Positions 1-64,000 of a stretch of DNA of 64,000 bases are shown in pieces. Each line of letters begins with the position of its first letter. The first letter of the stretch is position 1. Below the pieces are notes generated by a model. It searched no databases. It was given only the letters and a program-made list of their open reading frames with translations, and was not told the origin of the DNA. The position numbers and the translations under genes are program-made. The stretch is from Verrucomicrobia bacterium S94. GTDB taxonomy: Bacteria; Verrucomicrobiota; Kiritimatiellia; Kiritimatiellales; Pontiellaceae. The stretch is taken from the NCBI GenBank assembly GCA_004299845.1, contig CP036201.1, positions 434,001-498,000 on the forward strand. Reading direction: 5' to 3'.

Positions 1-746
1 TTTGACCATGAATTCCGGCTCAATGGGCCGACATACCGCCTGGGCCGCCGCAGCGGTTTCATGCATCAGTTTTTCGCAGATCCGTCGTTTTTCGGGATCA
101 TTCACCAGCTCGTCGGTCAGACAGTTGCAGGCCACCGACATGCCGTTGAAGGGAATATTCCAGATCAGCTTTTTCCAGCGGGCGAGGGCTAGGTCGGCAA
201 CAGGCTGAGTGGAAATACCCGCTGAGCGAAGGTCTGCGTCAACCTCTGTCAACCGGGGGTAATCCCGCCCGGCGCTCCGTCGGCCCGGTATTCACCGAGT
301 GTAATCATGCCGTAATCAAGGTGGTTGATATGTCCGGGGGCCACTTTGTTTGAACAGAGGAAACAGAGACCGCCCAGAATGCGTTCGTTGCCGACGATTT
401 GCGCGATATCCTCTTCGCTGCCGAGTCCGTTCTGCAGAGTCAGCACCAAAGTGTGTTCTCCGACCACGTGGGGCAGAATCTGCTGCAACGCCGCGTTGGC
501 CGTGGCTTTCAGCGCAATAATCACCACATTGCAGGGCGGCAGGTCTGCGGGGTCGTTATAGGCATGTACCTCGGGAAGCTCAAAACTGCCGTTCACGGAA
601 TCCACCCTGAGTCCATGGTTTTTCACCTGATCATAGTCAGAATGAACAAGAAAATGAACGTCGAATCCGGCACGCTGAAGTAGACCGCCGTAGTAGCCGC
701 CCACTGCGCCCGTTCCAATGATTGAAAACTGATTTTTCTTCTGCAT
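1..746 (-). CDS. panE: 2-dehydropantoate 2-reductase, frameshifted and cut by the window edge
   Basis: Ketopantoate reductase, the NADPH-dependent step of pantothenate (CoA) synthesis; cytosolic. The start at 746 gives an N-terminal Rossmann domain with the dinucleotide motif GTGAVGGYYGG about ten residues in. The frame hits a stop at 249, but the next frame continues without a gap into a typical C-terminal domain (WKKLIWNIPFNGMSV) up to the left edge. The break is at a run of five C on the coding strand (G on plus, 255-259). A sixth C would read ...ITPRLTEVDADL and rejoin the halves. ApbA/PanE-family enzymes with other substrates exist, so the substrate is inferred. The C-terminal end lies outside the window. 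Confidence 0.85.
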
Positions 747-782
747 CCGTACAGGGTGCAGAACTTTGAGTTCAGAAAAAAG

Positions 783-814
783 AAAAACCGGTATCCTTTG
801 AAATACCGGTTTTT
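783..814 (-). terminator. Perfect bidirectional intrinsic terminator
   Basis: Perfect 12-bp arms, AAAAACCGGTAT (783-794) and ATACCGGTTTTT (803-814), with an 8-nt loop. The arms carry A and T tracts, so it can end transcription on either strand. It separates the 59-residue gene (840-1019) from panE, both on the minus strand. Confidence 0.85.
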
Positions 815-839
815 CCAGCTGTTCTGCTGTGCAGACGTA

Positions 840-1019
840 TCAGTTTTCCTGAAGCTTGAGCTTCTTGCCGGAACGAATCCATTCCCCCAGGATGATTTTG
901 CAGTATGCACCCGTTGAAAGCTGCATCGACGCCGCGCGCCGCTCCAGCTCCTGTGCCATCTCCATTTTCATGTTGATACCGATGGTTTTTGTTCCTTTTC
1001 CTGCTGGATTAGTAGCCAT
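840..1019 (-). CDS. Small ribbon-helix-helix-like protein (59 aa)
   Basis: A 59-residue gene starting at 1019 and ending in TGA at 840-842. Ribosome binding site AAAGGAGAT lies 6-8 nt before the ATG, and a convincing promoter sits further up. The protein begins MATNPAGKGTKTIGINMKME. A short strand (KTIGINM) is followed by two predicted helices, one around EMAQELERRAASMQ and one around TGAYCKIILGEWI. That is the pattern of Arc/MetJ/CopG-type DNA-binding proteins. No toxin gene is adjacent, so an antitoxin role is not supported; a small stand-alone repressor is the better guess. Fold and function are inferred from sequence pattern only. Confidence 0.75.
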   Translation of the reverse strand: MATNPAGKGTKTIGINMKMEMAQELERRAASMQLSTGAYCKIILGEWIRSGKKLKLQEN

Positions 1020-1048
1020 TGTACTATCTCCTTTCGTGATAATCTTGT

Positions 1049-1076
1049 ATCATAATTTAATTCTTTTCTTGTGCAA
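1049..1076 (-). promoter_or_regulatory. Sigma-70-type promoter for the 59-aa gene
   Basis: On the minus strand TTGCAC (plus 1071-1076) and TATGAT (plus 1049-1054) are separated by 16 nt in an AT-rich stretch. Transcription would start near 1042, just before the AAAGGAGAT ribosome binding site. The rest of 1077-1208 shows nothing I can name. Confidence 0.6.
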
Positions 1077-1208
1077 TAGAAATTATGCGTCAATAAATTC
1101 TTATTTTCCTAAACATGCGCAGATAATACTTTGCGTTGTATGACACGGGGAATAGATAAGCGTTGAATTATTTCCAAAGTTATTATTCAGAAATAGAAAA
1201 ATTGTGGT

Positions 1209-2021
1209 TTATAAGCCCGTTCGGCGTTGGCGAACCGCTTCGTAAAGAAGAACAGCGGCTGCTGTGGAGACATTAAGAGAATCATTTTTTCCAAGCATTG
1301 GAATCGATACCGCGTGGTCGGCCTTCTGAATCCATTGCTCCGTCAATCCTTCATCTTCCGCGCCGACCACCACCGCCGTTCCGCCGCGCATGTCGATTTC
1401 GGTATATTCCGTCTCGGCATCCGGCACTGCGGCCAGAGATTGTATGTTTTTCTTTTTCAGCCATTCGAACATTTCCTCCGAAGAAGCTTCGGCCACCGGC
1501 ATAAAGAAAATGGTTCCAATACTGGCGCGGATTACATTGGGGTTGTTCAGGTCGGTTTTATGATCGCAGGCGATGACCGCATCAACGCCGGTGGCATCGG
1601 CGGTACGCAGAATCGTACCCAGGTTTCCCGGTTTTTCCAGATCCTCAGCAATCAGAATCAGGGGATTTTCAGGAAGCGTCAGTTCGTCGAGTGTTTTTCC
1701 CACGAGCGGGGAGAGGGCCATCAGTCCGTCCGGGGTATCGCGGTACGACATTTTCCGGAATGCGGTTTCAGAACATTGGAAAACGGGAATGCCGGCCTGA
1801 CGGATCTGTTCAACCAGCAAATCCTCGTCCGTTGCCAGATAGAGTTCGGGGCAGAAATAGAGTTCGGTGAATTTCCATCCGCTTTCAAATGCCCTGCAGA
1901 TTTCCCGGAAGCCTTCCACGACGGTCTGCTTCAGCTCTTTTCGGTGTTTGGCTTTACGCAGTTTTACAACGGTTTTTACCCGTGGATTTTTCAGGCTTTC
2001 AATTGTCAGGACGTTTTCCAT
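1209..2021 (-). CDS. TrmH/SpoU-family RNA 2'-O-ribose methyltransferase
   Basis: SAM-dependent SPOUT methyltransferase of 270 residues acting on rRNA or tRNA ribose. An N-terminal substrate-binding domain (SLKNPRVKTVVKLRKAKHR) precedes the catalytic domain. The three family motifs are present: DLEKPGNLGTILRTADATG near residue 130, VVVGAEDEGL near 218, and IPMLGKNDSLNVSTAAAVLL near 240. These form the trefoil knot that binds SAM. The start overlaps the end of the MurC-like gene upstream by 16 nt, so the two are probably translated from one message. RlmB/TsnR-type enzymes are closest by eye; the modified position cannot be read from sequence. Confidence 0.9.
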   Translation of the reverse strand: MENVLTIESLKNPRVKTVVKLRKAKHRKELKQTVVEGFREICRAFESGWKFTELYFCPELYLATDEDLLVEQIRQAGIPVFQCSETAFRKMSYRDTPDGLMALSPLVGKTLDELTLPENPLILIAEDLEKPGNLGTILRTADATGVDAVIACDHKTDLNNPNVIRASIGTIFFMPVAEASSEEMFEWLKKKNIQSLAAVPDAETEYTEIDMRGGTAVVVGAEDEGLTEQWIQKADHAVSIPMLGKNDSLNVSTAAAVLLYEAVRQRRTGL

Positions 2022-3241
2022 GCTTCCACCAGATGTCGGGCAAAAAGAGGAAGCTGCGGATCACGCGCACCCATACCGAGAATGGCGGTTCCCGCTTCGG
2101 CAACCTCTTCGAGCCGTCGTTTAAGAGCGGGATAATCTGGCACAGCCTCGGCCGGAACGCCAGCCGAATTGAGCCGTTCCACCAGATCTGTCGATGTAAC
2201 GGAACGGGTAACGGTTCCGCCCGCATAATAGACCGGCAGGATAAAAATGGAGCCGCCGTTTTTTTTCCAATGATTCGAAAATACTGCGGCAAAATCGCTG
2301 AGTCCCTGAGCCAGCGGACCGAAACCGTGCGGCCGCCAGAATACATGCACCGTTCCGTAGGCTGATACCGCAGCTGAAAGTGCGGCCGATATTTTTGCCG
2401 CATTGTGGGCATAATCATCGATCACCGTAATTCCATCGGTTTTTCCTATAATTTCGAGCCGCCGTTCAATACCCTTGAATGTTGAAAGTGCCTGGCGGAC
2501 CGCAGTTTCGTCCATACCGAGTGCCAAACAGAGTTCGAAGGCGCAGCCGGCATTTTCCTCGTCGTGCTTTCCAAGGGTGGGAACCGGGATCCGCCGTCCG
2601 GTTCCGCGAAGGGTGGTTCCTGAAGTCTGCTCCTCGAAGCGGTTGAACATGGCGTTGAGTTCATCCAGTTCATAATGGTCGCGCGAAATATTGGTGATGA
2701 TGGAATGGTCGGGGTGGAAGTTGAGGAGCGATTTGTCTGATTCATCGGCTTCGATGATCCATAGACCGGCATTTCCTTTCCGGATATTTCCTGGGATGGT
2801 ACCTGTTTTCCAGTTAAGCAGCGCCGCGCCGTTGTAAACTGTTGGATCCAGCCCGAGGCTTTCAAAAATCCAGCCGAGCATGCCGGTCGTTGTGGTTTTT
2901 CCGGCTGTTCCGGCGACGGCGATCAGTTTGTTGTCGCCAATGAGTTCTTTAAGAAATTCGGAGCGGTGGAGGATCGGAATTTTTAACTTCCCGGCCTGTT
3001 GCAGGTCAGGATTTCCGGGTTCGATTGCGGTACTGTAAACAACAGCATCGGTTTTTTCTGTGAGGGCCGAGCCATCCTGTGGATAAAGCCGGATACCGAT
3101 CTGTTCCAAACAGCGGAAAATGCGGGAGGCGGAAGAATAAGCACGATCAGAGCCGGTTACGCAATATCCGTATTGTGCGGAAAGCTGGGCGAGGCCGTTC
3201 ATGCCGACCCCGCCGATACCTATGAAATGAATGCGTCGCAT
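2006..3241 (-). CDS. Short MurC/Mpl-like Mur ligase
   Basis: ATP-dependent Mur ligase of 411 residues, closest by eye to UDP-N-acetylmuramate:L-alanine ligase (MurC), with Mpl as the alternative. It opens with MRRIHFIGIGGVGMNGLAQL, has the ATP loop AVAGTAGKTTTTGM near residue 110, EADESD near 165, and IDDYAHNAAKI for the C-terminal domain. Oddities: the ATP loop has Ala where MurC and Mpl have His (GTHGKT), the equivalent of GRHN reads GKHDEEN, and the central domain is about 50 residues shorter than E. coli MurC. No murC appears in the dcw cluster 36 kb away, so this may be the working enzyme, but muropeptide recycling is possible. It is coupled to the downstream methyltransferase gene. Confidence 0.8.
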   Translation of the reverse strand: MRRIHFIGIGGVGMNGLAQLSAQYGYCVTGSDRAYSSASRIFRCLEQIGIRLYPQDGSALTEKTDAVVYSTAIEPGNPDLQQAGKLKIPILHRSEFLKELIGDNKLIAVAGTAGKTTTTGMLGWIFESLGLDPTVYNGAALLNWKTGTIPGNIRKGNAGLWIIEADESDKSLLNFHPDHSIITNISRDHYELDELNAMFNRFEEQTSGTTLRGTGRRIPVPTLGKHDEENAGCAFELCLALGMDETAVRQALSTFKGIERRLEIIGKTDGITVIDDYAHNAAKISAALSAAVSAYGTVHVFWRPHGFGPLAQGLSDFAAVFSNHWKKNGGSIFILPVYYAGGTVTRSVTSTDLVERLNSAGVPAEAVPDYPALKRRLEEVAEAGTAILGMGARDPQLPLFARHLVEAWKTS

Positions 3242-3249
3242 CGACGTTG

Positions 3250-5634
3250 TTATTGGAGTCCCTGCTGGGTCATTTCATCCATCAGAGCCTGTATTTCTTC
3301 AGACGTTGCTGAGGGGGCAGCCTGTTCCGGCTGTTCGGGTTGCTGCCTGATTTCTCCTTCTTTCAGCGGATCTTCAATATAACGCAGTTCACTTTCGGAC
3401 CACGAACCTTTCCAGTCTTTCTGACGCAGACTGGTCCCTTTATAAAGGCGTTCAGTCTGATCCGTCATCGCGGCGACATCGTCAATTACGTAGGGGGTCA
3501 TGAGCACGACAAGTTCGCGCTGTGTTTCCGATTTGCTGACGGAGCTGAACAGGTAGCGTCCGAGGAACGGGATATCGCCCAGCAACGGAATTTTGGTGAC
3601 ATCATCGCTCACTTCAGTCTGGATCAGACCGCCGAGAGCAACGGTTCCGCCGTCCGGTACCGCAATGGAAGCACCGAATTCCCGATTGAGAATGACCGGC
3701 ACATCGTTGCCGTCAATCGTCACGCTGCCGCCGATCTGGTCGGCCTGCTGCGTGAGTTCCATCACGACAAAGCGCTGCGGATTAATCCGCGGTGTGACCG
3801 TAAGCTGGATACCGATGTCTTTATATTCATAGTTTGAACTCGTTGTACCGGCACTGTTGTTATAGGTGGAGGTCGATGTTACCACCGGGCGCTGTTCGCC
3901 GATGCTCAGCGTGGCTTCGGTGTTATCGGTTGTCATAATAACCGGTGTAGCCAGCAGACGGGCATCGTTATCGGTCGCCGCCAGGTTGATGGCCGTCTTG
4001 GTATCAATGCCGGTAATGTTCTGATAATAGGTCAGTGCGCCGGCAGCAACAGTTCCGAGGCCGTTGGTACTGACGAGCGAGCTGCCGTCCCATGCGCCGA
4101 CTTTATTGTTATCGGAAGCCTGATAGAGCCAGTCGATTCCGTGACGGAGGCTGTCGGTGAGGCCGATTTCAAAAATGGCGGCTTCAATAATCACCTGTTC
4201 AAGCATGATATCGAGTTCGCTGATCAGTTGTTTAATAACAGCAATATCGCCTTTGCTGCCCATAATAAGAATGGCGTTGGAACGTTCGTCGGCCAGCACC
4301 TTGGTATCCTCGGAAAGCCGATTCAGATTTTCGATGGAAGGGGCGCCTGCCGGAGCGGCATTCGGGGTAACGGAGGTGCGTGAACTGCCGGAGGTGGATC
4401 TTGCGTTTGATGTACGGGATGTGCCGGAGCTGCGGGAACCTGAAGAGGAGGAACTGCGGGAACTTCCGCCGGCCGCGCCGATCAGATCATTGATGGTTCC
4501 GGAGAGGTCGGAGGCATCGGCATATTCGAGATGAATGACTTCAAAAGTGGTAGCCGGTTCTACTTCGATATCGAGGACTTTGATAATTTCATCGAAGAAA
4601 TGAAAGTTTTCGGGCTGGGAGAAGACGATGATGATGTTGGTTCGCTCGTCCGCAAGAACTTTTACTTCGCCCTGTATGATCGTGGTGGAACCGCCTTCGG
4701 TCTGCCCGATTGAGGCCTGAGTGGGTGCCGCCGCCGCGTTACGGTTGTTGGCCGCCCCGGCGCGGATGACACCGGGCGGAGTCCGCGCATAGCGGTTGCC
4801 GGTTGTTGTTGAGGTCGTTTTGGCCTCGTCGCTTTGGGCTGCATCGATGATTTCGGTGAGCTTGCTGGCAATTTCCTGTGCTTCCGCATGCTGAATCTGA
4901 TAAATACGTGATTCCGGCTGAACGGAGGCCTGGTCGATGAATTCGATAATTTCGAGGGCCCGTTTGATATTGGCTTCGGTATCCGTGATCATCAGACTGT
5001 TGCTCCGTTGCAGCGCCATGATTTTTCCATATGCATGCATGACATGCTGAACGGCAGCCTGAACCTCCTTGATTTCCACATTCCGGAGGGTGACGATTCG
5101 CGTAACAAATTCACTGCTGGAACCCAGAGGAGTGTTCGGGTCCATCTGGATATTCAGTCCCTGTCCGGTCAGATCGCCGGCCGTGGCCTGGACCACTTTC
5201 ACATATTTATCACCCATGGGCACAAGGGCGATGTTGTTCATAGCCAGAATGGCTTCAACCACCTTAATGGCTTCGGAAACAGGGATTTTCTTTTCAGAAC
5301 GCAATGTGATATTGGCCTTAACGGCATCGGTTTTGAGGTAGATTTTGTCCGTCCAGCGACAGTATTCCTCCATTACGACTTCCAGCGGAGCTCCCTCAAA
5401 CGCAAAATTGTACATTGCGTTTTCCAGTCCGGGAGCCACCCGAACGGGGCTTTGCGCAGGTTGAACGGCCGGCGCGGTTTCTGCCGTCGGGAGAGGTTTT
5501 GCCGAGGTCGTTGAAGCGCCCGGTACAGGCCGCATGGAAGGCGGTGCGGCAGGAGGAAGTCCCTGCCCATAGATAGGCCGGACGGTCAAAGTAGACGCTG
5601 CAATAGCCGACAAAAAAAGAGTTTTGTAATTCAT
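3250..5634 (-). CDS. gspD: Type II secretion system secretin GspD
   Basis: Outer-membrane secretin, the multimeric gate of type II secretion. From the ATG at 5634 it has 794 residues. That start gives a good signal peptide (MNYKTLFLSAIAASTLTVRP); the ATG seven codons upstream adds charge without a ribosome binding site. N0/N1-type domains fill about residues 50-350, interrupted by Ser/Gly/Arg-rich linkers near 260-300 and 395-425. The C-terminal secretin domain has VTPRINPQRFVVMELTQQA, GGTVALGGLIQ and the LGDIPFLGRYLF signature, ending in VVLMTPYVI. No other gsp gene is in the window, so the inner-membrane parts must be elsewhere. A type IV pilus secretin (PilQ) is a less likely alternative. 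Confidence 0.88.
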   Translation of the reverse strand: MNYKTLFLSAIAASTLTVRPIYGQGLPPAAPPSMRPVPGASTTSAKPLPTAETAPAVQPAQSPVRVAPGLENAMYNFAFEGAPLEVVMEEYCRWTDKIYLKTDAVKANITLRSEKKIPVSEAIKVVEAILAMNNIALVPMGDKYVKVVQATAGDLTGQGLNIQMDPNTPLGSSSEFVTRIVTLRNVEIKEVQAAVQHVMHAYGKIMALQRSNSLMITDTEANIKRALEIIEFIDQASVQPESRIYQIQHAEAQEIASKLTEIIDAAQSDEAKTTSTTTGNRYARTPPGVIRAGAANNRNAAAAPTQASIGQTEGGSTTIIQGEVKVLADERTNIIIVFSQPENFHFFDEIIKVLDIEVEPATTFEVIHLEYADASDLSGTINDLIGAAGGSSRSSSSSGSRSSGTSRTSNARSTSGSSRTSVTPNAAPAGAPSIENLNRLSEDTKVLADERSNAILIMGSKGDIAVIKQLISELDIMLEQVIIEAAIFEIGLTDSLRHGIDWLYQASDNNKVGAWDGSSLVSTNGLGTVAAGALTYYQNITGIDTKTAINLAATDNDARLLATPVIMTTDNTEATLSIGEQRPVVTSTSTYNNSAGTTSSNYEYKDIGIQLTVTPRINPQRFVVMELTQQADQIGGSVTIDGNDVPVILNREFGASIAVPDGGTVALGGLIQTEVSDDVTKIPLLGDIPFLGRYLFSSVSKSETQRELVVLMTPYVIDDVAAMTDQTERLYKGTSLRQKDWKGSWSESELRYIEDPLKEGEIRQQPEQPEQAAPSATSEEIQALMDEMTQQGLQ

Positions 5635-5710
5635 AGGCGTAATTATAATCCGCATGTATTCGATTTAGTGCAGTCTAGTTGCCTCTTTGAAGAAAGCAAG
5701 GCGCAGGCAC

Positions 5711-5739
5711 AAAAAAACCGCCCCGTAAGGGACGGTTTT
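5711..5739 (-). terminator. Intrinsic terminator of the hydrogenase operon
   Basis: On the minus strand AAAACCGTCCC, a TTAC loop and GGGGCGGTTTT, followed by more T. The stem is complete apart from one G-U wobble. It lies about 50 nt after the hydA stop. Confidence 0.85.
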
Positions 5740-5789
5740 CAGGGATCGCACACGTACGATCCATCTGACTGATTGTTGGAAGCGGGAGA

Positions 5790-7538
5790 CTATTTTTTAT
5801 AGACCGCGCGTTCAATGTAGCCGGTGTGGAGCAGTTCATGCGCCTTGTGGCTGCAGGGTTCACCGAGGAAATCTTCGTAAATGCGGGTGATTTCCGGGTT
5901 GTGATGCGAGCAGCGGACGGCTGATTTTTCATCGTCGGTATAGATACCCTGAGTACGCTGCAACCGGATTTCGTCGGTCGCGCCGTGCGGCTGACCGCCG
6001 CCGCCGATGCAACCGCCGCGGCAGGCCATAACTTCGATGAAGTGCCATGGGGGAGGCTCGCCGTTGGCTTTGGCTTCGCGGACACGGTTGAGAACGGCTT
6101 CGATGTTGCCCATCTGGTGAGCAATAGCGATGCGGACCTTGGTGCCTTTAATGTCGATTTCGGCTTCCTTTACGCCTTCGAGACCGCGGCATTCCATGAA
6201 GTTTACGTCGGCGAGGTCCTCCTTCGTAATCAGGTAATAAGCGGACCGCAATGCGGCTTCCATAACCCCGCCGGTTACACCGAAGATCGTACCGGCACCG
6301 GAGTAGGTGCCGAGCAGGCTGTCTGCCTTTTCTTCCGGCAGAGACCGGAAGTCGATGCCGGCCTGTTTGATCATCCGGGCCAGTTCGCGGGTGGTGAGTG
6401 CCACATCCACATCCTGGAATCCGGTGGAGTTCATATTGTCATCCCGGCCGACTTCGAATTTTTTGGCCGTGCAGGGCATAATGGAAACCACGAACATGTC
6501 TTTGGCCTCGATTTCCGCTTTTTCAGCATAGTAGGTCTTGGCCATGGCGCCGAGCATCTGCTGAGGCGATTTTGCCGAGGAGAAGTTCGGGATAAAGTCG
6601 GTGGCGAATTTTTCCATGTAGTCGGTCCAGGCCGGACAGCAGGAGGTGAGCTGCGGAAGTTCGCCGCCTTCGGTGAAACGTTTTACAAACTCGGTACCTT
6701 CTTCAAGAATCGTGAGGTCGGCCGAGAAGTTGGTGTCAAATACAGCATCAAAACCGAGACGCCGCAGAGCTGCATAGAGCTGACCGGTCGCCAGCTCGCC
6801 GGGTTCCATACCGAAAGCTTCGCCGATGGCGACGCGTACGGCCGGGGCCACCTGGACCACGCAGTGTTTCTCGTGCTTCTTGATTTCGTTCCAGACCATT
6901 TTGGTTTCGTCTTTTTCGTAGATGGCACCGACCGGGCAATGTGCAGAGCACTGGCCGCACTTGATGCACGGGGACTCCTCGAGATTCACATCCGCCGCCG
7001 GAGCAAGTCGGGTTCCGTCGCCGCGGCCGATAAACTCCAGGGCATAAACTCCCTGCATTTCCTGGCAGACCAGTACGCAACGGCCGCATTTGATACATTT
7101 TTCCGGGTTCAGCACGATGGACGTTGTCGAGGTGTCCGGCTCGATATGTTCAACCCGTTTTTCAAACGGAATTTCGCGAATACCGAAATCTGCGGCAAGG
7201 GTCTGCAGTTCGCAGTTGCCGGAGCGGCCGCACTGGAGGCAGTCATTCGGGTGGGTGGAGAGGATCAGTTCCAGGACCGTGCGGCGGACTTCCACCACTT
7301 CCGGATCGTGGGTCAGCACTTTCATTCCCGGGGCAATGGCTGTGGCGCAGGCGCGGAGCATTTTCGGTGAACCTTCCACTTTGACCACGCAGATGCCGCA
7401 GGCGGCCCAGGCGTCGAGGTCGGAATGGTAACAGAGTTTCGGAATCTGCACGCCCACTTCTTTGGCTGCATCCAGGATGGTGGTGCCTTCGGGGACGCTT
7501 ACGGGGATTCCATTGATTTCAGCTTCAATCATAGACAT
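5790..7538 (-). CDS. hydA: [FeFe]-hydrogenase catalytic subunit (HydA/HndD type)
   Basis: Catalytic subunit of a multimeric [FeFe]-hydrogenase that makes or uses H2 with NAD(P)H and ferredoxin. 582 residues in the usual order: N-terminal 2Fe-2S domain (Cys 36, 47, 50, 64), His-ligated 4Fe-4S (HPNDCLQCGRSGNC, 96-109), two 4Fe-4S clusters (CIKCGRCVLVC and CIKCGQCSAHCP), then the H-cluster domain. H-cluster motifs are intact: TSCCPAW at 298, MPCTAKK at 354, and MACRGGCIGGGGQP at 504. The small-subunit region (SHHNPEI) is fused at the C terminus. Ribosome binding site AAGGAGAT precedes the start. It is the last gene of the operon, so the active-site maturases HydEFG are elsewhere. Confidence 0.96.
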   Translation of the reverse strand: MSMIEAEINGIPVSVPEGTTILDAAKEVGVQIPKLCYHSDLDAWAACGICVVKVEGSPKMLRACATAIAPGMKVLTHDPEVVEVRRTVLELILSTHPNDCLQCGRSGNCELQTLAADFGIREIPFEKRVEHIEPDTSTTSIVLNPEKCIKCGRCVLVCQEMQGVYALEFIGRGDGTRLAPAADVNLEESPCIKCGQCSAHCPVGAIYEKDETKMVWNEIKKHEKHCVVQVAPAVRVAIGEAFGMEPGELATGQLYAALRRLGFDAVFDTNFSADLTILEEGTEFVKRFTEGGELPQLTSCCPAWTDYMEKFATDFIPNFSSAKSPQQMLGAMAKTYYAEKAEIEAKDMFVVSIMPCTAKKFEVGRDDNMNSTGFQDVDVALTTRELARMIKQAGIDFRSLPEEKADSLLGTYSGAGTIFGVTGGVMEAALRSAYYLITKEDLADVNFMECRGLEGVKEAEIDIKGTKVRIAIAHQMGNIEAVLNRVREAKANGEPPPWHFIEVMACRGGCIGGGGQPHGATDEIRLQRTQGIYTDDEKSAVRCSHHNPEITRIYEDFLGEPCSHKAHELLHTGYIERAVYKK

Positions 7539-7548
7539 TTTTATCTCC

Positions 7549-9333
7549 TTATCCCTTCAGGATGGCGTCAAATTTACATTTTTCGAAACACTGGCCGCAT
7601 TTGATACACTGTTCCTGGTCGATGATATGCGGGCTTTTTACTTCTCCGCTGATACAGCCGACCGGACAGACGCGGGCGCAGGCAGTGCAACCGATACATT
7701 TTTCGGCATCGATGGTGTAGGACATCAGATCTTTACATTTGCCGGCGCGGCACTTTTTGTCGTTGATGTGTTCGAGGTATTCCTCCTCAAAATAATTTAT
7801 GGTCGACATGATCGGGTTCGGAGCGGTCTGTCCGAGGCCGCAGAGCGACGCTTTGCGCATGGCCTGGGCCAGCTCTTTGAGCTTGTCGAGATCCTCCATT
7901 TCGCCCTGACCTTTGGAGATCTTGTCGAGAATGTTGTAGTTGGTGCGTCCGCCGATACGGCAGGGGGCGCATTTGCCACAGGATTCATCAACGGTGAATT
8001 CGAGGTAGAATTTAGTGACGTCGATCATGCAGTCGTCTTCGTCCATCACAATCATACCGCCGGAGCCCATCATGGAGCCGATGCTCATGAGGCTTTCATA
8101 GTCGATCGGTGTGTCAAGATAGTCGGCAGTGATCACACCGCCGGACGGTCCGCCGGTCTGGGCCGCTTTGAATTTTTTACCGCCTTTGATGCCGCCGCCG
8201 ATATCATAAATGATTTCGCGCAGCGTGGTGCCCATCGGGACTTCGATCAGTCCGGAATTGTTGATTTTACCGGTGAGGGCAAATACCTTGGTTCCTTTTG
8301 AGGTTTCGGTGCCGATACTGTTGAACCACTTGGATCCTTTGAGGATGATCATCGGAATGTTGGCCCAGGTTTCGACGTTGTTGATGACGGTCGGTTTGCC
8401 CCAGAGACCTTTGACGGCCGGGAAGGGCGGGCGCGGAATCGGCATGCCGCGCTTGCCTTCGATGGAGGCGAGCAGGGCGGTTTCTTCGCCGCAGACAAAG
8501 GCACCGGCACCGAGGCGCAGCTCAATGTCGAAGCTGAAGTCTGAGCCAAGGATGTTTTCACCGAGCAGACCGTATTCGCGGGCCTGAGCAATGGCGTTTT
8601 CGAGGCGTTCAATGGCCAGCGGATATTCGGCGCGGATGTAAATAAAACCCTGGTTGGCTCCGACAGTGTGGCCGGCAATCGTCATGGCTTCGAGTACGGA
8701 GTGGGGGTCGCCTTCGCAGGTGGAACGGTCCATGTATGCGCCGGGATCGCCTTCGTCGGCGTTACAGACGACATATTTCTGATCGCCGGGGGCGTCTTTG
8801 GTGAAGCTCCATTTCATACCGGTTGGGAACCCGGCACCGCCGCGGCCGCGCAGTCCGGCATCCTTCAGTTCCTGAATGACCTGGTCCGGAGTCATGTCGA
8901 AGATGACTTTTTCCAGTGCGGCATAGCCATCGCGGGCAATATATTCATCGATATATTCCGGATTGATGACGCCGCAGTTACGCAGGACGATGCGCTGCTG
9001 TTTCTGGTAGAAATCTATATTGGCAGAGCTGGTTCCGGACGCCTGATTTTTGTCGTAGAGCAGTTCCTTAACCTGACGCCCTTTAATAATGTGTTCCGCC
9101 ACAATCTGTTTGGCGTGTTCCGGGCCGACTTTAACGTAGAAGGATTCGTCGGGCAGGATTTTAACGATCGGGCCCTGTTCGCAGAATCCGAAACATCCGG
9201 TTTTCACGAGCTGGGCTTCGGTTTCGACGCCCTGGGCCTTGAGTTCCTTTTCGAGCGCTTCATAGAGTGCGACGCCTTTGCTGGATTCACAGGCCGTTCC
9301 GGCGCAGACGAGAATATAGTTTTTAAATGCCAT
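7549..9333 (-). CDS. hndC: Hydrogenase NADH/FMN-binding subunit (HndC/HydB, NuoF-like)
   Basis: Flavin subunit of 594 residues carrying electrons between NAD(P)H and the other subunits. Order: N-terminal thioredoxin-like 2Fe-2S domain (CAGTACESS ... TGCFGFCEQGP), NuoF core with FMN/NADH glycine-rich loops (LRGRGGAGFPTGMKW, GAGAFVCGEETALLASIEG), NuoF 4Fe-4S (ESCGKCAPCRIGG), and two C-terminal ferredoxin clusters (CIGCTACARVCPVGC, CIKCGQCFEKCKF). This is the layout of electron-bifurcating hydrogenases such as Thermotoga HydB; bifurcation itself is inferred. The ATG overlaps the end of hndB by 11 nt. Confidence 0.95.
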   Translation of the reverse strand: MAFKNYILVCAGTACESSKGVALYEALEKELKAQGVETEAQLVKTGCFGFCEQGPIVKILPDESFYVKVGPEHAKQIVAEHIIKGRQVKELLYDKNQASGTSSANIDFYQKQQRIVLRNCGVINPEYIDEYIARDGYAALEKVIFDMTPDQVIQELKDAGLRGRGGAGFPTGMKWSFTKDAPGDQKYVVCNADEGDPGAYMDRSTCEGDPHSVLEAMTIAGHTVGANQGFIYIRAEYPLAIERLENAIAQAREYGLLGENILGSDFSFDIELRLGAGAFVCGEETALLASIEGKRGMPIPRPPFPAVKGLWGKPTVINNVETWANIPMIILKGSKWFNSIGTETSKGTKVFALTGKINNSGLIEVPMGTTLREIIYDIGGGIKGGKKFKAAQTGGPSGGVITADYLDTPIDYESLMSIGSMMGSGGMIVMDEDDCMIDVTKFYLEFTVDESCGKCAPCRIGGRTNYNILDKISKGQGEMEDLDKLKELAQAMRKASLCGLGQTAPNPIMSTINYFEEEYLEHINDKKCRAGKCKDLMSYTIDAEKCIGCTACARVCPVGCISGEVKSPHIIDQEQCIKCGQCFEKCKFDAILKG

Positions 9334-9733
9334 GGTTATTCAGTCCCCCATCGATGATGTCCTGTGCCGGTTTGTCGAAGATATGATCCGAAACCAGCGA
9401 TTTGCCGATGATATGTTCGTTAACGATGCGGCGGGCGACGTCCGGATCGACATTGCCGTATATGACGCGCGGCATACCCGGAACCGCAACCTCTACGGTC
9501 GGTTCGGAAAAGCAGAGCCCCATGCAGCCGGTCTGTGTGATCCGGGTGTCATTCACATTATGTTTTTCGAGTTCGTCAAGGAAGGCATCGAATGCCTCCT
9601 TGGCTCCGGCCGCAATGCCGCAGGTACCCATTCCGATGACAATCTGCGCATTTTTATCCCCGTCGCGCTGGGTCATCTCTTTCTTTTTTGAATCGCGCAG
9701 ACTGCGCAGTTCATCGAGTGTCATTTTAGCCAT
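9323..9733 (-). CDS. hndB: Hydrogenase 2Fe-2S thioredoxin-like subunit (HndB type)
   Basis: A 136-residue ferredoxin-like subunit of the hydrogenase complex. Cysteines GMGTCGIAAGA and TQTGCMGLCFSEP form the thioredoxin-like 2Fe-2S site. The ATG at 9733 (MAKMTLDELR) is preferred because AAAGGTGGG lies just before it; the in-frame GTG three codons upstream falls inside that site. It overlaps hndC at its 3' end, so the two are translationally coupled. Confidence 0.9.
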   Translation of the reverse strand: MAKMTLDELRSLRDSKKKEMTQRDGDKNAQIVIGMGTCGIAAGAKEAFDAFLDELEKHNVNDTRITQTGCMGLCFSEPTVEVAVPGMPRVIYGNVDPDVARRIVNEHIIGKSLVSDHIFDKPAQDIIDGGLNNHGI

Positions 9734-9759
9734 TGTTCCCACCTTTCGTTGAAAAAGTC

Positions 9760-10296
9760 CTATCGGAGTTCCTCTTCGTTGCTTTGTATAAACTGTTTGA
9801 GCAGGGCCATATTTTCCGAGGTATTCAGGTTGCCCAGGGCGTCGACGAGATCGTTTCTGCTCACTGAGTAGTGTTTTTCGTTCCTGCGGTGTTCTATGGT
9901 CAGATTTCCTTCAAATCCGTAAGTCATCAGGGAAACGGCGGCCGGGGTGAAGCTGCCGAACGCTGGAAGATCCACGTTCCGGGGATCGAGGTTGCAGGTC
10001 ACCGTAGTACCGGTACCTTCTTCTGATTCGATCTCCGCCGATCCACCTGTCATTTCCGCCGTCTGGAACAGGAAGGGGAGGCCGAGGCCCACTTTGCGAT
10101 GCCGGTGTTTGCCGTCCGACCAGAACGGATCTTTGGCTTTGGCCAGCGTTTTCGCATTCATTCCTTTTCCGTTGTCCTGAATAACGATCTTTAAATGGGT
10201 GTCCGTCTCCTCGACCTTAAGGGTTATTTCACTTGCGCCGGCCTCGAACGCGTTCTGCACCAGATCGGTGATCAGATCGCAGAGGGTGGCATGCAT
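9760..10296 (-). CDS. HATPase-domain protein of the hydrogenase operon
   Basis: A 178-residue stand-alone GHKL ATPase domain. The nucleotide-binding boxes are visible: DLITDLVQNAFEAGA (N box, near residue 10), IQDNGKGM (G1, near 54), and KVGLGLPFLFQTAEMTGG (G2, near 88). There is no dimerisation or phospho-acceptor His domain and no membrane segment, so it is not a complete sensor kinase. Small ATPases of this kind sit between hndA and hndB in many anaerobes' hydrogenase operons. A regulatory (anti-sigma-like) or assembly role has been supposed but is not shown by sequence. Ribosome binding site AAGGAAAG; it lies 3 nt after hndA. Confidence 0.85.
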   Translation of the reverse strand: MHATLCDLITDLVQNAFEAGASEITLKVEETDTHLKIVIQDNGKGMNAKTLAKAKDPFWSDGKHRHRKVGLGLPFLFQTAEMTGGSAEIESEEGTGTTVTCNLDPRNVDLPAFGSFTPAAVSLMTYGFEGNLTIEHRRNEKHYSVSRNDLVDALGNLNTSENMALLKQFIQSNEEELR

Positions 10297-10299
10297 TGT

Positions 10300-10782
10300 T
10301 TACTTTCCTTCAAACTGGTCGATGATCTTTTTCATGTCCTTGGTGTCGACATCACCGAAGACTTCGCCGTTAACCGTGAGCACCGGGGCGAGGCCGCAGC
10401 AGCCGATGCAGCGGACCGCTTCCACCGAGAACTCGCCGTCTTCGGTGACGGAGTTGAGGCCGACGCCGAGAATACGCTCGCATTCTTTGATCAGATCTTC
10501 GCCGCCTTTGAGATAGCAGGCAGTACCCATGCAGACTGCAATCTGGTTTCTGCCGGGTTTGGTGAGTTTAAAGAAATGATAGAAGGTGATGACTCCGTAG
10601 ATTTTGGCCACCGGAATGTTGAGAGCGTCCGCCACTTCGAAGGCCGCCTGACGCGGAATGTAGCCGAACTCCTCCTGAACCCGGTGCAGAATCATAATCA
10701 GATTACCCGGTTTTTTCTTCCACTTTTCAATGAAAGCGTCGATGGCCGGTGTGAGCATTTTTTCTTCAGCAGTAGCGGTCAT
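10300..10782 (-). CDS. hndA: Hydrogenase NuoE-like subunit (HndA)
   Basis: First structural gene of the operon, 160 residues, NuoE family. A helical N-terminal domain (IMILHRVQEEFGYIPRQAA) is followed by the thioredoxin-like 2Fe-2S domain with Cys ligands in CMGTACYLKGGE and CIGCCGLAPVLTVNG. It passes electrons between the flavin subunit and the rest of the complex. GGAGGG lies 8 nt before the ATG. Confidence 0.94.
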   Translation of the reverse strand: MTATAEEKMLTPAIDAFIEKWKKKPGNLIMILHRVQEEFGYIPRQAAFEVADALNIPVAKIYGVITFYHFFKLTKPGRNQIAVCMGTACYLKGGEDLIKECERILGVGLNSVTEDGEFSVEAVRCIGCCGLAPVLTVNGEVFGDVDTKDMKKIIDQFEGK

Positions 10783-11101
10783 AGTCTCTACCCTCCAGTA
10801 GCGTCTGTTCGTACGTTAAAATGATCTTCCCCTGGCTGGTCCCGATGCCAGCCTGCGGCTGTTTTCCCCGGTTGTCAGCCCCGGCTTGAACCCCCCGGTC
10901 CGTGACGCTTTTTGAGACCCCATCTCAAGAGCGCCGCCGTATTCTTTCGAAAGGCTTGAGCAATAAAGACTGATAGGTAGTAGGTAAATAAAAAAAACGG
11001 CTTTGACGTTGTTTATACAATGTTTCGGTAATATTAATTACAAAAACAAGTCATATAAATGTTGGTTAAAGTTATATGAATAACAATAAATGGAGTTTCC
11101 A
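10783..11101. other. Intergenic leader between the hydrogenase operon and rex
   Basis: About 320 nt without a gene. The half nearest hndA is GC-rich. Read on the minus strand it has three CCGGGG repeats, a TGAGA/TCTCA hairpin and a GCTGG/CCAGC hairpin, which suggests a structured leader of some 200 nt. The half nearest rex (10980-11100) is AT-rich and promoter-like. I match no known riboswitch here. Confidence 0.5.
11009..11020. promoter_or_regulatory. Candidate Rex operator
   Basis: TTGTTTATACAA has the TTGT-N4-ACAA core of Rex boxes, though the inner bases are not fully symmetric. It lies between a TTGACG (11003-11008) and a TAATAT (11029-11034) facing rex. A spacing of 20 nt is long for a promoter. 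Autoregulation of rex and control of the opposite hydrogenase operon would fit. Confidence 0.4.
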
Positions 11102-11740
11102 ATGATTGGGAATCAGGAAGTTATTCGGCGGCTCGCTAAATACCGTAATGTGATGCGTAAGATGAAGGCGCTGGGTCTGGTGAAGGTGTTTTCCGATAAT
11201 CTGGCCGATGCCTGCGGTGTGTCGGCCTCGCTGGTCCGGAAAGATTTTTCCATGTTTAATATTACGGGAAACAAGCGCGGGGGATATCGGATTGACGACA
11301 TTGTGGCCCGGCTCAATGTGCTGCTCGGAAAGGATAAAAAACAGAAGATTGTGATTATCGGTTGCGGAAAACTGGGTCAGGCCCTGATGAATCATAACGG
11401 ATTTCCAAGGGTGGGCATCCGGGTGGCGGCGGGTTTTGATTCCGATCCGCGGGTTCTTGATGCAGAAGCACCCATTCCGATTTTTCATATCAAACGTATT
11501 CGTGAATTCATTGACGCCAATAAAATTAAAGTTGCGGCGCTGACCGTGCCCGAACCTTCGGCACAGAGCATGGTGGAAACCCTGAAAAAAACATGCTGTT
11601 GCGGAGTGATTAATTTTGCACCGATTGCATTGAAAAGTGACGACGATATTCTGATTCATAACATCAATATCGAGCAGGAAATCGAAAACCTCTTCTACAA
11701 TATCCATTTTGCCGAAATGCAGCGTTCAGGAAAAGAATAG
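11102..11740 (+). CDS. rex: Redox-sensing transcriptional repressor Rex
   Basis: Rex senses the NADH/NAD+ ratio and represses fermentation and hydrogenase genes when NADH is low. 212 residues from the ATG at 11102, which has GGAG 6 nt upstream; the ATG at 11090 has none. N-terminal winged helix about residues 1-75 (NLADACGVSASLVRKDFSMF), then a Rossmann domain with IVIIGCGKLGQAL, and a C-terminal domain-swapped helix (EIENLFYNIHFAEM). It is divergent from the hydrogenase operon, its likely target. Confidence 0.93.
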   Translation: MIGNQEVIRRLAKYRNVMRKMKALGLVKVFSDNLADACGVSASLVRKDFSMFNITGNKRGGYRIDDIVARLNVLLGKDKKQKIVIIGCGKLGQALMNHNGFPRVGIRVAAGFDSDPRVLDAEAPIPIFHIKRIREFIDANKIKVAALTVPEPSAQSMVETLKKTCCCGVINFAPIALKSDDDILIHNINIEQEIENLFYNIHFAEMQRSGKE

Positions 11741-11834
11741 AACGGCTGCCGGGATTCGGGGTGTTTTCTGCGATGACGGATTTCATCTTTCCAGGGATTA
11801 GGATAAGTGTACGCTAACTTAAGTGAGGAACAGT

Positions 11835-12824
11835 ATGAAAAAAATATACTGGGGAATTATCGGTTGTGGAGGGATTGCGAACAAGTTTGCCGATGGGCTG
11901 GCCGTACTGCCGGGGGGCGAACTTTATGCCGGGGCCTCGCGCACGCCGGGCAAAGCGGAGGCGTTCATTGAAAAACACGGAGGGACGACGGCCTATACGG
12001 ATTACAGCGCACTGGTAGTCGATCCCCGGGTGGATGCGGTCTATGTGGCCACCACGCACAATTTCCATTATGAAAATGTAAAGCTCTGCCTTGAGCACGG
12101 GAAACATGTGCTCTGCGAAAAACCGATGACGCTGAATGCGCGGCAGGCCGGTGAACTGGCGGAGCTGGCCGCGGCGAACGGCCTTTTTCTGATGGAGGCG
12201 ATGTGGACGCGTTTTATTCCGGGGATCCGGGAGCTTCAACGGCTGCTGAAGGAAGGCGTGATTGGGGATGTCCGTTCAGTTCGGGCCGATTTCCACATCG
12301 GAGGACGGGCATTTCCGAAAGACGGACGGCTGTGGAACCGCGATCTGGCCGGCGGGTCGCTGCTTGATCTGGGCATTTATCCGATTACTTTTGCCGATCT
12401 CGTCATGGGCGGTGATCTGCCGGAAACGGTCAAAAGCGATGTCTTTATAGGTAGGACCGGCGTGGATGATCGGTCGTTCTATCAACTGACGTATTCCGGC
12501 GGACGTTTTGCGCAGCTCAGTTCGTCATTCACATCCAGTGCGCCGGTTGAGGCGGTTATTGCCGGAGATTCGGGCTTTGTCCGTGTGCCCTGTTTTTTTC
12601 ATCCGGTCGAATTTGAAATCTGCCGCTTTGGTGAAGAGCTGGAAACCCTGAGGTTTCCGTTTCCCGACAAAGAGGGTTTTAAGTTTGAAATTGAGGAGGC
12701 TATGAGCTGTATTGCCGCCGGAAAAACTGAGAGTGAGATCCATCCTCTTTCGAAAACGCGGCAGATGCTGGAGCTTATGGATACACTTCGTGCACAATGG
12801 AATTTAAGTTATCCCGGAGAATAA
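11835..12824 (+). CDS. Gfo/Idh/MocA-family oxidoreductase
   Basis: NAD(P)-dependent sugar or inositol dehydrogenase-type enzyme of 329 residues. The Rossmann motif GIIGCGGIANKFADG is at the N terminus, followed by the family's CEKPMTLNARQAGEL with catalytic-type Lys, and a C-terminal alpha/beta domain with GGSLLDLGIYPITFADLVMG. The ATG at 11835 has GAGGAA upstream; the earlier GTG lies within that site. The next gene is mannose-6-phosphate isomerase 27 nt downstream, so the pair likely serves hexose metabolism. The dihydrodiol/xylose dehydrogenase subgroup is closest by eye; the substrate is unknown. Confidence 0.88.
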   Translation: MKKIYWGIIGCGGIANKFADGLAVLPGGELYAGASRTPGKAEAFIEKHGGTTAYTDYSALVVDPRVDAVYVATTHNFHYENVKLCLEHGKHVLCEKPMTLNARQAGELAELAAANGLFLMEAMWTRFIPGIRELQRLLKEGVIGDVRSVRADFHIGGRAFPKDGRLWNRDLAGGSLLDLGIYPITFADLVMGGDLPETVKSDVFIGRTGVDDRSFYQLTYSGGRFAQLSSSFTSSAPVEAVIAGDSGFVRVPCFFHPVEFEICRFGEELETLRFPFPDKEGFKFEIEEAMSCIAAGKTESEIHPLSKTRQMLELMDTLRAQWNLSYPGE

Positions 12825-12851
12825 TCCCAAAACATAAAGGCAGAGGTGAAT

Positions 12852-13814
12852 ATGAATGTTTATCCGTTAAAATTTAAGCCGGTATATAAAGATTATCCGT
12901 GGGGCAACCGTCGTCTTCCGGCTCTGTTTGATCGCGATGAACCGGCCGGTATTTATGCGGAATCGTGGGAGATTTCGACGCACCGTGACGGCGAGAGTGT
13001 GGTGGTGAACGGGGCGCTGGCCGGGAAAACGCTGTCCGAAGTACTTGCCGTTTCCGGAGCAGATATTCTGGGCGACCGGGTTGAGGGAAACGATTTTCCG
13101 CTGCTGATTAAGTTGATTGACGCGGCCGAACCGCTGAGCGTGCAGGTGCATCCGAATAATGGAAATGCCGAAGTTGTGCAGGGCGAACCGAAAACCGAGA
13201 TGTGGTATTTTCTGAACGAAGAGCCCTCGCGTATTTTCTGCGGACTCAAGCCCGGCACAACGCGTGAAGATTTTGTCCGGGCCATTGAAGAGGAATCGTT
13301 CGATGAGATTCTGCGCGTTGTTCCGGCGAAGAAAGGCGGTGCGGCGTTTGTGCCGGGCGGACGTGTGCATGCTATCGATGCCGGATGCCTGATTCTTGAG
13401 ATTCAGCAGAATTCCAACACGACCTATCGCGTGTACGACTGGGGACGCGTCGGTAATGATGGTAAACCGCGCGAGTTGCATATTGATAAAGCGTTGCAGG
13501 TCATCAATTTTGAGGATTGCGAAGATCCGGCCTGTCAGCCGGAGGTAACTGCACCCGGAGTTCGGACTATCTGCACGTCCGATTTTTTCCAGCTTGATGA
13601 ACTTACAGTAGAAGAGGCTATGAAGGAGCATGCCGACGGTTCGAGTTTTCATGCCCTGTTTTCGGCCGACGGCGGATTTGAACTTCACTATGACGACGGA
13701 AAGACCGAGCCGGTCGCCCCGGGTGAATCCGTTCTCGTTCCGGCGGCGCTGGGACCCTACAGCCTGAAGAGCCCGAAAAAAACCGTGGTGCTGAAAACCA
13801 CGGTTCCGGCTTAG
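12852..13814 (+). CDS. manA: Class I mannose-6-phosphate isomerase
   Basis: Interconverts mannose-6-phosphate and fructose-6-phosphate. The 320-residue protein is of the short bacterial type. Zinc-site motifs are visible: LSVQVHPNN near residue 100, KTEMWYFL near 117 and FVPGGRVHAIDAGCLILEIQQ near 170, followed by NTTYRVYDWGR. The ATG at 12852 follows GAGGTGA; the GTG two codons upstream lies in that site. Product could feed glycolysis or GDP-mannose. Confidence 0.93.
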   Translation: MNVYPLKFKPVYKDYPWGNRRLPALFDRDEPAGIYAESWEISTHRDGESVVVNGALAGKTLSEVLAVSGADILGDRVEGNDFPLLIKLIDAAEPLSVQVHPNNGNAEVVQGEPKTEMWYFLNEEPSRIFCGLKPGTTREDFVRAIEEESFDEILRVVPAKKGGAAFVPGGRVHAIDAGCLILEIQQNSNTTYRVYDWGRVGNDGKPRELHIDKALQVINFEDCEDPACQPEVTAPGVRTICTSDFFQLDELTVEEAMKEHADGSSFHALFSADGGFELHYDDGKTEPVAPGESVLVPAALGPYSLKSPKKTVVLKTTVPA

Positions 13815-13833
13815 CGAACTGTGCCGTCCGTTG

Positions 13834-17930
<4,097 letters not shown>

Positions 17931-17961
17931 TAAATTCCGTGTTACAAATCCATCTTTGCAC

Positions 17962-17991
17962 TTGCGCATTCGATAAGTTCACATCTATAGT
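17962..17991 (+). promoter_or_regulatory. Promoter of the riboflavin operon
   Basis: TTGCGC (17962-17967) and TATAGT (17986-17991), spacer 18 nt. The predicted start falls at the first base pair of the FMN riboswitch. Confidence 0.6.
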
Positions 17992-17996
17992 GCGCC

Positions 17997-18117
17997 GATC
18001 TTCAGGGCAGGGTGAAATTCCCGACCGGCGGTGACAGTCCGCGAGTTTTCCAGGGTTTGGAAAACAGGAGGCAGTGAAATTCTGCCACCGACAGTATAGT
18101 CTGGATGAGAGAAGATG
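17997..18117 (+). ncRNA. FMN riboswitch (RFN element)
   Basis: All conserved blocks are present in order: GGGCAGGGTGAAATTCCCGA, CCGGCGGTGACAGTCCGCGA, a variable stem (ttttccagg...ttggaaaa), GGCAGTGAAATTCTGCCACC, GACAGTATAGTCTGGATGA and GAGAAGAT. The outer stem is GATCTTC (17997) with GAAGAT (18111). It lies just before ribBA and should shut the operon down when FMN is plentiful. Confidence 0.97.
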
Positions 18118-18143
18118 CGTGCGTAGCTGTGTCTATGCAAAAT

Positions 18144-18174
18144 CCCCTGAAGGTGTAAGGTGTTTGGGGTTTTT
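18144..18174 (+). terminator. Putative riboswitch-controlled terminator
   Basis: CCCC (18144) and GGGG (18166) with weak inner pairing, followed by five T (18170-18174), between the FMN aptamer and the ribBA ribosome binding site. The stem is short, so this is only a likely expression platform. Confidence 0.45.
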
Positions 18175-18190
18175 GACATTAGGAGCAGTT

Positions 18191-19396
18191 ATGAGTGAGA
18201 GTTTATTCGATCCGATTGAGGATGTGATCGAAGCCTTCAGAAATGGCGAGATCATCGTGATGACCGATGATGAGGATCGTGAAAATGAAGGCGATCTGAT
18301 CTGTGCAGCGGAAAAAGTCACCCCGGAAGTGATCAATTTTATGGTCACCCACGCCCGCGGTCTGGTCTGCATTCCGATGGAAGAGCAGCAGCTGCGTAAA
18401 CTGGGCCTGTCACGTATGACGCCCGCCCATTCATCCGATAAATATTATACCGCATTCATGGATTCCGTGGATGTGCGCGACGGCACCACAACCGGAATCA
18501 GTGCTGCAGACCGGGCCCGTACCGTCCATGCGCTGATTTCCGAAGACAGCCAGGCGCAGGATTTCATTAAACCCGGTCATCTGTTTCCGCTCAAAGCTGT
18601 CAAGGGCGGCGTGCTCGAACGGGCCGGCCATACGGAAGGTACGGTTGATCTTGCCCGCATCGCAGGATTGAAGCCGGCGGGTGTGATCTGTGAGATTCTG
18701 CGTGAGGACGGCGATATGATGCGTCTGAAGGAACTACGTAAATTTGCCGATAAACATGGGTTGAAAATGACGTCGGTTGCCGAGGTGACGAAATACCGCT
18801 ATGTACACGAAAAACTGGTCAATATGGAGCGGGAAATCAATATGCCGACTGAAGCAGGGCCGTTTCGTATGCGGTTGTACAGTTCGTTCGTTGATCATAA
18901 AGATCACCTCGCATTGGTCTGCGGGGATGCTTCAACCGGAAAAATCCCGCTGGTGCGTGTGCACAGTGAATGTCTGACCGGCGATGTGTTCCATTCCCAG
19001 CGGTGCGATTGCGGACAGCAGCTGCATACCGCCATGCAGGAGATCCAGAAGCATGGCTACGGTGCAGTTGTGTACATGCGTCAGGAAGGGCGCGGCATCG
19101 GCCTGGCCAAGAAGCTGCATGCGTATGAGCTGCAGGAGCAGGGCATGGATACTGTGGAAGCCAATGAACACCTCGGTTTTGATGCAGATCTACGCGATTA
19201 CGGGATCGGTGCGCAGATTCTGAATGACCTGGGGATGAACAGAATTAATCTGCTGACGAATAATCCGGCTAAAATTACCGGTCTGGATAAGTATGGAATT
19301 AAAGTGGAAAAACGCGTGCCGCTGATTTTGCCGCCTAGCCGGTTTAATGATTTCTACATGGCTACGAAGCGCGATAAAATGGGGCACCTGATTTAA
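18191..19396 (+). CDS. ribBA: Bifunctional DHBP synthase / GTP cyclohydrolase II
   Basis: Makes both riboflavin precursors: 3,4-dihydroxy-2-butanone 4-phosphate from ribulose 5-phosphate, and the pyrimidine from GTP. 401 residues. RibB domain 1-205 has TDDEDRENEGDLICAAEKV and RAGHTEGTVDLARIAGL. RibA domain 206-401 has the zinc site CLTGDVFHSQRCDCGQQL, MRQEGRGIGLAKKLHAY and LRDYGIGAQIL. The ATG at 18191 follows AGGAGC; reading frame continues upstream only as riboswitch sequence. First gene of the FMN-controlled operon. Confidence 0.97.
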   Translation: MSESLFDPIEDVIEAFRNGEIIVMTDDEDRENEGDLICAAEKVTPEVINFMVTHARGLVCIPMEEQQLRKLGLSRMTPAHSSDKYYTAFMDSVDVRDGTTTGISAADRARTVHALISEDSQAQDFIKPGHLFPLKAVKGGVLERAGHTEGTVDLARIAGLKPAGVICEILREDGDMMRLKELRKFADKHGLKMTSVAEVTKYRYVHEKLVNMEREINMPTEAGPFRMRLYSSFVDHKDHLALVCGDASTGKIPLVRVHSECLTGDVFHSQRCDCGQQLHTAMQEIQKHGYGAVVYMRQEGRGIGLAKKLHAYELQEQGMDTVEANEHLGFDADLRDYGIGAQILNDLGMNRINLLTNNPAKITGLDKYGIKVEKRVPLILPPSRFNDFYMATKRDKMGHLI

Positions 19397-19405
19397 GGAA
19401 GAGTT

Positions 19406-19918
19406 ATGGGAAAAGGTATTTCAAAAACAATTGAGCCGATCGGTGGTATCGGCGCGAATCAGATTGTCGGCGATCTGGATGCTGCCGGACTGCGCTTCGG
19501 TATTGTAGTGGCGCGATTCAATGATCAGCTGACCGATGAGCTGGCGCGCTCGGCGTATCGGTGTCTGGTGCAGAACGGGGCAAAGCAGGAGACGATAGAT
19601 CTGGTACGCGTTCCGGGAGCTTATGAAGTTCCGGTGATTGCGGAAAAGCTGGCGGCGTCGAAACGATATGACGCACTGATTGTACTCGGCGTGGTGGTTG
19701 AGGGCGAAACGCAGCATGCGCAGATGATTATTGATACTACCGGGCAGACGTTGCTCGATATTGCCTGCCGTTATCAGTTGCCCGTCATTAATGAAATTGT
19801 CGGAGTCCGCACCTGGGCACAGGCGGAAGCACGCTGTCTCGGTGGTGAAAACACCCGCGGCTGGTATGCCGCTGAAGCGGCCATTGAAACGGCACGCGTT
19901 AACAGGAAACTCGGGTAG
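19406..19918 (+). CDS. ribH: 6,7-dimethyl-8-ribityllumazine synthase
   Basis: Joins the two RibBA products into lumazine. 170 residues. Ribityl-site motifs: VARFNDQLTDEL, VRVPGAYEVPVIAEKLA, and VVVEGETQHAQM with the catalytic-type His in the GETxH position. The last 35 residues (VGVRTWAQAEARCLGGENTRG) differ from the more common FGVLT...QA version but keep the layout. Ribosome binding site GGAAGAG; 9 nt after ribBA. Confidence 0.93.
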   Translation: MGKGISKTIEPIGGIGANQIVGDLDAAGLRFGIVVARFNDQLTDELARSAYRCLVQNGAKQETIDLVRVPGAYEVPVIAEKLAASKRYDALIVLGVVVEGETQHAQMIIDTTGQTLLDIACRYQLPVINEIVGVRTWAQAEARCLGGENTRGWYAAEAAIETARVNRKLG

Positions 19919-19921
19919 ACC

Positions 19922-20380
19922 ATGCAGAAGAAAAAAGTTAACGGCCGCCGCGAAACCCGCGAATGGATTGTGCAGTTTCTCTTTCAGCTCGATTTCAATC
20001 CGGAGCCGATTGATATCGCGCTGAAGGATTTCTGGGAGGATAAAGAACCTATTGAGCGCGAGAAAACCTATGCCGAGGAAATTATTAAAGGTGTAGTGCA
20101 GCATAAAGAAGAGCTCGATGAAAAACTGTCGCAGTATGCCAAGCGCTGGAATTCCGACCGTATGGGAGCCGTCGACCGTACGGTTATGCGCGTTGCTCTG
20201 TTCGAAATGCTGTACCGCGAGGATGTTCCGCCGGTGGTTTCGATTAATGAAGCGGTGCATTTTGCGAAAGACTTCAGCAGTTTCCAGTCGGGCCGTTTTG
20301 TAAACGGCGTGCTGGATCGAATCCGTAAGGAAATTGATCGCCCGGCGCGTACGACCTACAAACCGCGGGGTGGCGAATAA
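19922..20380 (+). CDS. nusB: Transcription antitermination factor NusB
   Basis: All-helical RNA-binding factor of 152 residues that acts with NusE/NusG on rRNA operons. The N-terminal region (RRETREWIVQFLFQLDF) and the C-terminal part (DRTVMRVALFEML, PPVVSINEAVHFAKDFSS, FVNGVLDRI) are typical. ribH-nusB is a widespread gene order. Its stop overlaps the ftsY start (TAATG). Confidence 0.94.
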   Translation: MQKKKVNGRRETREWIVQFLFQLDFNPEPIDIALKDFWEDKEPIEREKTYAEEIIKGVVQHKEELDEKLSQYAKRWNSDRMGAVDRTVMRVALFEMLYREDVPPVVSINEAVHFAKDFSSFQSGRFVNGVLDRIRKEIDRPARTTYKPRGGE

Positions 20381-21267
20381 TGGCAGGATGGCTTCGTGCG
20401 CTGAAAAAAACACGCGCGATCATCGGTCGGGTTTTCTCTTCCGGAACCAACCTCGAAGAGATGGAGGTTGAAGAGATCGAGGAGATTCTGCTTCGTTCAG
20501 ATGTGCCCGCGCGCCTGACTATGGAAATCGTCGATGAGCTGGAGTTCCCGACGCGGAAGGCTTCGCGCCGTGAACGACTCACCGATATGCTGATTAAAGA
20601 GCTCGGAGATACGCCGGACTTTCACTGGCCGTCCGATAAAAAGCCCTACGTTCTGATGCTGCTCGGGATCAACGGTTCAGGCAAAACCACTACGGCGGCC
20701 AAACTGGCGAAAAAAGCAATCAATGAAGGCCGTAAACCGATGCTGTGCGGATCGGATACCTTCCGCGCGGCCGGGTCCTCGCAACTGAAACTCTGGAGTG
20801 AGAAAGTCGGGTGCGATTTTGTCGGCGGTGAAATGGGGCACGATGCTGCGGGTGTGGCTTACAACGCCGTCGAAGCGGCCATCGAAAAAAACTGCGATGT
20901 CGTTATGGTGGATACCGCCGGGCGGATGCATACGAAAACGCCGCTGATGGATGAACTGCCGAAAATGTGCCGCTCCATGAACAAGCGCCGTGAAGGAGCA
21001 CCGGATGATGTCTGGATGGTACTGGATGCTTCGCTGGGCCAGAATGCGGTCATACAGGCCAAACAGTTTAATGAAGTGGTTCCGCTGACCGGAATTGTCG
21101 TAACCAAACTGGATGGTTCATCCAAGGCCGGTTTTCTCTTTTCCGTGAAAAGCGAACTCAATGTGCCGATTCTGTTCACCGGCCTCGGCGAAGGCGAAGA
21201 TGATCTCGTTCCCTTCAACCCCGAAGAATTCGTGAACGCGCTTTTTGATGAGCCGGACGAGGAATAA
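20380..21267 (+). CDS. ftsY: Signal recognition particle receptor FtsY
   Basis: GTPase that docks ribosome-SRP complexes at the inner membrane. 295 residues, covering only the NG domain; the acidic A domain of E. coli is absent. GTPase motifs: LGINGSGKTTTAAKLA (P loop), DTFRAAGSSQLKLW, DTAGRMHTKTPLMDEL, TKLDGSSKAG and FTGLGEGEDDLVPF. The GxxExxY unit begins at the base after its stop codon. Confidence 0.95.
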   Translation: MAGWLRALKKTRAIIGRVFSSGTNLEEMEVEEIEEILLRSDVPARLTMEIVDELEFPTRKASRRERLTDMLIKELGDTPDFHWPSDKKPYVLMLLGINGSGKTTTAAKLAKKAINEGRKPMLCGSDTFRAAGSSQLKLWSEKVGCDFVGGEMGHDAAGVAYNAVEAAIEKNCDVVMVDTAGRMHTKTPLMDELPKMCRSMNKRREGAPDDVWMVLDASLGQNAVIQAKQFNEVVPLTGIVVTKLDGSSKAGFLFSVKSELNVPILFTGLGEGEDDLVPFNPEEFVNALFDEPDEE

Positions 21268-21296
21268 ATCCACAGATTCCTCTGATTATAAGGATT
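21268..21296 (+). repeat. Left terminal inverted repeat
   Basis: Begins ATCCACAGATT and ends AAGGATT. The first 11 bases match the reverse complement of the right repeat exactly; five mismatches follow in the remaining 18. Confidence 0.7.
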
Positions 21297-21304
21297 CTCT
21301 TTAA

Positions 21305-21667
21305 ATGAAAGATGAGCAGACTCAAGCAATTATTGGAGCGGCTATGAAAGTTCACCGCGAACTTGGTTGTGGTTTTCTTGAGCAGGTTTATCAATGCGCC
21401 CTTGCTGTAGAATTTGAGAAGCAGGGGATTCCATTTCAGTGTGAAGTTCAGCTACCTGTTCATTATTCAGGTATTGAATTAGATTGTAGCTATCGTGTTG
21501 ATTTTATTTGCTTTAATGACGTGCTTGTTGAATTGAAGGCTCTTTCTCAACTTAGTGGAATTGAAGATGGTCAGGTGATTAATTATCTAAAAGCGTCATC
21601 AATGAAACGAGCTCTACTCATTAATTTCGGAACGAAGAGTCTGGAATTTAAACGGTTTGTAAATTAA
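21305..21667 (+). CDS. GxxExxY-family protein
   Basis: A 120-residue protein with the family signature: GCGFLEQVYQCAL near residue 22 (GxxExxY), then YRVDFICFNDVLVELKAL near 60 and a following Gln and NYLK. The D...E-x-K arrangement resembles the PD-(D/E)XK nuclease superfamily. The cellular role is not established. The gene is AT-rich and flanked by inverted repeats, so it looks acquired. AAGGA lies 10 nt before the ATG. Confidence 0.88.
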   Translation: MKDEQTQAIIGAAMKVHRELGCGFLEQVYQCALAVEFEKQGIPFQCEVQLPVHYSGIELDCSYRVDFICFNDVLVELKALSQLSGIEDGQVINYLKASSMKRALLINFGTKSLEFKRFVN

Positions 21668-21694
21668 TCCCCATAATCCGTGAAATCTGTGGAT
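21666..21694 (+). repeat. Right terminal inverted repeat
   Basis: Ends AATCTGTGGAT, the mirror of the left repeat. It overlaps the last codon of the GxxExxY gene and the putative GTG start of ribD at 21689. Confidence 0.7.
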
Positions 21695-22690
21695 AAAGAT
21701 CAAATATACATGATGCGGGCGATAGAGCTGGCGCAGCAGGGCGAAGGGCTGACCCGGCCGAATCCGCCGGTGGGGGCGGTGTTGGTTCAGGAAGATCAGG
21801 TTATTGCCGAGGGATGGCATAAAAAAGCCGGAACAGATCACGCGGAGCGGGAATGTCTGAATAAGGTTCGGGGCGATTTTGGGTCGGCTACACTTTATGT
21901 GACGCTTGAACCGTGTTCAACGCACGGAAAAACGCCGCCGTGTACGGATATTATTCTGGAAAAAGGGGTCGGCCGTGTGGTGGTTTCGGTGGTGGACCTG
22001 AATCCGGCACACGCGGGACGCGGCCTTGACATTCTTAAAGAAGCCGGTGTTGAAGTGCTTTCAGGCGTCTGCGAAGAGGCCGGGCGCGAACTGATTGCGC
22101 CGTTTGAAAAATTTATTACGACGGGTCTTCCTTTTGTTACGTTAAAGCTGGCATCGACTCTCGATGGAAAAATTGCGGATTCCAAAGGCGATTCAAAATG
22201 GATTACGGGTCCGGAAGCCCGCGAGCGCGTGCAGGCGATGCGTCGTCGTGCGGATGCCATTATGGTTGGAGCGTCTACGGTCCGTGCAGATGATCCATCG
22301 CTGATGCCGCGGCCATCCCATGGTCGAAAACCGTATCGGGTGATTATCGGTGCCGGTATTCCAGAGCATGCCAAGGTCCGGAACGATGAGTTCGCGGAGC
22401 GTACCCTGATTCGGGAAGGCGACCTGAAGACCGTTTTAAAGGAGCTCGCGGAAAAGCAGGACGTCATGCATGTGTTCTGCGAGGGGGGCGGTAAACTGGC
22501 GGCCGGTTTGATTGAGGCCGGGCTGGTGGATGAATTCGCCTTCTTTATGGCTCCGAAACTGCTGGGTAGTGATGGTCTTCCAAATTTTGGAAAAACCGGG
22601 GCGCTGATGGCGGAGATGACGAATCTGAAGTTCCAGTCTCTGGAACGGGTGGGGAATGATATACTGATTAAAGCAATACCGGAGGATTGA
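21689..22690 (+). CDS. ribD: Bifunctional diaminohydroxyphosphoribosylaminopyrimidine deaminase / reductase
   Basis: Second and third steps of riboflavin synthesis from GTP. About 333 residues. The deaminase domain has LTRPNPPVGAVLV, the zinc/catalytic DHAEREC near residue 50 and LEPCSTHGKTPPCTD near 77. The reductase domain starts near residue 150 with TLKLASTLDGKIAD and contains VGASTVRADDPSL and FCEGGGKLAAGLI. Start is uncertain: GTG 21689 gives VDKDQIYMMRAIEL, the normal length, but lies in the inverted repeat; GTG 21680 and ATG 21710/21713 are alternatives. None has a good ribosome binding site. Confidence 0.93.
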   Translation: MDKDQIYMMRAIELAQQGEGLTRPNPPVGAVLVQEDQVIAEGWHKKAGTDHAERECLNKVRGDFGSATLYVTLEPCSTHGKTPPCTDIILEKGVGRVVVSVVDLNPAHAGRGLDILKEAGVEVLSGVCEEAGRELIAPFEKFITTGLPFVTLKLASTLDGKIADSKGDSKWITGPEARERVQAMRRRADAIMVGASTVRADDPSLMPRPSHGRKPYRVIIGAGIPEHAKVRNDEFAERTLIREGDLKTVLKELAEKQDVMHVFCEGGGKLAAGLIEAGLVDEFAFFMAPKLLGSDGLPNFGKTGALMAEMTNLKFQSLERVGNDILIKAIPED

Positions 22691-22692
22691 AT

Positions 22693-23321
22693 ATGTTTAC
22701 AGGAATTGTACAGCGATTGGGAAACATCGTGGATATCAAAATGGAAGGCACCGCAGGACGCATTACGATGGTGCCGAACCGTCCGTTCGACAAGCCGGTC
22801 GGTCTGGGCGACAGCATTGCCGTGAATGGTACCTGTCTGACGGTTGCCGATATGGATGGCGATAAACTGATGTTTGATGTGCTGGGCGAAACGTTTGATA
22901 AAACCAATCTGGGGGAAAAAACACCGGGCGATGTGGTGAATCTGGAACAGGCGCTGGCGCTGGGCGACACGCTGGGGGACATATTGTGACCGGTCATGTG
23001 GATGGGACCGGTACAGTGGCAGATGTCGAGGAAGTGGGCCGGGATAAAAAGTTCACGATCGAATGTTCCAGAGACATGCTGATGCTGATGGTTTATAAAG
23101 GGTCGATTGCTATCGACGGTATTTCGCTGACGGTGGCTGAGTTGACGGATAATGGATTTATCGTTCATATTATTCCGCACACACTGCAGGAAACCGATAT
23201 GTCGGAATTCAAGGTGGGTACCAGGGTCAATCTGGAAGCGGATATTCTGGGTAAACATGTGCAGCGTATTCTGGAATTCGGCGGTGGACAGGATTACCGC
23301 CTTAACCTGAATGGAGAATAA
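22693..23321 (+). CDS. ribE: Riboflavin synthase alpha chain, interrupted by a one-base frameshift
   Basis: Converts two lumazines to riboflavin. The first part (22693-22989, MFTGIVQRLG...) covers the N-terminal barrel and its frame ends in TGA at 22987-22989. The second part reads from the other frame as G-H-I-V-TGHVDGTGTVADV and runs to 23321 with the second barrel (IDGISLTVAEL, NLEADILGKHVQRIL). The join is a run of five G at 22974-22978: a sixth G gives LGDTLGGHIVTGHVDG, the family sequence. GGAGGA precedes the ATG. Because riboflavin synthase has no second copy in view, a sequence error or slippage is likelier than loss. Confidence 0.88.
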
Positions 23322-24046
23322 TGCGTTTTTTAAAAGTCAGTCTGGTTGTCGTTCTTTTTCTTTCGGGGCTTTCTGCGGAAGCCAAAAAAATCTTTCTGGT
23401 GATTGATGATGCCGGGCTGGCGCTGCACGAAACGCAGCAGTTTCTGGATATTCCGATTCCGATGACGATTGCTGTCCTGCCGCACCAGAAGCAGACGAAG
23501 CAGGTCTGTATTGCGATCGGCCGGGACAGGAGGAAAGAGATTATTCTGCATCAGCCGATGGAGGCTTATAACAGCGATAAGAATCCGGGAGTCGGTGCAA
23601 TTTTGAACACAACACCGCCTTCCGAGGTGCGTAAAATCCTGAATCAGAATATAGGTTCTGTTCACGGGGCGGTAGGCATGAATAATCATATGGGTTCGCG
23701 AGTGACGGAAAATCCGGAGCTGGTCCGTGAGGTGCTTCGGTTCTGTAAAGCGCACGATATGTTTTTTCTCGACAGTAAAACCGCCTACAATTCGCAGGTG
23801 CCGCGTGTGGCCAGAGATAACGGGATGCATGTGGAGCAGCGACATGTATTTCTGGATATCAATCACGATCGGGCCTACATCCGGCGGATGTGGGGCAGTG
23901 CCGTTAAGAAGGCCAAAGCAAACGGCTATGTGATTGTGATTGCCCACGTGTGGAGCAATGAGAGTGCGGCGGCGATTCGTGACAGCTATGAGGGGCTGCT
24001 GAAACAGGGGTATACTTTCCACAAACTTTCGGAGCTTTACGAATGA
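23321..24046 (+). CDS. Divergent polysaccharide deacetylase (YibQ-like)
   Basis: Exported protein of 241 residues with a signal peptide (MRFLKVSLVVVLFLSGLSAEA). It begins KKIFLVIDDAG, has ILHQPMEAY near residue 70, GAVGMNNHMGSRVTE near 110 and FFLDSKT near 145. These are hallmarks of the divergent polysaccharide deacetylase family (DUF610/YibQ), a periplasmic NodB-like fold. The substrate is unknown; a peptidoglycan link is often supposed. Its start overlaps the ribE stop, so it is in the riboflavin transcript. Confidence 0.85.
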   Translation: MRFLKVSLVVVLFLSGLSAEAKKIFLVIDDAGLALHETQQFLDIPIPMTIAVLPHQKQTKQVCIAIGRDRRKEIILHQPMEAYNSDKNPGVGAILNTTPPSEVRKILNQNIGSVHGAVGMNNHMGSRVTENPELVREVLRFCKAHDMFFLDSKTAYNSQVPRVARDNGMHVEQRHVFLDINHDRAYIRRMWGSAVKKAKANGYVIVIAHVWSNESAAAIRDSYEGLLKQGYTFHKLSELYE

Positions 24047-24906
24047 AGATTCCTGCCGTTGGAAACCGGTCAGTATTGATTACCGGCTGTTCCTCGGGGA
24101 TCGGTCGGGCAACGGCGGAGATGTTACGTTCAAGAGGCTGGAAGGTTTTTCCGACTGCGCGAAAAGCGGATGACATTGATGCGCTGAAACTGGCCGGTTT
24201 TGAGCCGGTTAAACTGGATGTCACATCCAGCGATTCCATTCAGACCGCGGTGGAGTGGGTGCTGGTGAAAAATGACGGTATGCTCGGTGCTGTGGTCAAC
24301 AATGCGGGGTTCGGCATGCCCGGTGCGATTCAGGATCTGACGCGCGATGCCATGCGTCGGCAGTTTGAAGTGAATGTGTTCGGTCTTCAGGAGCTGACCA
24401 ACAGTCTGATTCCGACATTCCGGAAACAGGGCTATGGCCGGATTGTGAATGTCAGTTCTGTTGTCGGACGTTTATCGCTGCCTTTTATGGGGATCTATTC
24501 CGCCTCAAAATTTGCGGTTGAAGCTATCAGCGATGCTCAGCGTGTGGAGCTTTCGCCGGATTCCATTTCTGTTTCTCTGATTGAACCCGGTCCGATTCAA
24601 ACGCGTTTTTCGACCAACTGTGCCGGCGAAGGGGAGGAGCGGCTGGATGTGGATTCCTCGAAATTCGGGGAGGCGTATAAGCAGTATTTCAGAAAACGCC
24701 GGAATGGCGGGATGGCCGAAGACCGGTTTCGGCTTCCGCCGGAAGCGGTCGGAAAGAAGATCGTCCATGCCTTGGAGGCTGAAAAACCGAAGATTCGTTA
24801 TAAAGTGACGATTCCGGCCTATGCCGGTGATTGGGCCGCCCGTTTGCTTCCGGCCTCGTGGATTGACCGCATGATGATCGGGCATGTGAAGAAGCGATTT
24901 GGTTGA
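24043..24906 (+). CDS. Short-chain dehydrogenase/reductase (SDR)
   Basis: Classical SDR of 287 residues. Cofactor motif TGCSSGIGRATAEML near residue 14, VVNNAGFGMPGAI near 85, catalytic Ser in NVSSVVGRLS near 138 and YSASKFAVEAIS (Tyr/Lys) near 152. The substrate cannot be inferred. The start overlaps the upstream stop by 4 nt (ATGA). Confidence 0.88.
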   Translation: MKIPAVGNRSVLITGCSSGIGRATAEMLRSRGWKVFPTARKADDIDALKLAGFEPVKLDVTSSDSIQTAVEWVLVKNDGMLGAVVNNAGFGMPGAIQDLTRDAMRRQFEVNVFGLQELTNSLIPTFRKQGYGRIVNVSSVVGRLSLPFMGIYSASKFAVEAISDAQRVELSPDSISVSLIEPGPIQTRFSTNCAGEGEERLDVDSSKFGEAYKQYFRKRRNGGMAEDRFRLPPEAVGKKIVHALEAEKPKIRYKVTIPAYAGDWAARLLPASWIDRMMIGHVKKRFG

Positions 24907-24965
24907 GGGACGGGCTTGGCAATGCGGTTCCCTTTTTTATACTGCGTCCTGTTAAAGGAGGCTTT

Positions 24966-25535
24966 ATGAATCGTTTTTCTTTTCTTTATCTGGGGACATC
25001 GGCACTGCTGTCCGGGTGTTCATCGATTTCTGTGAGCCGGGATTATGATGTGGCTTTTGATTTTTCGAGGCTGAAAACCTTTGCCTGGCAGCATGCGAAA
25101 CAGCCCGAAACCGGAGTGACGAGGGTGGATAATGATCTGAATGACAGGCGTATCCGTGCTGCAATCAATGCAGAGCTGAAAGCGAAGGGTTTCTCATTGG
25201 TGGAAAACCGGGAGGATGCCAGTTTTCTGGTGGCATATTACATTGATTTTCAACAGCGGATTGAAGGACGCGGAACATTCAGTATCGGGCTGGGTCGGAG
25301 TGCATCTGCCCGGGGCGGAGCTGTCGGCTGGAGTTCGGGGACGAATATTTCAGATTATGAAGAGGCCCACCTGACCATTGATTTTATAGATCCGGAAACG
25401 GGGCTGACCGTCTGGAGAGGCTGGGGGCGCCGGCGGGCATCGAATTCAGGTGATCCGGATAAAATCACGAAAAAAAACAGCGATACGGTGGGCCGGATTC
25501 TGAAAAGATTTCCGCCGAAACAGAAGGAGCGCTAA
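24966..25535 (+). CDS. DUF4136 lipoprotein
   Basis: Putative lipoprotein of 189 residues with lipobox ALLSGCSS (Cys near residue 18) and a DUF4136 pattern: DYDVAFDFSRLKTFAW, NDRRIRAAINAELKAKGF, and LTIDFIDPETGLTVWRGWG. Function of the family is unknown. AAAGGAGG precedes the ATG. The 3' end overlaps the convergent TPR gene by 4 nt. Confidence 0.85.
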   Translation: MNRFSFLYLGTSALLSGCSSISVSRDYDVAFDFSRLKTFAWQHAKQPETGVTRVDNDLNDRRIRAAINAELKAKGFSLVENREDASFLVAYYIDFQQRIEGRGTFSIGLGRSASARGGAVGWSSGTNISDYEEAHLTIDFIDPETGLTVWRGWGRRRASNSGDPDKITKKNSDTVGRILKRFPPKQKER

Positions 25536-26698
25536 CGTTTCCGGGCATCGGAAATATATTTCAGCATCTGTTCGCCTTTGGTTTTATCGCCGCTGTTGAC
25601 GAGTTCCCGGGCTTCCCGCTCGGCATCGTTCCATTTTTTCTGTTTGGCGTAGGCGAGAGAAAGCATGTAGCGCGCATCGGTAAAGGAGGGGTCGAGATTG
25701 ACGGCATTATTGCAGGCGGTTGCGGCGTTTCCGAAATCGCTCTGCGCATAAAAGGCCAGGCCCATGTTATAATACGCTGTTTTCTGCTTAGGATCAGCCA
25801 TGATGGCTTTTTTGAACTGGACAATGGCTTCGTCGTATTTTTTGGCACTGTACAGACGGGATCCTTCCGCAATATAGCGGGCGGCTTCCGCCGGATTCAC
25901 CCGGGTGGCGGTATTGCCGTTTTCCGGTGCGGAAACGGGTTTCCCGCCAAGACGGGCGATGGCTTCGTTTGCGGCTGAAACGTGACTGCCTTTGCTTCCG
26001 GCTTTGGTCAGGTATTGTTTGTAGTAGTCCAAAGCTGCCGCATTGTTTTTGACATACCACTCGTAGATGGAGGCGAGGTTGTAAAAGGCCGGAGCATAGT
26101 CGGGATAGGCTGCGGCCACCTGTTTCAGGCGGGCAATCGCGCGATTACTATCTTTGGTCTGGTGCAGAATGGCCAGAGCCAGTGCATTCTGAGCGGCGGG
26201 ATTCTGCGGATTGAGGGTTGCCGATTTGGTCAGTTCCTTCGTGGCTCCGGCCCAGTTCCGTTTGCGCAGTTCAATCATGCCGAGAATGGCCAGGGCTGTT
26301 TCATTTTTCGGATCGTTGCCGAGTACGTTCTGGAGGGCAATTTCCGCTTCATCCAATCGGCCGCTGTGGTAGAGGGCAATTCCGAGATTCAGGTTGGCGC
26401 CTGAAAGATTTTCGGTCAGATTCGCGGACTGACTGAACGCATCGGAGGCTGCGTCTGCTTCACCCAGTTCCCAGAGCACGAGCCCAAGCTGATTCAGTGC
26501 CGTTGATTTTTTTTCGTTTTCGGAGGTTCGGTTGATCGATTTTTCCAATAGTGAACGTGCCCGAACCAGATCCCCGTCCTGCCACGCCTTCATGGCTTTG
26601 GCATACTCTTTTTCGCCTGTTTTCGAGCCGCATCCGGCAAACATGATCAGTGCGGCAAAAATGCCGGCAGTTGCGTATATAACCTTCTTAATTTTCAT
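25532..26698 (-). CDS. Tetratricopeptide-repeat lipoprotein
   Basis: 388 residues with a lipoprotein signal (MFAGCGS, Cys near residue 23). TPR units run across nearly all the rest, for example ALNQLGLVLWELGEADAASD, ALAILGMIELRKRNWAGATK and AYYNMGLAFYAQSDFGNAAT. Such proteins serve as scaffolds; outer-membrane anchoring toward the periplasm is expected. Start overlaps the stop of the YjbQ gene upstream (TAATG), so the two share a message. Confidence 0.85.
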   Translation of the reverse strand: MKIKKVIYATAGIFAALIMFAGCGSKTGEKEYAKAMKAWQDGDLVRARSLLEKSINRTSENEKKSTALNQLGLVLWELGEADAASDAFSQSANLTENLSGANLNLGIALYHSGRLDEAEIALQNVLGNDPKNETALAILGMIELRKRNWAGATKELTKSATLNPQNPAAQNALALAILHQTKDSNRAIARLKQVAAAYPDYAPAFYNLASIYEWYVKNNAAALDYYKQYLTKAGSKGSHVSAANEAIARLGGKPVSAPENGNTATRVNPAEAARYIAEGSRLYSAKKYDEAIVQFKKAIMADPKQKTAYYNMGLAFYAQSDFGNAATACNNAVNLDPSFTDARYMLSLAYAKQKKWNDAEREARELVNSGDKTKGEQMLKYISDARKR

Positions 26699-27093
26699 TA
26701 CTCAGAAATTCCTTTAACCCACACCTTCCGTGTGCGGGGACCGTCAAATTCACAAAAATAGAGACTCTGCCACGTTCCAAGCTGGAGTCTGCCTCCGGAG
26801 ACAATCACCTGTGCTGAACTGCCCATCATACTCGCTTTTACATGTGCCGCCGTATTTCCTTCAAAATGGCGGTAGCCGCCTTCCCAGGGCACCACACGGT
26901 CCAGCACCAGCTCCATGTCCGAAGTAACATCGGGGTCTGCATTTTCATTAATGGTAATTCCCGCCGTTGTGTGCGGGATAAAAACCGTGACGATCCCTTC
27001 TTTCAGCCCCGACTGAAGCACATATTCGGCCACCTGCCGGTCAATCTTTACAAAGTCTGTTCTGGCTCGCGTCTGGAGGGAAAAGCTCTTCAT
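26698..27093 (-). CDS. YjbQ-family protein (UPF0047)
   Basis: 131 residues from the ATG at 27093 (MKSFSLQTRARTDFVKI), the usual family start; an ATG four codons upstream is possible. Conserved parts: VTVFIPHTTAGITINENADPDV with the His-Thr-Thr motif, GNTAAHVKASMMGSS, and GGRLQLGTWQSLYFCEFDGPR. Homologues have been reported to have weak thiamine-phosphate synthase activity, but the physiological role is unsettled. Confidence 0.9.
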   Translation of the reverse strand: MKSFSLQTRARTDFVKIDRQVAEYVLQSGLKEGIVTVFIPHTTAGITINENADPDVTSDMELVLDRVVPWEGGYRHFEGNTAAHVKASMMGSSAQVIVSGGRLQLGTWQSLYFCEFDGPRTRKVWVKGISE

Positions 27094-27302
27094 GCCTACG
27101 AACATATCCGAACCCTGCAGATTTAGAAGCGGAAAGTTTTCGAAGGGGCTGAAAAATGATGTCCGGCGATCCTGGCCCGGCCTCTTTGCAATACCATTGC
27201 GCCTTTCGGAAGCAAAAGAATGGAGGGGGATTTTTAGCGGCAGGATGACTTTGATTCTGCCGGGTATAACGCTTAAATGAGGGCATGAAAGGGATCGGAT
27301 AA

Positions 27303-28574
27303 TTGGGTTTTCTTGAGGGACATTATTTGACGTTGGGCGGAATGGCGGTGCTGCTGTTGTGCTCCGCTTTTTTTTCGGGGACGGAAACGGCGCTGTTTTC
27401 GCTGAGTCGCGATCAGATTAAGAAACTGCGTGCCCATGGGCATCATATTGACCGGTTGTTGGTGCTGCTGCGGGATAATCCATCGGGGTTGCTGGTGGCG
27501 ATTCTGTTCGGTAATCTCGTCGTGAATATTCTTTTTTTCTGTATGAGTGCGGTGTTTGCACTGGAAATCGGGGAAAAATACGGGGAGTGGTGGCAGGCGG
27601 TCATCGGGTTCGGGGTGCTGGTTACTGTTATTCTGACCGGTGAGATTTTTCCGAAAGCGGTGGGCATATCTTTCCCGGAGCGCATCGTGCGGCTGAATTC
27701 GCCGCTGCTGCGTTTCTGGTTTCATTTTATGGGGCCGGTCCGGGTGGTTCTGGAAATGATTACCCGGAAGATGGAACCGGCTGAAGAGCATGACAACCGG
27801 ATTGATTCTCAGGAACTGAAAATGCTGATCGAAGTGACGCATCACGATCCGACCTTCGGAAAGCAGGAAAAGGCGATTGTAGAGGATATCGTGAATCTGC
27901 CGGAAATCCGCCTGCGCGAAATTATGGTACCGCGCGTGAAGCAGTTGTTCCGTCGGGCTGATTCTCCGGCCGGTGAGGCATTGGCCGAGGCCGCGGAACA
28001 GGAGCTTGAACTGATTCCGATTTATGAAGAGGACGAGGATAATATTGTCGGCGTGGTGGAAGTCCGGGATTTGCTGATCAATACCGATCCGGAAAAGCCC
28101 CTTCGTTTTTTCGGACGGCCGGTACGCTTTGTTCCGGAAACGAAACGCGCGGATGCTATGCTGCGGGAATTTCTGAATGATGATCTGAGGATGGTCTGTG
28201 TGGTGGATGAATACGGCGGACTTGCGGGGACTATTGTCCTGGAAGATCTGCTGGAAGAGGTGATCGGGGAATTCGATGCGATGGAGGATTCTCCGGTTGA
28301 GCAGCTGAGTGAAACGACGTACCGCCTGCAGGGAAACCTGGGTATTCGGGAATGGCGCAGCCTGTTTGTCGGATTTCTTCCCGAAGAGATGATGCGCGAT
28401 CTGGCACTGGATACCCTGAGCGGCCTGGTGGTCTCCCTGTTGAAGCGACTTCCTGGCGCCGGTGATGTGGTTGAAGTGGGCAATCTTCGGTTTACGGTGG
28501 AGCAGGTGCGCTCAAACCGTATTGAAACGGTTTTGCTGGAACTGGTTACATCCGATGACGGGGGTGACGCATGA
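27303..28574 (+). CDS. CNNM/CorC-type membrane protein with CBS pair (first copy)
   Basis: 423-residue inner-membrane protein of the CorB/TlyC group linked to Mg2+ transport. The CNNM transmembrane domain covers about residues 1-190 (SAFFSGTETALFSLS, GEIFPKAVG), a CBS pair 210-335 (LREIMVPRV, VCVVDEYGGLAGTIVLEDLLEEVIG), and a CorC/HlyC C-terminal domain (YRLQGNLGIREWRSLF ... GDVVEVGNLRFTV). The start is a TTG at 27303; no earlier ATG fits. It overlaps the next copy by 4 nt. Confidence 0.9.
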   Translation: MGFLEGHYLTLGGMAVLLLCSAFFSGTETALFSLSRDQIKKLRAHGHHIDRLLVLLRDNPSGLLVAILFGNLVVNILFFCMSAVFALEIGEKYGEWWQAVIGFGVLVTVILTGEIFPKAVGISFPERIVRLNSPLLRFWFHFMGPVRVVLEMITRKMEPAEEHDNRIDSQELKMLIEVTHHDPTFGKQEKAIVEDIVNLPEIRLREIMVPRVKQLFRRADSPAGEALAEAAEQELELIPIYEEDEDNIVGVVEVRDLLINTDPEKPLRFFGRPVRFVPETKRADAMLREFLNDDLRMVCVVDEYGGLAGTIVLEDLLEEVIGEFDAMEDSPVEQLSETTYRLQGNLGIREWRSLFVGFLPEEMMRDLALDTLSGLVVSLLKRLPGAGDVVEVGNLRFTVEQVRSNRIETVLLELVTSDDGGDA

Positions 28575-29557
28575 TCGGTATGATCTTTGTAATTTTCCTC
28601 GGTTTTACTTTTTCCGCCCTTTTTTCGGGAGTGGAAACCGGGGGGTATATGATTAACCGTATCCGCCTCCAGAAACGGGTGCGTGAACGGAAGACCTCAG
28701 CGATGATTCTGCAGAATATGCTGGCTCAGTCGCATATTTTCATTTTCACGGTACTCATCGGGAACAATCTTGCGGTGTACCTGTTGTCGGCCGCAGTAAC
28801 CGATCTTTATATTTCCGCCGGCATTTCAGCCGGGAATCTGCTGCTGGGTTTTATTCCGTGGAATGCCGAAACCGCTGCGACTCTCACGCTGATGTTTCCG
28901 CTGTTTCTCTTTGCGGAAGTCGGTCCGAAAAATCTGTTCCGAAAAAAGGCCGATGTGCTGATGTATCGTTTTGCCGGCCTGATGAAACTGCTGGTCTGGT
29001 TGTTCTATCCGTTCACCTGGCCGCTTAAAAAGATATTCAGTCTGCTGACGCACGGTTCGAAAGATACAGGCCGCGATCTGCATCGGTTGTCGCCTGATGC
29101 TCTCAAAGAATATTTTTCAACCAGCGAGCGGGAGGGGGTTATTTCCTCGGATCAGGGGCGGATGGTGGATAATGCAACCACCATGCACAGCATCCCGGTG
29201 CGTATGCTGATGTCGCCGATGAAGAAAGTGCCCACTCTTCAGGACACTGCCACGGTTGCTGATTTTAAAGAATTAATCGCCCGGCGAGAAACTTCCGATG
29301 CGGTATTGATGCACCGGCATATGGCTGTGGGCACGATCACCATGTTTTCGGTGATCAATCGGCATCTGGATGATGACGAACTGCTCAAACCGTATGTCGA
29401 TGATCTGCTGCAAATCGAGGAAAGCCGGAATCTGAAATCGGCCTTCTACCGTCTTCGGAAACATCCGCGTCACAGTGCCGTCGTTATTGATGCCCGAGGA
29501 CATCCGGTCGGATTTATCCGGCTCGAAGATATTGCGCGGTATATTGTGAAAAAATAG
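28571..29557 (+). CDS. CNNM-domain membrane protein (second copy)
   Basis: 328 residues, a paralogue of the gene before it. TM domain with FSALFSGVETGGYMINRIRL and EVGPKNLFRKKAD, then a CBS-like pair (MLMSPMKKVPTLQ, HSAVVIDARGHPVGFIRLEDIARYI). It lacks the C-terminal CorC/HlyC domain of its partner. The ATGA overlap suggests the two are made in fixed ratio and may form a heteromer; this is inference. Confidence 0.87.
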   Translation: MIGMIFVIFLGFTFSALFSGVETGGYMINRIRLQKRVRERKTSAMILQNMLAQSHIFIFTVLIGNNLAVYLLSAAVTDLYISAGISAGNLLLGFIPWNAETAATLTLMFPLFLFAEVGPKNLFRKKADVLMYRFAGLMKLLVWLFYPFTWPLKKIFSLLTHGSKDTGRDLHRLSPDALKEYFSTSEREGVISSDQGRMVDNATTMHSIPVRMLMSPMKKVPTLQDTATVADFKELIARRETSDAVLMHRHMAVGTITMFSVINRHLDDDELLKPYVDDLLQIEESRNLKSAFYRLRKHPRHSAVVIDARGHPVGFIRLEDIARYIVKK

Positions 29558-29568
29558 AGGATCGAAAC

Positions 29569-30342
29569 TTAGTTTCCGGATGGCGGAATGGGTTCTACAG
29601 GCAGCCACGCCAGTACGCGTTGGATGGCTCGGTCCCAGTAATCCCAGTCATGTGCTCCGGCCGTTTCCTCGTAGGAGAGATGAAGCCCTTTTTCCGCGGC
29701 CGCTTCGCGGAAGCGTACTGAATCCCCGTAGAGCCAGTCATCGACTCCGCAGCACACATGGAATTCTGTTTCGGGTACGGTTTTCAGATTCCGGACAAGA
29801 TGAATCAGATCGTTTTCAGATCCAGGAACTTTTTCTATGGAATCAAAAACGGCGCCGAAGGTACGCAGTTTGGATTTGTCCCATTCATCGTTGATATGTG
29901 CGGCCAGATCGAGCGCCCCCGAAAGGGATGCCGCATGTGAAAAAAGATCGGGACGTCCGAGAGCCAGTTTAAAAGCGCCGAATCCGCCCATCGATGTGCC
30001 GGCCACAAATGTATTCTTCCGTTCATTGGAAACCCGGAACCACTGGAGGATGCGGATGGGAAGTTCTTCGGAGAAAAAGGTCCAGTAGTCTGAACCGTGG
30101 GCCATATCGGTATAAAAACTTTTATGGGCATCGGGCATGACCACCACAAGGTTGAGGTCCATGACATAGCGTTCAATGGAGGATCGCCGGATCCAGGATG
30201 TGTGATCGCCGGACAGACCGTGGAGCAGATAGAGTACGGCCGGCGGTGTTTTCCAGGCTTCGGAACGTTCGGGAAGAATGATGTTCATGCCGATCGACTG
30301 CTGGATCGTGCGGGCATAAAAGTGAGTTTGCAGCAGGGCCAT
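29569..30342 (-). CDS. Esterase D/S-formylglutathione hydrolase-like esterase
   Basis: Alpha/beta hydrolase of 257 residues from the ATG at 30342, which has CAGGAG upstream; longer reading frame before it looks non-coding. LLHGLSGDHTSWIRRS forms the oxyanion region near residue 40, the nucleophile Ser is in AGTSMGGFGAFKLA near 118, and the acid/His are in the last third (CGVDDWLYGD, GAHDWDYWD). No signal peptide, so cytosolic. Acetyl-ester hydrolysis of sugars is plausible. Confidence 0.85.
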   Translation of the reverse strand: MALLQTHFYARTIQQSIGMNIILPERSEAWKTPPAVLYLLHGLSGDHTSWIRRSSIERYVMDLNLVVVMPDAHKSFYTDMAHGSDYWTFFSEELPIRILQWFRVSNERKNTFVAGTSMGGFGAFKLALGRPDLFSHAASLSGALDLAAHINDEWDKSKLRTFGAVFDSIEKVPGSENDLIHLVRNLKTVPETEFHVCCGVDDWLYGDSVRFREAAAEKGLHLSYEETAGAHDWDYWDRAIQRVLAWLPVEPIPPSGN

Positions 30343-30540
30343 GTTGAACTCCTGTAATGTTTGAACGAATGGCGGAGACCGGCGGAAGGCAATGTGGATA
30401 TCACTAAAATGGTGCCTTATTACGAATGCCGGTCTGAATCGGGTCGTTAATGAGCTTGATCTGCATGAAATCAGTAAAACGGATTCATTCGGCACTTTCC
30501 AAACCTAAATTCTTTTTAGTAACTTCCGTTCCGAGGTTTT

Positions 30541-31515
30541 ATGCATTCATCTACCAGAAAGATATTTCTCGGCCACGTGGTCCTTTTTGCAGGGGGATTA
30601 ACTGCAGGCAGGGCAGAGGCCCGCGCTCCTGCCGGAACGGTATCATTGAGCTATATTGCCCGCCTGTATTCCATGAAGATCAGTATTTTGGGAAAAAAGA
30701 TCCGCATGGAAAATAAATATAACCGGGTCGAAATTGAAACCAACAGCCGGCGGGCCTACATCAACGGAGTCATGATCTGGCTCCATGAACCCTGCCGAAA
30801 ACAGGGCAGCGGCTGGGCGATCCGGGAGGTTGATTTTAAGAAGGGTATTGATCCGGTTCTCCGCACCTATGCCTATGCGCCGAAACGCATGCCACGGTTG
30901 GTTGTGCTGGATCCGGGGCACGGCGGGAAAGATACCGGATCGATCAGTCCGAAGGGATATAAAGAGAAAGATATTGTGCTCGATATTTCCCATCGCATTC
31001 GGAAGCTTCTGGAAGACAGAGGGATCCGCGTACGGATGACGCGCACCGGGGACACCTATCCGCAACTTGATGCCCGTACCACCTATGCCTATAAAAACGG
31101 TGCTGATCTTTTTATCAGTATTCATGCGAATGCCGCCGGCGCTACCTCTGCGAGCGGGGTGGAAACATTCATTACCGCAGCGGCCGGATATGATTCGAGC
31201 AACCACTATGGCCAGGCCGGCGATAAATTTGCGTTTAAAAATAACACCTATGATGCACTCAATGCTTCGCTCGGGTTTTCCATTCACAGCAATGTTGTGA
31301 AAATGACCGGGCGTGATGACCGCGGGTTGCGCCGTGCCCGCTATTCGGTGCTCAAGCATTGTGCCTGTCCGGCTGCTTTGGTGGAGTGCGGGTTTCTGAC
31401 CAATCCCGACGAAGAATCGCTGCTCAACACGTCCAGTTACCGGGAGCGATGTGCGCGCGGGATTTCCAATGGCGTGCTGGGTTACTTTACACTGATCAAG
31501 CGTGCTCTCCGTTAA
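30541..31515 (+). CDS. N-acetylmuramoyl-L-alanine amidase (Amidase_3)
   Basis: Zinc amidase of 324 residues that cuts the lactyl-peptide bond in peptidoglycan, probably during cell separation or remodelling. A signal-like N terminus with modest hydrophobicity (IFLGHVVLFAGGLTAGRAEA) suggests export. A small N-terminal beta domain is followed by the catalytic domain from about residue 118: VVLDPGHGGKDTGS, EKDIVLDISHRI, LFISIHANA, and PAALVECGFLTNPDEE. AmiC-like by eye. Confidence 0.9.
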   Translation: MHSSTRKIFLGHVVLFAGGLTAGRAEARAPAGTVSLSYIARLYSMKISILGKKIRMENKYNRVEIETNSRRAYINGVMIWLHEPCRKQGSGWAIREVDFKKGIDPVLRTYAYAPKRMPRLVVLDPGHGGKDTGSISPKGYKEKDIVLDISHRIRKLLEDRGIRVRMTRTGDTYPQLDARTTYAYKNGADLFISIHANAAGATSASGVETFITAAAGYDSSNHYGQAGDKFAFKNNTYDALNASLGFSIHSNVVKMTGRDDRGLRRARYSVLKHCACPAALVECGFLTNPDEESLLNTSSYRERCARGISNGVLGYFTLIKRALR

Positions 31516-31538
31516 TGCGGAAAATTCAGAGCACCTAA

Positions 31539-33347
<1,809 letters not shown>

Positions 33348-33366
33348 TTTTCCGGGCGGTGGATAC

Positions 33367-34419
33367 TCAGCGGTGAAGCTCGTTGATCTTTGCAAGCTCT
33401 GCCGCACCGGGGCAGAGCTTTTCTTCATCAAGATCACGCAGCGGAGTCGTCGTTGTGTTCATGGTTTCGTGAATCTCCTGTGAGCCTTCATCCATGAAGA
33501 GAATGCCGGTGAGCACTTTGTCCTGCGCCTTATATTCCTGCATCATCGTCAGGGCGGAAGTACGGCTGTGCACATCGTGTTTGGAGTCCATTTTGTGCAG
33601 GTTGATCATGGAGCCGTCATGCATAGTGACATGCTCGTCGGTGCCTTCGTCATATTCAGCAGTGATTTCCTCCGCATGGGGCACATAGTCCACGGTGTTG
33701 GTGGAGGCCATATGCTGGCGGATGTAATCGTAGGCTTTGGTGGAACCCGGCACATTGTTGAATGTGACACACGGTGAGATTACATTAATGAAAGCGAATC
33801 CTTTATGGGCAATTGCCGCCTGGATAATCGGGATCAGCTGTTCTTTGTCCCCGGAGAAGCTGTTAGCCACAAAGGTGGCTCCGAGCTGCAGCGCAATAGC
33901 GCAGAGGTCAATTGGTTCAAGAGCATTGGGCTCGCCTTTTTTGGATCTTGATCCGATATCCGTGGTGGCGGAATCCTGCCCTTTGGTGAGTCCGTAGACG
34001 CCGTTGTTTTCGCAGATGTACACCATATTGACGTTGCGGCGTACGGCGTGAACAAACTGGCCCATGCCGATCGAAGCGGTGTCGCCGTCTCCGGAGACGC
34101 CGATGTAGATCAGCTCGCGGTTGGCCATATTGGCCCCGGTAGCCACGGAGGGCATTCGGCCGTGAACCGAGTTGAATCCATGCGAATTGCCGAGAAAGTA
34201 GGTCGGTGTTTTCGATGAACAGCCGATGCCGGAGAGTTTGGCCACACGATGGGGAGGGATCGACATTTCAAAGCAGGCCTCGATAATGGCATTGCTGATC
34301 GAATCGTGACCACAGCCGGCGCACAGTGTGGAAACGGCGCCTTCATAATCTTTAGTAGTATAGCCCAGGTCGTTTTTGGGCAGGTTCGGATGGCGGAATG
34401 CCGGAATTTTATAGCTCAT
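33367..34419 (-). CDS. korB: 2-oxoacid:ferredoxin oxidoreductase, beta subunit
   Basis: TPP-binding beta subunit of 350 residues. CAGCGHDSISNAI near residue 34, the TPP site GDGDTASIGMGQFVHAVRRN near 108 and NNGVYGLTKGQ near 138 are visible. Together with the alpha subunit it oxidatively decarboxylates a 2-oxoacid to its CoA ester and reduces ferredoxin; 2-oxoglutarate is the likeliest substrate by family, branched-chain acids are possible. AGGAGCT precedes the ATG, 9 nt after korA. Confidence 0.92.
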   Translation of the reverse strand: MSYKIPAFRHPNLPKNDLGYTTKDYEGAVSTLCAGCGHDSISNAIIEACFEMSIPPHRVAKLSGIGCSSKTPTYFLGNSHGFNSVHGRMPSVATGANMANRELIYIGVSGDGDTASIGMGQFVHAVRRNVNMVYICENNGVYGLTKGQDSATTDIGSRSKKGEPNALEPIDLCAIALQLGATFVANSFSGDKEQLIPIIQAAIAHKGFAFINVISPCVTFNNVPGSTKAYDYIRQHMASTNTVDYVPHAEEITAEYDEGTDEHVTMHDGSMINLHKMDSKHDVHSRTSALTMMQEYKAQDKVLTGILFMDEGSQEIHETMNTTTTPLRDLDEEKLCPGAAELAKINELHR

Positions 34420-34428
34420 GATCAGCTC

Positions 34429-36276
34429 CTAGTAAAAACGACTGCGGCGGCGCGGTGAAGTGGTGGTCTGCAGAATCCAGTCGCGGATTTCATGACGGAT
34501 GAAGCGGGCGGTAATGGGGCTGCCGTCGTAGTGCAGCAGCGGAACGAGGCGTTCCGGATCAAAATCATATTCATTGATCAGCAGGGTACGCATCTGGGCA
34601 TCGCGGTTCTGTTCGACCACGAAGACATATTCATGCTCTTCAATAAACTGTCCGACTTCATCGGAAAACGGAAACGCCTGTATACCCATGCTGTCGAGAG
34701 AAATACCATGCAGGCTGTTCAGGTGGTGCAGGGCTTCCAGCGTTGCAGCTTCAGAGGTGCCATAGTGGATTACACCGACTGTGCACGGTTTGTTGGTTTT
34801 GCGGATGATCGGTTTCGGGACGTATTTGCTGGCGGTTTTCCATTTTTTCTGGAGGCGCTCCATGTTTTCAACGTATTTTTCGCCGATTTCAGTATAAATT
34901 GCATATTCGTCTTTTGAGGTGCCGCGCGTGAAAAAAGATCCTTTGGTCGGATGGGTTCCCGGATAAGTGCGGTAGGGTATGCCGTCGCCATCCACATCCA
35001 GATAACGTCCGAAACGCTCGGTCATCTTCTCCAGATCCTCTCTGGTGTAGACTTTGCCCCGGTCATATTTCCGGGCATCGTCCCATTCGAACGGATCGGA
35101 CATGTTGTCATTCATTCCGAGGTCAAGGTCGGAAAGGAGAATGACCGGGGTCTGGAACCGTTCCGCCAGATCAAACGCTTTGGCGGTATATTCAAAGCAT
35201 TCTTTGGGGGTTGACGGGTAGAGACAGATGTGTTTCGTGTCGCCGTGCGAGGCATAGGCCGCGGCCAGTACGTCCGACTGCTGCGTGCGCGTCGGCATTC
35301 CGGTGGAGGGGCCCGCGCGTTGGACATCGATCAATACCGAGGGAATTTCGGCAAAATAAGCCAATCCCAGAAATTCGTTCATGAGCGAAAGCCCGGGGCC
35401 GCTGGTGGCGGTGAAAGCGCGCGATCCGTTCCAGGAGGCGCCGATTACCATGCCGATTGCCGCCAGTTCGTCTTCAGCCTGAATAATTGCGTAGTTTTTG
35501 CGGCCGGTTTCCGGGTCTATACGGAATTTGCGGCAGTAGCGTGCAAAGTTGTCGATGATGGAGGTGGAGGGGGTGATGGGATACCAGCCCGCCATGGTGG
35601 CACCGCCGTAAACCGCGCCGAGGCCGCAGGCTTCGTTGCCGTCAATCAGGATTTTGCTGCCCACGTTATCGCGACGTTCAATCCGGTAGGCAATGGGGCA
35701 GTCATGCATTTCTCTGGCCATATTATAGCCGGTGGTGACTGCGTTGACGTTGGGTTCGATCAGCTTCTCTTTCCCTTTAAACTGATCGCTGATCAACTGT
35801 TTAAAAACATCAAGTTCCATATCGAACAGAGCGGCGAGTGCGCCGACATACATGATGTTGCGGAAGAGCTGGCGGTGGCGGGGATCGTCATACAGTTCCC
35901 GGCATTTTTCGGTCAGAGGAATACCGATAAAGTCGATATCATCGCGACGCAGCGATGGCGGCAGCTGTTTGGTGGAGTCATAAACAAAGTAGCCGCCTTT
36001 TTCCACTTCGTTAATATCACGCTCCATGCTTTGCGGGTTCATGCCGACCATAATGTCGATGCCGCCACGGCGGCCGAGAAAACCGTTTTCGTTGATGCGC
36101 ACTTCGTACCACGTGGGCAGGCCCTGAATATTCGAGGGAAAAATGTTTTTAGGACTGATCGGAATACCCATACGGAAAACGGCGCGACTGAACAGCTTGT
36201 TTGCGCTGGCCGAGCCGGTACCGTTGACGTTGGCAAATTTAATGACAAATTTATTGATGATGATGTCGCGTTTCAT
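34429..36276 (-). CDS. korA: 2-oxoacid:ferredoxin oxidoreductase, fused gamma-alpha subunit
   Basis: 615 residues. The gamma domain (1 to about 195: VNGTGSASANKLFSRAVFRMG) precedes the alpha domain with GNEACGLGAVYGGATMAGWYPITPS near 215, the CoA-region AEDELAAIGMVIGASWNG and QRAGPSTGMPTRTQQ. A C-terminal domain ends in DWILQ. The fused gamma-alpha form is common in 2-oxoglutarate and 2-oxoisovalerate enzymes of bacteria. It is the middle gene of the operon with the GltD-like flavoprotein and korB. Confidence 0.92.
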   Translation of the reverse strand: MKRDIIINKFVIKFANVNGTGSASANKLFSRAVFRMGIPISPKNIFPSNIQGLPTWYEVRINENGFLGRRGGIDIMVGMNPQSMERDINEVEKGGYFVYDSTKQLPPSLRRDDIDFIGIPLTEKCRELYDDPRHRQLFRNIMYVGALAALFDMELDVFKQLISDQFKGKEKLIEPNVNAVTTGYNMAREMHDCPIAYRIERRDNVGSKILIDGNEACGLGAVYGGATMAGWYPITPSTSIIDNFARYCRKFRIDPETGRKNYAIIQAEDELAAIGMVIGASWNGSRAFTATSGPGLSLMNEFLGLAYFAEIPSVLIDVQRAGPSTGMPTRTQQSDVLAAAYASHGDTKHICLYPSTPKECFEYTAKAFDLAERFQTPVILLSDLDLGMNDNMSDPFEWDDARKYDRGKVYTREDLEKMTERFGRYLDVDGDGIPYRTYPGTHPTKGSFFTRGTSKDEYAIYTEIGEKYVENMERLQKKWKTASKYVPKPIIRKTNKPCTVGVIHYGTSEAATLEALHHLNSLHGISLDSMGIQAFPFSDEVGQFIEEHEYVFVVEQNRDAQMRTLLINEYDFDPERLVPLLHYDGSPITARFIRHEIRDWILQTTTSPRRRSRFY

Positions 36277-36305
36277 TGCTGTGGCTCACTTCCAGGGGTT
36301 GGAAA

Positions 36306-38114
36306 TCATTTCGCTTCTTCGTTTTTCCGGTCGTAGGACTTGGGGGCCATATAGAGGAATTTCTGCATATCCCAGGCTGAGGTGGGGCAGCGTTCCGCGC
36401 ACAGCCCGCAATGCAGGCATACATCCTCGTCTTTCACCATCACACGGCCGGTCTTCAGGGTTTCCGAAACAAAAATCGGCTGTCCGAGATTCAGTGCCGG
36501 AACGGTCAGACTGCGACGGAGTTCCGCCTCTTCTTTATTCTGTGTAAAGGTGAGGCAGTCGACCGGGCAGATGTCGATACAGCCGTCGCATTCGATACAT
36601 TTTTCTGCGGTAAATACGGTTTCGACATCGCAGTTGAGGCAGCGTTCCGCTTCCTCGAATGCAGTTTGGGGATCAAATCCGAGTTCCACTTCAATCGTAT
36701 GGCTTTTGATGGCTTCCTGCAGATCAAGGTGGGGCACGGCATGCCGTTCCTCTTCGGTGACCGAGCTGGCGTAGCTCCAGTCGTGAATACCCATTTTCTG
36801 ACTCAGGAGGTTTGTGCTCGGATCCGGCCGGTCTCTCAGGTCTTTACCGTGAAGGAACATATCAATTGAAAGTGCGGCCTGATGGCCCTGTGCAACGGCT
36901 GTGATGATATTCTTGGGGCCGAAGGCGGCATCTCCGCCGAAAAATACCATAGGGTTGCTTGATTGATAGGTCACGTCGTCCACGATGGCCATATCGCGTT
37001 CATTAAAATCAATGCCGATATCGCGTTCAATCCAGGGGAATGCGTTGGCCTGGCCGATCGCCAGCAGCACCAGACTGCAGGGGATGGTCTCCTTACGCCC
37101 GACCGGAGTGAATATTTCGCGACCATCTTCATCGATGGAATAATCGATGACTTCAAACTTCATGGCTTTCAGTTCGCCGTCTTCCACAACGTATTCAAGC
37201 GGGTTATGGTTTTCAATAATCGGAATACCTTCGGCCTGCGTATCTTCAATTTCCCACGGCGAAGCTACCATGGCGGAAATCGGGGTGCGCAAAACAACCT
37301 TAACGTTTTTGGCGCCGAGACGCAGAGCCGTGCGGCAGCAGTCCATGGCGGTGTTTCCGCCGCCGATCACAATGACGTCTTCGGGGGCTGATGTGACGTG
37401 ACCGAAAGCCACCTGGGCCAGCCACTGTACACCGACCAGAATCTTTTTGCCGCCGTCCTTTTCCCAGCCCGGCAGTTTGAGCTGTCGTCCGGTCGGAGCT
37501 CCGGTTCCGACAAAGACCGCATCGTAGCCTTTGTCGATCAGCGCTTTCATGCTTTCAATGCGGGTGTTGAAGTGGGCGTTTACTCCCATGTTGAGAATGT
37601 AGCCGGTTTCTTCTTCGATCACTTCTTCCGGGAGCCGGAATGAAGGAATCTGCTGGCGCATAAACCCGCCGGCGTTGCTGGTGGCTTCAAAAAGATCGAT
37701 TTCATAGCCGAGCGGCATGAGGTCGCGGCATACCGTAAGTGAAGAGGGACCGGCGCCGATTACGGCCAGTTTAAAGCCGTTTTTCGTTTCAGGGATTTCC
37801 GGAAGCCGGTCCCTGATGTCTTCCTTCATGTCGGCACAGACACGCTTGAGCCGGCAGATGGCCACCGGCTTCTCTTCAATTCGTCCCCGCCGGCAGGCCG
37901 GTTCGCAGGGTCGGTCGCAGGTTCGGCCCAGAATTCCGGGGAAAACGTTCGACTCCCAGTTGATCATATAGGCATCGGTATATCGCCCCGCCGCAATCAA
38001 TCGGATATATTCCGGAACAGGGGTGTGCGCAGGGCACGCGTATTGACAATCTACTACTTTGTGAAAGTACTCCGGGTGGCTCGTGTCTGTGGGCTTCACT
38101 CTGTGTTTCTCCAT
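36306..38114 (-). CDS. GltD-like FAD/NAD(P) oxidoreductase with ferredoxin clusters
   Basis: 602-residue flavoprotein. An N-terminal Fer4_20 region has YACPAHTPVPEYI and CDRPCEPACRRG; the FAD motif VIGAGPSSLTVCRDL is near residue 115 and the NAD(P) motif VIGGGNTAMDCCRTAL near 255. C-terminal part has CLNCDVE, CIECDGCIDICPVDCL and a second cluster CLHCGLCAERCP. The family passes electrons between NAD(P)H and ferredoxin-type carriers. Its place before korA and korB suggests it links their reduced ferredoxin to NAD(P)H; biochemistry is inferred. Confidence 0.88.
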   Translation of the reverse strand: MEKHRVKPTDTSHPEYFHKVVDCQYACPAHTPVPEYIRLIAAGRYTDAYMINWESNVFPGILGRTCDRPCEPACRRGRIEEKPVAICRLKRVCADMKEDIRDRLPEIPETKNGFKLAVIGAGPSSLTVCRDLMPLGYEIDLFEATSNAGGFMRQQIPSFRLPEEVIEEETGYILNMGVNAHFNTRIESMKALIDKGYDAVFVGTGAPTGRQLKLPGWEKDGGKKILVGVQWLAQVAFGHVTSAPEDVIVIGGGNTAMDCCRTALRLGAKNVKVVLRTPISAMVASPWEIEDTQAEGIPIIENHNPLEYVVEDGELKAMKFEVIDYSIDEDGREIFTPVGRKETIPCSLVLLAIGQANAFPWIERDIGIDFNERDMAIVDDVTYQSSNPMVFFGGDAAFGPKNIITAVAQGHQAALSIDMFLHGKDLRDRPDPSTNLLSQKMGIHDWSYASSVTEEERHAVPHLDLQEAIKSHTIEVELGFDPQTAFEEAERCLNCDVETVFTAEKCIECDGCIDICPVDCLTFTQNKEEAELRRSLTVPALNLGQPIFVSETLKTGRVMVKDEDVCLHCGLCAERCPTSAWDMQKFLYMAPKSYDRKNEEAK

Positions 38115-38156
38115 GCTGCCTGAAAATATGGGGTATTACACTCCAGCTTAACAGGC

Positions 38157-38176
38157 ATTGCCTTAGTTTAGGCAAT
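38157..38176. promoter_or_regulatory. Palindrome upstream of the kor operon
   Basis: ATTGCCT-TAGTTT-AGGCAAT: perfect 7-bp arms with a 6-nt centre, about 43 nt before the GltD-like start. Size and place suit an operator; the protein is unknown. Confidence 0.4.
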
Positions 38177-38478
38177 ATAAATCACAGAGTTCTGCGCATT
38201 TCAGCATTAAAATACCTAAATCTGGAAAAAATGATCAACTATACCGCAATGGGTATTTTTATATCGGTTGAATTCGGCTTTTTTCTAGGAAATTTGAATA
38301 TTTTTTTCTGTCTTCTCCTTTGGGTTCATCGAGGGCTTTTTATCCATAAAGAATGACAAAGCAGCCGAGTCAGCAGGCTGATGGTGGTCTGAGCGGCCGG
38401 ATATCGGAATTTCAATGCTGAAAAAGGGCTCAAATAGATATTTTGTTATCGAAGGGTAGTCGTGCGGTTGCGGTCAGG

Positions 38479-38497
38479 GCCCGGAAGTCTTCCGGGC
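38479..38497. repeat. Strong hairpin upstream of mraZ
   Basis: GCCCGGAAG and CTTCCGGGC separated by one base. No T tract follows, so it is not a standard terminator. Confidence 0.5.
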
Positions 38498-38608
38498 GGA
38501 CAGGAGGGTGGAGAGTGGAGGGGTTTCCCATTGTCTGTTTTGTCGTCTGAATAACCCGCATTTTTCCCAATGACTGGAAAATTATGTTCAAATTAATGAA
38601 TAAACCCT

Positions 38609-38639
38609 TTGACGGGGGGGTGTCTTGGTGGCATAAAAT
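38609..38639 (+). promoter_or_regulatory. Putative promoter of the dcw cluster
   Basis: TTGACG (38609-38614) and a CATAAAAT region (38632-38639), spacer 17-19 nt depending on the chosen hexamer. G-rich sequence between them (seven G, then GGTGG) might serve MraZ, which binds GTGGG-type repeats, but the repeats are not clear. Confidence 0.4.
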
Positions 38640-38671
38640 CCCACGAAAGGGAGCAAGGTGGAGTAAGTATC

Positions 38672-39127
38672 ATGGAAGCGCAACAGAATATGCCGGCACT
38701 GTTTGTGGGATCGTTCACGCATTCCCTTGATGCCAAGCGGCGTATGATTTTTCCGTCGGCCTGGCGGAATCTGGCCGGTGGTTCAAACCAGTTGTTTGCT
38801 TTTCCGCATCCGGAGGAGAAGTGTCTCTATCTGTATACGGCGGCGGAAATGATGCGGAGGATCAATGAACTGCGGAACAGCGGTTCGATCGATGCCGGTG
38901 ATCAGCAGGCCATCCGGTCGATCACGGCCGGTGCGGAACTGCTGACGTGGGATGCGCAGGGGCGCATTCGGATCGGTGAAAATCTGCTGGCCCATATAGA
39001 GGTGAAAGAACAGTTGGTGCTGGTTGGTGCACTGACACGTATCGAGCTGTGGAGCTCTGAGAATTTTGATCTGGCACTGCCGCAGGAGTCATCTGCGGCG
39101 GAGAATGTATTTTTTGGTGGATATTAA
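38672..39127 (+). CDS. mraZ: Transcriptional regulator MraZ
   Basis: First gene of the dcw cluster, a DNA-binding regulator that represses this operon in species studied. 151 residues with the two duplicated halves: FTHSLDAKRRMIFPSAWR near residue 14 and TWDAQGRIRIGENLLAHI near 91. The ATG at 38672 follows GGTGGAG. Confidence 0.92.
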   Translation: MEAQQNMPALFVGSFTHSLDAKRRMIFPSAWRNLAGGSNQLFAFPHPEEKCLYLYTAAEMMRRINELRNSGSIDAGDQQAIRSITAGAELLTWDAQGRIRIGENLLAHIEVKEQLVLVGALTRIELWSSENFDLALPQESSAAENVFFGGY

Positions 39128-39201
39128 AACAGGAAAGGATGGATTGCCGAATGCGGGAATGTGTACGCGGAGCGGCAGTTTTCGGGAGATAAGGAATGAG
39201 T

Positions 39202-39396
39202 ATGCTGGATGTGGCAAAATACCTGAGTTATTCGCGTTCGATTGATAATTCAAAAGACCGGGAGCGGATTTTCAGCCTGAAGCAGGTGAACTCCGGACAT
39301 CTTTTTTCCTGTCTCTACAGTTCTCATCGTCATTGGTGTTTCGGCCGGAAGCCGGTCGATAATGAACAGTTTTCAACGTTTGGAAAAGGAGTCTAG
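39202..39396 (+). CDS. Small hypothetical protein between mraZ and rsmH
   Basis: A possible 64-residue protein (MLDVAKYLSYSRSIDN...) starting at 39202 with AAGGA 7 nt upstream. Its TAG overlaps the GTG start of rsmH. I recognise no family, and no membrane segment is obvious. It may be only open frame, or a coupling reading frame that helps rsmH translation. Confidence 0.35.
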   Translation: MLDVAKYLSYSRSIDNSKDRERIFSLKQVNSGHLFSCLYSSHRHWCFGRKPVDNEQFSTFGKGV

Positions 39397-40325
39397 TGCA
39401 TATTCCCGTGATGCTCAGCGAGTGCCTTGAGGCACTTATTACGGATCCGAAGGGGATCTATGTGGACGGGACGCTGGGTAACGGCGGGCATTCGGCCGAA
39501 ATTCTGAAAAGGCTGGACGACGGAGGAACGCTGATCGGATTTGACCGGGATACGGATGCCATTGAGCGGGTGCAGAACAGGTTGTTCAGCGGTGAGGGGA
39601 AGCGTGTGGAACTGATTCACGATAACTATGCAAATATGGCGCTGCAGCTCGATCGACTCGGTGTGGGCAAGATCGATGGGTTGCTGCTTGATCTCGGCGT
39701 CAGTTCTTTTCAGCTGGATGTGGCGGACCGGGGTTTCAGTTTTCAGCAGGATGCACCGATCGATATGCGTATGGACCGGACGCAGGGCCGGACCGCCGGA
39801 GAGCTGGTGAATCATGCGCCGGAAAACGAGCTGGCCGAGATTATCTATCGTTTCGGCGAAGAAAAGGCCTCGCGCCGAATTGCCCGAGCCATAGTCGGGG
39901 CGCGCTCGAAAAAGGACATTGAAACGACGCTGGAGCTGGCCGCGATTGTTGAAAAGGCCAAGGGCGGACGAAAAGGTAAAAAAACGCATCCGGCGACGCA
40001 GACTTTTCAGGCGTTGCGTATGGCGGTGAATGATGAACTGGCGGGTATTGAACAGGTGCTTGAAACGATGATTGAGCGGGTTGTGGAAGGCGGGCGCATG
40101 GTGGTGCTTACGTTTCACAGTCTGGAAGACCGGATGGTGAAGCAGTTTTTTGCGCGGCATGTGCCGCGGGAGGAGTCGTTGCAGCAGGGCGGAGTGAAAA
40201 GAATCTATGAAGAGCCGCCGGTGAAATGGATTTGGAAAAAACCGTTGATGGCAACGGAAGAGGAGCAGGCCGTTAATCCTCGGTCGCGTTCGGCAAAGCT
40301 GCGCGCCGTGGAGGTGGGAGTATAA
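39396..40325 (+). CDS. rsmH: 16S rRNA (cytosine-1402-N4)-methyltransferase RsmH
   Basis: Methylates C1402 in the ribosomal P site. 309 residues with a GTG start 10 nt after AAAGGAG. Motifs: HIPVMLSECLEAL, VDGTLGNGGHSAEIL (SAM site, near residue 25), LLLDLGVSSFQLD, and PATQTFQALRMAVNDEL ... LTFHSLEDRMVKQFF. Confidence 0.95.
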   Translation: MHIPVMLSECLEALITDPKGIYVDGTLGNGGHSAEILKRLDDGGTLIGFDRDTDAIERVQNRLFSGEGKRVELIHDNYANMALQLDRLGVGKIDGLLLDLGVSSFQLDVADRGFSFQQDAPIDMRMDRTQGRTAGELVNHAPENELAEIIYRFGEEKASRRIARAIVGARSKKDIETTLELAAIVEKAKGGRKGKKTHPATQTFQALRMAVNDELAGIEQVLETMIERVVEGGRMVVLTFHSLEDRMVKQFFARHVPREESLQQGGVKRIYEEPPVKWIWKKPLMATEEEQAVNPRSRSAKLRAVEVGV

Positions 40326-40326
40326 A

Positions 40327-40707
40327 ATGGCTGTGAAAAAGCGAAAGACCGCAAAAAAGAAAATGAAGCAGAACCAGGTGCAGGTGCCGTTTCCGGTACT
40401 GCTTGCCAATGTGTTGGTGCTGGTTGCGGTTATGGGGTTGAGCTACATGTGGCTCTGTTCGCGCTGTGATGCGCTCGGGAAAGAGATTAAGGCCAAAGAG
40501 GCCGAGCTGGCCCGGGCGAAAAAACGTTTGGTAAACGAGCAGGACCGCTGGTCCACCACAACGTCACCGGCCAATCTGGAACGGGCGATTAAACGGCATC
40601 GGCTCAGCATGTCCATGCCGGATCTCAGTCGCGTGGTTGAGGTGGGTCATTGGGATGCGGCAGCGCGGACGGCAATGAACGGCGGAGTCCGCCACAGTGT
40701 GCAGTAA
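40327..40707 (+). CDS. ftsL: FtsL-like division protein
   Basis: 126 residues in the FtsL position after rsmH. A basic N terminus (KKRKTAKKKMKQ), one TM segment (VLLANVLVLVAVMGLSYMWL, about residues 25-44), and a heptad-rich extracytoplasmic part (LGKEIKAKEAELARAKKRL). FtsL sequences diverge strongly, so the call rests on topology and position. Typical partners are FtsB and FtsQ, which are not here. Confidence 0.7.
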   Translation: MAVKKRKTAKKKMKQNQVQVPFPVLLANVLVLVAVMGLSYMWLCSRCDALGKEIKAKEAELARAKKRLVNEQDRWSTTTSPANLERAIKRHRLSMSMPDLSRVVEVGHWDAAARTAMNGGVRHSVQ

Positions 40708-40750
40708 CTGTCCGAGGAAGAAACTTTTCACCAGGAAAGGGAACAGGAAA

Positions 40751-40885
40751 ATGGAAACTGAAAAAGTAAACGTACTGTATGACGAAAACGGCCAGGCGGT
40801 TCGGGTTCAGTTGGACTTCGACCTGTACCAGTGGCTGATCAATCAGGTTGCGGAACCGGAGCAGTCATTTGCTGCTGCGCGTTAG
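40751..40885 (+). CDS. Small hypothetical protein in the dcw cluster (44 aa)
   Basis: METEKVNVLYDENGQAVRVQ is the start of a 44-residue acidic protein, with AGGAA just upstream of the ATG. The style resembles short antitoxin-like or DUF proteins, but no toxin is next to it. It is followed by a hairpin and a strong terminator before ftsI, so it ends one transcription unit. Confidence 0.45.
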   Translation: METEKVNVLYDENGQAVRVQLDFDLYQWLINQVAEPEQSFAAAR

Positions 40886-40906
40886 GCATCGCCACAGGAA
40901 AAAGGG

Positions 40907-40925
40907 CCTGCATGGGGTATGCAGG
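40907..40925 (+). repeat. Hairpin between the small ORF and the ftsI terminator
   Basis: CCTGCAT-GGGGT-ATGCAGG, perfect 7-bp stem, without a T tract. Confidence 0.5.
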
Positions 40926-40956
40926 CTGAACAGCGGAATTTTTGAATAATTCATTT

Positions 40957-40990
40957 CCCGCGATGCGCCTTAGCGCATGGCGGGTTTTTT
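40957..40990 (+). terminator. Intrinsic terminator inside the dcw cluster
   Basis: CCCGC-G-ATGCGC, loop CTTA, GCGCAT-G-GCGGG, then six T (40985-40990). The stem is strong with one G-G mismatch. It ends 26 nt before the ftsI ATG, so ftsI and the following mur genes need read-through or a promoter of their own. Confidence 0.85.
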
Positions 40991-41016
40991 CAGCTTAGAG
41001 GGAGTGGATATATCGA

Positions 41017-42839
41017 ATGGCGGAAGTGCGGTTCAGGGGACGGGTAATCGTTCTGGTGAGCGTGGTGGTACTGGTGTTTGCCGGCATCGCCAGTCGCCTT
41101 GCCGTGCTGCACCTGCGGCCTGCCGAATGGGTGTTGGAACCTATTGAAGAGGGCCGGATGTACGAAACCAAGCCGATGGGAAGCCGGGGTCGGATTGTTG
41201 ACCGTAACGGTGAAATTCTGGCGATGGATCTGGCGGCGTATCATGTTTATGTCGATCCGAAATATATTGCAGCGCATGGCGATCCGGACACTGTCTGCCG
41301 GTATCTTGCGCAGGAATTCCGTATTCCTGAGTCAGAAATACGGGAGAAGCTGGTCCGGACCAACCGGGAGTATGTACGCATTAAAAAATTTGTTCCCGGT
41401 CATAAGCTGAAGCGGTTCACGCGAAAAAGTCTGGGGTTGATGTACACGCCGCCGGCAGACGGCAGTGGCAGTGAGACCAATATTTATCTGCGAGGTGTCG
41501 GTCTGGAGGAGGCGCCGATTCGAAATTATCCGAAAGGCCCTCTGATGGCGCATGTGGTCGGTTTCGCGAATCAGGAAGGTGTGGGGTCTGCCGGCATTGA
41601 GCAGCAAATGGATGTCTATCTGCGCGGAAAAGAGGGGCTGCGGATCAGTAAAAAAGATGGGCGCCGCCGCGAAATCTATAAAACCCGCACCGTTGATATT
41701 AAACCCGAGGACGGGGCCACCGTTATGCTGACGCTCGATCAGCAGCTTCAGTATGTGGTTGAAAAAACAGTGGAAAAAACGTGCCGGGAATTTAATGCAA
41801 AAGCGGCCTGGGCCATTGTGCAGCATGTGCGGACCGGTGAAATTCTGGCGATGGCCTCGTTCCCGACCTATGATCTGAACCGTTATGCCAGAGCCCCGGC
41901 GGAGTGGCGGCGTAACCGGGCTGTGAGTTTTAACTATGAGCCCGGTTCCACGATGAAGGCGGCGGTGATTGCCGCCGCGCTGGATAACGACATTGTGAAT
42001 GAAGACGATATATTCGATTGCGAAAACGGTTATTGGGTCTATGGCGGGAAATCGCTGCGCGACAGTCATGGTGAAGGTGAAATCAGTGTTGCGGAAATCA
42101 TCAAGGTTTCGAGTAATATCGGAACGGCGAAAATTGCTCTGAAGATGGGGAATCAGCTGGTGTATGACAGTTTGAAAAAGTTCCATTTCGGCGAACGGTT
42201 CAATGTTGGTATTCCGGGTGAAGAGGCCGGAATTTTTTATTCGCCGAAACATTGGTCGAAAATATCCGTTACCCGTATCGGTATGGGACATGAGATCGGC
42301 GTGACGGCCCTGCAGATTGTGTCGATGATGAGTGCAATTGCCTACAACGGTGTGCAGATGCAGCCTTATCTTGTCAGGAAGGTGGTAGGCTCCAGCGGAG
42401 AAGTTCTTGAGGAAAACAAACCGAAAGTGCTCGGCCGCCCGCTCTCTCCGACGGTGGCGCGGCGTATGCAGAAACTGCTGGCCAGCGTGGTGATGGATGA
42501 AGGCGGCACCGGAAGCAAGGCCCGGGTGGAGGGATACACGGTGGGTGGTAAAACCGGAACCGCCCAGAAAATACGGCCCCGGGAAGAGGGGGCGGATACT
42601 ACGCCAAAAATTTCACGTCTTCATTTGTTGGATTTCTTCCGGTTGAAGCGCCGGAGCTGTGCATTGTGGTTGTGGCCGATGATCCGGGAACGTATACGGA
42701 TACGGGAAGGAAAACCGGATATTATGGAGGTGCGGTCTGCGGGCCGGCCTTTAAAGAGATTGCTGAGTTCGCGGTGCGATATCTTCGGATTGCACCCGAT
42801 GGAAACCGAATTTATGTGGCGGGGCCGGACGACGAATGA
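41017..42839 (+). CDS. ftsI: Peptidoglycan transpeptidase FtsI (PBP3), interrupted by a one-base frameshift
   Basis: Septal transpeptidase that cross-links peptidoglycan. One N-terminal TM segment (residues 8-28), dimerisation domain with SRGRIVDRNGEILA, then the transpeptidase domain: STMK (near residue 310), SSN (near 368) and GGKTGTAQK (near 510). After KTGTAQK the frame turns to unrelated sequence ending at 42861, while the -1 frame gives NFTSSFVGFLPVEAPELCIV ... GYYGGAVCGPAFKEIAEF and stops at 42839. The join is a run of five G at 42588-42592; a sixth G restores the family C terminus. The restored stop overlaps the murE ATG by 4 nt, which supports it. Loss of function is unlikely for an essential gene. 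Confidence 0.9.
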
Positions 42840-44293
42840 AATTGAAGAATCTGCTGGATAAAATTGAATCGGTCGGATTTTCGGGCGATGCGAAGGTTAC
42901 GTTCGAGGGCGTGGTCTACGATTCGCGCAAGGTAAAGCCCGGCGATCTGTTTGTGGCGGTTGCCGGGCATCAGGTCGATGGCGCGGAGTTCATCACACAG
43001 GCGGTTGCCGCCGGTGCGTCGGTGGTGGTTTCGGAGAGCTGTCTGAATCTGGGTTCCGGGGTGGCGCATGTGCAGGTTGCTGATTCACGAAAAGCGCTGG
43101 CCGAAATTTCGGCGTTTTTTTACGGTGATCTTTCCCGGAAAATGAAAGTGATCGGCGTGACGGGAACCAACGGGAAAACCACAACCACATATATGATCCG
43201 CGAGATTCTGCGCGAAGCCGGACATAAGACAGGATTGCTGGGAACGGTTGCGTACGAAATCGGCGGCCGGTCCATTCCCGCTTTGCGTACAACGCCGGAA
43301 GCGCCGGACATCCATTCCTTGTTTGCCCGGATGGACGAGGCGGGGTGTGAGTATGTTGTGATGGAGGTGTCTTCGCATGCGCTTGCGCTGAAAAGAGTGG
43401 AGGGGATTACGTTCAGTATTTCTGTGTTCACCAATCTGACTCAGGACCATCTGGATTATCATCATGACATGGAGACCTATTTTGACGTGAAAGCGGAACT
43501 GTTCCGGACTATGGAGAAGAAAAGGGGCGGTTCGGCGGTTATTAATGTCGACGATTCCTGGGGGCGCAGGCTGATCGGTGAAAAGCAGATTGAAGCGGAA
43601 ATTGTTTCCTATGGATTTCATGAAAAAGCCACTGCGTCGGTCGCGGATGCATCGGTGCGGGTCGACGGCACGCGCTTTCATGTTTCCACTCCGTGGGGCG
43701 ATGCGGCGATTCATCTGCAGCTGCTGGGGCGGTTTAATATTCACAACGCGCTGGCTGCTCTGTGCGTCGGTGGTCTATGCGGGATTGATCTTAAAACCGT
43801 GGTTCGGGCGTTGGAGAAAATCGCTGCGGTTCCGGGACGGCTGGAGGCGGTGCCGAACCGAAAACATAAAAATGTATTCGTGGATTATGCACATACGGAT
43901 GATGCGCTGAGCAATGTTCTGAGTACTCTGCGCGAAATCTGCAAAGGGAAGCTGGTGGTGGTGTTCGGGTGCGGCGGAAATCGAGATCGGGGTAAGCGGG
44001 AGAAAATGGGACGTGTTGCCGCAACGCTGGCGGACTTCAGTATTGTGACTTCCGACAATCCGCGCGACGAGGAGCCGAAAACGATTGTGGCGGATATTTT
44101 ACAGGGTTTTGAGCGACAGGAACGGGTTGAAGTGGTGCTTGACCGCCGCGATGCCATTGCAAAAGGCATTGCCATGCTGGGGCGTAAAGATGTGCTGCTG
44201 GTAGCGGGAAAAGGTCACGAAACCTATCAGGAAATCAAGGGTGCGGTTATTCCGTTTGATGACCGTGAAACCGTCAGGGAGTTGATCGGGTGA
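42836..44293 (+). CDS. murE: UDP-MurNAc-tripeptide ligase MurE (mDAP type)
   Basis: Adds meso-diaminopimelate to UDP-MurNAc-L-Ala-D-Glu. 485 residues with GVTGTNGKTTTTYMIREIL near 104 (ATP), FTNLTQDHLDYHHDMETYF near 200, VDYAHTDDALSNVL near 345 and the SDNPRDEEP motif near 405, whose DNPR selects mDAP over lysine. Start overlaps the corrected ftsI stop. Confidence 0.95.
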   Translation: MKLKNLLDKIESVGFSGDAKVTFEGVVYDSRKVKPGDLFVAVAGHQVDGAEFITQAVAAGASVVVSESCLNLGSGVAHVQVADSRKALAEISAFFYGDLSRKMKVIGVTGTNGKTTTTYMIREILREAGHKTGLLGTVAYEIGGRSIPALRTTPEAPDIHSLFARMDEAGCEYVVMEVSSHALALKRVEGITFSISVFTNLTQDHLDYHHDMETYFDVKAELFRTMEKKRGGSAVINVDDSWGRRLIGEKQIEAEIVSYGFHEKATASVADASVRVDGTRFHVSTPWGDAAIHLQLLGRFNIHNALAALCVGGLCGIDLKTVVRALEKIAAVPGRLEAVPNRKHKNVFVDYAHTDDALSNVLSTLREICKGKLVVVFGCGGNRDRGKREKMGRVAATLADFSIVTSDNPRDEEPKTIVADILQGFERQERVEVVLDRRDAIAKGIAMLGRKDVLLVAGKGHETYQEIKGAVIPFDDRETVRELIG

Positions 44294-45639
44294 TGCGTAG
44301 TTTCCGACCAGGAGAATTATCGCAGTGGGTTTCCAGACTCTGGAAAAACGGTATGCCGGCGCAGCGTATTACCGGCATCTGCCACGATACCCGGAAAATC
44401 CGTCCCGGAGAGCTTTATGTGGCGATTCGCGGGGCGCATTTCGACGGGCATGAATTTGTGCAGGCGGCTAAGGAAAAAGGCGCGGCCGGGGCTTTGGTGG
44501 ATGACTGTTTTCCGGGATTGGATCATTTCCCGCTGCTCCAGGTGTCCAACACGATCAAAGGGCTGCAGGATATGGCGGCCGGATATCGGAAAGAATGGGT
44601 TTCATCCACTGTCGGGATCACCGGGAGTGTTGGAAAAACCACCGTGAAAGAAATGTGTGCCGATGTGTTGTCGATGGATGGTCCGACGCACCGGACCGCC
44701 GGAAACTTCAATAACCACATTGGACTTCCGCTTACCATGCTCGATATGCCGCAGCAGGCGCGGTACGGCGTTTTTGAAATCGGAATGAATCATCCCGGCG
44801 AGATCGGTCCGCTGACCGATTTACTCCGGCCGAAATACGGCATTATCACCACCATCGGAAATGCGCACCGGGAGGCCTTTCAGTCGCTGCAGGAAATTGC
44901 AAATGAAAAAATGAAGCTGGCTGAGCGGATATTGGATTCCGGACTGCTTTTTCTCGATCGCGATTCCCGATGGTTTCCGATGATCCGTCAGCATACAACG
45001 GCGGAGGTTGTGACAGTTTCGTTTGAGGGTGAGGCCGATTATACGGGGCGGTATGCCGGTGAGCGTTTGATGACGGTGGACGATTATACTTATACGATTC
45101 CGAAACCCGGTGAATATATGATGCGGAATGCGCTCTTTGCTATTGCTCTGGGGCTTCAGCTGAAGCTTTCGCCGGAGGAGATCAATGCAGGCCTTTCCCG
45201 CTTCAAAGCTCCGCCGATGAGGTGGGAAAAATTGATCGTGCACGGTATTCATTTTGTCAATGATGCCTATAATGCGAATCCGCTCTCGATGCGGGCCAGT
45301 CTGGAAACCTTTGCCCGGATTCCGGGGGTCGGCCGGCGCTGGGCGGTGATTGGCGGAATGCGCGAACTGGGGGCGGTGTCTGAGGAGGAACATGCTGAAT
45401 TGGGCCGCTTTATTGACGGGCTTGGTCTTGACGGTGTGATCACGGTCGGAACGCTGGGCGCGCAGATTCAGTGCACCCGTGTGCCGTTTTTTTTCCATAC
45501 GCAGGAAAAAGCTGAAGCCGCCGCGGTATTAAAAGAACAGCTCTCTGCCGGAGCGCATGTGCTGCTGAAGGCTTCGCGGGGGGAAGAGCTTGAAAAGGTG
45601 ATTGGTTTTTTTGCTGAACTATCCGGTCCGGAAGGCTGA
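44290..45639 (+). CDS. murF: UDP-MurNAc-tripeptide:D-Ala-D-Ala ligase MurF
   Basis: Adds D-Ala-D-Ala to complete the pentapeptide. 449 residues with GITGSVGKTTVKEMCADVL near 111, FNNHIGLPLTML near 138, EIGMNHPGEI near 162 and NDAYNANPLSMRASLETF near 320. Start overlaps the murE stop (GTGATG). Confidence 0.95.
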   Translation: MMRSFRPGELSQWVSRLWKNGMPAQRITGICHDTRKIRPGELYVAIRGAHFDGHEFVQAAKEKGAAGALVDDCFPGLDHFPLLQVSNTIKGLQDMAAGYRKEWVSSTVGITGSVGKTTVKEMCADVLSMDGPTHRTAGNFNNHIGLPLTMLDMPQQARYGVFEIGMNHPGEIGPLTDLLRPKYGIITTIGNAHREAFQSLQEIANEKMKLAERILDSGLLFLDRDSRWFPMIRQHTTAEVVTVSFEGEADYTGRYAGERLMTVDDYTYTIPKPGEYMMRNALFAIALGLQLKLSPEEINAGLSRFKAPPMRWEKLIVHGIHFVNDAYNANPLSMRASLETFARIPGVGRRWAVIGGMRELGAVSEEEHAELGRFIDGLGLDGVITVGTLGAQIQCTRVPFFFHTQEKAEAAAVLKEQLSAGAHVLLKASRGEELEKVIGFFAELSGPEG

Positions 45640-45722
45640 GCGCATAAGGAGTGTTCCGAAAGGCGTCTGCTCTCCGGCCTTGTTTTATTTGAATGAAATT
45701 TTTGAACTGAAGGAAAACTGTA

Positions 45723-46862
45723 ATGCTGTACTATCTTTCGCTGCTCGAAGGGGCGCTTTCTGAGCTCCGCCTTTTTCAATACATCACCTTTCGCACACTC
45801 GGTGCGGCTTCGACAGCATTTATACTTTCACTGCTTCTGGCTCCGGCGCTGATCCGGCGGCTGAAGATCGTCAACTTCGGCGATCTGGTTGAGGATGAAC
45901 GGGTGGGGGCGCTGGATAAGAGCAAAAAGGTGGGCACGCCTACGATGGGCGGGCTGCTGATCATTCTTTCCACAACGGCGGCGACCCTGCTTTGGGCGAT
46001 TCCCGCGAATACGTATGTGCTGATTACACTCGGAACGTTTGTGCTGATGGGGATGATCGGCTTTGCCGATGACCTGTTGAAAATCAAACGCCGCAACGGG
46101 CTTAGTGTAAAAATGAAATTCGGCGCTCAGCTGCTCTGGACGGTTCTTGTTTTCGCGGTGCTCTGGCTGGTGCCTGAAACGCGGGAGCGTGTGACGGATC
46201 TGATGATTCCTTTTTTCAAAAATCCTGTTATCCAGTTGTCAATGGTTCCGGCCTTTCTTTTCATGTTCTTTGTGCTTGTCGGCGCATCGAATGCTGTGAA
46301 TCTGACGGACGGACTCGATGGCCTGGCTATCGGGTGTTCAAATTCCGTGGCTGTGGCGTATCTGATTCTGACCTACATGGCGGGGCATTATAATTTTGCC
46401 GAATATCTGCAGGTACCTTTTGTGAAAGGCAGCGGAGAGCTGACGGTGTTCTGCGGGGCACTGCTGGGTTCGGGGCTTGGGTTTCTGTGGTATAACTGTC
46501 ATCCGGCTAAAATTTTTATGGGCGATACGGGATCGCTTGCACTCGGCGGGGCCATTGCCATGCTGGCGATTCTGATTAAGCAGGAACTGCTGCTGGTCAT
46601 TGTCGGCGGTGTATTTGTGCTGGAAGCCGCCAGTGTGGTTATTCAGAGCGGCTGGTTTAAATATACCCGGAAAAAATACGGTGAAGGGCAGCGGGTTTTC
46701 AAATGTGCTCCGTTGCACCATCATTTTGAATTTGTTGAAAAAGAGCGGGCGATGGATCAGAACCGTCCACCGGAACTGGTCGAAACAGTCATTGTCACCC
46801 GTTTCTGGATTCTCTCCATCATCTTTGCACTTATCGGCGTTGCAACCCTGAAGATTAGATAA
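45723..46862 (+). CDS. mraY: Phospho-MurNAc-pentapeptide transferase MraY
   Basis: Integral membrane enzyme that makes lipid I from undecaprenyl phosphate. 379 residues, about ten TM segments. Signature sites: KKVGTPTMGGLLII near 60, GFADDLLKIKRRNG near 100, NAVNLTDGLDGLAIG near 190, and HHHFE (near 339). It uses the carrier regenerated by UppP. AAGGAAAA precedes the ATG. Confidence 0.96.
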   Translation: MLYYLSLLEGALSELRLFQYITFRTLGAASTAFILSLLLAPALIRRLKIVNFGDLVEDERVGALDKSKKVGTPTMGGLLIILSTTAATLLWAIPANTYVLITLGTFVLMGMIGFADDLLKIKRRNGLSVKMKFGAQLLWTVLVFAVLWLVPETRERVTDLMIPFFKNPVIQLSMVPAFLFMFFVLVGASNAVNLTDGLDGLAIGCSNSVAVAYLILTYMAGHYNFAEYLQVPFVKGSGELTVFCGALLGSGLGFLWYNCHPAKIFMGDTGSLALGGAIAMLAILIKQELLLVIVGGVFVLEAASVVIQSGWFKYTRKKYGEGQRVFKCAPLHHHFEFVEKERAMDQNRPPELVETVIVTRFWILSIIFALIGVATLKIR

Positions 46863-48145
46863 TGCAAGCGTATCAGACAGCATTGATTCTTGGATACGGA
46901 CGGTCGGGCCGGGCGGCGGAGGCGTTGTTGCAGTCGGAGGGATGCGTGACGACGGTGGCTTCGGATGACCGGATGGATGACGCGGCATTTTTCCGGCATC
47001 TGGAAAAGTCGGATTTTGAAGTCTGTATTGTCAGTCCCGGTTTTGCGTTGGAACATCCCTGGATGATTGCAGTGCGGCATGCGGGGATTCCGCTGCTTTC
47101 GGAGCTGGAGCTGGGATGGTCGCGGTATAGGGGGAGGACGATTGCGGTAACGGGATCGAATGGAAAAAGCACGGCGGTGAAGTGGATCTGTGAAAGTCTG
47201 GTTGCATCCGGTCTAAAAGCGGAGATCGGCGGTAACTACGGTATTCCGGCGAGCGAAGTGGTCGCGGAGCATCCGGATCTGGACTGGCTGGTGCTGGAGG
47301 TCAGTTCGTTCCAGCTGGAAACCGTGCAGGAATTCGATGCTGATATTGCCGTTGTGCTGAATGTGCTGCCGAACCACCTGAACCGGCACGGTACGATGGA
47401 GCGGTATCTGGAAACCAAGGCCCGTATTTTCGGTACATCCAGAGCCGGTGGTATCTGTGTTGTTCCGGAGCAGCTGAAAAAATGTTTTATGAATGCTGTT
47501 CCGGTGGAGCGAAACTGGGTGACGTTCGGTGAAGGCGGGTTGTTCCGTTTTTGCGCGGGGCGTATTTTCAAGGGGCAGAAAAGCGTGCTTGATCTGCGGG
47601 AGACCCTGTTTGATACGCCGGTCATCGGTGGTTGCACGGGTGCCGCGGTAACGGCGGTTTTTGAAGCGGGCGGTCTGGATGCAGGAGCGCTTGAGCGGAC
47701 AGCGAAGATTTTTAAACCCTTGCGCCATCGGCTTCAACGACTGGGTGAGGTGAACGGGGTGGTTTATGTAAATGACTCCAAGGCGACCAATCTGGCGGCT
47801 ATGGCGGCGGCGGTTGGCGCGATCGGCCGTGATATCCATTTGATAGCGGGTGGTTTGCCGAAGGAGACCGACTACACTTTTGTTAAAGAAATACTGGCGG
47901 AACGGGTAAGGACGATATACGTTATCGGACAAGCATCTCGAGCGATGTTTGAGGCTTGGAATACGGTTTGTCCGTGCGTGGAGTGCGGTACACTTGAAGG
48001 GGCTTTCCGCAGTGCCGCGCAGGCGGCTGCAGCCGGTGACACCGTGCTTCTTTCACCCGGTTGTGCAAGCTTTGACCAGTTCGACGGGTTTGAGGAACGT
48101 GGTGAATGTTTCGAAAAGCTGTTTAATGGTGTAAAACATGCTTGA
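46862..48145 (+). CDS. murD: UDP-MurNAc-L-alanine:D-glutamate ligase MurD
   Basis: Adds D-glutamate to UDP-MurNAc-L-Ala. 427 residues with VTGSNGKSTAVKWICESL near 95, VLNVLPNHLNRHGTMERY near 170, NDSKATNLAAMAAAVGAI near 300 and LLSPGCASFDQFDGFEERG near 395. The ATG overlaps the mraY stop. Confidence 0.95.
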   Translation: MQAYQTALILGYGRSGRAAEALLQSEGCVTTVASDDRMDDAAFFRHLEKSDFEVCIVSPGFALEHPWMIAVRHAGIPLLSELELGWSRYRGRTIAVTGSNGKSTAVKWICESLVASGLKAEIGGNYGIPASEVVAEHPDLDWLVLEVSSFQLETVQEFDADIAVVLNVLPNHLNRHGTMERYLETKARIFGTSRAGGICVVPEQLKKCFMNAVPVERNWVTFGEGGLFRFCAGRIFKGQKSVLDLRETLFDTPVIGGCTGAAVTAVFEAGGLDAGALERTAKIFKPLRHRLQRLGEVNGVVYVNDSKATNLAAMAAAVGAIGRDIHLIAGGLPKETDYTFVKEILAERVRTIYVIGQASRAMFEAWNTVCPCVECGTLEGAFRSAAQAAAAGDTVLLSPGCASFDQFDGFEERGECFEKLFNGVKHA

Positions 48146-48206
48146 TTGGTGCTTCGTTTAGGAAGGTAAACAGCGGGCGTCTGGAACGCCGGAACAGGAG
48201 TTTAAC

Positions 48207-49157
48207 ATGAAAATCGGATCTTCATTTTTTATGGCCGTAGCCGTATTGAGCGCATTGGCGCTGACGCAGGGCTGTGTAACCACTGAATCGCAGGGCAGTG
48301 TGCGTGGCCCGGGGGCAAAAACCAAGGGCCCGTTCTGGCATAACCATAAAGGTAAGACAGCGGCTGAAGGAACAGCGGTTGCTCTGGAGCCGTATGACAC
48401 CTTCGATGACACCAGTACTGACCTATTTACTATAGACGAAGTCAGCACCTCCGATTATCAGGGCGGTCCGAATACCGGTGCGTCATCGTATGGCGAAACT
48501 GAAATCTACATTGTTCAGAAAGGTGATGTACTCTCCCAGATTGCTGTGGACTGCGATACCACGACCGCCAGATTGGTGCAAATGAACGGTCTGACCAATC
48601 CGGATGTGCTTTATGTGGGCCAGGAACTGCGCGTTCCGGCAGGCAGCAAAGGTACAACCTCCAAACCGACCGGAACCGTAAAATCCGGCGGAGTATACAT
48701 TATCCAGAAGGGGGATACTCTTTCAGAAATCGCACTGGCAGCCGGTGTCACCATTAATGACCTGCGGGCCGTTAACGATCTGAAGGGGGACATGATCATG
48801 GCTGGCGAAGAGCTGAACATTCCGTCCTATGGAAAAGTTCCAAGCAGCACTAAGAGGGCGGCGTCTAAAACCTCCACCGCCTCCACCAAAACCTCCAAGC
48901 CTGAGCCGGAGCCTGAACCTGCAATGACGGCGGAACCGGAACCGCAGCCGCTGGCCGCGCTTGAAGATCCGGCCCCGGCCCCGGTTGTTGAAGTAGATAA
49001 CATTGTGGTTGATGAAGTCATGTATCCGGGCGAAACCCTCGACGATAAGGCACGTCAGTATGGTGTTTCTAAGGCCGAGATCATGCGTCTGAACGGTATT
49101 ACCGACGAATCCCAGGTTCGTGAAGGTCAGACTATCCGTATTCCGGTTGCCGACTAA
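48207..49157 (+). CDS. LysM-repeat lipoprotein in the dcw cluster
   Basis: 316 residues with a lipobox (LALTQGC, Cys near 23). Three LysM peptidoglycan-binding modules: YIVQKGDVLSQIAVDCDTT near 100, YIIQKGDTLSEIALAAGVT near 166, and a more divergent VMYPGETLDDKARQYGVSKA near 272. A Lys/Ser/Thr-rich stretch and a Pro/Glu-rich linker separate the second and third. It is a membrane-anchored wall-binding protein; its place between murD and ftsW suggests work at the septum, which is inference. AGGAG lies 7 nt upstream. Confidence 0.85.
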   Translation: MKIGSSFFMAVAVLSALALTQGCVTTESQGSVRGPGAKTKGPFWHNHKGKTAAEGTAVALEPYDTFDDTSTDLFTIDEVSTSDYQGGPNTGASSYGETEIYIVQKGDVLSQIAVDCDTTTARLVQMNGLTNPDVLYVGQELRVPAGSKGTTSKPTGTVKSGGVYIIQKGDTLSEIALAAGVTINDLRAVNDLKGDMIMAGEELNIPSYGKVPSSTKRAASKTSTASTKTSKPEPEPEPAMTAEPEPQPLAALEDPAPAPVVEVDNIVVDEVMYPGETLDDKARQYGVSKAEIMRLNGITDESQVREGQTIRIPVAD

Positions 49158-49177
49158 AAACTGTTTGGCGGGAATCA

Positions 49178-50305
49178 ATGCGCAGAACGATTTCGCTGTT
49201 TATCGCCATTGTATTGATTCTTGTCACTATCGGCATTCTGATTCTTGCGAGCGCAAGTTCGGCGAAGTATGACGATGCCACTTATTTTGTGCGCCGTCAG
49301 CTCATGTGGCTGGCGGTTGCTTTTTGTGCGGCTGCAGTGGCTGCGCGTTTCGATTACAGTAACTACAAAAAACTCGCCCTTCCTCTGGCCGTATTTTCGG
49401 TGTTTCTGCTGATCCTGGTCCGTATTCCGGGCATTGGAAACAACATCAACGGAAGCTGGCGCTGGATCAAGCTCGGTCCCGTTTCCGTTCAGCCATCAGA
49501 AATCGCCAAGGTGGGAATGATTATACTTTTTGCCTGGTGGCTGGCCCGGAATCAGCGGCGGATCGATGAATTGAAACGCGGTATTCTGATTCCGTTTGCC
49601 ATGCTTGGAATCTTTGCTGTGCTGTTGGTGGTGGAACCGGACTTCGGTACCACCATGCTGGTTTCATCGGTTGCGGTCAGCATGATGTTTCTCGGTGGGG
49701 TAAGTATTGCGCCGTTGCTGATCAGCGGGGTTGCCGGGTTGCTGGGCGTGGTCATTCTGATTTTTATGAATCCGGAACGTATGAGCCGGATTCTCGCGTT
49801 TCTGGATCCGCAGAAATATGAACAGGACAAGGCGTGGCAGCTGATCAATTCCCTGCGGGCTTTTGCCGGGGGAGAGGTGAGCGGTGTCGGTTTCGGAAAC
49901 AGCATGCAGAAATATCACTATCTTCCTGAAGCGCACACTGACTTTATTTTTCCGATCATTGGAGAGGAACTCGGTCTGATTGCATCGCTGATCGTTGTTT
50001 CCATGTATCTGCTGCTCTTTATTTTCGGTCTGCGTATTGCCTTCAATGCCAAGGATGATTTCGGGCGGCTGCTGGCCTACGGAATCACATTGATGATCAC
50101 CATTCAGGCACTCATCAATTTTGCGGTGGTGACCGGAAGCGTACCGACAAAAGGGCTGGCGCTGCCGTTTATCAGTTACGGAGGGTCGAGTTTAGCCATC
50201 TCCGGGGTGATGATCGGCATCCTGATCAATGTGGCGTATGCCGGCATGAAAGCACCATCCCAATCTGCACGTAACCCCTTTAGAGATCGGGTAAGGAAAA
50301 TTTAG
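49178..50305 (+). CDS. ftsW: Lipid II polymerase/flippase-family FtsW
   Basis: SEDS-family membrane protein, the septal glycosyltransferase that works with FtsI. 375 residues, about ten TM segments. Family motifs: [21 protein letters not shown] near 88, [13 protein letters not shown] near 150, [18 protein letters not shown] near 250, and [14 protein letters not shown] near 325. Last recognised dcw gene in this order. Confidence 0.95.
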
Positions 50306-50307
50306 TT

Positions 50308-51153
50308 ATGAACGATGAATATGAGTTGCTCGACAGCGGAAACGGAAAAAAGCTGGAGCGTTATGGTAATGTCATTCTTGAGCGTCCGGCCGCGCAGGCG
50401 GTATGGGCTCCGCAGTTTCCCGACCGCTGGGAAAAAGCAACCGCGCGCTTCGACCGCGTCGGCGGTCTGAACTGGGAGGGGCGCAACCGTATTTCAAAAC
50501 CATGGAATGTGGATATTGCCGGTGTCACAATGAAACTGTCGGCCACCGATTTCGGGCATATTGGTGCTTTTCCGGAAACCCGCACGCTGTGGCTCTGGAT
50601 CCGGTCGACGCTCAAAGAGCAAATCCGGAAAAAGGGCCGCGAACTGAAGTTTCTGAATCTCTTTGCCTATTCCGGCGGGGCCACGCTTGCGGCGGCGCAG
50701 TCCGGGGCGCAGTGCTGTCATCTAGATGCTTCAAAGGGAATGGTGGACTGGGCGCGGGAAAATGCGGCTCTGAATCATCTGACTGAAGCTCCGATCCGCT
50801 GGATTGTGGATGATGTGATTAAATTTCTGCGGCGGGAGGTCAGGCGGGGTAACCGGTATGACGGAATTCTGCTGGATCCGCCGTCGTTCGGCCGGGGAAA
50901 AAAGGGGGAGCTGTATAAGATTGAAGACCAGCTGATGACGACGCTCGACCTGGTGGATCAGGTGCTTTCGGATGATCCGGCATTTGTGATTCTGACATCG
51001 CACACCCCGGGTTTTTCTCCGATTGTTCTGCGCAATCTGCTGGCGCAGTTTCATGAGGACGGCATCTTTGAATATGGTGAAATGCTGCTGACCGGAAAGC
51101 CGGAAGTGAATGAGCTGCCGAACGGAAACTGGGCCCGCTGGATTAATGAATGA
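50308..51153 (+). CDS. RlmI/RlmK-like SAM-dependent RNA methyltransferase
   Basis: 281 residues. [19 protein letters not shown] near 113 is the SAM motif; [20 protein letters not shown] near 186 holds the catalytic-type DPPSF. Similar to the methyltransferase half of large-subunit rRNA m5C or m7G enzymes. It lacks the N-terminal PUA domain of RlmI. It starts 3 nt after ftsW and overlaps the next gene. Confidence 0.85.
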
Positions 51154-51832
51154 GATTCAATATAGTGCCGCTGAACTGGATGATCTGATTCTGTTTGCAG
51201 ATAACCACCTGCTGGCCGTGAACAAGCCGGCGGGGCTGTTAACGCAGGACAGCGGAACGGGGCTGCGAAATCTCGAAGACTGGTCTCGGGAATGGGTGCG
51301 GGTGGATAAAAACAAACCCGGCGCAGTTTTTCTGAATGCGGTACACCGGATCGATAAAGTAGTGAGCGGCGTTGTGCTGTTTGCCCGCACGAGTAAGGCG
51401 CTCGGCCGGCTCAACGAAGATGTCCGTAAACGCAATGTGAAAAAGGTTTATCATGTACTGGTGGAAGGGGCGCCGGGGAAACCGGCGGATAAACTGATCC
51501 ACTGGTTGAGTCACGAAAATCATAAGGCCCGCGTTTGTCGGGAGGGTGATAAAGGCGCGCAGCGTGCCGTGCTCTGTTACCGGGAACTTCCCGAGGGCGG
51601 TAGCTTTCAGAGGCTGGAGGTTGATCTTGAAACCGGCCGCTACCATCAGATCCGTGCGCAGCTGGCGGCCATCGGCTGCCCGATTGTCGGCGATGCAAAA
51701 TACGGTTCAAAAACAAAGTCGCCCGACGGAACCATCGCTCTGCACAGCCGGGAGCTGCACGTGCTGCATCCGACCAAAAAAGAGTGGATCAGAATCGTCG
51801 CGCCGTATCCGGAAAAATCGTTCTGGAATTAA
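51146..51832 (+). CDS. RluA-family pseudouridine synthase
   Basis: 228 residues from the ATG at 51146, 8 nt inside the previous gene. [19 protein letters not shown] near 68 has the catalytic Asp in HRx[28 protein letters not shown] near 167 is the conserved C-terminal block. There is no S4 domain. Acts on rRNA or tRNA uridine; the site is unknown. Confidence 0.9.
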
Positions 51833-53262
51833 ATCCGTTCAAAGCGGGCGACGGATTCGACGTGGTTGGTCTGGGGGAACATGTCGATGGGCTGGCAGGA
51901 GGCGAGCCGGTATCGGCCTTCTTCACAGAGCATTTTTCCATCGCGGGCAAGCGAAGCCGGGTTGCAGCTGACGTAGATAATGACCGGCGGCGCGATTTCC
52001 AGCAGCATATTTACCGCTTTGGGGTTCATGCCGGCGCGCGGAGGGTCGGTGATGACCACATCGGGGGAGCCGAAGGCCTCGAGTTCGGGCCTGATGGTTT
52101 TGAAATCCTTCATGTCGAGCTGGATGAATTGGCAGTTTTCGACGCCGTGGCGTCCGACGTTTTCGCGGGCATCGTTTACGGAACTTTCAACCAGCTCAAC
52201 GCCGAGCACTTTTTGACAATGGCTGGAGGCGAAGAGGGTGATGGAACCGGTTCCGCAGAACAGATCGTATACAATGTCCTTTGGTTTCAGTTGTGCCTGT
52301 TCGAGAATCAGATTGTACAGTTTTTCGGCCTGGACGGTGTTGGTCTGGAAGAAGGAGTTGGCTGAGATTCGGTAGGTGTAATCGCCGAGCGTATCCTGAA
52401 TATAACCGGGGCCGTGGAGGATGTATTCCTTTTCGCCGAAGGCAACGGTGTTTTTGGCGGAGGTGGTGTTGTTGACGAAGGTGGTCAGCCGCTCGCCGAG
52501 TGCGTTCAGCAGTCGGCCGGTCAGTTTCTTCATCAGTTGCGGGTTGTGCGATGAGGTGACGAGATTGACCATGAATTCGCCGGTGTGTCCGCCGTGACGG
52601 ACGACGAGGTTGCGCAGTTCGCCGGTATGGGTGTGGGTGGAATAGATCGGTAGCTCTTCTTTATGTTCGAGACAGAATGCGCGGACGGTGTTGAGCGTCA
52701 GGTTCATTTCCGGGGTGGAAAGGTCGCAGTGGTCGATATCGATGGCTTTCGAGAAACAGCCGGGGGCGTGGAAGCCGAGTGCAAAATCGAGCGGTTTTTC
52801 ATGTTTGCCGGGTTCTGTACCCATTTCATCGGGCGTGAGATAACGCAGGTCGGTGAACGAAAAGTCCATTTTGTTACGGTAGCCGAACAGTTCGGGAGCA
52901 GGCAGACAGTCGGCGCATTCGATCGTTTTGAAGCCGCCGAGGTGGTTGAGGGCATCCTGCACCTGTTTGCGTTTGAGCCGGAGCTGTTCGGTGTAATCCA
53001 TGTGCTGCCATTTGCAGCCGCCGCAAAGGCCGAAGTAGGGGCAGACCGGGTCGGTGCGGTGGGGGGAGGGCTTCACCAGTTCGCGCATGCGGGCCACGAG
53101 ATATTTTTTTTTGATTTTAAAAATCTCGGCTTTCACCGTATCTCCGACGGCGGCGGGGCCCTGCACAAATATGGACATGCCGTCATCCAGCCGCCCGAAG
53201 CTCTGATTCTTGTCGCCCAGGTCGATAATTTCGACCTCCACCATCTGTTTCTTTTTATACAT
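51829..53262 (-). CDS. rlmD: RlmD/RumA-like 23S rRNA (uracil-C5)-methyltransferase
   Basis: 477 residues from the ATG at 53262; the ATG five codons upstream is possible. TRAM-like N-terminal domain (VEVEIIDLGDKNQSFGRL), Fe-S cysteines near 75 (CPYFGLCGGCKWQ), SAM site VYDLFCGTGSITLFA near 345, DPPRAGMNPKAV near 420, catalytic Cys in YVSCNPASLARD near 435. The position may be 1939 or a paralogous site. The 3' end overlaps the convergent RluA gene by 4 nt. Confidence 0.9.
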   Translation of the reverse strand: MYKKKQMVEVEIIDLGDKNQSFGRLDDGMSIFVQGPAAVGDTVKAEIFKIKKKYLVARMRELVKPSPHRTDPVCPYFGLCGGCKWQHMDYTEQLRLKRKQVQDALNHLGGFKTIECADCLPAPELFGYRNKMDFSFTDLRYLTPDEMGTEPGKHEKPLDFALGFHAPGCFSKAIDIDHCDLSTPEMNLTLNTVRAFCLEHKEELPIYSTHTHTGELRNLVVRHGGHTGEFMVNLVTSSHNPQLMKKLTGRLLNALGERLTTFVNNTTSAKNTVAFGEKEYILHGPGYIQDTLGDYTYRISANSFFQTNTVQAEKLYNLILEQAQLKPKDIVYDLFCGTGSITLFASSHCQKVLGVELVESSVNDARENVGRHGVENCQFIQLDMKDFKTIRPELEAFGSPDVVITDPPRAGMNPKAVNMLLEIAPPVIIYVSCNPASLARDGKMLCEEGRYRLASCQPIDMFPQTNHVESVARFERI

Positions 53263-53377
53263 AGCGCGCGAGACCATAGTGGAGCGGGGCGGCCGGGGCA
53301 AAAATAAAGTCGGGCGGAATTCAGATTGAAGCAGAACGGCAGGGGCGTATTCTTTCTGTTTTAACCATGGGGAAATT

Positions 53378-53884
53378 ATGGAAACGATTAAAAATATTAT
53401 GACACGCAGGAGTATCCGCAGCTGGACGAATGAGCCGGTTGCAGAGGAAAAACGCAAGGTGATTCTCGAAGCGGCGATGAATGCGCCATCCGCCGCCGAT
53501 GCTCGGCCCTGGCACTTTGTAACGATGGATGATCCTGAAGTCATCCGGCGGTTTACGAATATGGGGGGAACCGAAATGTTGGAACAGTCGACGTTTATGG
53601 TGCTGGTCTGCGGAGAGCAGGCAAAGGAAATCTACCCGGGTTTCTGGCCGCAGGATTGTTCGTGTGCGGCGCAGAATATGCAGCTGGCCGCGCATGATCT
53701 CGGTGTCGGCTGTGTGTGGATTGCTGTGCATCCTTTGGAAGAGCGGGAAAAAACGTGCCGTGAAATTCTGAATATTCCGGAACAGATTACCCCGTTTGCG
53801 CTGCTGGCCATGGGTATGCCGGCGGAGAAGCATGAGCCGGAGTACCGTTATGACGTGGAGCGGATTCATTCCAATAAATGGTAA
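53378..53884 (+). CDS. Nitroreductase-family protein
   Basis: Small FMN-dependent nitroreductase fold, 168 residues. RRSIRSWTNEPVAEEKRK near 11 is the FMN-binding start; ARPWHFVTM near 40 and AAQNMQLAAHDLGVGCVWIAVHP near 98 follow. It may use NAD(P)H to reduce quinones or nitro compounds, or act in flavin metabolism. GGGGAAA precedes the ATG. Confidence 0.9.
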   Translation: METIKNIMTRRSIRSWTNEPVAEEKRKVILEAAMNAPSAADARPWHFVTMDDPEVIRRFTNMGGTEMLEQSTFMVLVCGEQAKEIYPGFWPQDCSCAAQNMQLAAHDLGVGCVWIAVHPLEEREKTCREILNIPEQITPFALLAMGMPAEKHEPEYRYDVERIHSNKW

Positions 53885-53959
53885 CCTTTTGCGGTTTTAT
53901 TTTTGAACACAACGTGGAATGATCCGTCAGAGTTTGAAATTAACAATTGGAGAATAAAA

Positions 53960-54280
53960 ATGGCAGAAGGCGTAATTGAACTGGACGGCAACGGCTATGA
54001 AGAAGCGACCAAGAGCGGCGTCGTATTAGTTGACTTCTGGGCACCCTGGTGCGGTCCTTGCAAAATGCAGACCCCGATTCTGGAAAAAGTTGCAGCAGAG
54101 GTTGGCGACAAAGCGATCATTGCCAAAGTCAACGTCGATGAAAATCCCGAGCTGGCTGCCAAATACGGCATTCGCTCCATTCCGACTTTGATTCTGCTGA
54201 AGGATGGAGAAAACAAACAGCAGTTTGTCGGCCTCCAGCAACAGGCGGCACTGGTTTCGGCCATTGAAGCTGAACAGTAG
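53960..54280 (+). CDS. trxA: Thioredoxin
   Basis: 106-residue cytosolic thioredoxin with WCGPC in DFWAPWCGPCKMQTPIL near residue 28 and the cis-Pro in IRSIPTLILLKDG. GGAG lies 8 nt before the ATG at 53960; the open frame upstream is likely leader. A terminator follows. Confidence 0.95.
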   Translation: MAEGVIELDGNGYEEATKSGVVLVDFWAPWCGPCKMQTPILEKVAAEVGDKAIIAKVNVDENPELAAKYGIRSIPTLILLKDGENKQQFVGLQQQAALVSAIEAEQ

Positions 54281-54303
54281 AGTTTCCATCGTCTGGAAAA
54301 TAA

Positions 54304-54333
54304 AAATCCCGTCTTGCCGACGGGATTTTTTTT
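54304..54333 (+). terminator. Intrinsic terminator after trxA
   Basis: AAATCCCGTC-TTGCC-GACGGGATTT followed by more T to 54333. Perfect 10-bp stem. Confidence 0.9.
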
Positions 54334-54371
54334 GTTATCGGAGCTCGACGGAACCTGTCTGCTTCTGAAGT

Positions 54372-54406
54372 AAAAAACCGGCGAATTCCGATGGAATTCG
54401 CCGGTT
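54372..54406 (-). terminator. Terminator of tRNA-Pro
   Basis: On the minus strand AACCGGCGAATTCC, loop ATC, GGAATTCGCCGGTT then six T (plus 54372-54377). Perfect 14-bp stem, 8 nt beyond the tRNA CCA end. Confidence 0.88.
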
Positions 54407-54413
54407 GTAAGAT

Positions 54414-54491
54414 TGGTCGGAGTGACAAGATTTGAACTTGCGACCTCTACCACCCCAAGGTAGCGCTCTAGCCAGGCTGAGCTACACCCCG
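54414..54491 (-). tRNA. tRNA-Pro (anticodon GGG)
   Basis: Cloverleaf read by hand: acceptor CGGGGTG/CACTCCG (one G-U), D arm GCTC/GAGC, anticodon stem CTACC/GGTAG with loop TTGGGGT (anticodon GGG, codons CCC/CCU), variable loop AGGTC, T arm GCAAG-TTCAAAT-CTTGT. The 3' CCA is encoded. Confidence 0.96.
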
Positions 54492-54593
54492 ACACTTGAA
54501 AAGTGATCAAGAAGGCGCAGAAAGTAGCACGGTGCCGCAGGAGCGTCAATGTCCGGATGAGAGAAAAAGAAGCTCACCTGACCCATTGCCGCT

Positions 54594-55595
54594 TTATGGC
54601 GCGTCGATGGTTTTTTTCCGGGCAGCGGCGGTCTGCTCTTTCAGCTTCTGTTTCATGATCCGGCGTTGTTCCGCAAGATCTTTTACCTTCCCGCCGATAT
54701 GTTCTTCGCCGCGTTCGCGGGCGAGAGCGATCTGGCGTTCGCGTTCCAGGAAGCGGGCTTTCCGCTCGGCGGAATAGCGGTCGTGGCAGTGGGGGCAGCT
54801 GACGCCTTTGACGTAAAGCTCGCTTTTTTTATCATCTTCTGTGATGGGCATACGGCAGGCGTGGCATTGATCGTATTCGCCTTTTTCAAGGTTGTGCTTT
54901 ACGGCCACCCGGTTGTCGAAGACAAAACATTCCCCATTCCACATGGATTCTTCTTCCGGAATTTCCTCCAGATATTTCAGAATGCCGCCTTTTAAGTGAT
55001 AGACTTCCTCAAAACCGAGTTCTTTCAGGTAGGCCGTGGATTTTTCGCAGCGGATTCCGCCGGTGCAGAACATGGCGACTTTCCGGTGTTTGGAGGGATC
55101 TAGATTTTTTTTCACGTATTCCGGAAATTCGCGGAAAGATTCCGTGTTTGGGTTTACAGCGTTTTTAAAGGTTCCGATACCTATCTCATAGTCGTTCCGG
55201 GTATCGATCAGCAGGGTTTCGGGATCGCTGATCAGTTCGTTCCAATCCTTCGGTTCCACATAGGTACCCACTGTTTTGCAGGGGTCGATCCCTTTAACAC
55301 CGAGGGTGACGATTTCTTTTTTAAGCCGGACCTTGGTGCGGTAGAACGGATTGGTTTCGTCATATGACTCTTTGCTGTCGATATCCGCCAGCCGTTCATC
55401 GGCTCTGAGGTAAGCGAGCAGTTCATCGATCGCCATACGCGATCCGGCAACGGTGCCGTTAATGCCCTCGGCTGCCAGCAGCAGCGTTCCGCGGATTTCG
55501 CGGTCCGTCATAAACTGCAGCAGAGGTTCCCGGAGCGATTCATAGTCATTGAGTTTAACAAACTTATACAGTGCACATACAACAATCGGTTTCAT
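54594..55595 (-). CDS. trhO: tRNA uridine(34) hydroxylase TrhO (rhodanese family)
   Basis: Oxygenates U34 of several tRNAs to 5-hydroxyuridine. 333 residues. UPF0176 N-terminal domain ([17 protein letters not shown] near 36), a rhodanese domain with catalytic Cys in [20 protein letters not shown] near 178, and a C-terminal Cys-rich domain ([17 protein letters not shown]) then a basic helical tail. Hydroxylation needs oxygen in known cases; in an anaerobe the prephenate route (TrhP) is usually the alternative, so its use here is unclear. Confidence 0.92.
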
Positions 55596-55682
55596 GGCGC
55601 GCGCTTTTAAAGATCCGGTTCCGAAATTTCAATGAACAATAGTGGAAAATAAGCCGGCCTCATGCCCAAAGGAAGGGTATTG

Positions 55683-55988
55683 CTATAAGATTGTTGAATG
55701 GATGAAGAATATGACGGCGAGGGTGAGGTAGAGCCCGCCGGCGCAGGCCATCGGAATCCAGACGAGAATGCGGTGTTTGAAGTGGATCTGCATGCTGCGT
55801 TCGACAAACCAGGTGAGCGCGAATCCTGCAGGATAGAGAAAAATATAGGGGACAGTCAGAAATCCTTTAAGTTCCTCGAGAGTCCGGAAGTCGCCATAGA
55901 TCAGTAGGATACGGTGGATGAGGATCAGAAGGGCCCAGCTGATAAACAGACCGGAAGTCGCAATGTAGATTTTTCCGTATGGACTCAT
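55683..55988 (-). CDS. Small membrane protein, function unknown
   Basis: 101 residues with three hydrophobic segments: about 8-30 (ATSGLFISWALLILIHRILL), 44-62 (VPYIFLYPAGFALTW) and 76-98 (WIPMACAGGLYLTLAVIFFI). No motif or family is recognised. It is 88 nt from trhO on the same strand. Confidence 0.6.
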   Translation of the reverse strand: MSPYGKIYIATSGLFISWALLILIHRILLIYGDFRTLEELKGFLTVPYIFLYPAGFALTWFVERSMQIHFKHRILVWIPMACAGGLYLTLAVIFFIHSTIL

Positions 55989-56194
55989 GATGTATACCTT
56001 GTCTGGATTTTAAAAGTATCCGGTGCCGTGAGTTTGCGCACGCATTTTTTTTATTCCGGTTCTCCATCTTAGCCTGGGGCTGTTTTTAACAACAGAACGT
56101 CGAATTCTTCCGGAGCATGAGCGTGATCTTGATGTGATGTGCGGTGACGGGTGTGATGATGAAAAAAGAGATTCCCGTTGAGGAATAGCGCGGG

Positions 56195-56515
56195 ATGAAC
56201 CTAACTTCTTTAAACGAAACCGGCACATTGATCGTTGAGGTGCAGTGTGCATGTATCGACGCGATGAATTCCGGCGATTTTAGGAAAGAGGTTATGGGCT
56301 GCTGAGTCCGGCTGAGAATTTTTTTTGATCTCAAGGGGCTCAGTTTTCCGGACTGTTCCGGTCTCGGGGTGCTGTTGTCCTGTATGCGTCGGGTTCGCAC
56401 CGGCGGTAAAAGACAGGTGCTGTACAGTCTTCAGCCGAAGGTGCGGAGTTGGTTCATCCGGAACGGGGTTTGGCCATTACTGAAACCCGGGATGACGCAT
56501 CGGCCATATGATTGA
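56195..56515 (+). pseudogene. Decayed STAS-domain (anti-sigma-factor antagonist) gene
   Basis: Read from the ATG at 56195 the frame gives MNLTSLNETGTLIVEVQCAC, reaches an in-frame TGA near 56303, then continues in the same frame as FDLKGLSFPDCSGLGVLLSC and RRVRTGGKRQVLYSLQPKVR. This is a STAS pattern (DLxG-x-x-F-x-D-x-SGLG). Between the halves another frame reads GLLSPAENFF, so two compensating indels, the second at an eight-T run, fit better than a single stop. The TGA or the indels leave it non-functional as written. It converges on the intact STAS gene. Confidence 0.65.
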
Positions 56516-56575
56516 ACCTTTCTGAATAAACTACGGATGCGGAGGCTGCTGCAGCGCGGCCTCCTTCTGTTCGTG

Positions 56576-56938
56576 TTAACTGTGCGGATGGTTTCCGGGT
56601 GAGACCGTCAGCACTTCCAGGGCTGCGTCGGTGGTGTCATAAAGATCAAAAATCCGGGTCATTTTCACCAGCCGGAACATGGCCAGGACCTGTTCGCCGA
56701 CGTGGGTAAGGACCATTTGATTTTCGCTTTCCTTAACTTTGCGTAACAGTGAAAGCAGGGCACCAAGGCCGGTGGAGTCGATGAATTCCACATTCCGGAG
56801 ATCCATAATGACGTTGAATCCCGGAGTGATTTTTTTTCCGCTGATTTCTTTGAATGCAGGGACCGACTGCACGTCCAGCCGGGGCTGAACCGGTTCAAGT
56901 ACGATGATTTTACGTTGTTCTATACGGGAGGATTTCAT
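56576..56938 (-). CDS. STAS-domain protein (anti-anti-sigma factor type)
   Basis: 120-residue SpoIIAA/RsbV-like domain. Core VIMDLRNVEFIDSTGLGALLSLLRKV near residue 43 contains the DSTG motif with the phospho-acceptor Ser, followed by NQMVLTHVGEQVLAMFRL. It would bind an RsbW-type kinase, be phosphorylated by it, and release it. Its ATG overlaps the stop of the fusion gene upstream, whose C-terminal domain is RsbW-like, so they are probably partners. Confidence 0.92.
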   Translation of the reverse strand: MKSSRIEQRKIIVLEPVQPRLDVQSVPAFKEISGKKITPGFNVIMDLRNVEFIDSTGLGALLSLLRKVKESENQMVLTHVGEQVLAMFRLVKMTRIFDLYDTTDAALEVLTVSPGNHPHS

Positions 56939-58869
56939 TCGGTGTCTCCTTTTTCTGAGCGATTGAATGTAAGCAATAGCCGGTTCCAGCCATTGTAGCG
57001 GGAGTACTCAATCCGGTCGGCGATCTGATTGATAATATGCCACCCGAATCCACTGGTGGATTGGCCGGAGAAGTCGGGGGCGTGAATGGCATCAATATCG
57101 AAGGGTTTACCTTTGTCGTACAGGCTGAATGCAATGCTGGCGGGTTGAGAATTTACATGAATCTGAATGGGCTGGTGCTTTTCCGCTTCATAGGCGTGTT
57201 TGATAATGTTGATGAGTGCCTCGTGGAGTGCGGTGATAATGTCGTTTTTTCTCTGTCTGGAAATATTATCCTGCGAGGTACTTCTCAACTGTTCGTTGAT
57301 GAATGCATGAAATTCATCAATAGTCTCTTCGCCATTGATCATGGTCAGGATGTGCGGGGACTGTTTCCCGAAGGTGGGTTCATGCTGGCCGGCCAGATAC
57401 CGCCGGAGCACGTTGCAATCCGTTCGGAAGCTTTGTGCTGCGGTATAAAAGGATTCCGAGCTGAACTGTTGGTCTGCGGAGCTGTCACCGATGTGGTAAC
57501 GGTCGACTTCCGCAAGCTGGAACAACCCGGGTTTTCCTCTGAGATATAACCTGCGCCAGTCTTCATTCAGGGCAAGAATTTCCTCGGCGTTCCGCGGGGC
57601 GAGTCCTACCCAGTGCAGCTGGCCGAAGGCAATATCCGGCAGGGCAGGGAGGAGACGGAGCAGGGGAAGGATCTGCGCATTTCTGGATTTCGGATCGGCC
57701 CGGGTAGTCCACTGATGAAATGAAAACGTTTTCCAGAGTGCGGGATCGGTTTCGGTCGGAATTTTTACACACTGAATGCGTCGGATCGGCAGCTGCCTGT
57801 ATTTCATAAGACGGACCAGAGCGATCAGTAAAGTGAGCGGCCATGTCAGAAGCAGTATAAGCAGAGCCGCAATCCGGCCGGCGATACCAACGGTTAAACG
57901 GCCCCGTCCTTGCTGGTGGTTAGCTGCGATCGGAAAGCGGTCGGAAACCGCCGATGTTTCCGGATCTTTGTAGGCCAGATGGTTACGGTCGATCACAGCC
58001 TTTTCGAGTTCGAGTTGGCTTTCTATGCAGGTGTCTTTCATCACGCAACATGCTTTCAGTGTAGTTTGCTTTCGAATAATGCAACGTTCCGCAATGCTGA
58101 CATCCGGACCGATAACGGAATTTTTTTCGATCCGGCAGTTTTCTCCGATCCAGACCGGAGGCTGAAGCCTGACGGAGGGGTGTATCACGCTTCCGGCACC
58201 GATCCATAGCCCTTTTTCCTTTTCGGGCCCGTAGACGAATTGCCCGGGAAACTGATGATGCAACAGGATTTTCGAGGAGGAAAGCAGATGATGTGATGAG
58301 CGGCAGTTGAGCTCGGGGCCGTATACAGGTAGAGAGGGAACGTTCTCGCGCAGGAGAAAATCAGCCAGTTCGTCCGGCGAAGCGGCGGTGCAGTGGTTTA
58401 GACGAGACGGGGTTAATGAGGCCCATCCGGTCCATACGCCGTTCTCATCCATGAGGAGTGCGGAGCCGTTGGCATGCATACGGTGCAGGTGTTCCGCGTC
58501 AAACGGAGGCAGGCGAAACAGATCGCCCAGAAGATATGCGCCCCGGATATCAAGCCTTTTCAGTCGCTCGACAACTGATGCGTTCCGGGAAATGTCGATA
58601 AGGCGGATTTTCAGTCCCCAGCGAGTTCCATTGCCGAAAAAAGCGGCGGCAGCATCCGGTTTGTCGTTGATGATGATAACCAGGTCTTCAATGCCCAGGT
58701 CGCTCAGTCGCCCGGCAATGCGGTCGGCCATATTTTTTCCGGACAGCGGCAGCAGATAGGCCGGAATATGCTCTGTAATGGGGGCGAGTGAAGTGTCGGC
58801 ACAGAGTGCCGGCAGTACGGCCGTGCGGAAGGGGGAATCGGCAGAGCCGGAAGAGGATGCTTCAGGCAT
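56935..58869 (-). CDS. Nucleotidyltransferase/beta-helix/sugar-transferase/RsbW-like ATPase fusion
   Basis: 644-residue multidomain protein. Residues 16-190: NDP-sugar nucleotidyltransferase-like (ALCADTSLAPITEHIPAYLLP); the usual GGxGTRL loop is not recognisable, so probably inactive. 220-295: hexapeptide-type left-handed beta-helix (GAGSVIHPSVRLQPPVWIGE). 325-352: TM segment. 395-500: similar to the C-terminal part of initiating sugar-phosphate transferases (VGLAPRN, YLRGKPGLFQLAEVDRY, FRTDCNVLRRYL), with the early catalytic part short and divergent. 510-640: HATPase_c_2 with ALHEALINIIKHAY, YDKGKPFD and TSGFGWHIINQIAD, like RsbW. It overlaps the STAS gene by 4 nt. I infer polysaccharide priming tied to partner switching; no single domain is proven active. 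GGAGC lies before the ATG. Confidence 0.8.
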   Translation of the reverse strand: MPEASSSGSADSPFRTAVLPALCADTSLAPITEHIPAYLLPLSGKNMADRIAGRLSDLGIEDLVIIINDKPDAAAAFFGNGTRWGLKIRLIDISRNASVVERLKRLDIRGAYLLGDLFRLPPFDAEHLHRMHANGSALLMDENGVWTGWASLTPSRLNHCTAASPDELADFLLRENVPSLPVYGPELNCRSSHHLLSSSKILLHHQFPGQFVYGPEKEKGLWIGAGSVIHPSVRLQPPVWIGENCRIEKNSVIGPDVSIAERCIIRKQTTLKACCVMKDTCIESQLELEKAVIDRNHLAYKDPETSAVSDRFPIAANHQQGRGRLTVGIAGRIAALLILLLTWPLTLLIALVRLMKYRQLPIRRIQCVKIPTETDPALWKTFSFHQWTTRADPKSRNAQILPLLRLLPALPDIAFGQLHWVGLAPRNAEEILALNEDWRRLYLRGKPGLFQLAEVDRYHIGDSSADQQFSSESFYTAAQSFRTDCNVLRRYLAGQHEPTFGKQSPHILTMINGEETIDEFHAFINEQLRSTSQDNISRQRKNDIITALHEALINIIKHAYEAEKHQPIQIHVNSQPASIAFSLYDKGKPFDIDAIHAPDFSGQSTSGFGWHIINQIADRIEYSRYNGWNRLLLTFNRSEKGDTE

Positions 58870-59469
58870 ATCAGTAAGCTCCTTTATCTGTAAATGCTAC
58901 GGGGATGGAAGGGAGCCGGGGTTTAATATTCATCCGGATAGAGGTGAGCTCTGGTTTGGTGTCGAGTCGGCGGTGATCGGCATCTGTGTGCGGATTAGTG
59001 TCCCGAGACCGGGCGATGCACTTCGTCAGCAAAACTTCAGTCTGGTACTGATTATCGTTCATTTTCCGGCCTGTACGTTTTCTGCCGAGCTGTAAAAACC
59101 GCATTTGGAGTGTTTGGGTTGAGCGGTCTGCGAAAAGACTGTTTGTTTTTTTTCATATATCGGAATGATTTATCCCCGTTGGTGTGCGGTAGCGTATTAT
59201 ATTGTTGTGAACCTCTGTAAGCAATTAGTGTACTAAAATTAATACAGTAGGAAAACGTCGAAATGAGGGGACGAGCCGTGTCTTTCCGGGGAGGAGCTAT
59301 ATCGGCGGAATGAGATGAATATCAGAAATGAAAACAGAGAATTACAGCATAAAGGGTTTTCTGCCCTGCGGGAGGCGGTCGGAGCCCCTTCCGTTGATGT
59401 TTGTTTTTCTTGGTTTGGGGAACGGTTTTGGGCAAGATGCGCCGTCTTACGATTTCCAAGGGGAACAAC
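58870..59469. other. Intergenic region upstream of the DUF975 gene and the fusion gene
   Basis: About 600 nt with no conserved gene. A minus-strand frame (58871-59104) ends two bases before the fusion start and codes for nothing I recognise. The part 59160-59260 is AT-rich and promoter-like and contains TTAGT-GT-ACTAA (59225-59236). A 52-codon frame (59315-59473) ends in a stop overlapping the DUF975 ATG. Confidence 0.45.
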
Positions 59470-60207
59470 ATGACTGGATTAAATGATGATGGCGGGTTGC
59501 CGAAAATTACATTGCCTTCAACCGAAGGGGCTTCCGGCGGCGGGTTTGATGGCGGTGGGGTAACATCCAATGCCGATCTGACGGCTGAGGCCCGGGAGTC
59601 GCTTAAAGGTAACTGGGGGATGGCGGTTCTCGGCTACGTTTTATACACTGCGTTCTCATTTTCCATTTCTTTCTTTATCATTGCAGCCACGTTTTTTGTG
59701 AGCGTGGTTGCCGGGTTGGGCGGTGGAGATGTTAAAGCCGCTGCAGACCTGATCGGTGGAGTGGCCCAGCTTTTTCAGTTTTTTGTGATGCCGCCGGTAG
59801 TTATTGGGTTTTATGCGTATTACCTGGGAATTGCTCAGGAGGATGCGGCCCATCTGGAACTGTTGTTTGTCGGGTTTAAGCGGTTCTGGAAATCGCTGGG
59901 CGTCTACTTTTTCTATATTCTGTTTATCTATCTGTGGATGCTGCTGCTGATCATTCCCGGCTTTATTAAATGTTTCAGTTATTCGCAGGCTTTTTTCATT
60001 ATTGCCGACGATGAGGATTGCGGGCCGTTGGAGGCCATTAGACGGAGCAGGGAAATGATGGCGGGGAACAAATGGAAGTTTTTCTGCCTCAACCTGCGGT
60101 TTATCGGATGGGGTTTGCTGGCTTTGCTGACGTTCGGTATCGGGTATCTGTGGCTGGTTCCGTACATACAGACCTCGCTTGCAAAATTTTATGAAGATGT
60201 AAAATGA
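59470..60207 (+). CDS. DUF975-family membrane protein
   Basis: 245 residues. The Gly-rich N terminus (to about 40) is followed by ARESLKGNWGMAVLGYVLY and about five TM segments. Family features: IIPGFIKCFSYSQAFFIIAD near 160, GPLEAIRRSREMMAGNKWKFFCLNLRFIGW near 180. Members are predicted integral membrane proteins of unknown function. AGGGGA precedes the ATG at 59470. Confidence 0.88.
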   Translation: MTGLNDDGGLPKITLPSTEGASGGGFDGGGVTSNADLTAEARESLKGNWGMAVLGYVLYTAFSFSISFFIIAATFFVSVVAGLGGGDVKAAADLIGGVAQLFQFFVMPPVVIGFYAYYLGIAQEDAAHLELLFVGFKRFWKSLGVYFFYILFIYLWMLLLIIPGFIKCFSYSQAFFIIADDEDCGPLEAIRRSREMMAGNKWKFFCLNLRFIGWGLLALLTFGIGYLWLVPYIQTSLAKFYEDVK

Positions 60208-61422
<1,215 letters not shown>

Positions 61423-61770
61423 ATGAACCTATTACCCCTTACCATCGCACAGGCTGAGGCGGCTCCGGCGGCTGCCGGATCGCCGCTGCAGTTCCCGATC
61501 ATGATGGTTATTCTGTTCGCGATCATGTATTTCATGATGATCCGTCCGCAGAAGCGCCGCGAAAAGGAACGTAAGGAGATGATCAATTCGGTGAAGAGCG
61601 GCGCCCGCGTACTGCTCACCAGCGGAATCATCGGCGAAGTCGTCAACGTGAAGGAAAATACGCTGATCATCAAAATTTCGGACAACACCAAAGTTGAGTG
61701 CGTTCGCGCGGCCATTTCCCAGATTCTGGAAAAAGGCGAAACTCCGGCCGAAATCGAAGCAACGAAGTAG
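61423..61770 (+). CDS. yajC: Preprotein translocase subunit YajC
   Basis: 115-residue single-span membrane protein that associates with SecDF. The Ala-rich start is followed by a TM segment (MMVILFAIMYFMMIRPQKRR, about 26-45) and a cytosolic domain (GARVLLTSGIIGEVVNVKENT). It starts directly after the tgt stop. Confidence 0.95.
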   Translation: MNLLPLTIAQAEAAPAAAGSPLQFPIMMVILFAIMYFMMIRPQKRREKERKEMINSVKSGARVLLTSGIIGEVVNVKENTLIIKISDNTKVECVRAAISQILEKGETPAEIEATK

Positions 61771-61784
61771 GAAAGGTTTCTGAG

Positions 61785-64000
61785 ATGGACAAAAATAAAC
61801 TCTGGAAATGGATCTCTCTCTTTTTTCTGACCGGTATGTCGGTCTGGATGGTGGCGGATCTTGGGGTGACCTGGGGGCTGGACCTGCAGGGCGGTTCCAG
61901 TTTCACGATTCAGGTCGATGAAGATGATGTGCGCCAGAAGTTGGTTGAAGGCGATGAAACAATTTCTTCGGTCGATCAGCTTAAAGATTCGGACGTAAAG
62001 AAAAAGGTTCAGGAAACGCAGCAGATTGCGGTTGAGATTATCCGCAACCGTATTGATGGGCTGGGTACTGCAGAACCTGAAATTTATCCGCAGGGAAATG
62101 ACCGGATTGTGGTTCGTCTTCCCGGTGTCGATCCGGAAACCCGTGCAGAAGCCAGAGCGCAGATTTCACGCGATGCGGTGCTGAGCTTCAAGCTGGTCCA
62201 TAAAGACAGCGCGCAGTGGGTCGCGGAAGTTTTCGGTTCCGGTCAGATGCCGCCCGGTTTTAAAATGGGTGGGCAGGACAATGCGGGGATTTTCCTGGTA
62301 CGCGATCGAGAAGCCATGGCCGATGAAGAGCTCGACCGCGAATTCTTCAAGCGTCTGCGCCGGTTCGGCGACAAGCCGGCTGACTTTATGCTGATGGAGG
62401 ACCGTCACAAGGATAATTCCAAAATTTACCGTCCTGAATATATTGAGCGCCGCCGCCAGATGGGCGGAGACCGTGTGCAGAATGCATCGGTTATGCCGGA
62501 TCCGATGACCGGTCTGCCGACGATCTCACTCGAATTTGATTCAGAAGGCCGCAACGAATTCGGTCGTATTACGGAAGAAAATGTAAACCGGCGTCTTGCG
62601 GTGATTCTTGATGATAAACTGTATTCTGCGCCGAATATCAATGAAGCGATTTACGGGAATGCATCGATTTCCGGAAGTTTCAGTAACGCTGAAGCCCGCA
62701 AACTGGCCAATGTGCTGAAAGCCGGGGCTCTGCCGGGCCGGGTGAAAATTGTGGAAGAACGTACGGTTGCTCCGACTCTCGGCCATGATTCAATCAGCAG
62801 CGGGATCAAAGCGATTATCATCGGTGGAGTTGCCGTGCTGGTCTTTATGGGCGTCTACTATCTGATTCCGGGGATGATTGCGAACTTCTCGCTGATTTTC
62901 GTTCTGCTGCTGCTGCCGATCGGCATGGTGGTTTCATCCGGATTTCTCGGTGCGGCCACGGGATCGCTGCAGGGCGGGGGAATCAGTCTCCCGACGCTGA
63001 CGCTTTATGGTATTGCCGGTATTGTGCTGACTGTCGGTATGGCGGTGGATGCCAACGTACTGACCTTTGAGCGTATGCGTGAGGAATGGAAAGTCGGCAA
63101 GTCCGTTTCCGGCGCCATTAACGCCGGTTACAATAAAGCTTTCAGCACCATTCTGGATGCGAACGTTACGACTCTGCTTACCGCCGTTATTCTGTTCTGG
63201 CAGGGTTCCGGTCCGATTCGCGGCTTTGCGGTGACGCTGAGTGCGGGTATTATTGTTTCGATGTTCATCGTGCTGGTCATTACCCGTCTTGGGTTTAATA
63301 CGTTGGCGGATAACGGTATGCTCAAGAGCATTAAGATGCTGTCTATTCCGGGGCTGCAGAATGCAAACTTTAATTTCCTGGGCAGCCGGAAAATCGCTGC
63401 AGCTGTGTCGTTGCTGATTATTATCGGTTCGTGGGGCCTTTTCTTTAAGAAAGGTGATGCGAACTTCGGGGTCGATTTTAAAGGGGGGTCCGTGATTACC
63501 TTTGAATTCGACCAGAAGCAGGATATCGAAGTGGTCCGCGCTGCACTGAATGATGCCGGATTTCCGACGGCGGGTATTGCCTATCAGGCTGATGTCAGCG
63601 GCGGGGAAGTGCTGGAACTGAAAATCAGTGATTCCGGTGAAGAAGCGGAGCCGGCCCTTGAGGCGGTTAAAGCTCTCGACGGCGGCTATATTGATGTTAA
63701 AAACGACAGTGTAGGTTCGCAGATCGGATCTGAGCTGAAGCGTAAGGGGCTGATGGCCATTATCTGGTCGCTGGTCGGCATCATTATCTATATTTCGATC
63801 CGCTTCGAATTTGCTTTTGCCTGCGGTGCCATTACTGCATTGGCGCATGACGTGCTGATTACGGTCGGGCTCTTCTGTGCGCTGGGTAATGAGCTGAGTA
63901 TGCCGATTATTGCAGCCCTGCTGACTATTGTCGGTTACTCGGTGAACGATACGATTGTGGTGTTTGACCGTATTCGGGAAGATCTGAAGCTGGAGAAGGG
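61785..64000 (+). CDS. secD: Protein-export membrane protein SecDF (fused), cut by the window edge
   Basis: Proton-driven component of Sec export; here SecD and SecF are one chain. The frame is open for about 738 codons to the edge. It begins MDKNKLWKWISLFFLTGMSV, then DLGVTWGLDLQGGSSFTIQV. SecD part: VRLPGVDPETRAEARAQISR, RDREAMADEELDRE, LDANVTTLLTAVILF and AVDANVLTFERMREEW near 425. SecF part from about 530 with GVDFKGGSVITFEFD and LTIVGYSVNDTIVVFDRIRED at the edge. The six-G run at 63483 is in frame. It lies 14 nt after yajC. Confidence 0.95.
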   Translation, partial: MDKNKLWKWISLFFLTGMSVWMVADLGVTWGLDLQGGSSFTIQVDEDDVRQKLVEGDETISSVDQLKDSDVKKKVQETQQIAVEIIRNRIDGLGTAEPEIYPQGNDRIVVRLPGVDPETRAEARAQISRDAVLSFKLVHKDSAQWVAEVFGSGQMPPGFKMGGQDNAGIFLVRDREAMADEELDREFFKRLRRFGDKPADFMLMEDRHKDNSKIYRPEYIERRRQMGGDRVQNASVMPDPMTGLPTISLEFDSEGRNEFGRITEENVNRRLAVILDDKLYSAPNINEAIYGNASISGSFSNAEARKLANVLKAGALPGRVKIVEERTVAPTLGHDSISSGIKAIIIGGVAVLVFMGVYYLIPGMIANFSLIFVLLLLPIGMVVSSGFLGAATGSLQGGGISLPTLTLYGIAGIVLTVGMAVDANVLTFERMREEWKVGKSVSGAINAGYNKAFSTILDANVTTLLTAVILFWQGSGPIRGFAVTLSAGIIVSMFIVLVITRLGFNTLADNGMLKSIKMLSIPGLQNANFNFLGSRKIAAAVSLLIIIGSWGLFFKKGDANFGVDFKGGSVITFEFDQKQDIEVVRAALNDAGFPTAGIAYQADVSGGEVLELKISDSGEEAEPALEAVKALDGGYIDVKNDSVGSQIGSELKRKGLMAIIWSLVGIIIYISIRFEFAFACGAITALAHDVLITVGLFCALGNELSMPIIAALLTIVGYSVNDTIVVFDRIREDLKLEK

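Follow-up and report, generated by a model that had tools for sequence, protein, structure and literature searches.

A HATPase-bearing, probable pseudo-transferase scaffold paired with a STAS gene in a collapsed EPS locus of Verrucomicrobia bacterium S94

The window, a 64,000-nucleotide stretch of the genome of Verrucomicrobia bacterium S94, holds a gene in which a sugar-nucleotidyltransferase (NTase) part, a left-handed beta-helix (LbH), a phosphoglycosyl transferase (PGT) part and an RsbW-like HATPase are joined in one chain and which is directly followed by a STAS gene. We consider it rather likely that in intact loci such a chain is a regulatory pseudoenzyme of exopolysaccharide (EPS) initiation, in which a partner-switch kinase sits in the PGT complex and phosphorylation of the STAS protein gates EPS. 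In the window, the fused gene and its STAS gene are stranded in a collapsed EPS locus and are either a relic of recent origin or act in trans.

Domain composition of the fused protein and its STAS partner

56935 to 58869, minus strand: fused scaffold gene, pseudo-NTase / LbH / pseudo-PGT / HATPase, 644 aa (ORF, Pfam, AlphaFold2 and structure search)
58246 to 58833, minus strand: sugar-nucleotidyltransferase fold, residues 13-208 (alignment; Z 21.7 to MurU 4y7t)
57910 to 58215, minus strand: hexapeptide left-handed beta-helix, residues 219-320 (Pfam Hexapep 3.4e-14; low-confidence stretch of the model)
57379 to 57909, minus strand: small monotopic PGT fold, residues 321-497 (Z 17.2 to WbaP 8t53 and PglC 8e37)
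56950 to 57366, minus strand: SpoIIAB/RsbW-like HATPase, residues 502-640 (Pfam, alignment, structure search)
56576 to 56938, minus strand: single-domain STAS gene, 120 aa (ORF; Pfam STAS 1.1e-14)

Both reading frames, their 4 nt overlap and the DSTG motif are present as the first-pass annotation had reported. The STAS start and the stop of the fused gene share ATGA at 56938-56935. DSTG, the phospho-acceptor motif of the STAS protein, occupies residues 54-57 with Ser55 encoded at 56776-56774, and an alignment of 27 STAS sequences shows DS in every one of them. Pfam searches with the fused protein returned HATPase_c_2 (6.5e-16, residues 532-634) and Hexapep (3.4e-14), a weak match to NTP_transferase (0.013) and a match to Bac_transf (8.8e-5, residues 333-489) that lies under the curated cut-off, the sequence likeness to PGTs being weak.

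An AlphaFold2 model of the full chain was built from an alignment of 31 sequences (pLDDT 81.6, pTM 0.44), and the C-terminal half was modelled separately (pLDDT 86.3). Compared with the PDB, the modelled NTase part (residues 15-207) has a MurU/RmlA-like fold (Z 21.7 to MurU), the PGT part (residues 321-498) matches WbaP over 156 residues at 2.7 Å rmsd (Z 17.2) and residues 502-640 have a SpoIIAB-like fold (Z 16.5). The beta-helix is supported by the Hexapep match and by Foldseek matches to NTase-LbH proteins, the pLDDT of this block being about 45-81, and the domain positions relative to each other are poorly fixed in the model. The first helix of the PGT part (321-357) lines up with the membrane helix at the N-terminus of PglC; according to the model, a PglC/WbaP-type fold with an N-terminal membrane helix is present in the fused protein. 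Pfam and the structure searches therefore bear out the NTase-like, beta-helix, sugar-phosphate transferase and HATPase_c_2 parts that had been proposed, and the check suggested for the chain, an AlphaFold model, yielded both the sugar-transferase and the ATPase fold. A TM segment and part of a transferase had been described as two separate elements; membrane helix and PGT are both there, but as one nearly complete small-PGT domain.

The HATPase motifs are the N-box HEALINIIKHAY (549-560), DKG (585-587) and SGFG (606-609). Alignment to RsbW and SpoIIAB showed that the E and N of the N-box and the G1 and G2 residues are retained, which agrees with the RsbW-like assignment made at first.

Fused orthologues and the EPS loci of relatives

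Full-length fused orthologues were found in Pontiellaceae bacterium B12227 (G017, JAROAZ010000007.1) and in a MAG named Pontiella desulfatans (G024, JARFRL010000203.1), with 56% and 45% identity to the window protein and the domains in identical order. E550, N554, D585, G587 and G609 are invariant across the three fused proteins. The STAS gene overlaps the fused gene in all three loci, which supports the pairing of HATPase and STAS; the search for the same architecture, likewise advised in the first-pass annotation, thus found STAS adjoining in both orthologues. Because the two orthologues share domains, domain order and the downstream STAS gene, the fused architecture is not a chance ORF. The fusion was found in no more than three genomes, all of Pontiellaceae type, and a contig scan returned the two known orthologues, one weak match and nothing more.

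The gene order in G017 and G024 is PGT, fused gene, STAS. In G017, whose PGT has 245 aa, the fused gene opens a full EPS locus, in which STAS is followed by a Wza-like gene and then by export-type and glycosyltransferase-type genes, and at whose far end a second, convergent STAS gene (STAS') lies with a gene for a PAS-PP2C-HATPase protein of 791 aa. The same order occurs without the fusion in G076 (PP2C-HATPase, STAS', PGT, scaffold, STAS, Wza-like). In G352 (L092:3543-4393), a gene for a free-standing RsbW-like HATPase of 165 aa overlaps STAS and is adjoined by a PGT gene and a shortened scaffold gene; this HATPase is possibly the unfused counterpart of the fusion. The fused HATPase clusters with the HATPases of EPS loci, both those linked to PP2C and those that stand free, and is separate from the response-regulator type. 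An origin from the response-regulator-PP2C-HATPase of the paralogous cassette described below was ruled out, the two types being separated with full support.

Collapse of the locus in the window and a paralogous cassette

58871 to 59014, minus strand: relic of a PGT gene, reduced to the last ~74 codons and lacking a stretch inside these (E 1.4e-6; 0/500 shuffles)
56195 to 56499, plus strand: STAS pseudogene with an in-frame stop and a probable frameshift (0/500 shuffles)
59401 to 60207, plus strand: DUF975 membrane protein, right-hand flank, common to G017 and G027
55683 to 55988, minus strand: 101-aa membrane protein, left-hand flank (ORF)

The PGT relic was detected by a local search with a shuffle control, in which none of 500 dinucleotide shuffles scored as well; a whole-window tblastn at E 1e-3 did not show it. 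It ends with GAY-TGA one base before the ATG of the fused gene, and the same 1-nt spacing is found in G017. The STAS pseudogene lies directly behind the STAS gene in convergent orientation and has its closest counterpart, at 48% identity, in STAS' at the far end of the EPS locus in G017. A Wza of the G017 type was not found in the S94 genome with a single query, which divergent homologues can escape. With the PGT decayed, the EPS genes lost from the locus and STAS' reduced to a pseudogene, the fused gene and its STAS gene are stranded.

The DUF975 and tgt genes occupy the same flank in G017. In the nearest relative, G027, the 101-aa gene adjoins the DUF975 gene with nothing recognisable between them. 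One site is therefore seen in three states, as a full locus (G017), as a remnant (window) and empty (G027), and for G027 we infer the direction of change.

The decay raises the question whether the window pair is non-functional debris that has yet to acquire stops, a reading compatible with our explanation for the intact loci and one that we consider somewhat less likely than not. The PGT relic, the STAS' pseudogene, the missing EPS core and the empty site in G027 all point this way, as does the faster evolution of the fused gene relative to its G017 orthologue (90 versus 48 unique changes, chi2 12.8, with G024 as outgroup and the branching order of the three genomes uncertain). The excess falls mainly on the beta-helix (24 versus 5) and the NTase part (29 versus 15), whereas the HATPase (10 versus 8), the pseudo-PGT (22 versus 17) and STAS (13 versus 8) are not clearly accelerated. 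Against debris, the differences are still concentrated at codon position 3 and both ORFs are intact, over 644 codons in the fused gene and 120 codons in STAS.

The genome (4.1 Mb, one contig) holds a second, unfused cassette 10 kb from the fused gene.

Genome 499991 to 504155 (L054:13992-18156), just beyond the window: intact paralogous cassette of RR-PP2C-HATPase, PGT (244 aa), STAS (113 aa) and scaffold (472 aa)

Its scaffold has the composition pseudo-NTase/LbH/pseudo-PGT. A DHH-type gene, RecJ-like by eye, follows the cassette. PP2C is absent beside the window pair, and the nearest one is that of the cassette. The window pair might have been kept and act in trans on this cassette, which is likewise compatible with our reading of the intact loci. 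The cassette is intact, its PGT shares 52% identity with the PGT type that was lost, and no SpoIIE+HATPase_c_2 protein other than the one it encodes was found in the genome. However, the STAS lineages of window and cassette are clearly distinct in sequence, and so are the scaffold lineages, and we regard action in trans as unlikely.

The second intact PGT of the genome is large (477 aa; L136:6629-8062, genome about 1892630), and no scaffold or STAS match was found in the surrounding 14 kb. At 9760-10296 on the minus strand of the window, a short stand-alone HATPase_c protein of 178 aa is encoded beside a gene for a thioredoxin-like 2Fe-2S ferredoxin. A role in anti-phage defence was rejected after PADLOC gave no match.

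Linkage of the scaffold family with PGT and switch genes

A sample of 388 genomes from the phylum yielded relatives of the 472-aa scaffold, some of them partial matches, in 88 genomes. Among 48 scaffold loci, a PGT gene is adjacent in 45, a single-domain STAS gene is nearby in 33 and a PP2C/HATPase gene in 30, with at least one of these two switch genes in 40. Fifteen loci (15/48) have no STAS gene inside the distance scanned and 8/48 have neither STAS nor PP2C/HATPase, so that the scaffold does not depend on the switch. Two scaffold genes (L089:5909-7432 and L116:5032-6456) have no recognisable PGT within 1.5 kb.

As a control, 30 high-scoring PGT loci were taken from the class, 29 of them scaffold-free. 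STAS lies within 1.5 kb of 30 of the 45 scaffold-linked PGTs, whereas neither STAS nor PP2C/HATPase lies up to about 1.5 kb from any of the 29 scaffold-free PGTs; size class is confounded with scaffold association in this comparison, because the control PGTs are mostly of the large kind (frames of about 470-580 aa). The single control locus with a scaffold also carries STAS and PP2C/HATPase. Only single-domain STAS proteins were counted, and a WecG-STAS-STAS protein was excluded.

Some cassettes have further glycosyltransferase or STAS genes beside them. In G311 (L096:4124-5572) a WecG-family glycosyltransferase with two STAS domains is encoded next to the cassette, and in G258 (L128:3636-5090) another STAS-bearing protein of comparable length. 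In another lineage of the phylum (L115:2960-4294 and L124:1430-4417), the PGT-scaffold pair is preceded by a WecG-type glycosyltransferase in which a second stretch weakly resembles Bac_transf.

Pairs of RsbW/SpoIIAB and RsbV/SpoIIAA normally control sigma factors, and the fold match of the fused HATPase is SpoIIAB itself. The HATPase could accordingly be an anti-sigma factor with STAS as its antagonist, the fusion merely localising it and EPS control being transcriptional. The linkage data make this improbable, because STAS, PP2C and HATPase genes accompany PGTs that are linked to a scaffold and not those that are not; moreover, an unsystematic look at the neighbours examined recognised no sigma-factor gene.

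Loss of the catalytic motifs

In the window protein, the loop that aligns with GxGTR of RmlA- and GalU-type enzymes reads CADTS, and the signature Lys is replaced by Ala. A motif check found GxGTR in none of the 48 scaffold proteins. By alignment and pattern search, an Asp-Glu dyad at the catalytic position of PGTs was likewise present in 0/48 scaffolds and is absent from the window protein; two DE strings picked up by the pattern lie elsewhere in the chain, off the catalytic position. The PGT genes neighbouring the scaffolds, in contrast, keep the catalytic Asp-Glu in 45 of 45 cases. As GxGTR and Asp-Glu are lost in every scaffold examined, the fused chain is, judged by its sequence, very probably a pseudoenzyme with both transferase parts dead; together with the retained E/N box of the ATPase, this means that it is probably a regulatory scaffold and not a priming enzyme.

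The chain had first been called a polysaccharide-priming transferase. The motif states do not support this name. The active PGT is encoded by a gene of its own next door, which in the window is a relic. That the switch is tied to an envelope-polymer enzyme is upheld by the polysaccharide-initiation loci of the relatives, with the correction that the fused chain is very probably not itself that enzyme. We reject an active transferase because of the lost motifs, and a bifunctional priming enzyme, in which the NTase would form an NDP-sugar, sugar-1-phosphate would be passed to the lipid carrier by the PGT domain and HATPase-STAS would regulate in cis, is highly improbable even though every fold is present and NTases and PGTs act sequentially in such pathways: GxGTR is gone in 48/48 scaffolds, the dyad is missing, and a separate dyad-bearing PGT adjoins in 45/48 loci.

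Discussion

For the intact loci we favour a regulatory role of the fused chain in EPS initiation, and we infer that it shares the membrane with the PGT, acts as a kinase on STAS and gates the PGT. The scaffold would be located at the membrane beside the active PGT, which it would control. In Pontiellaceae, a putative kinase domain of the SpoIIAB/RsbW type is fused to the C-terminus of the scaffold, right before the STAS gene, and could bind STAS and phosphorylate it at Ser55. The phosphate would be taken off again by a PP2C protein, in G017 presumably the PAS-PP2C-HATPase encoded at the far end of the locus. Docking of STAS may then switch the PGT complex, and hence EPS initiation, on or off.

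The fused pair resembles SpoIIAB/SpoIIAA and RsbW/RsbV in its HATPase fold (Z 16.5), in the E and N of the N-box and in the DS phospho-acceptor of STAS; it differs from them in that the HATPase forms the tail of a membrane-type scaffold and that the supposed target is a PGT complex instead of a sigma factor. Structurally, the protein is close to NTase-LbH chains of the GMPPA/GMPPB and eIF2B type, which are without PGT or HATPase domains; GMPPA is a regulatory, non-catalytic subunit. Residues 321-497 share the fold of PglC and WbaP but lack their catalytic Asp-Glu dyad.

A close regulatory parallel is SypA/SypE, the partner switch of the syp polysaccharide locus of Vibrio fischeri, which acts below transcription (PMC10120452, PMC4517449). 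Like the scaffold cassette, it combines a STAS protein and a kinase/PP2C protein within a polysaccharide locus. SypE acts on SypA, whose own target was reported as unknown (PMC10120452). SypE is, however, a separate RR-kinase-phosphatase, and these papers describe no PGT-like scaffold to which the kinase is fused (PMC10120452, PMC4517449). In Myxococcus xanthus, the signalling protein EpsW directly activates the initiating PGT EpsZ post-translationally (PMC12802240). Control of an initiating PGT by a phospho-switch protein is common to that system and our proposal, but EpsW is a response regulator acting on an active PGT, with neither STAS nor pseudoenzyme (PMC12802240). The STAS-glycosyltransferase fusion all4160 of Anabaena and HmpUVW of Nostoc link STAS or a partner switch to polysaccharide genes (cited in PMC8256260); for neither does that paper describe a pseudo-PGT scaffold that carries a HATPase. 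Among open-licence papers, we found no description of the scaffold cassette.

Cultured Pontiella produce sulfated exopolymers resembling glycosaminoglycans (PMC7356697), and for this reason EPS control is relevant in the Pontiella group. The wider scaffold cassette is of more interest than the stranded copy in the window. Tentatively, and with less confidence than for the fused chain itself, we suggest that post-translational EPS switches exist on the scale of the phylum, in which the phosphorylation of STAS acts directly on the initiating PGT through a dead NTase-LbH-PGT scaffold, to which the kinase is fused in Pontiellaceae. In this family of scaffolds two dead enzyme folds have apparently been kept as regulators. 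Several bacteria hold an RsbV/RsbW-type switch in polysaccharide loci, and the target of the STAS protein is the question there (SypA, PMC10120452; HmpV, PMC8256260). Our proposal, that STAS controls the initiating PGT via a pseudoenzyme partner, turns this question into a concrete and testable one; if it is true, a PGT complex would be the kind of target to consider for STAS proteins such as SypA and HmpV.
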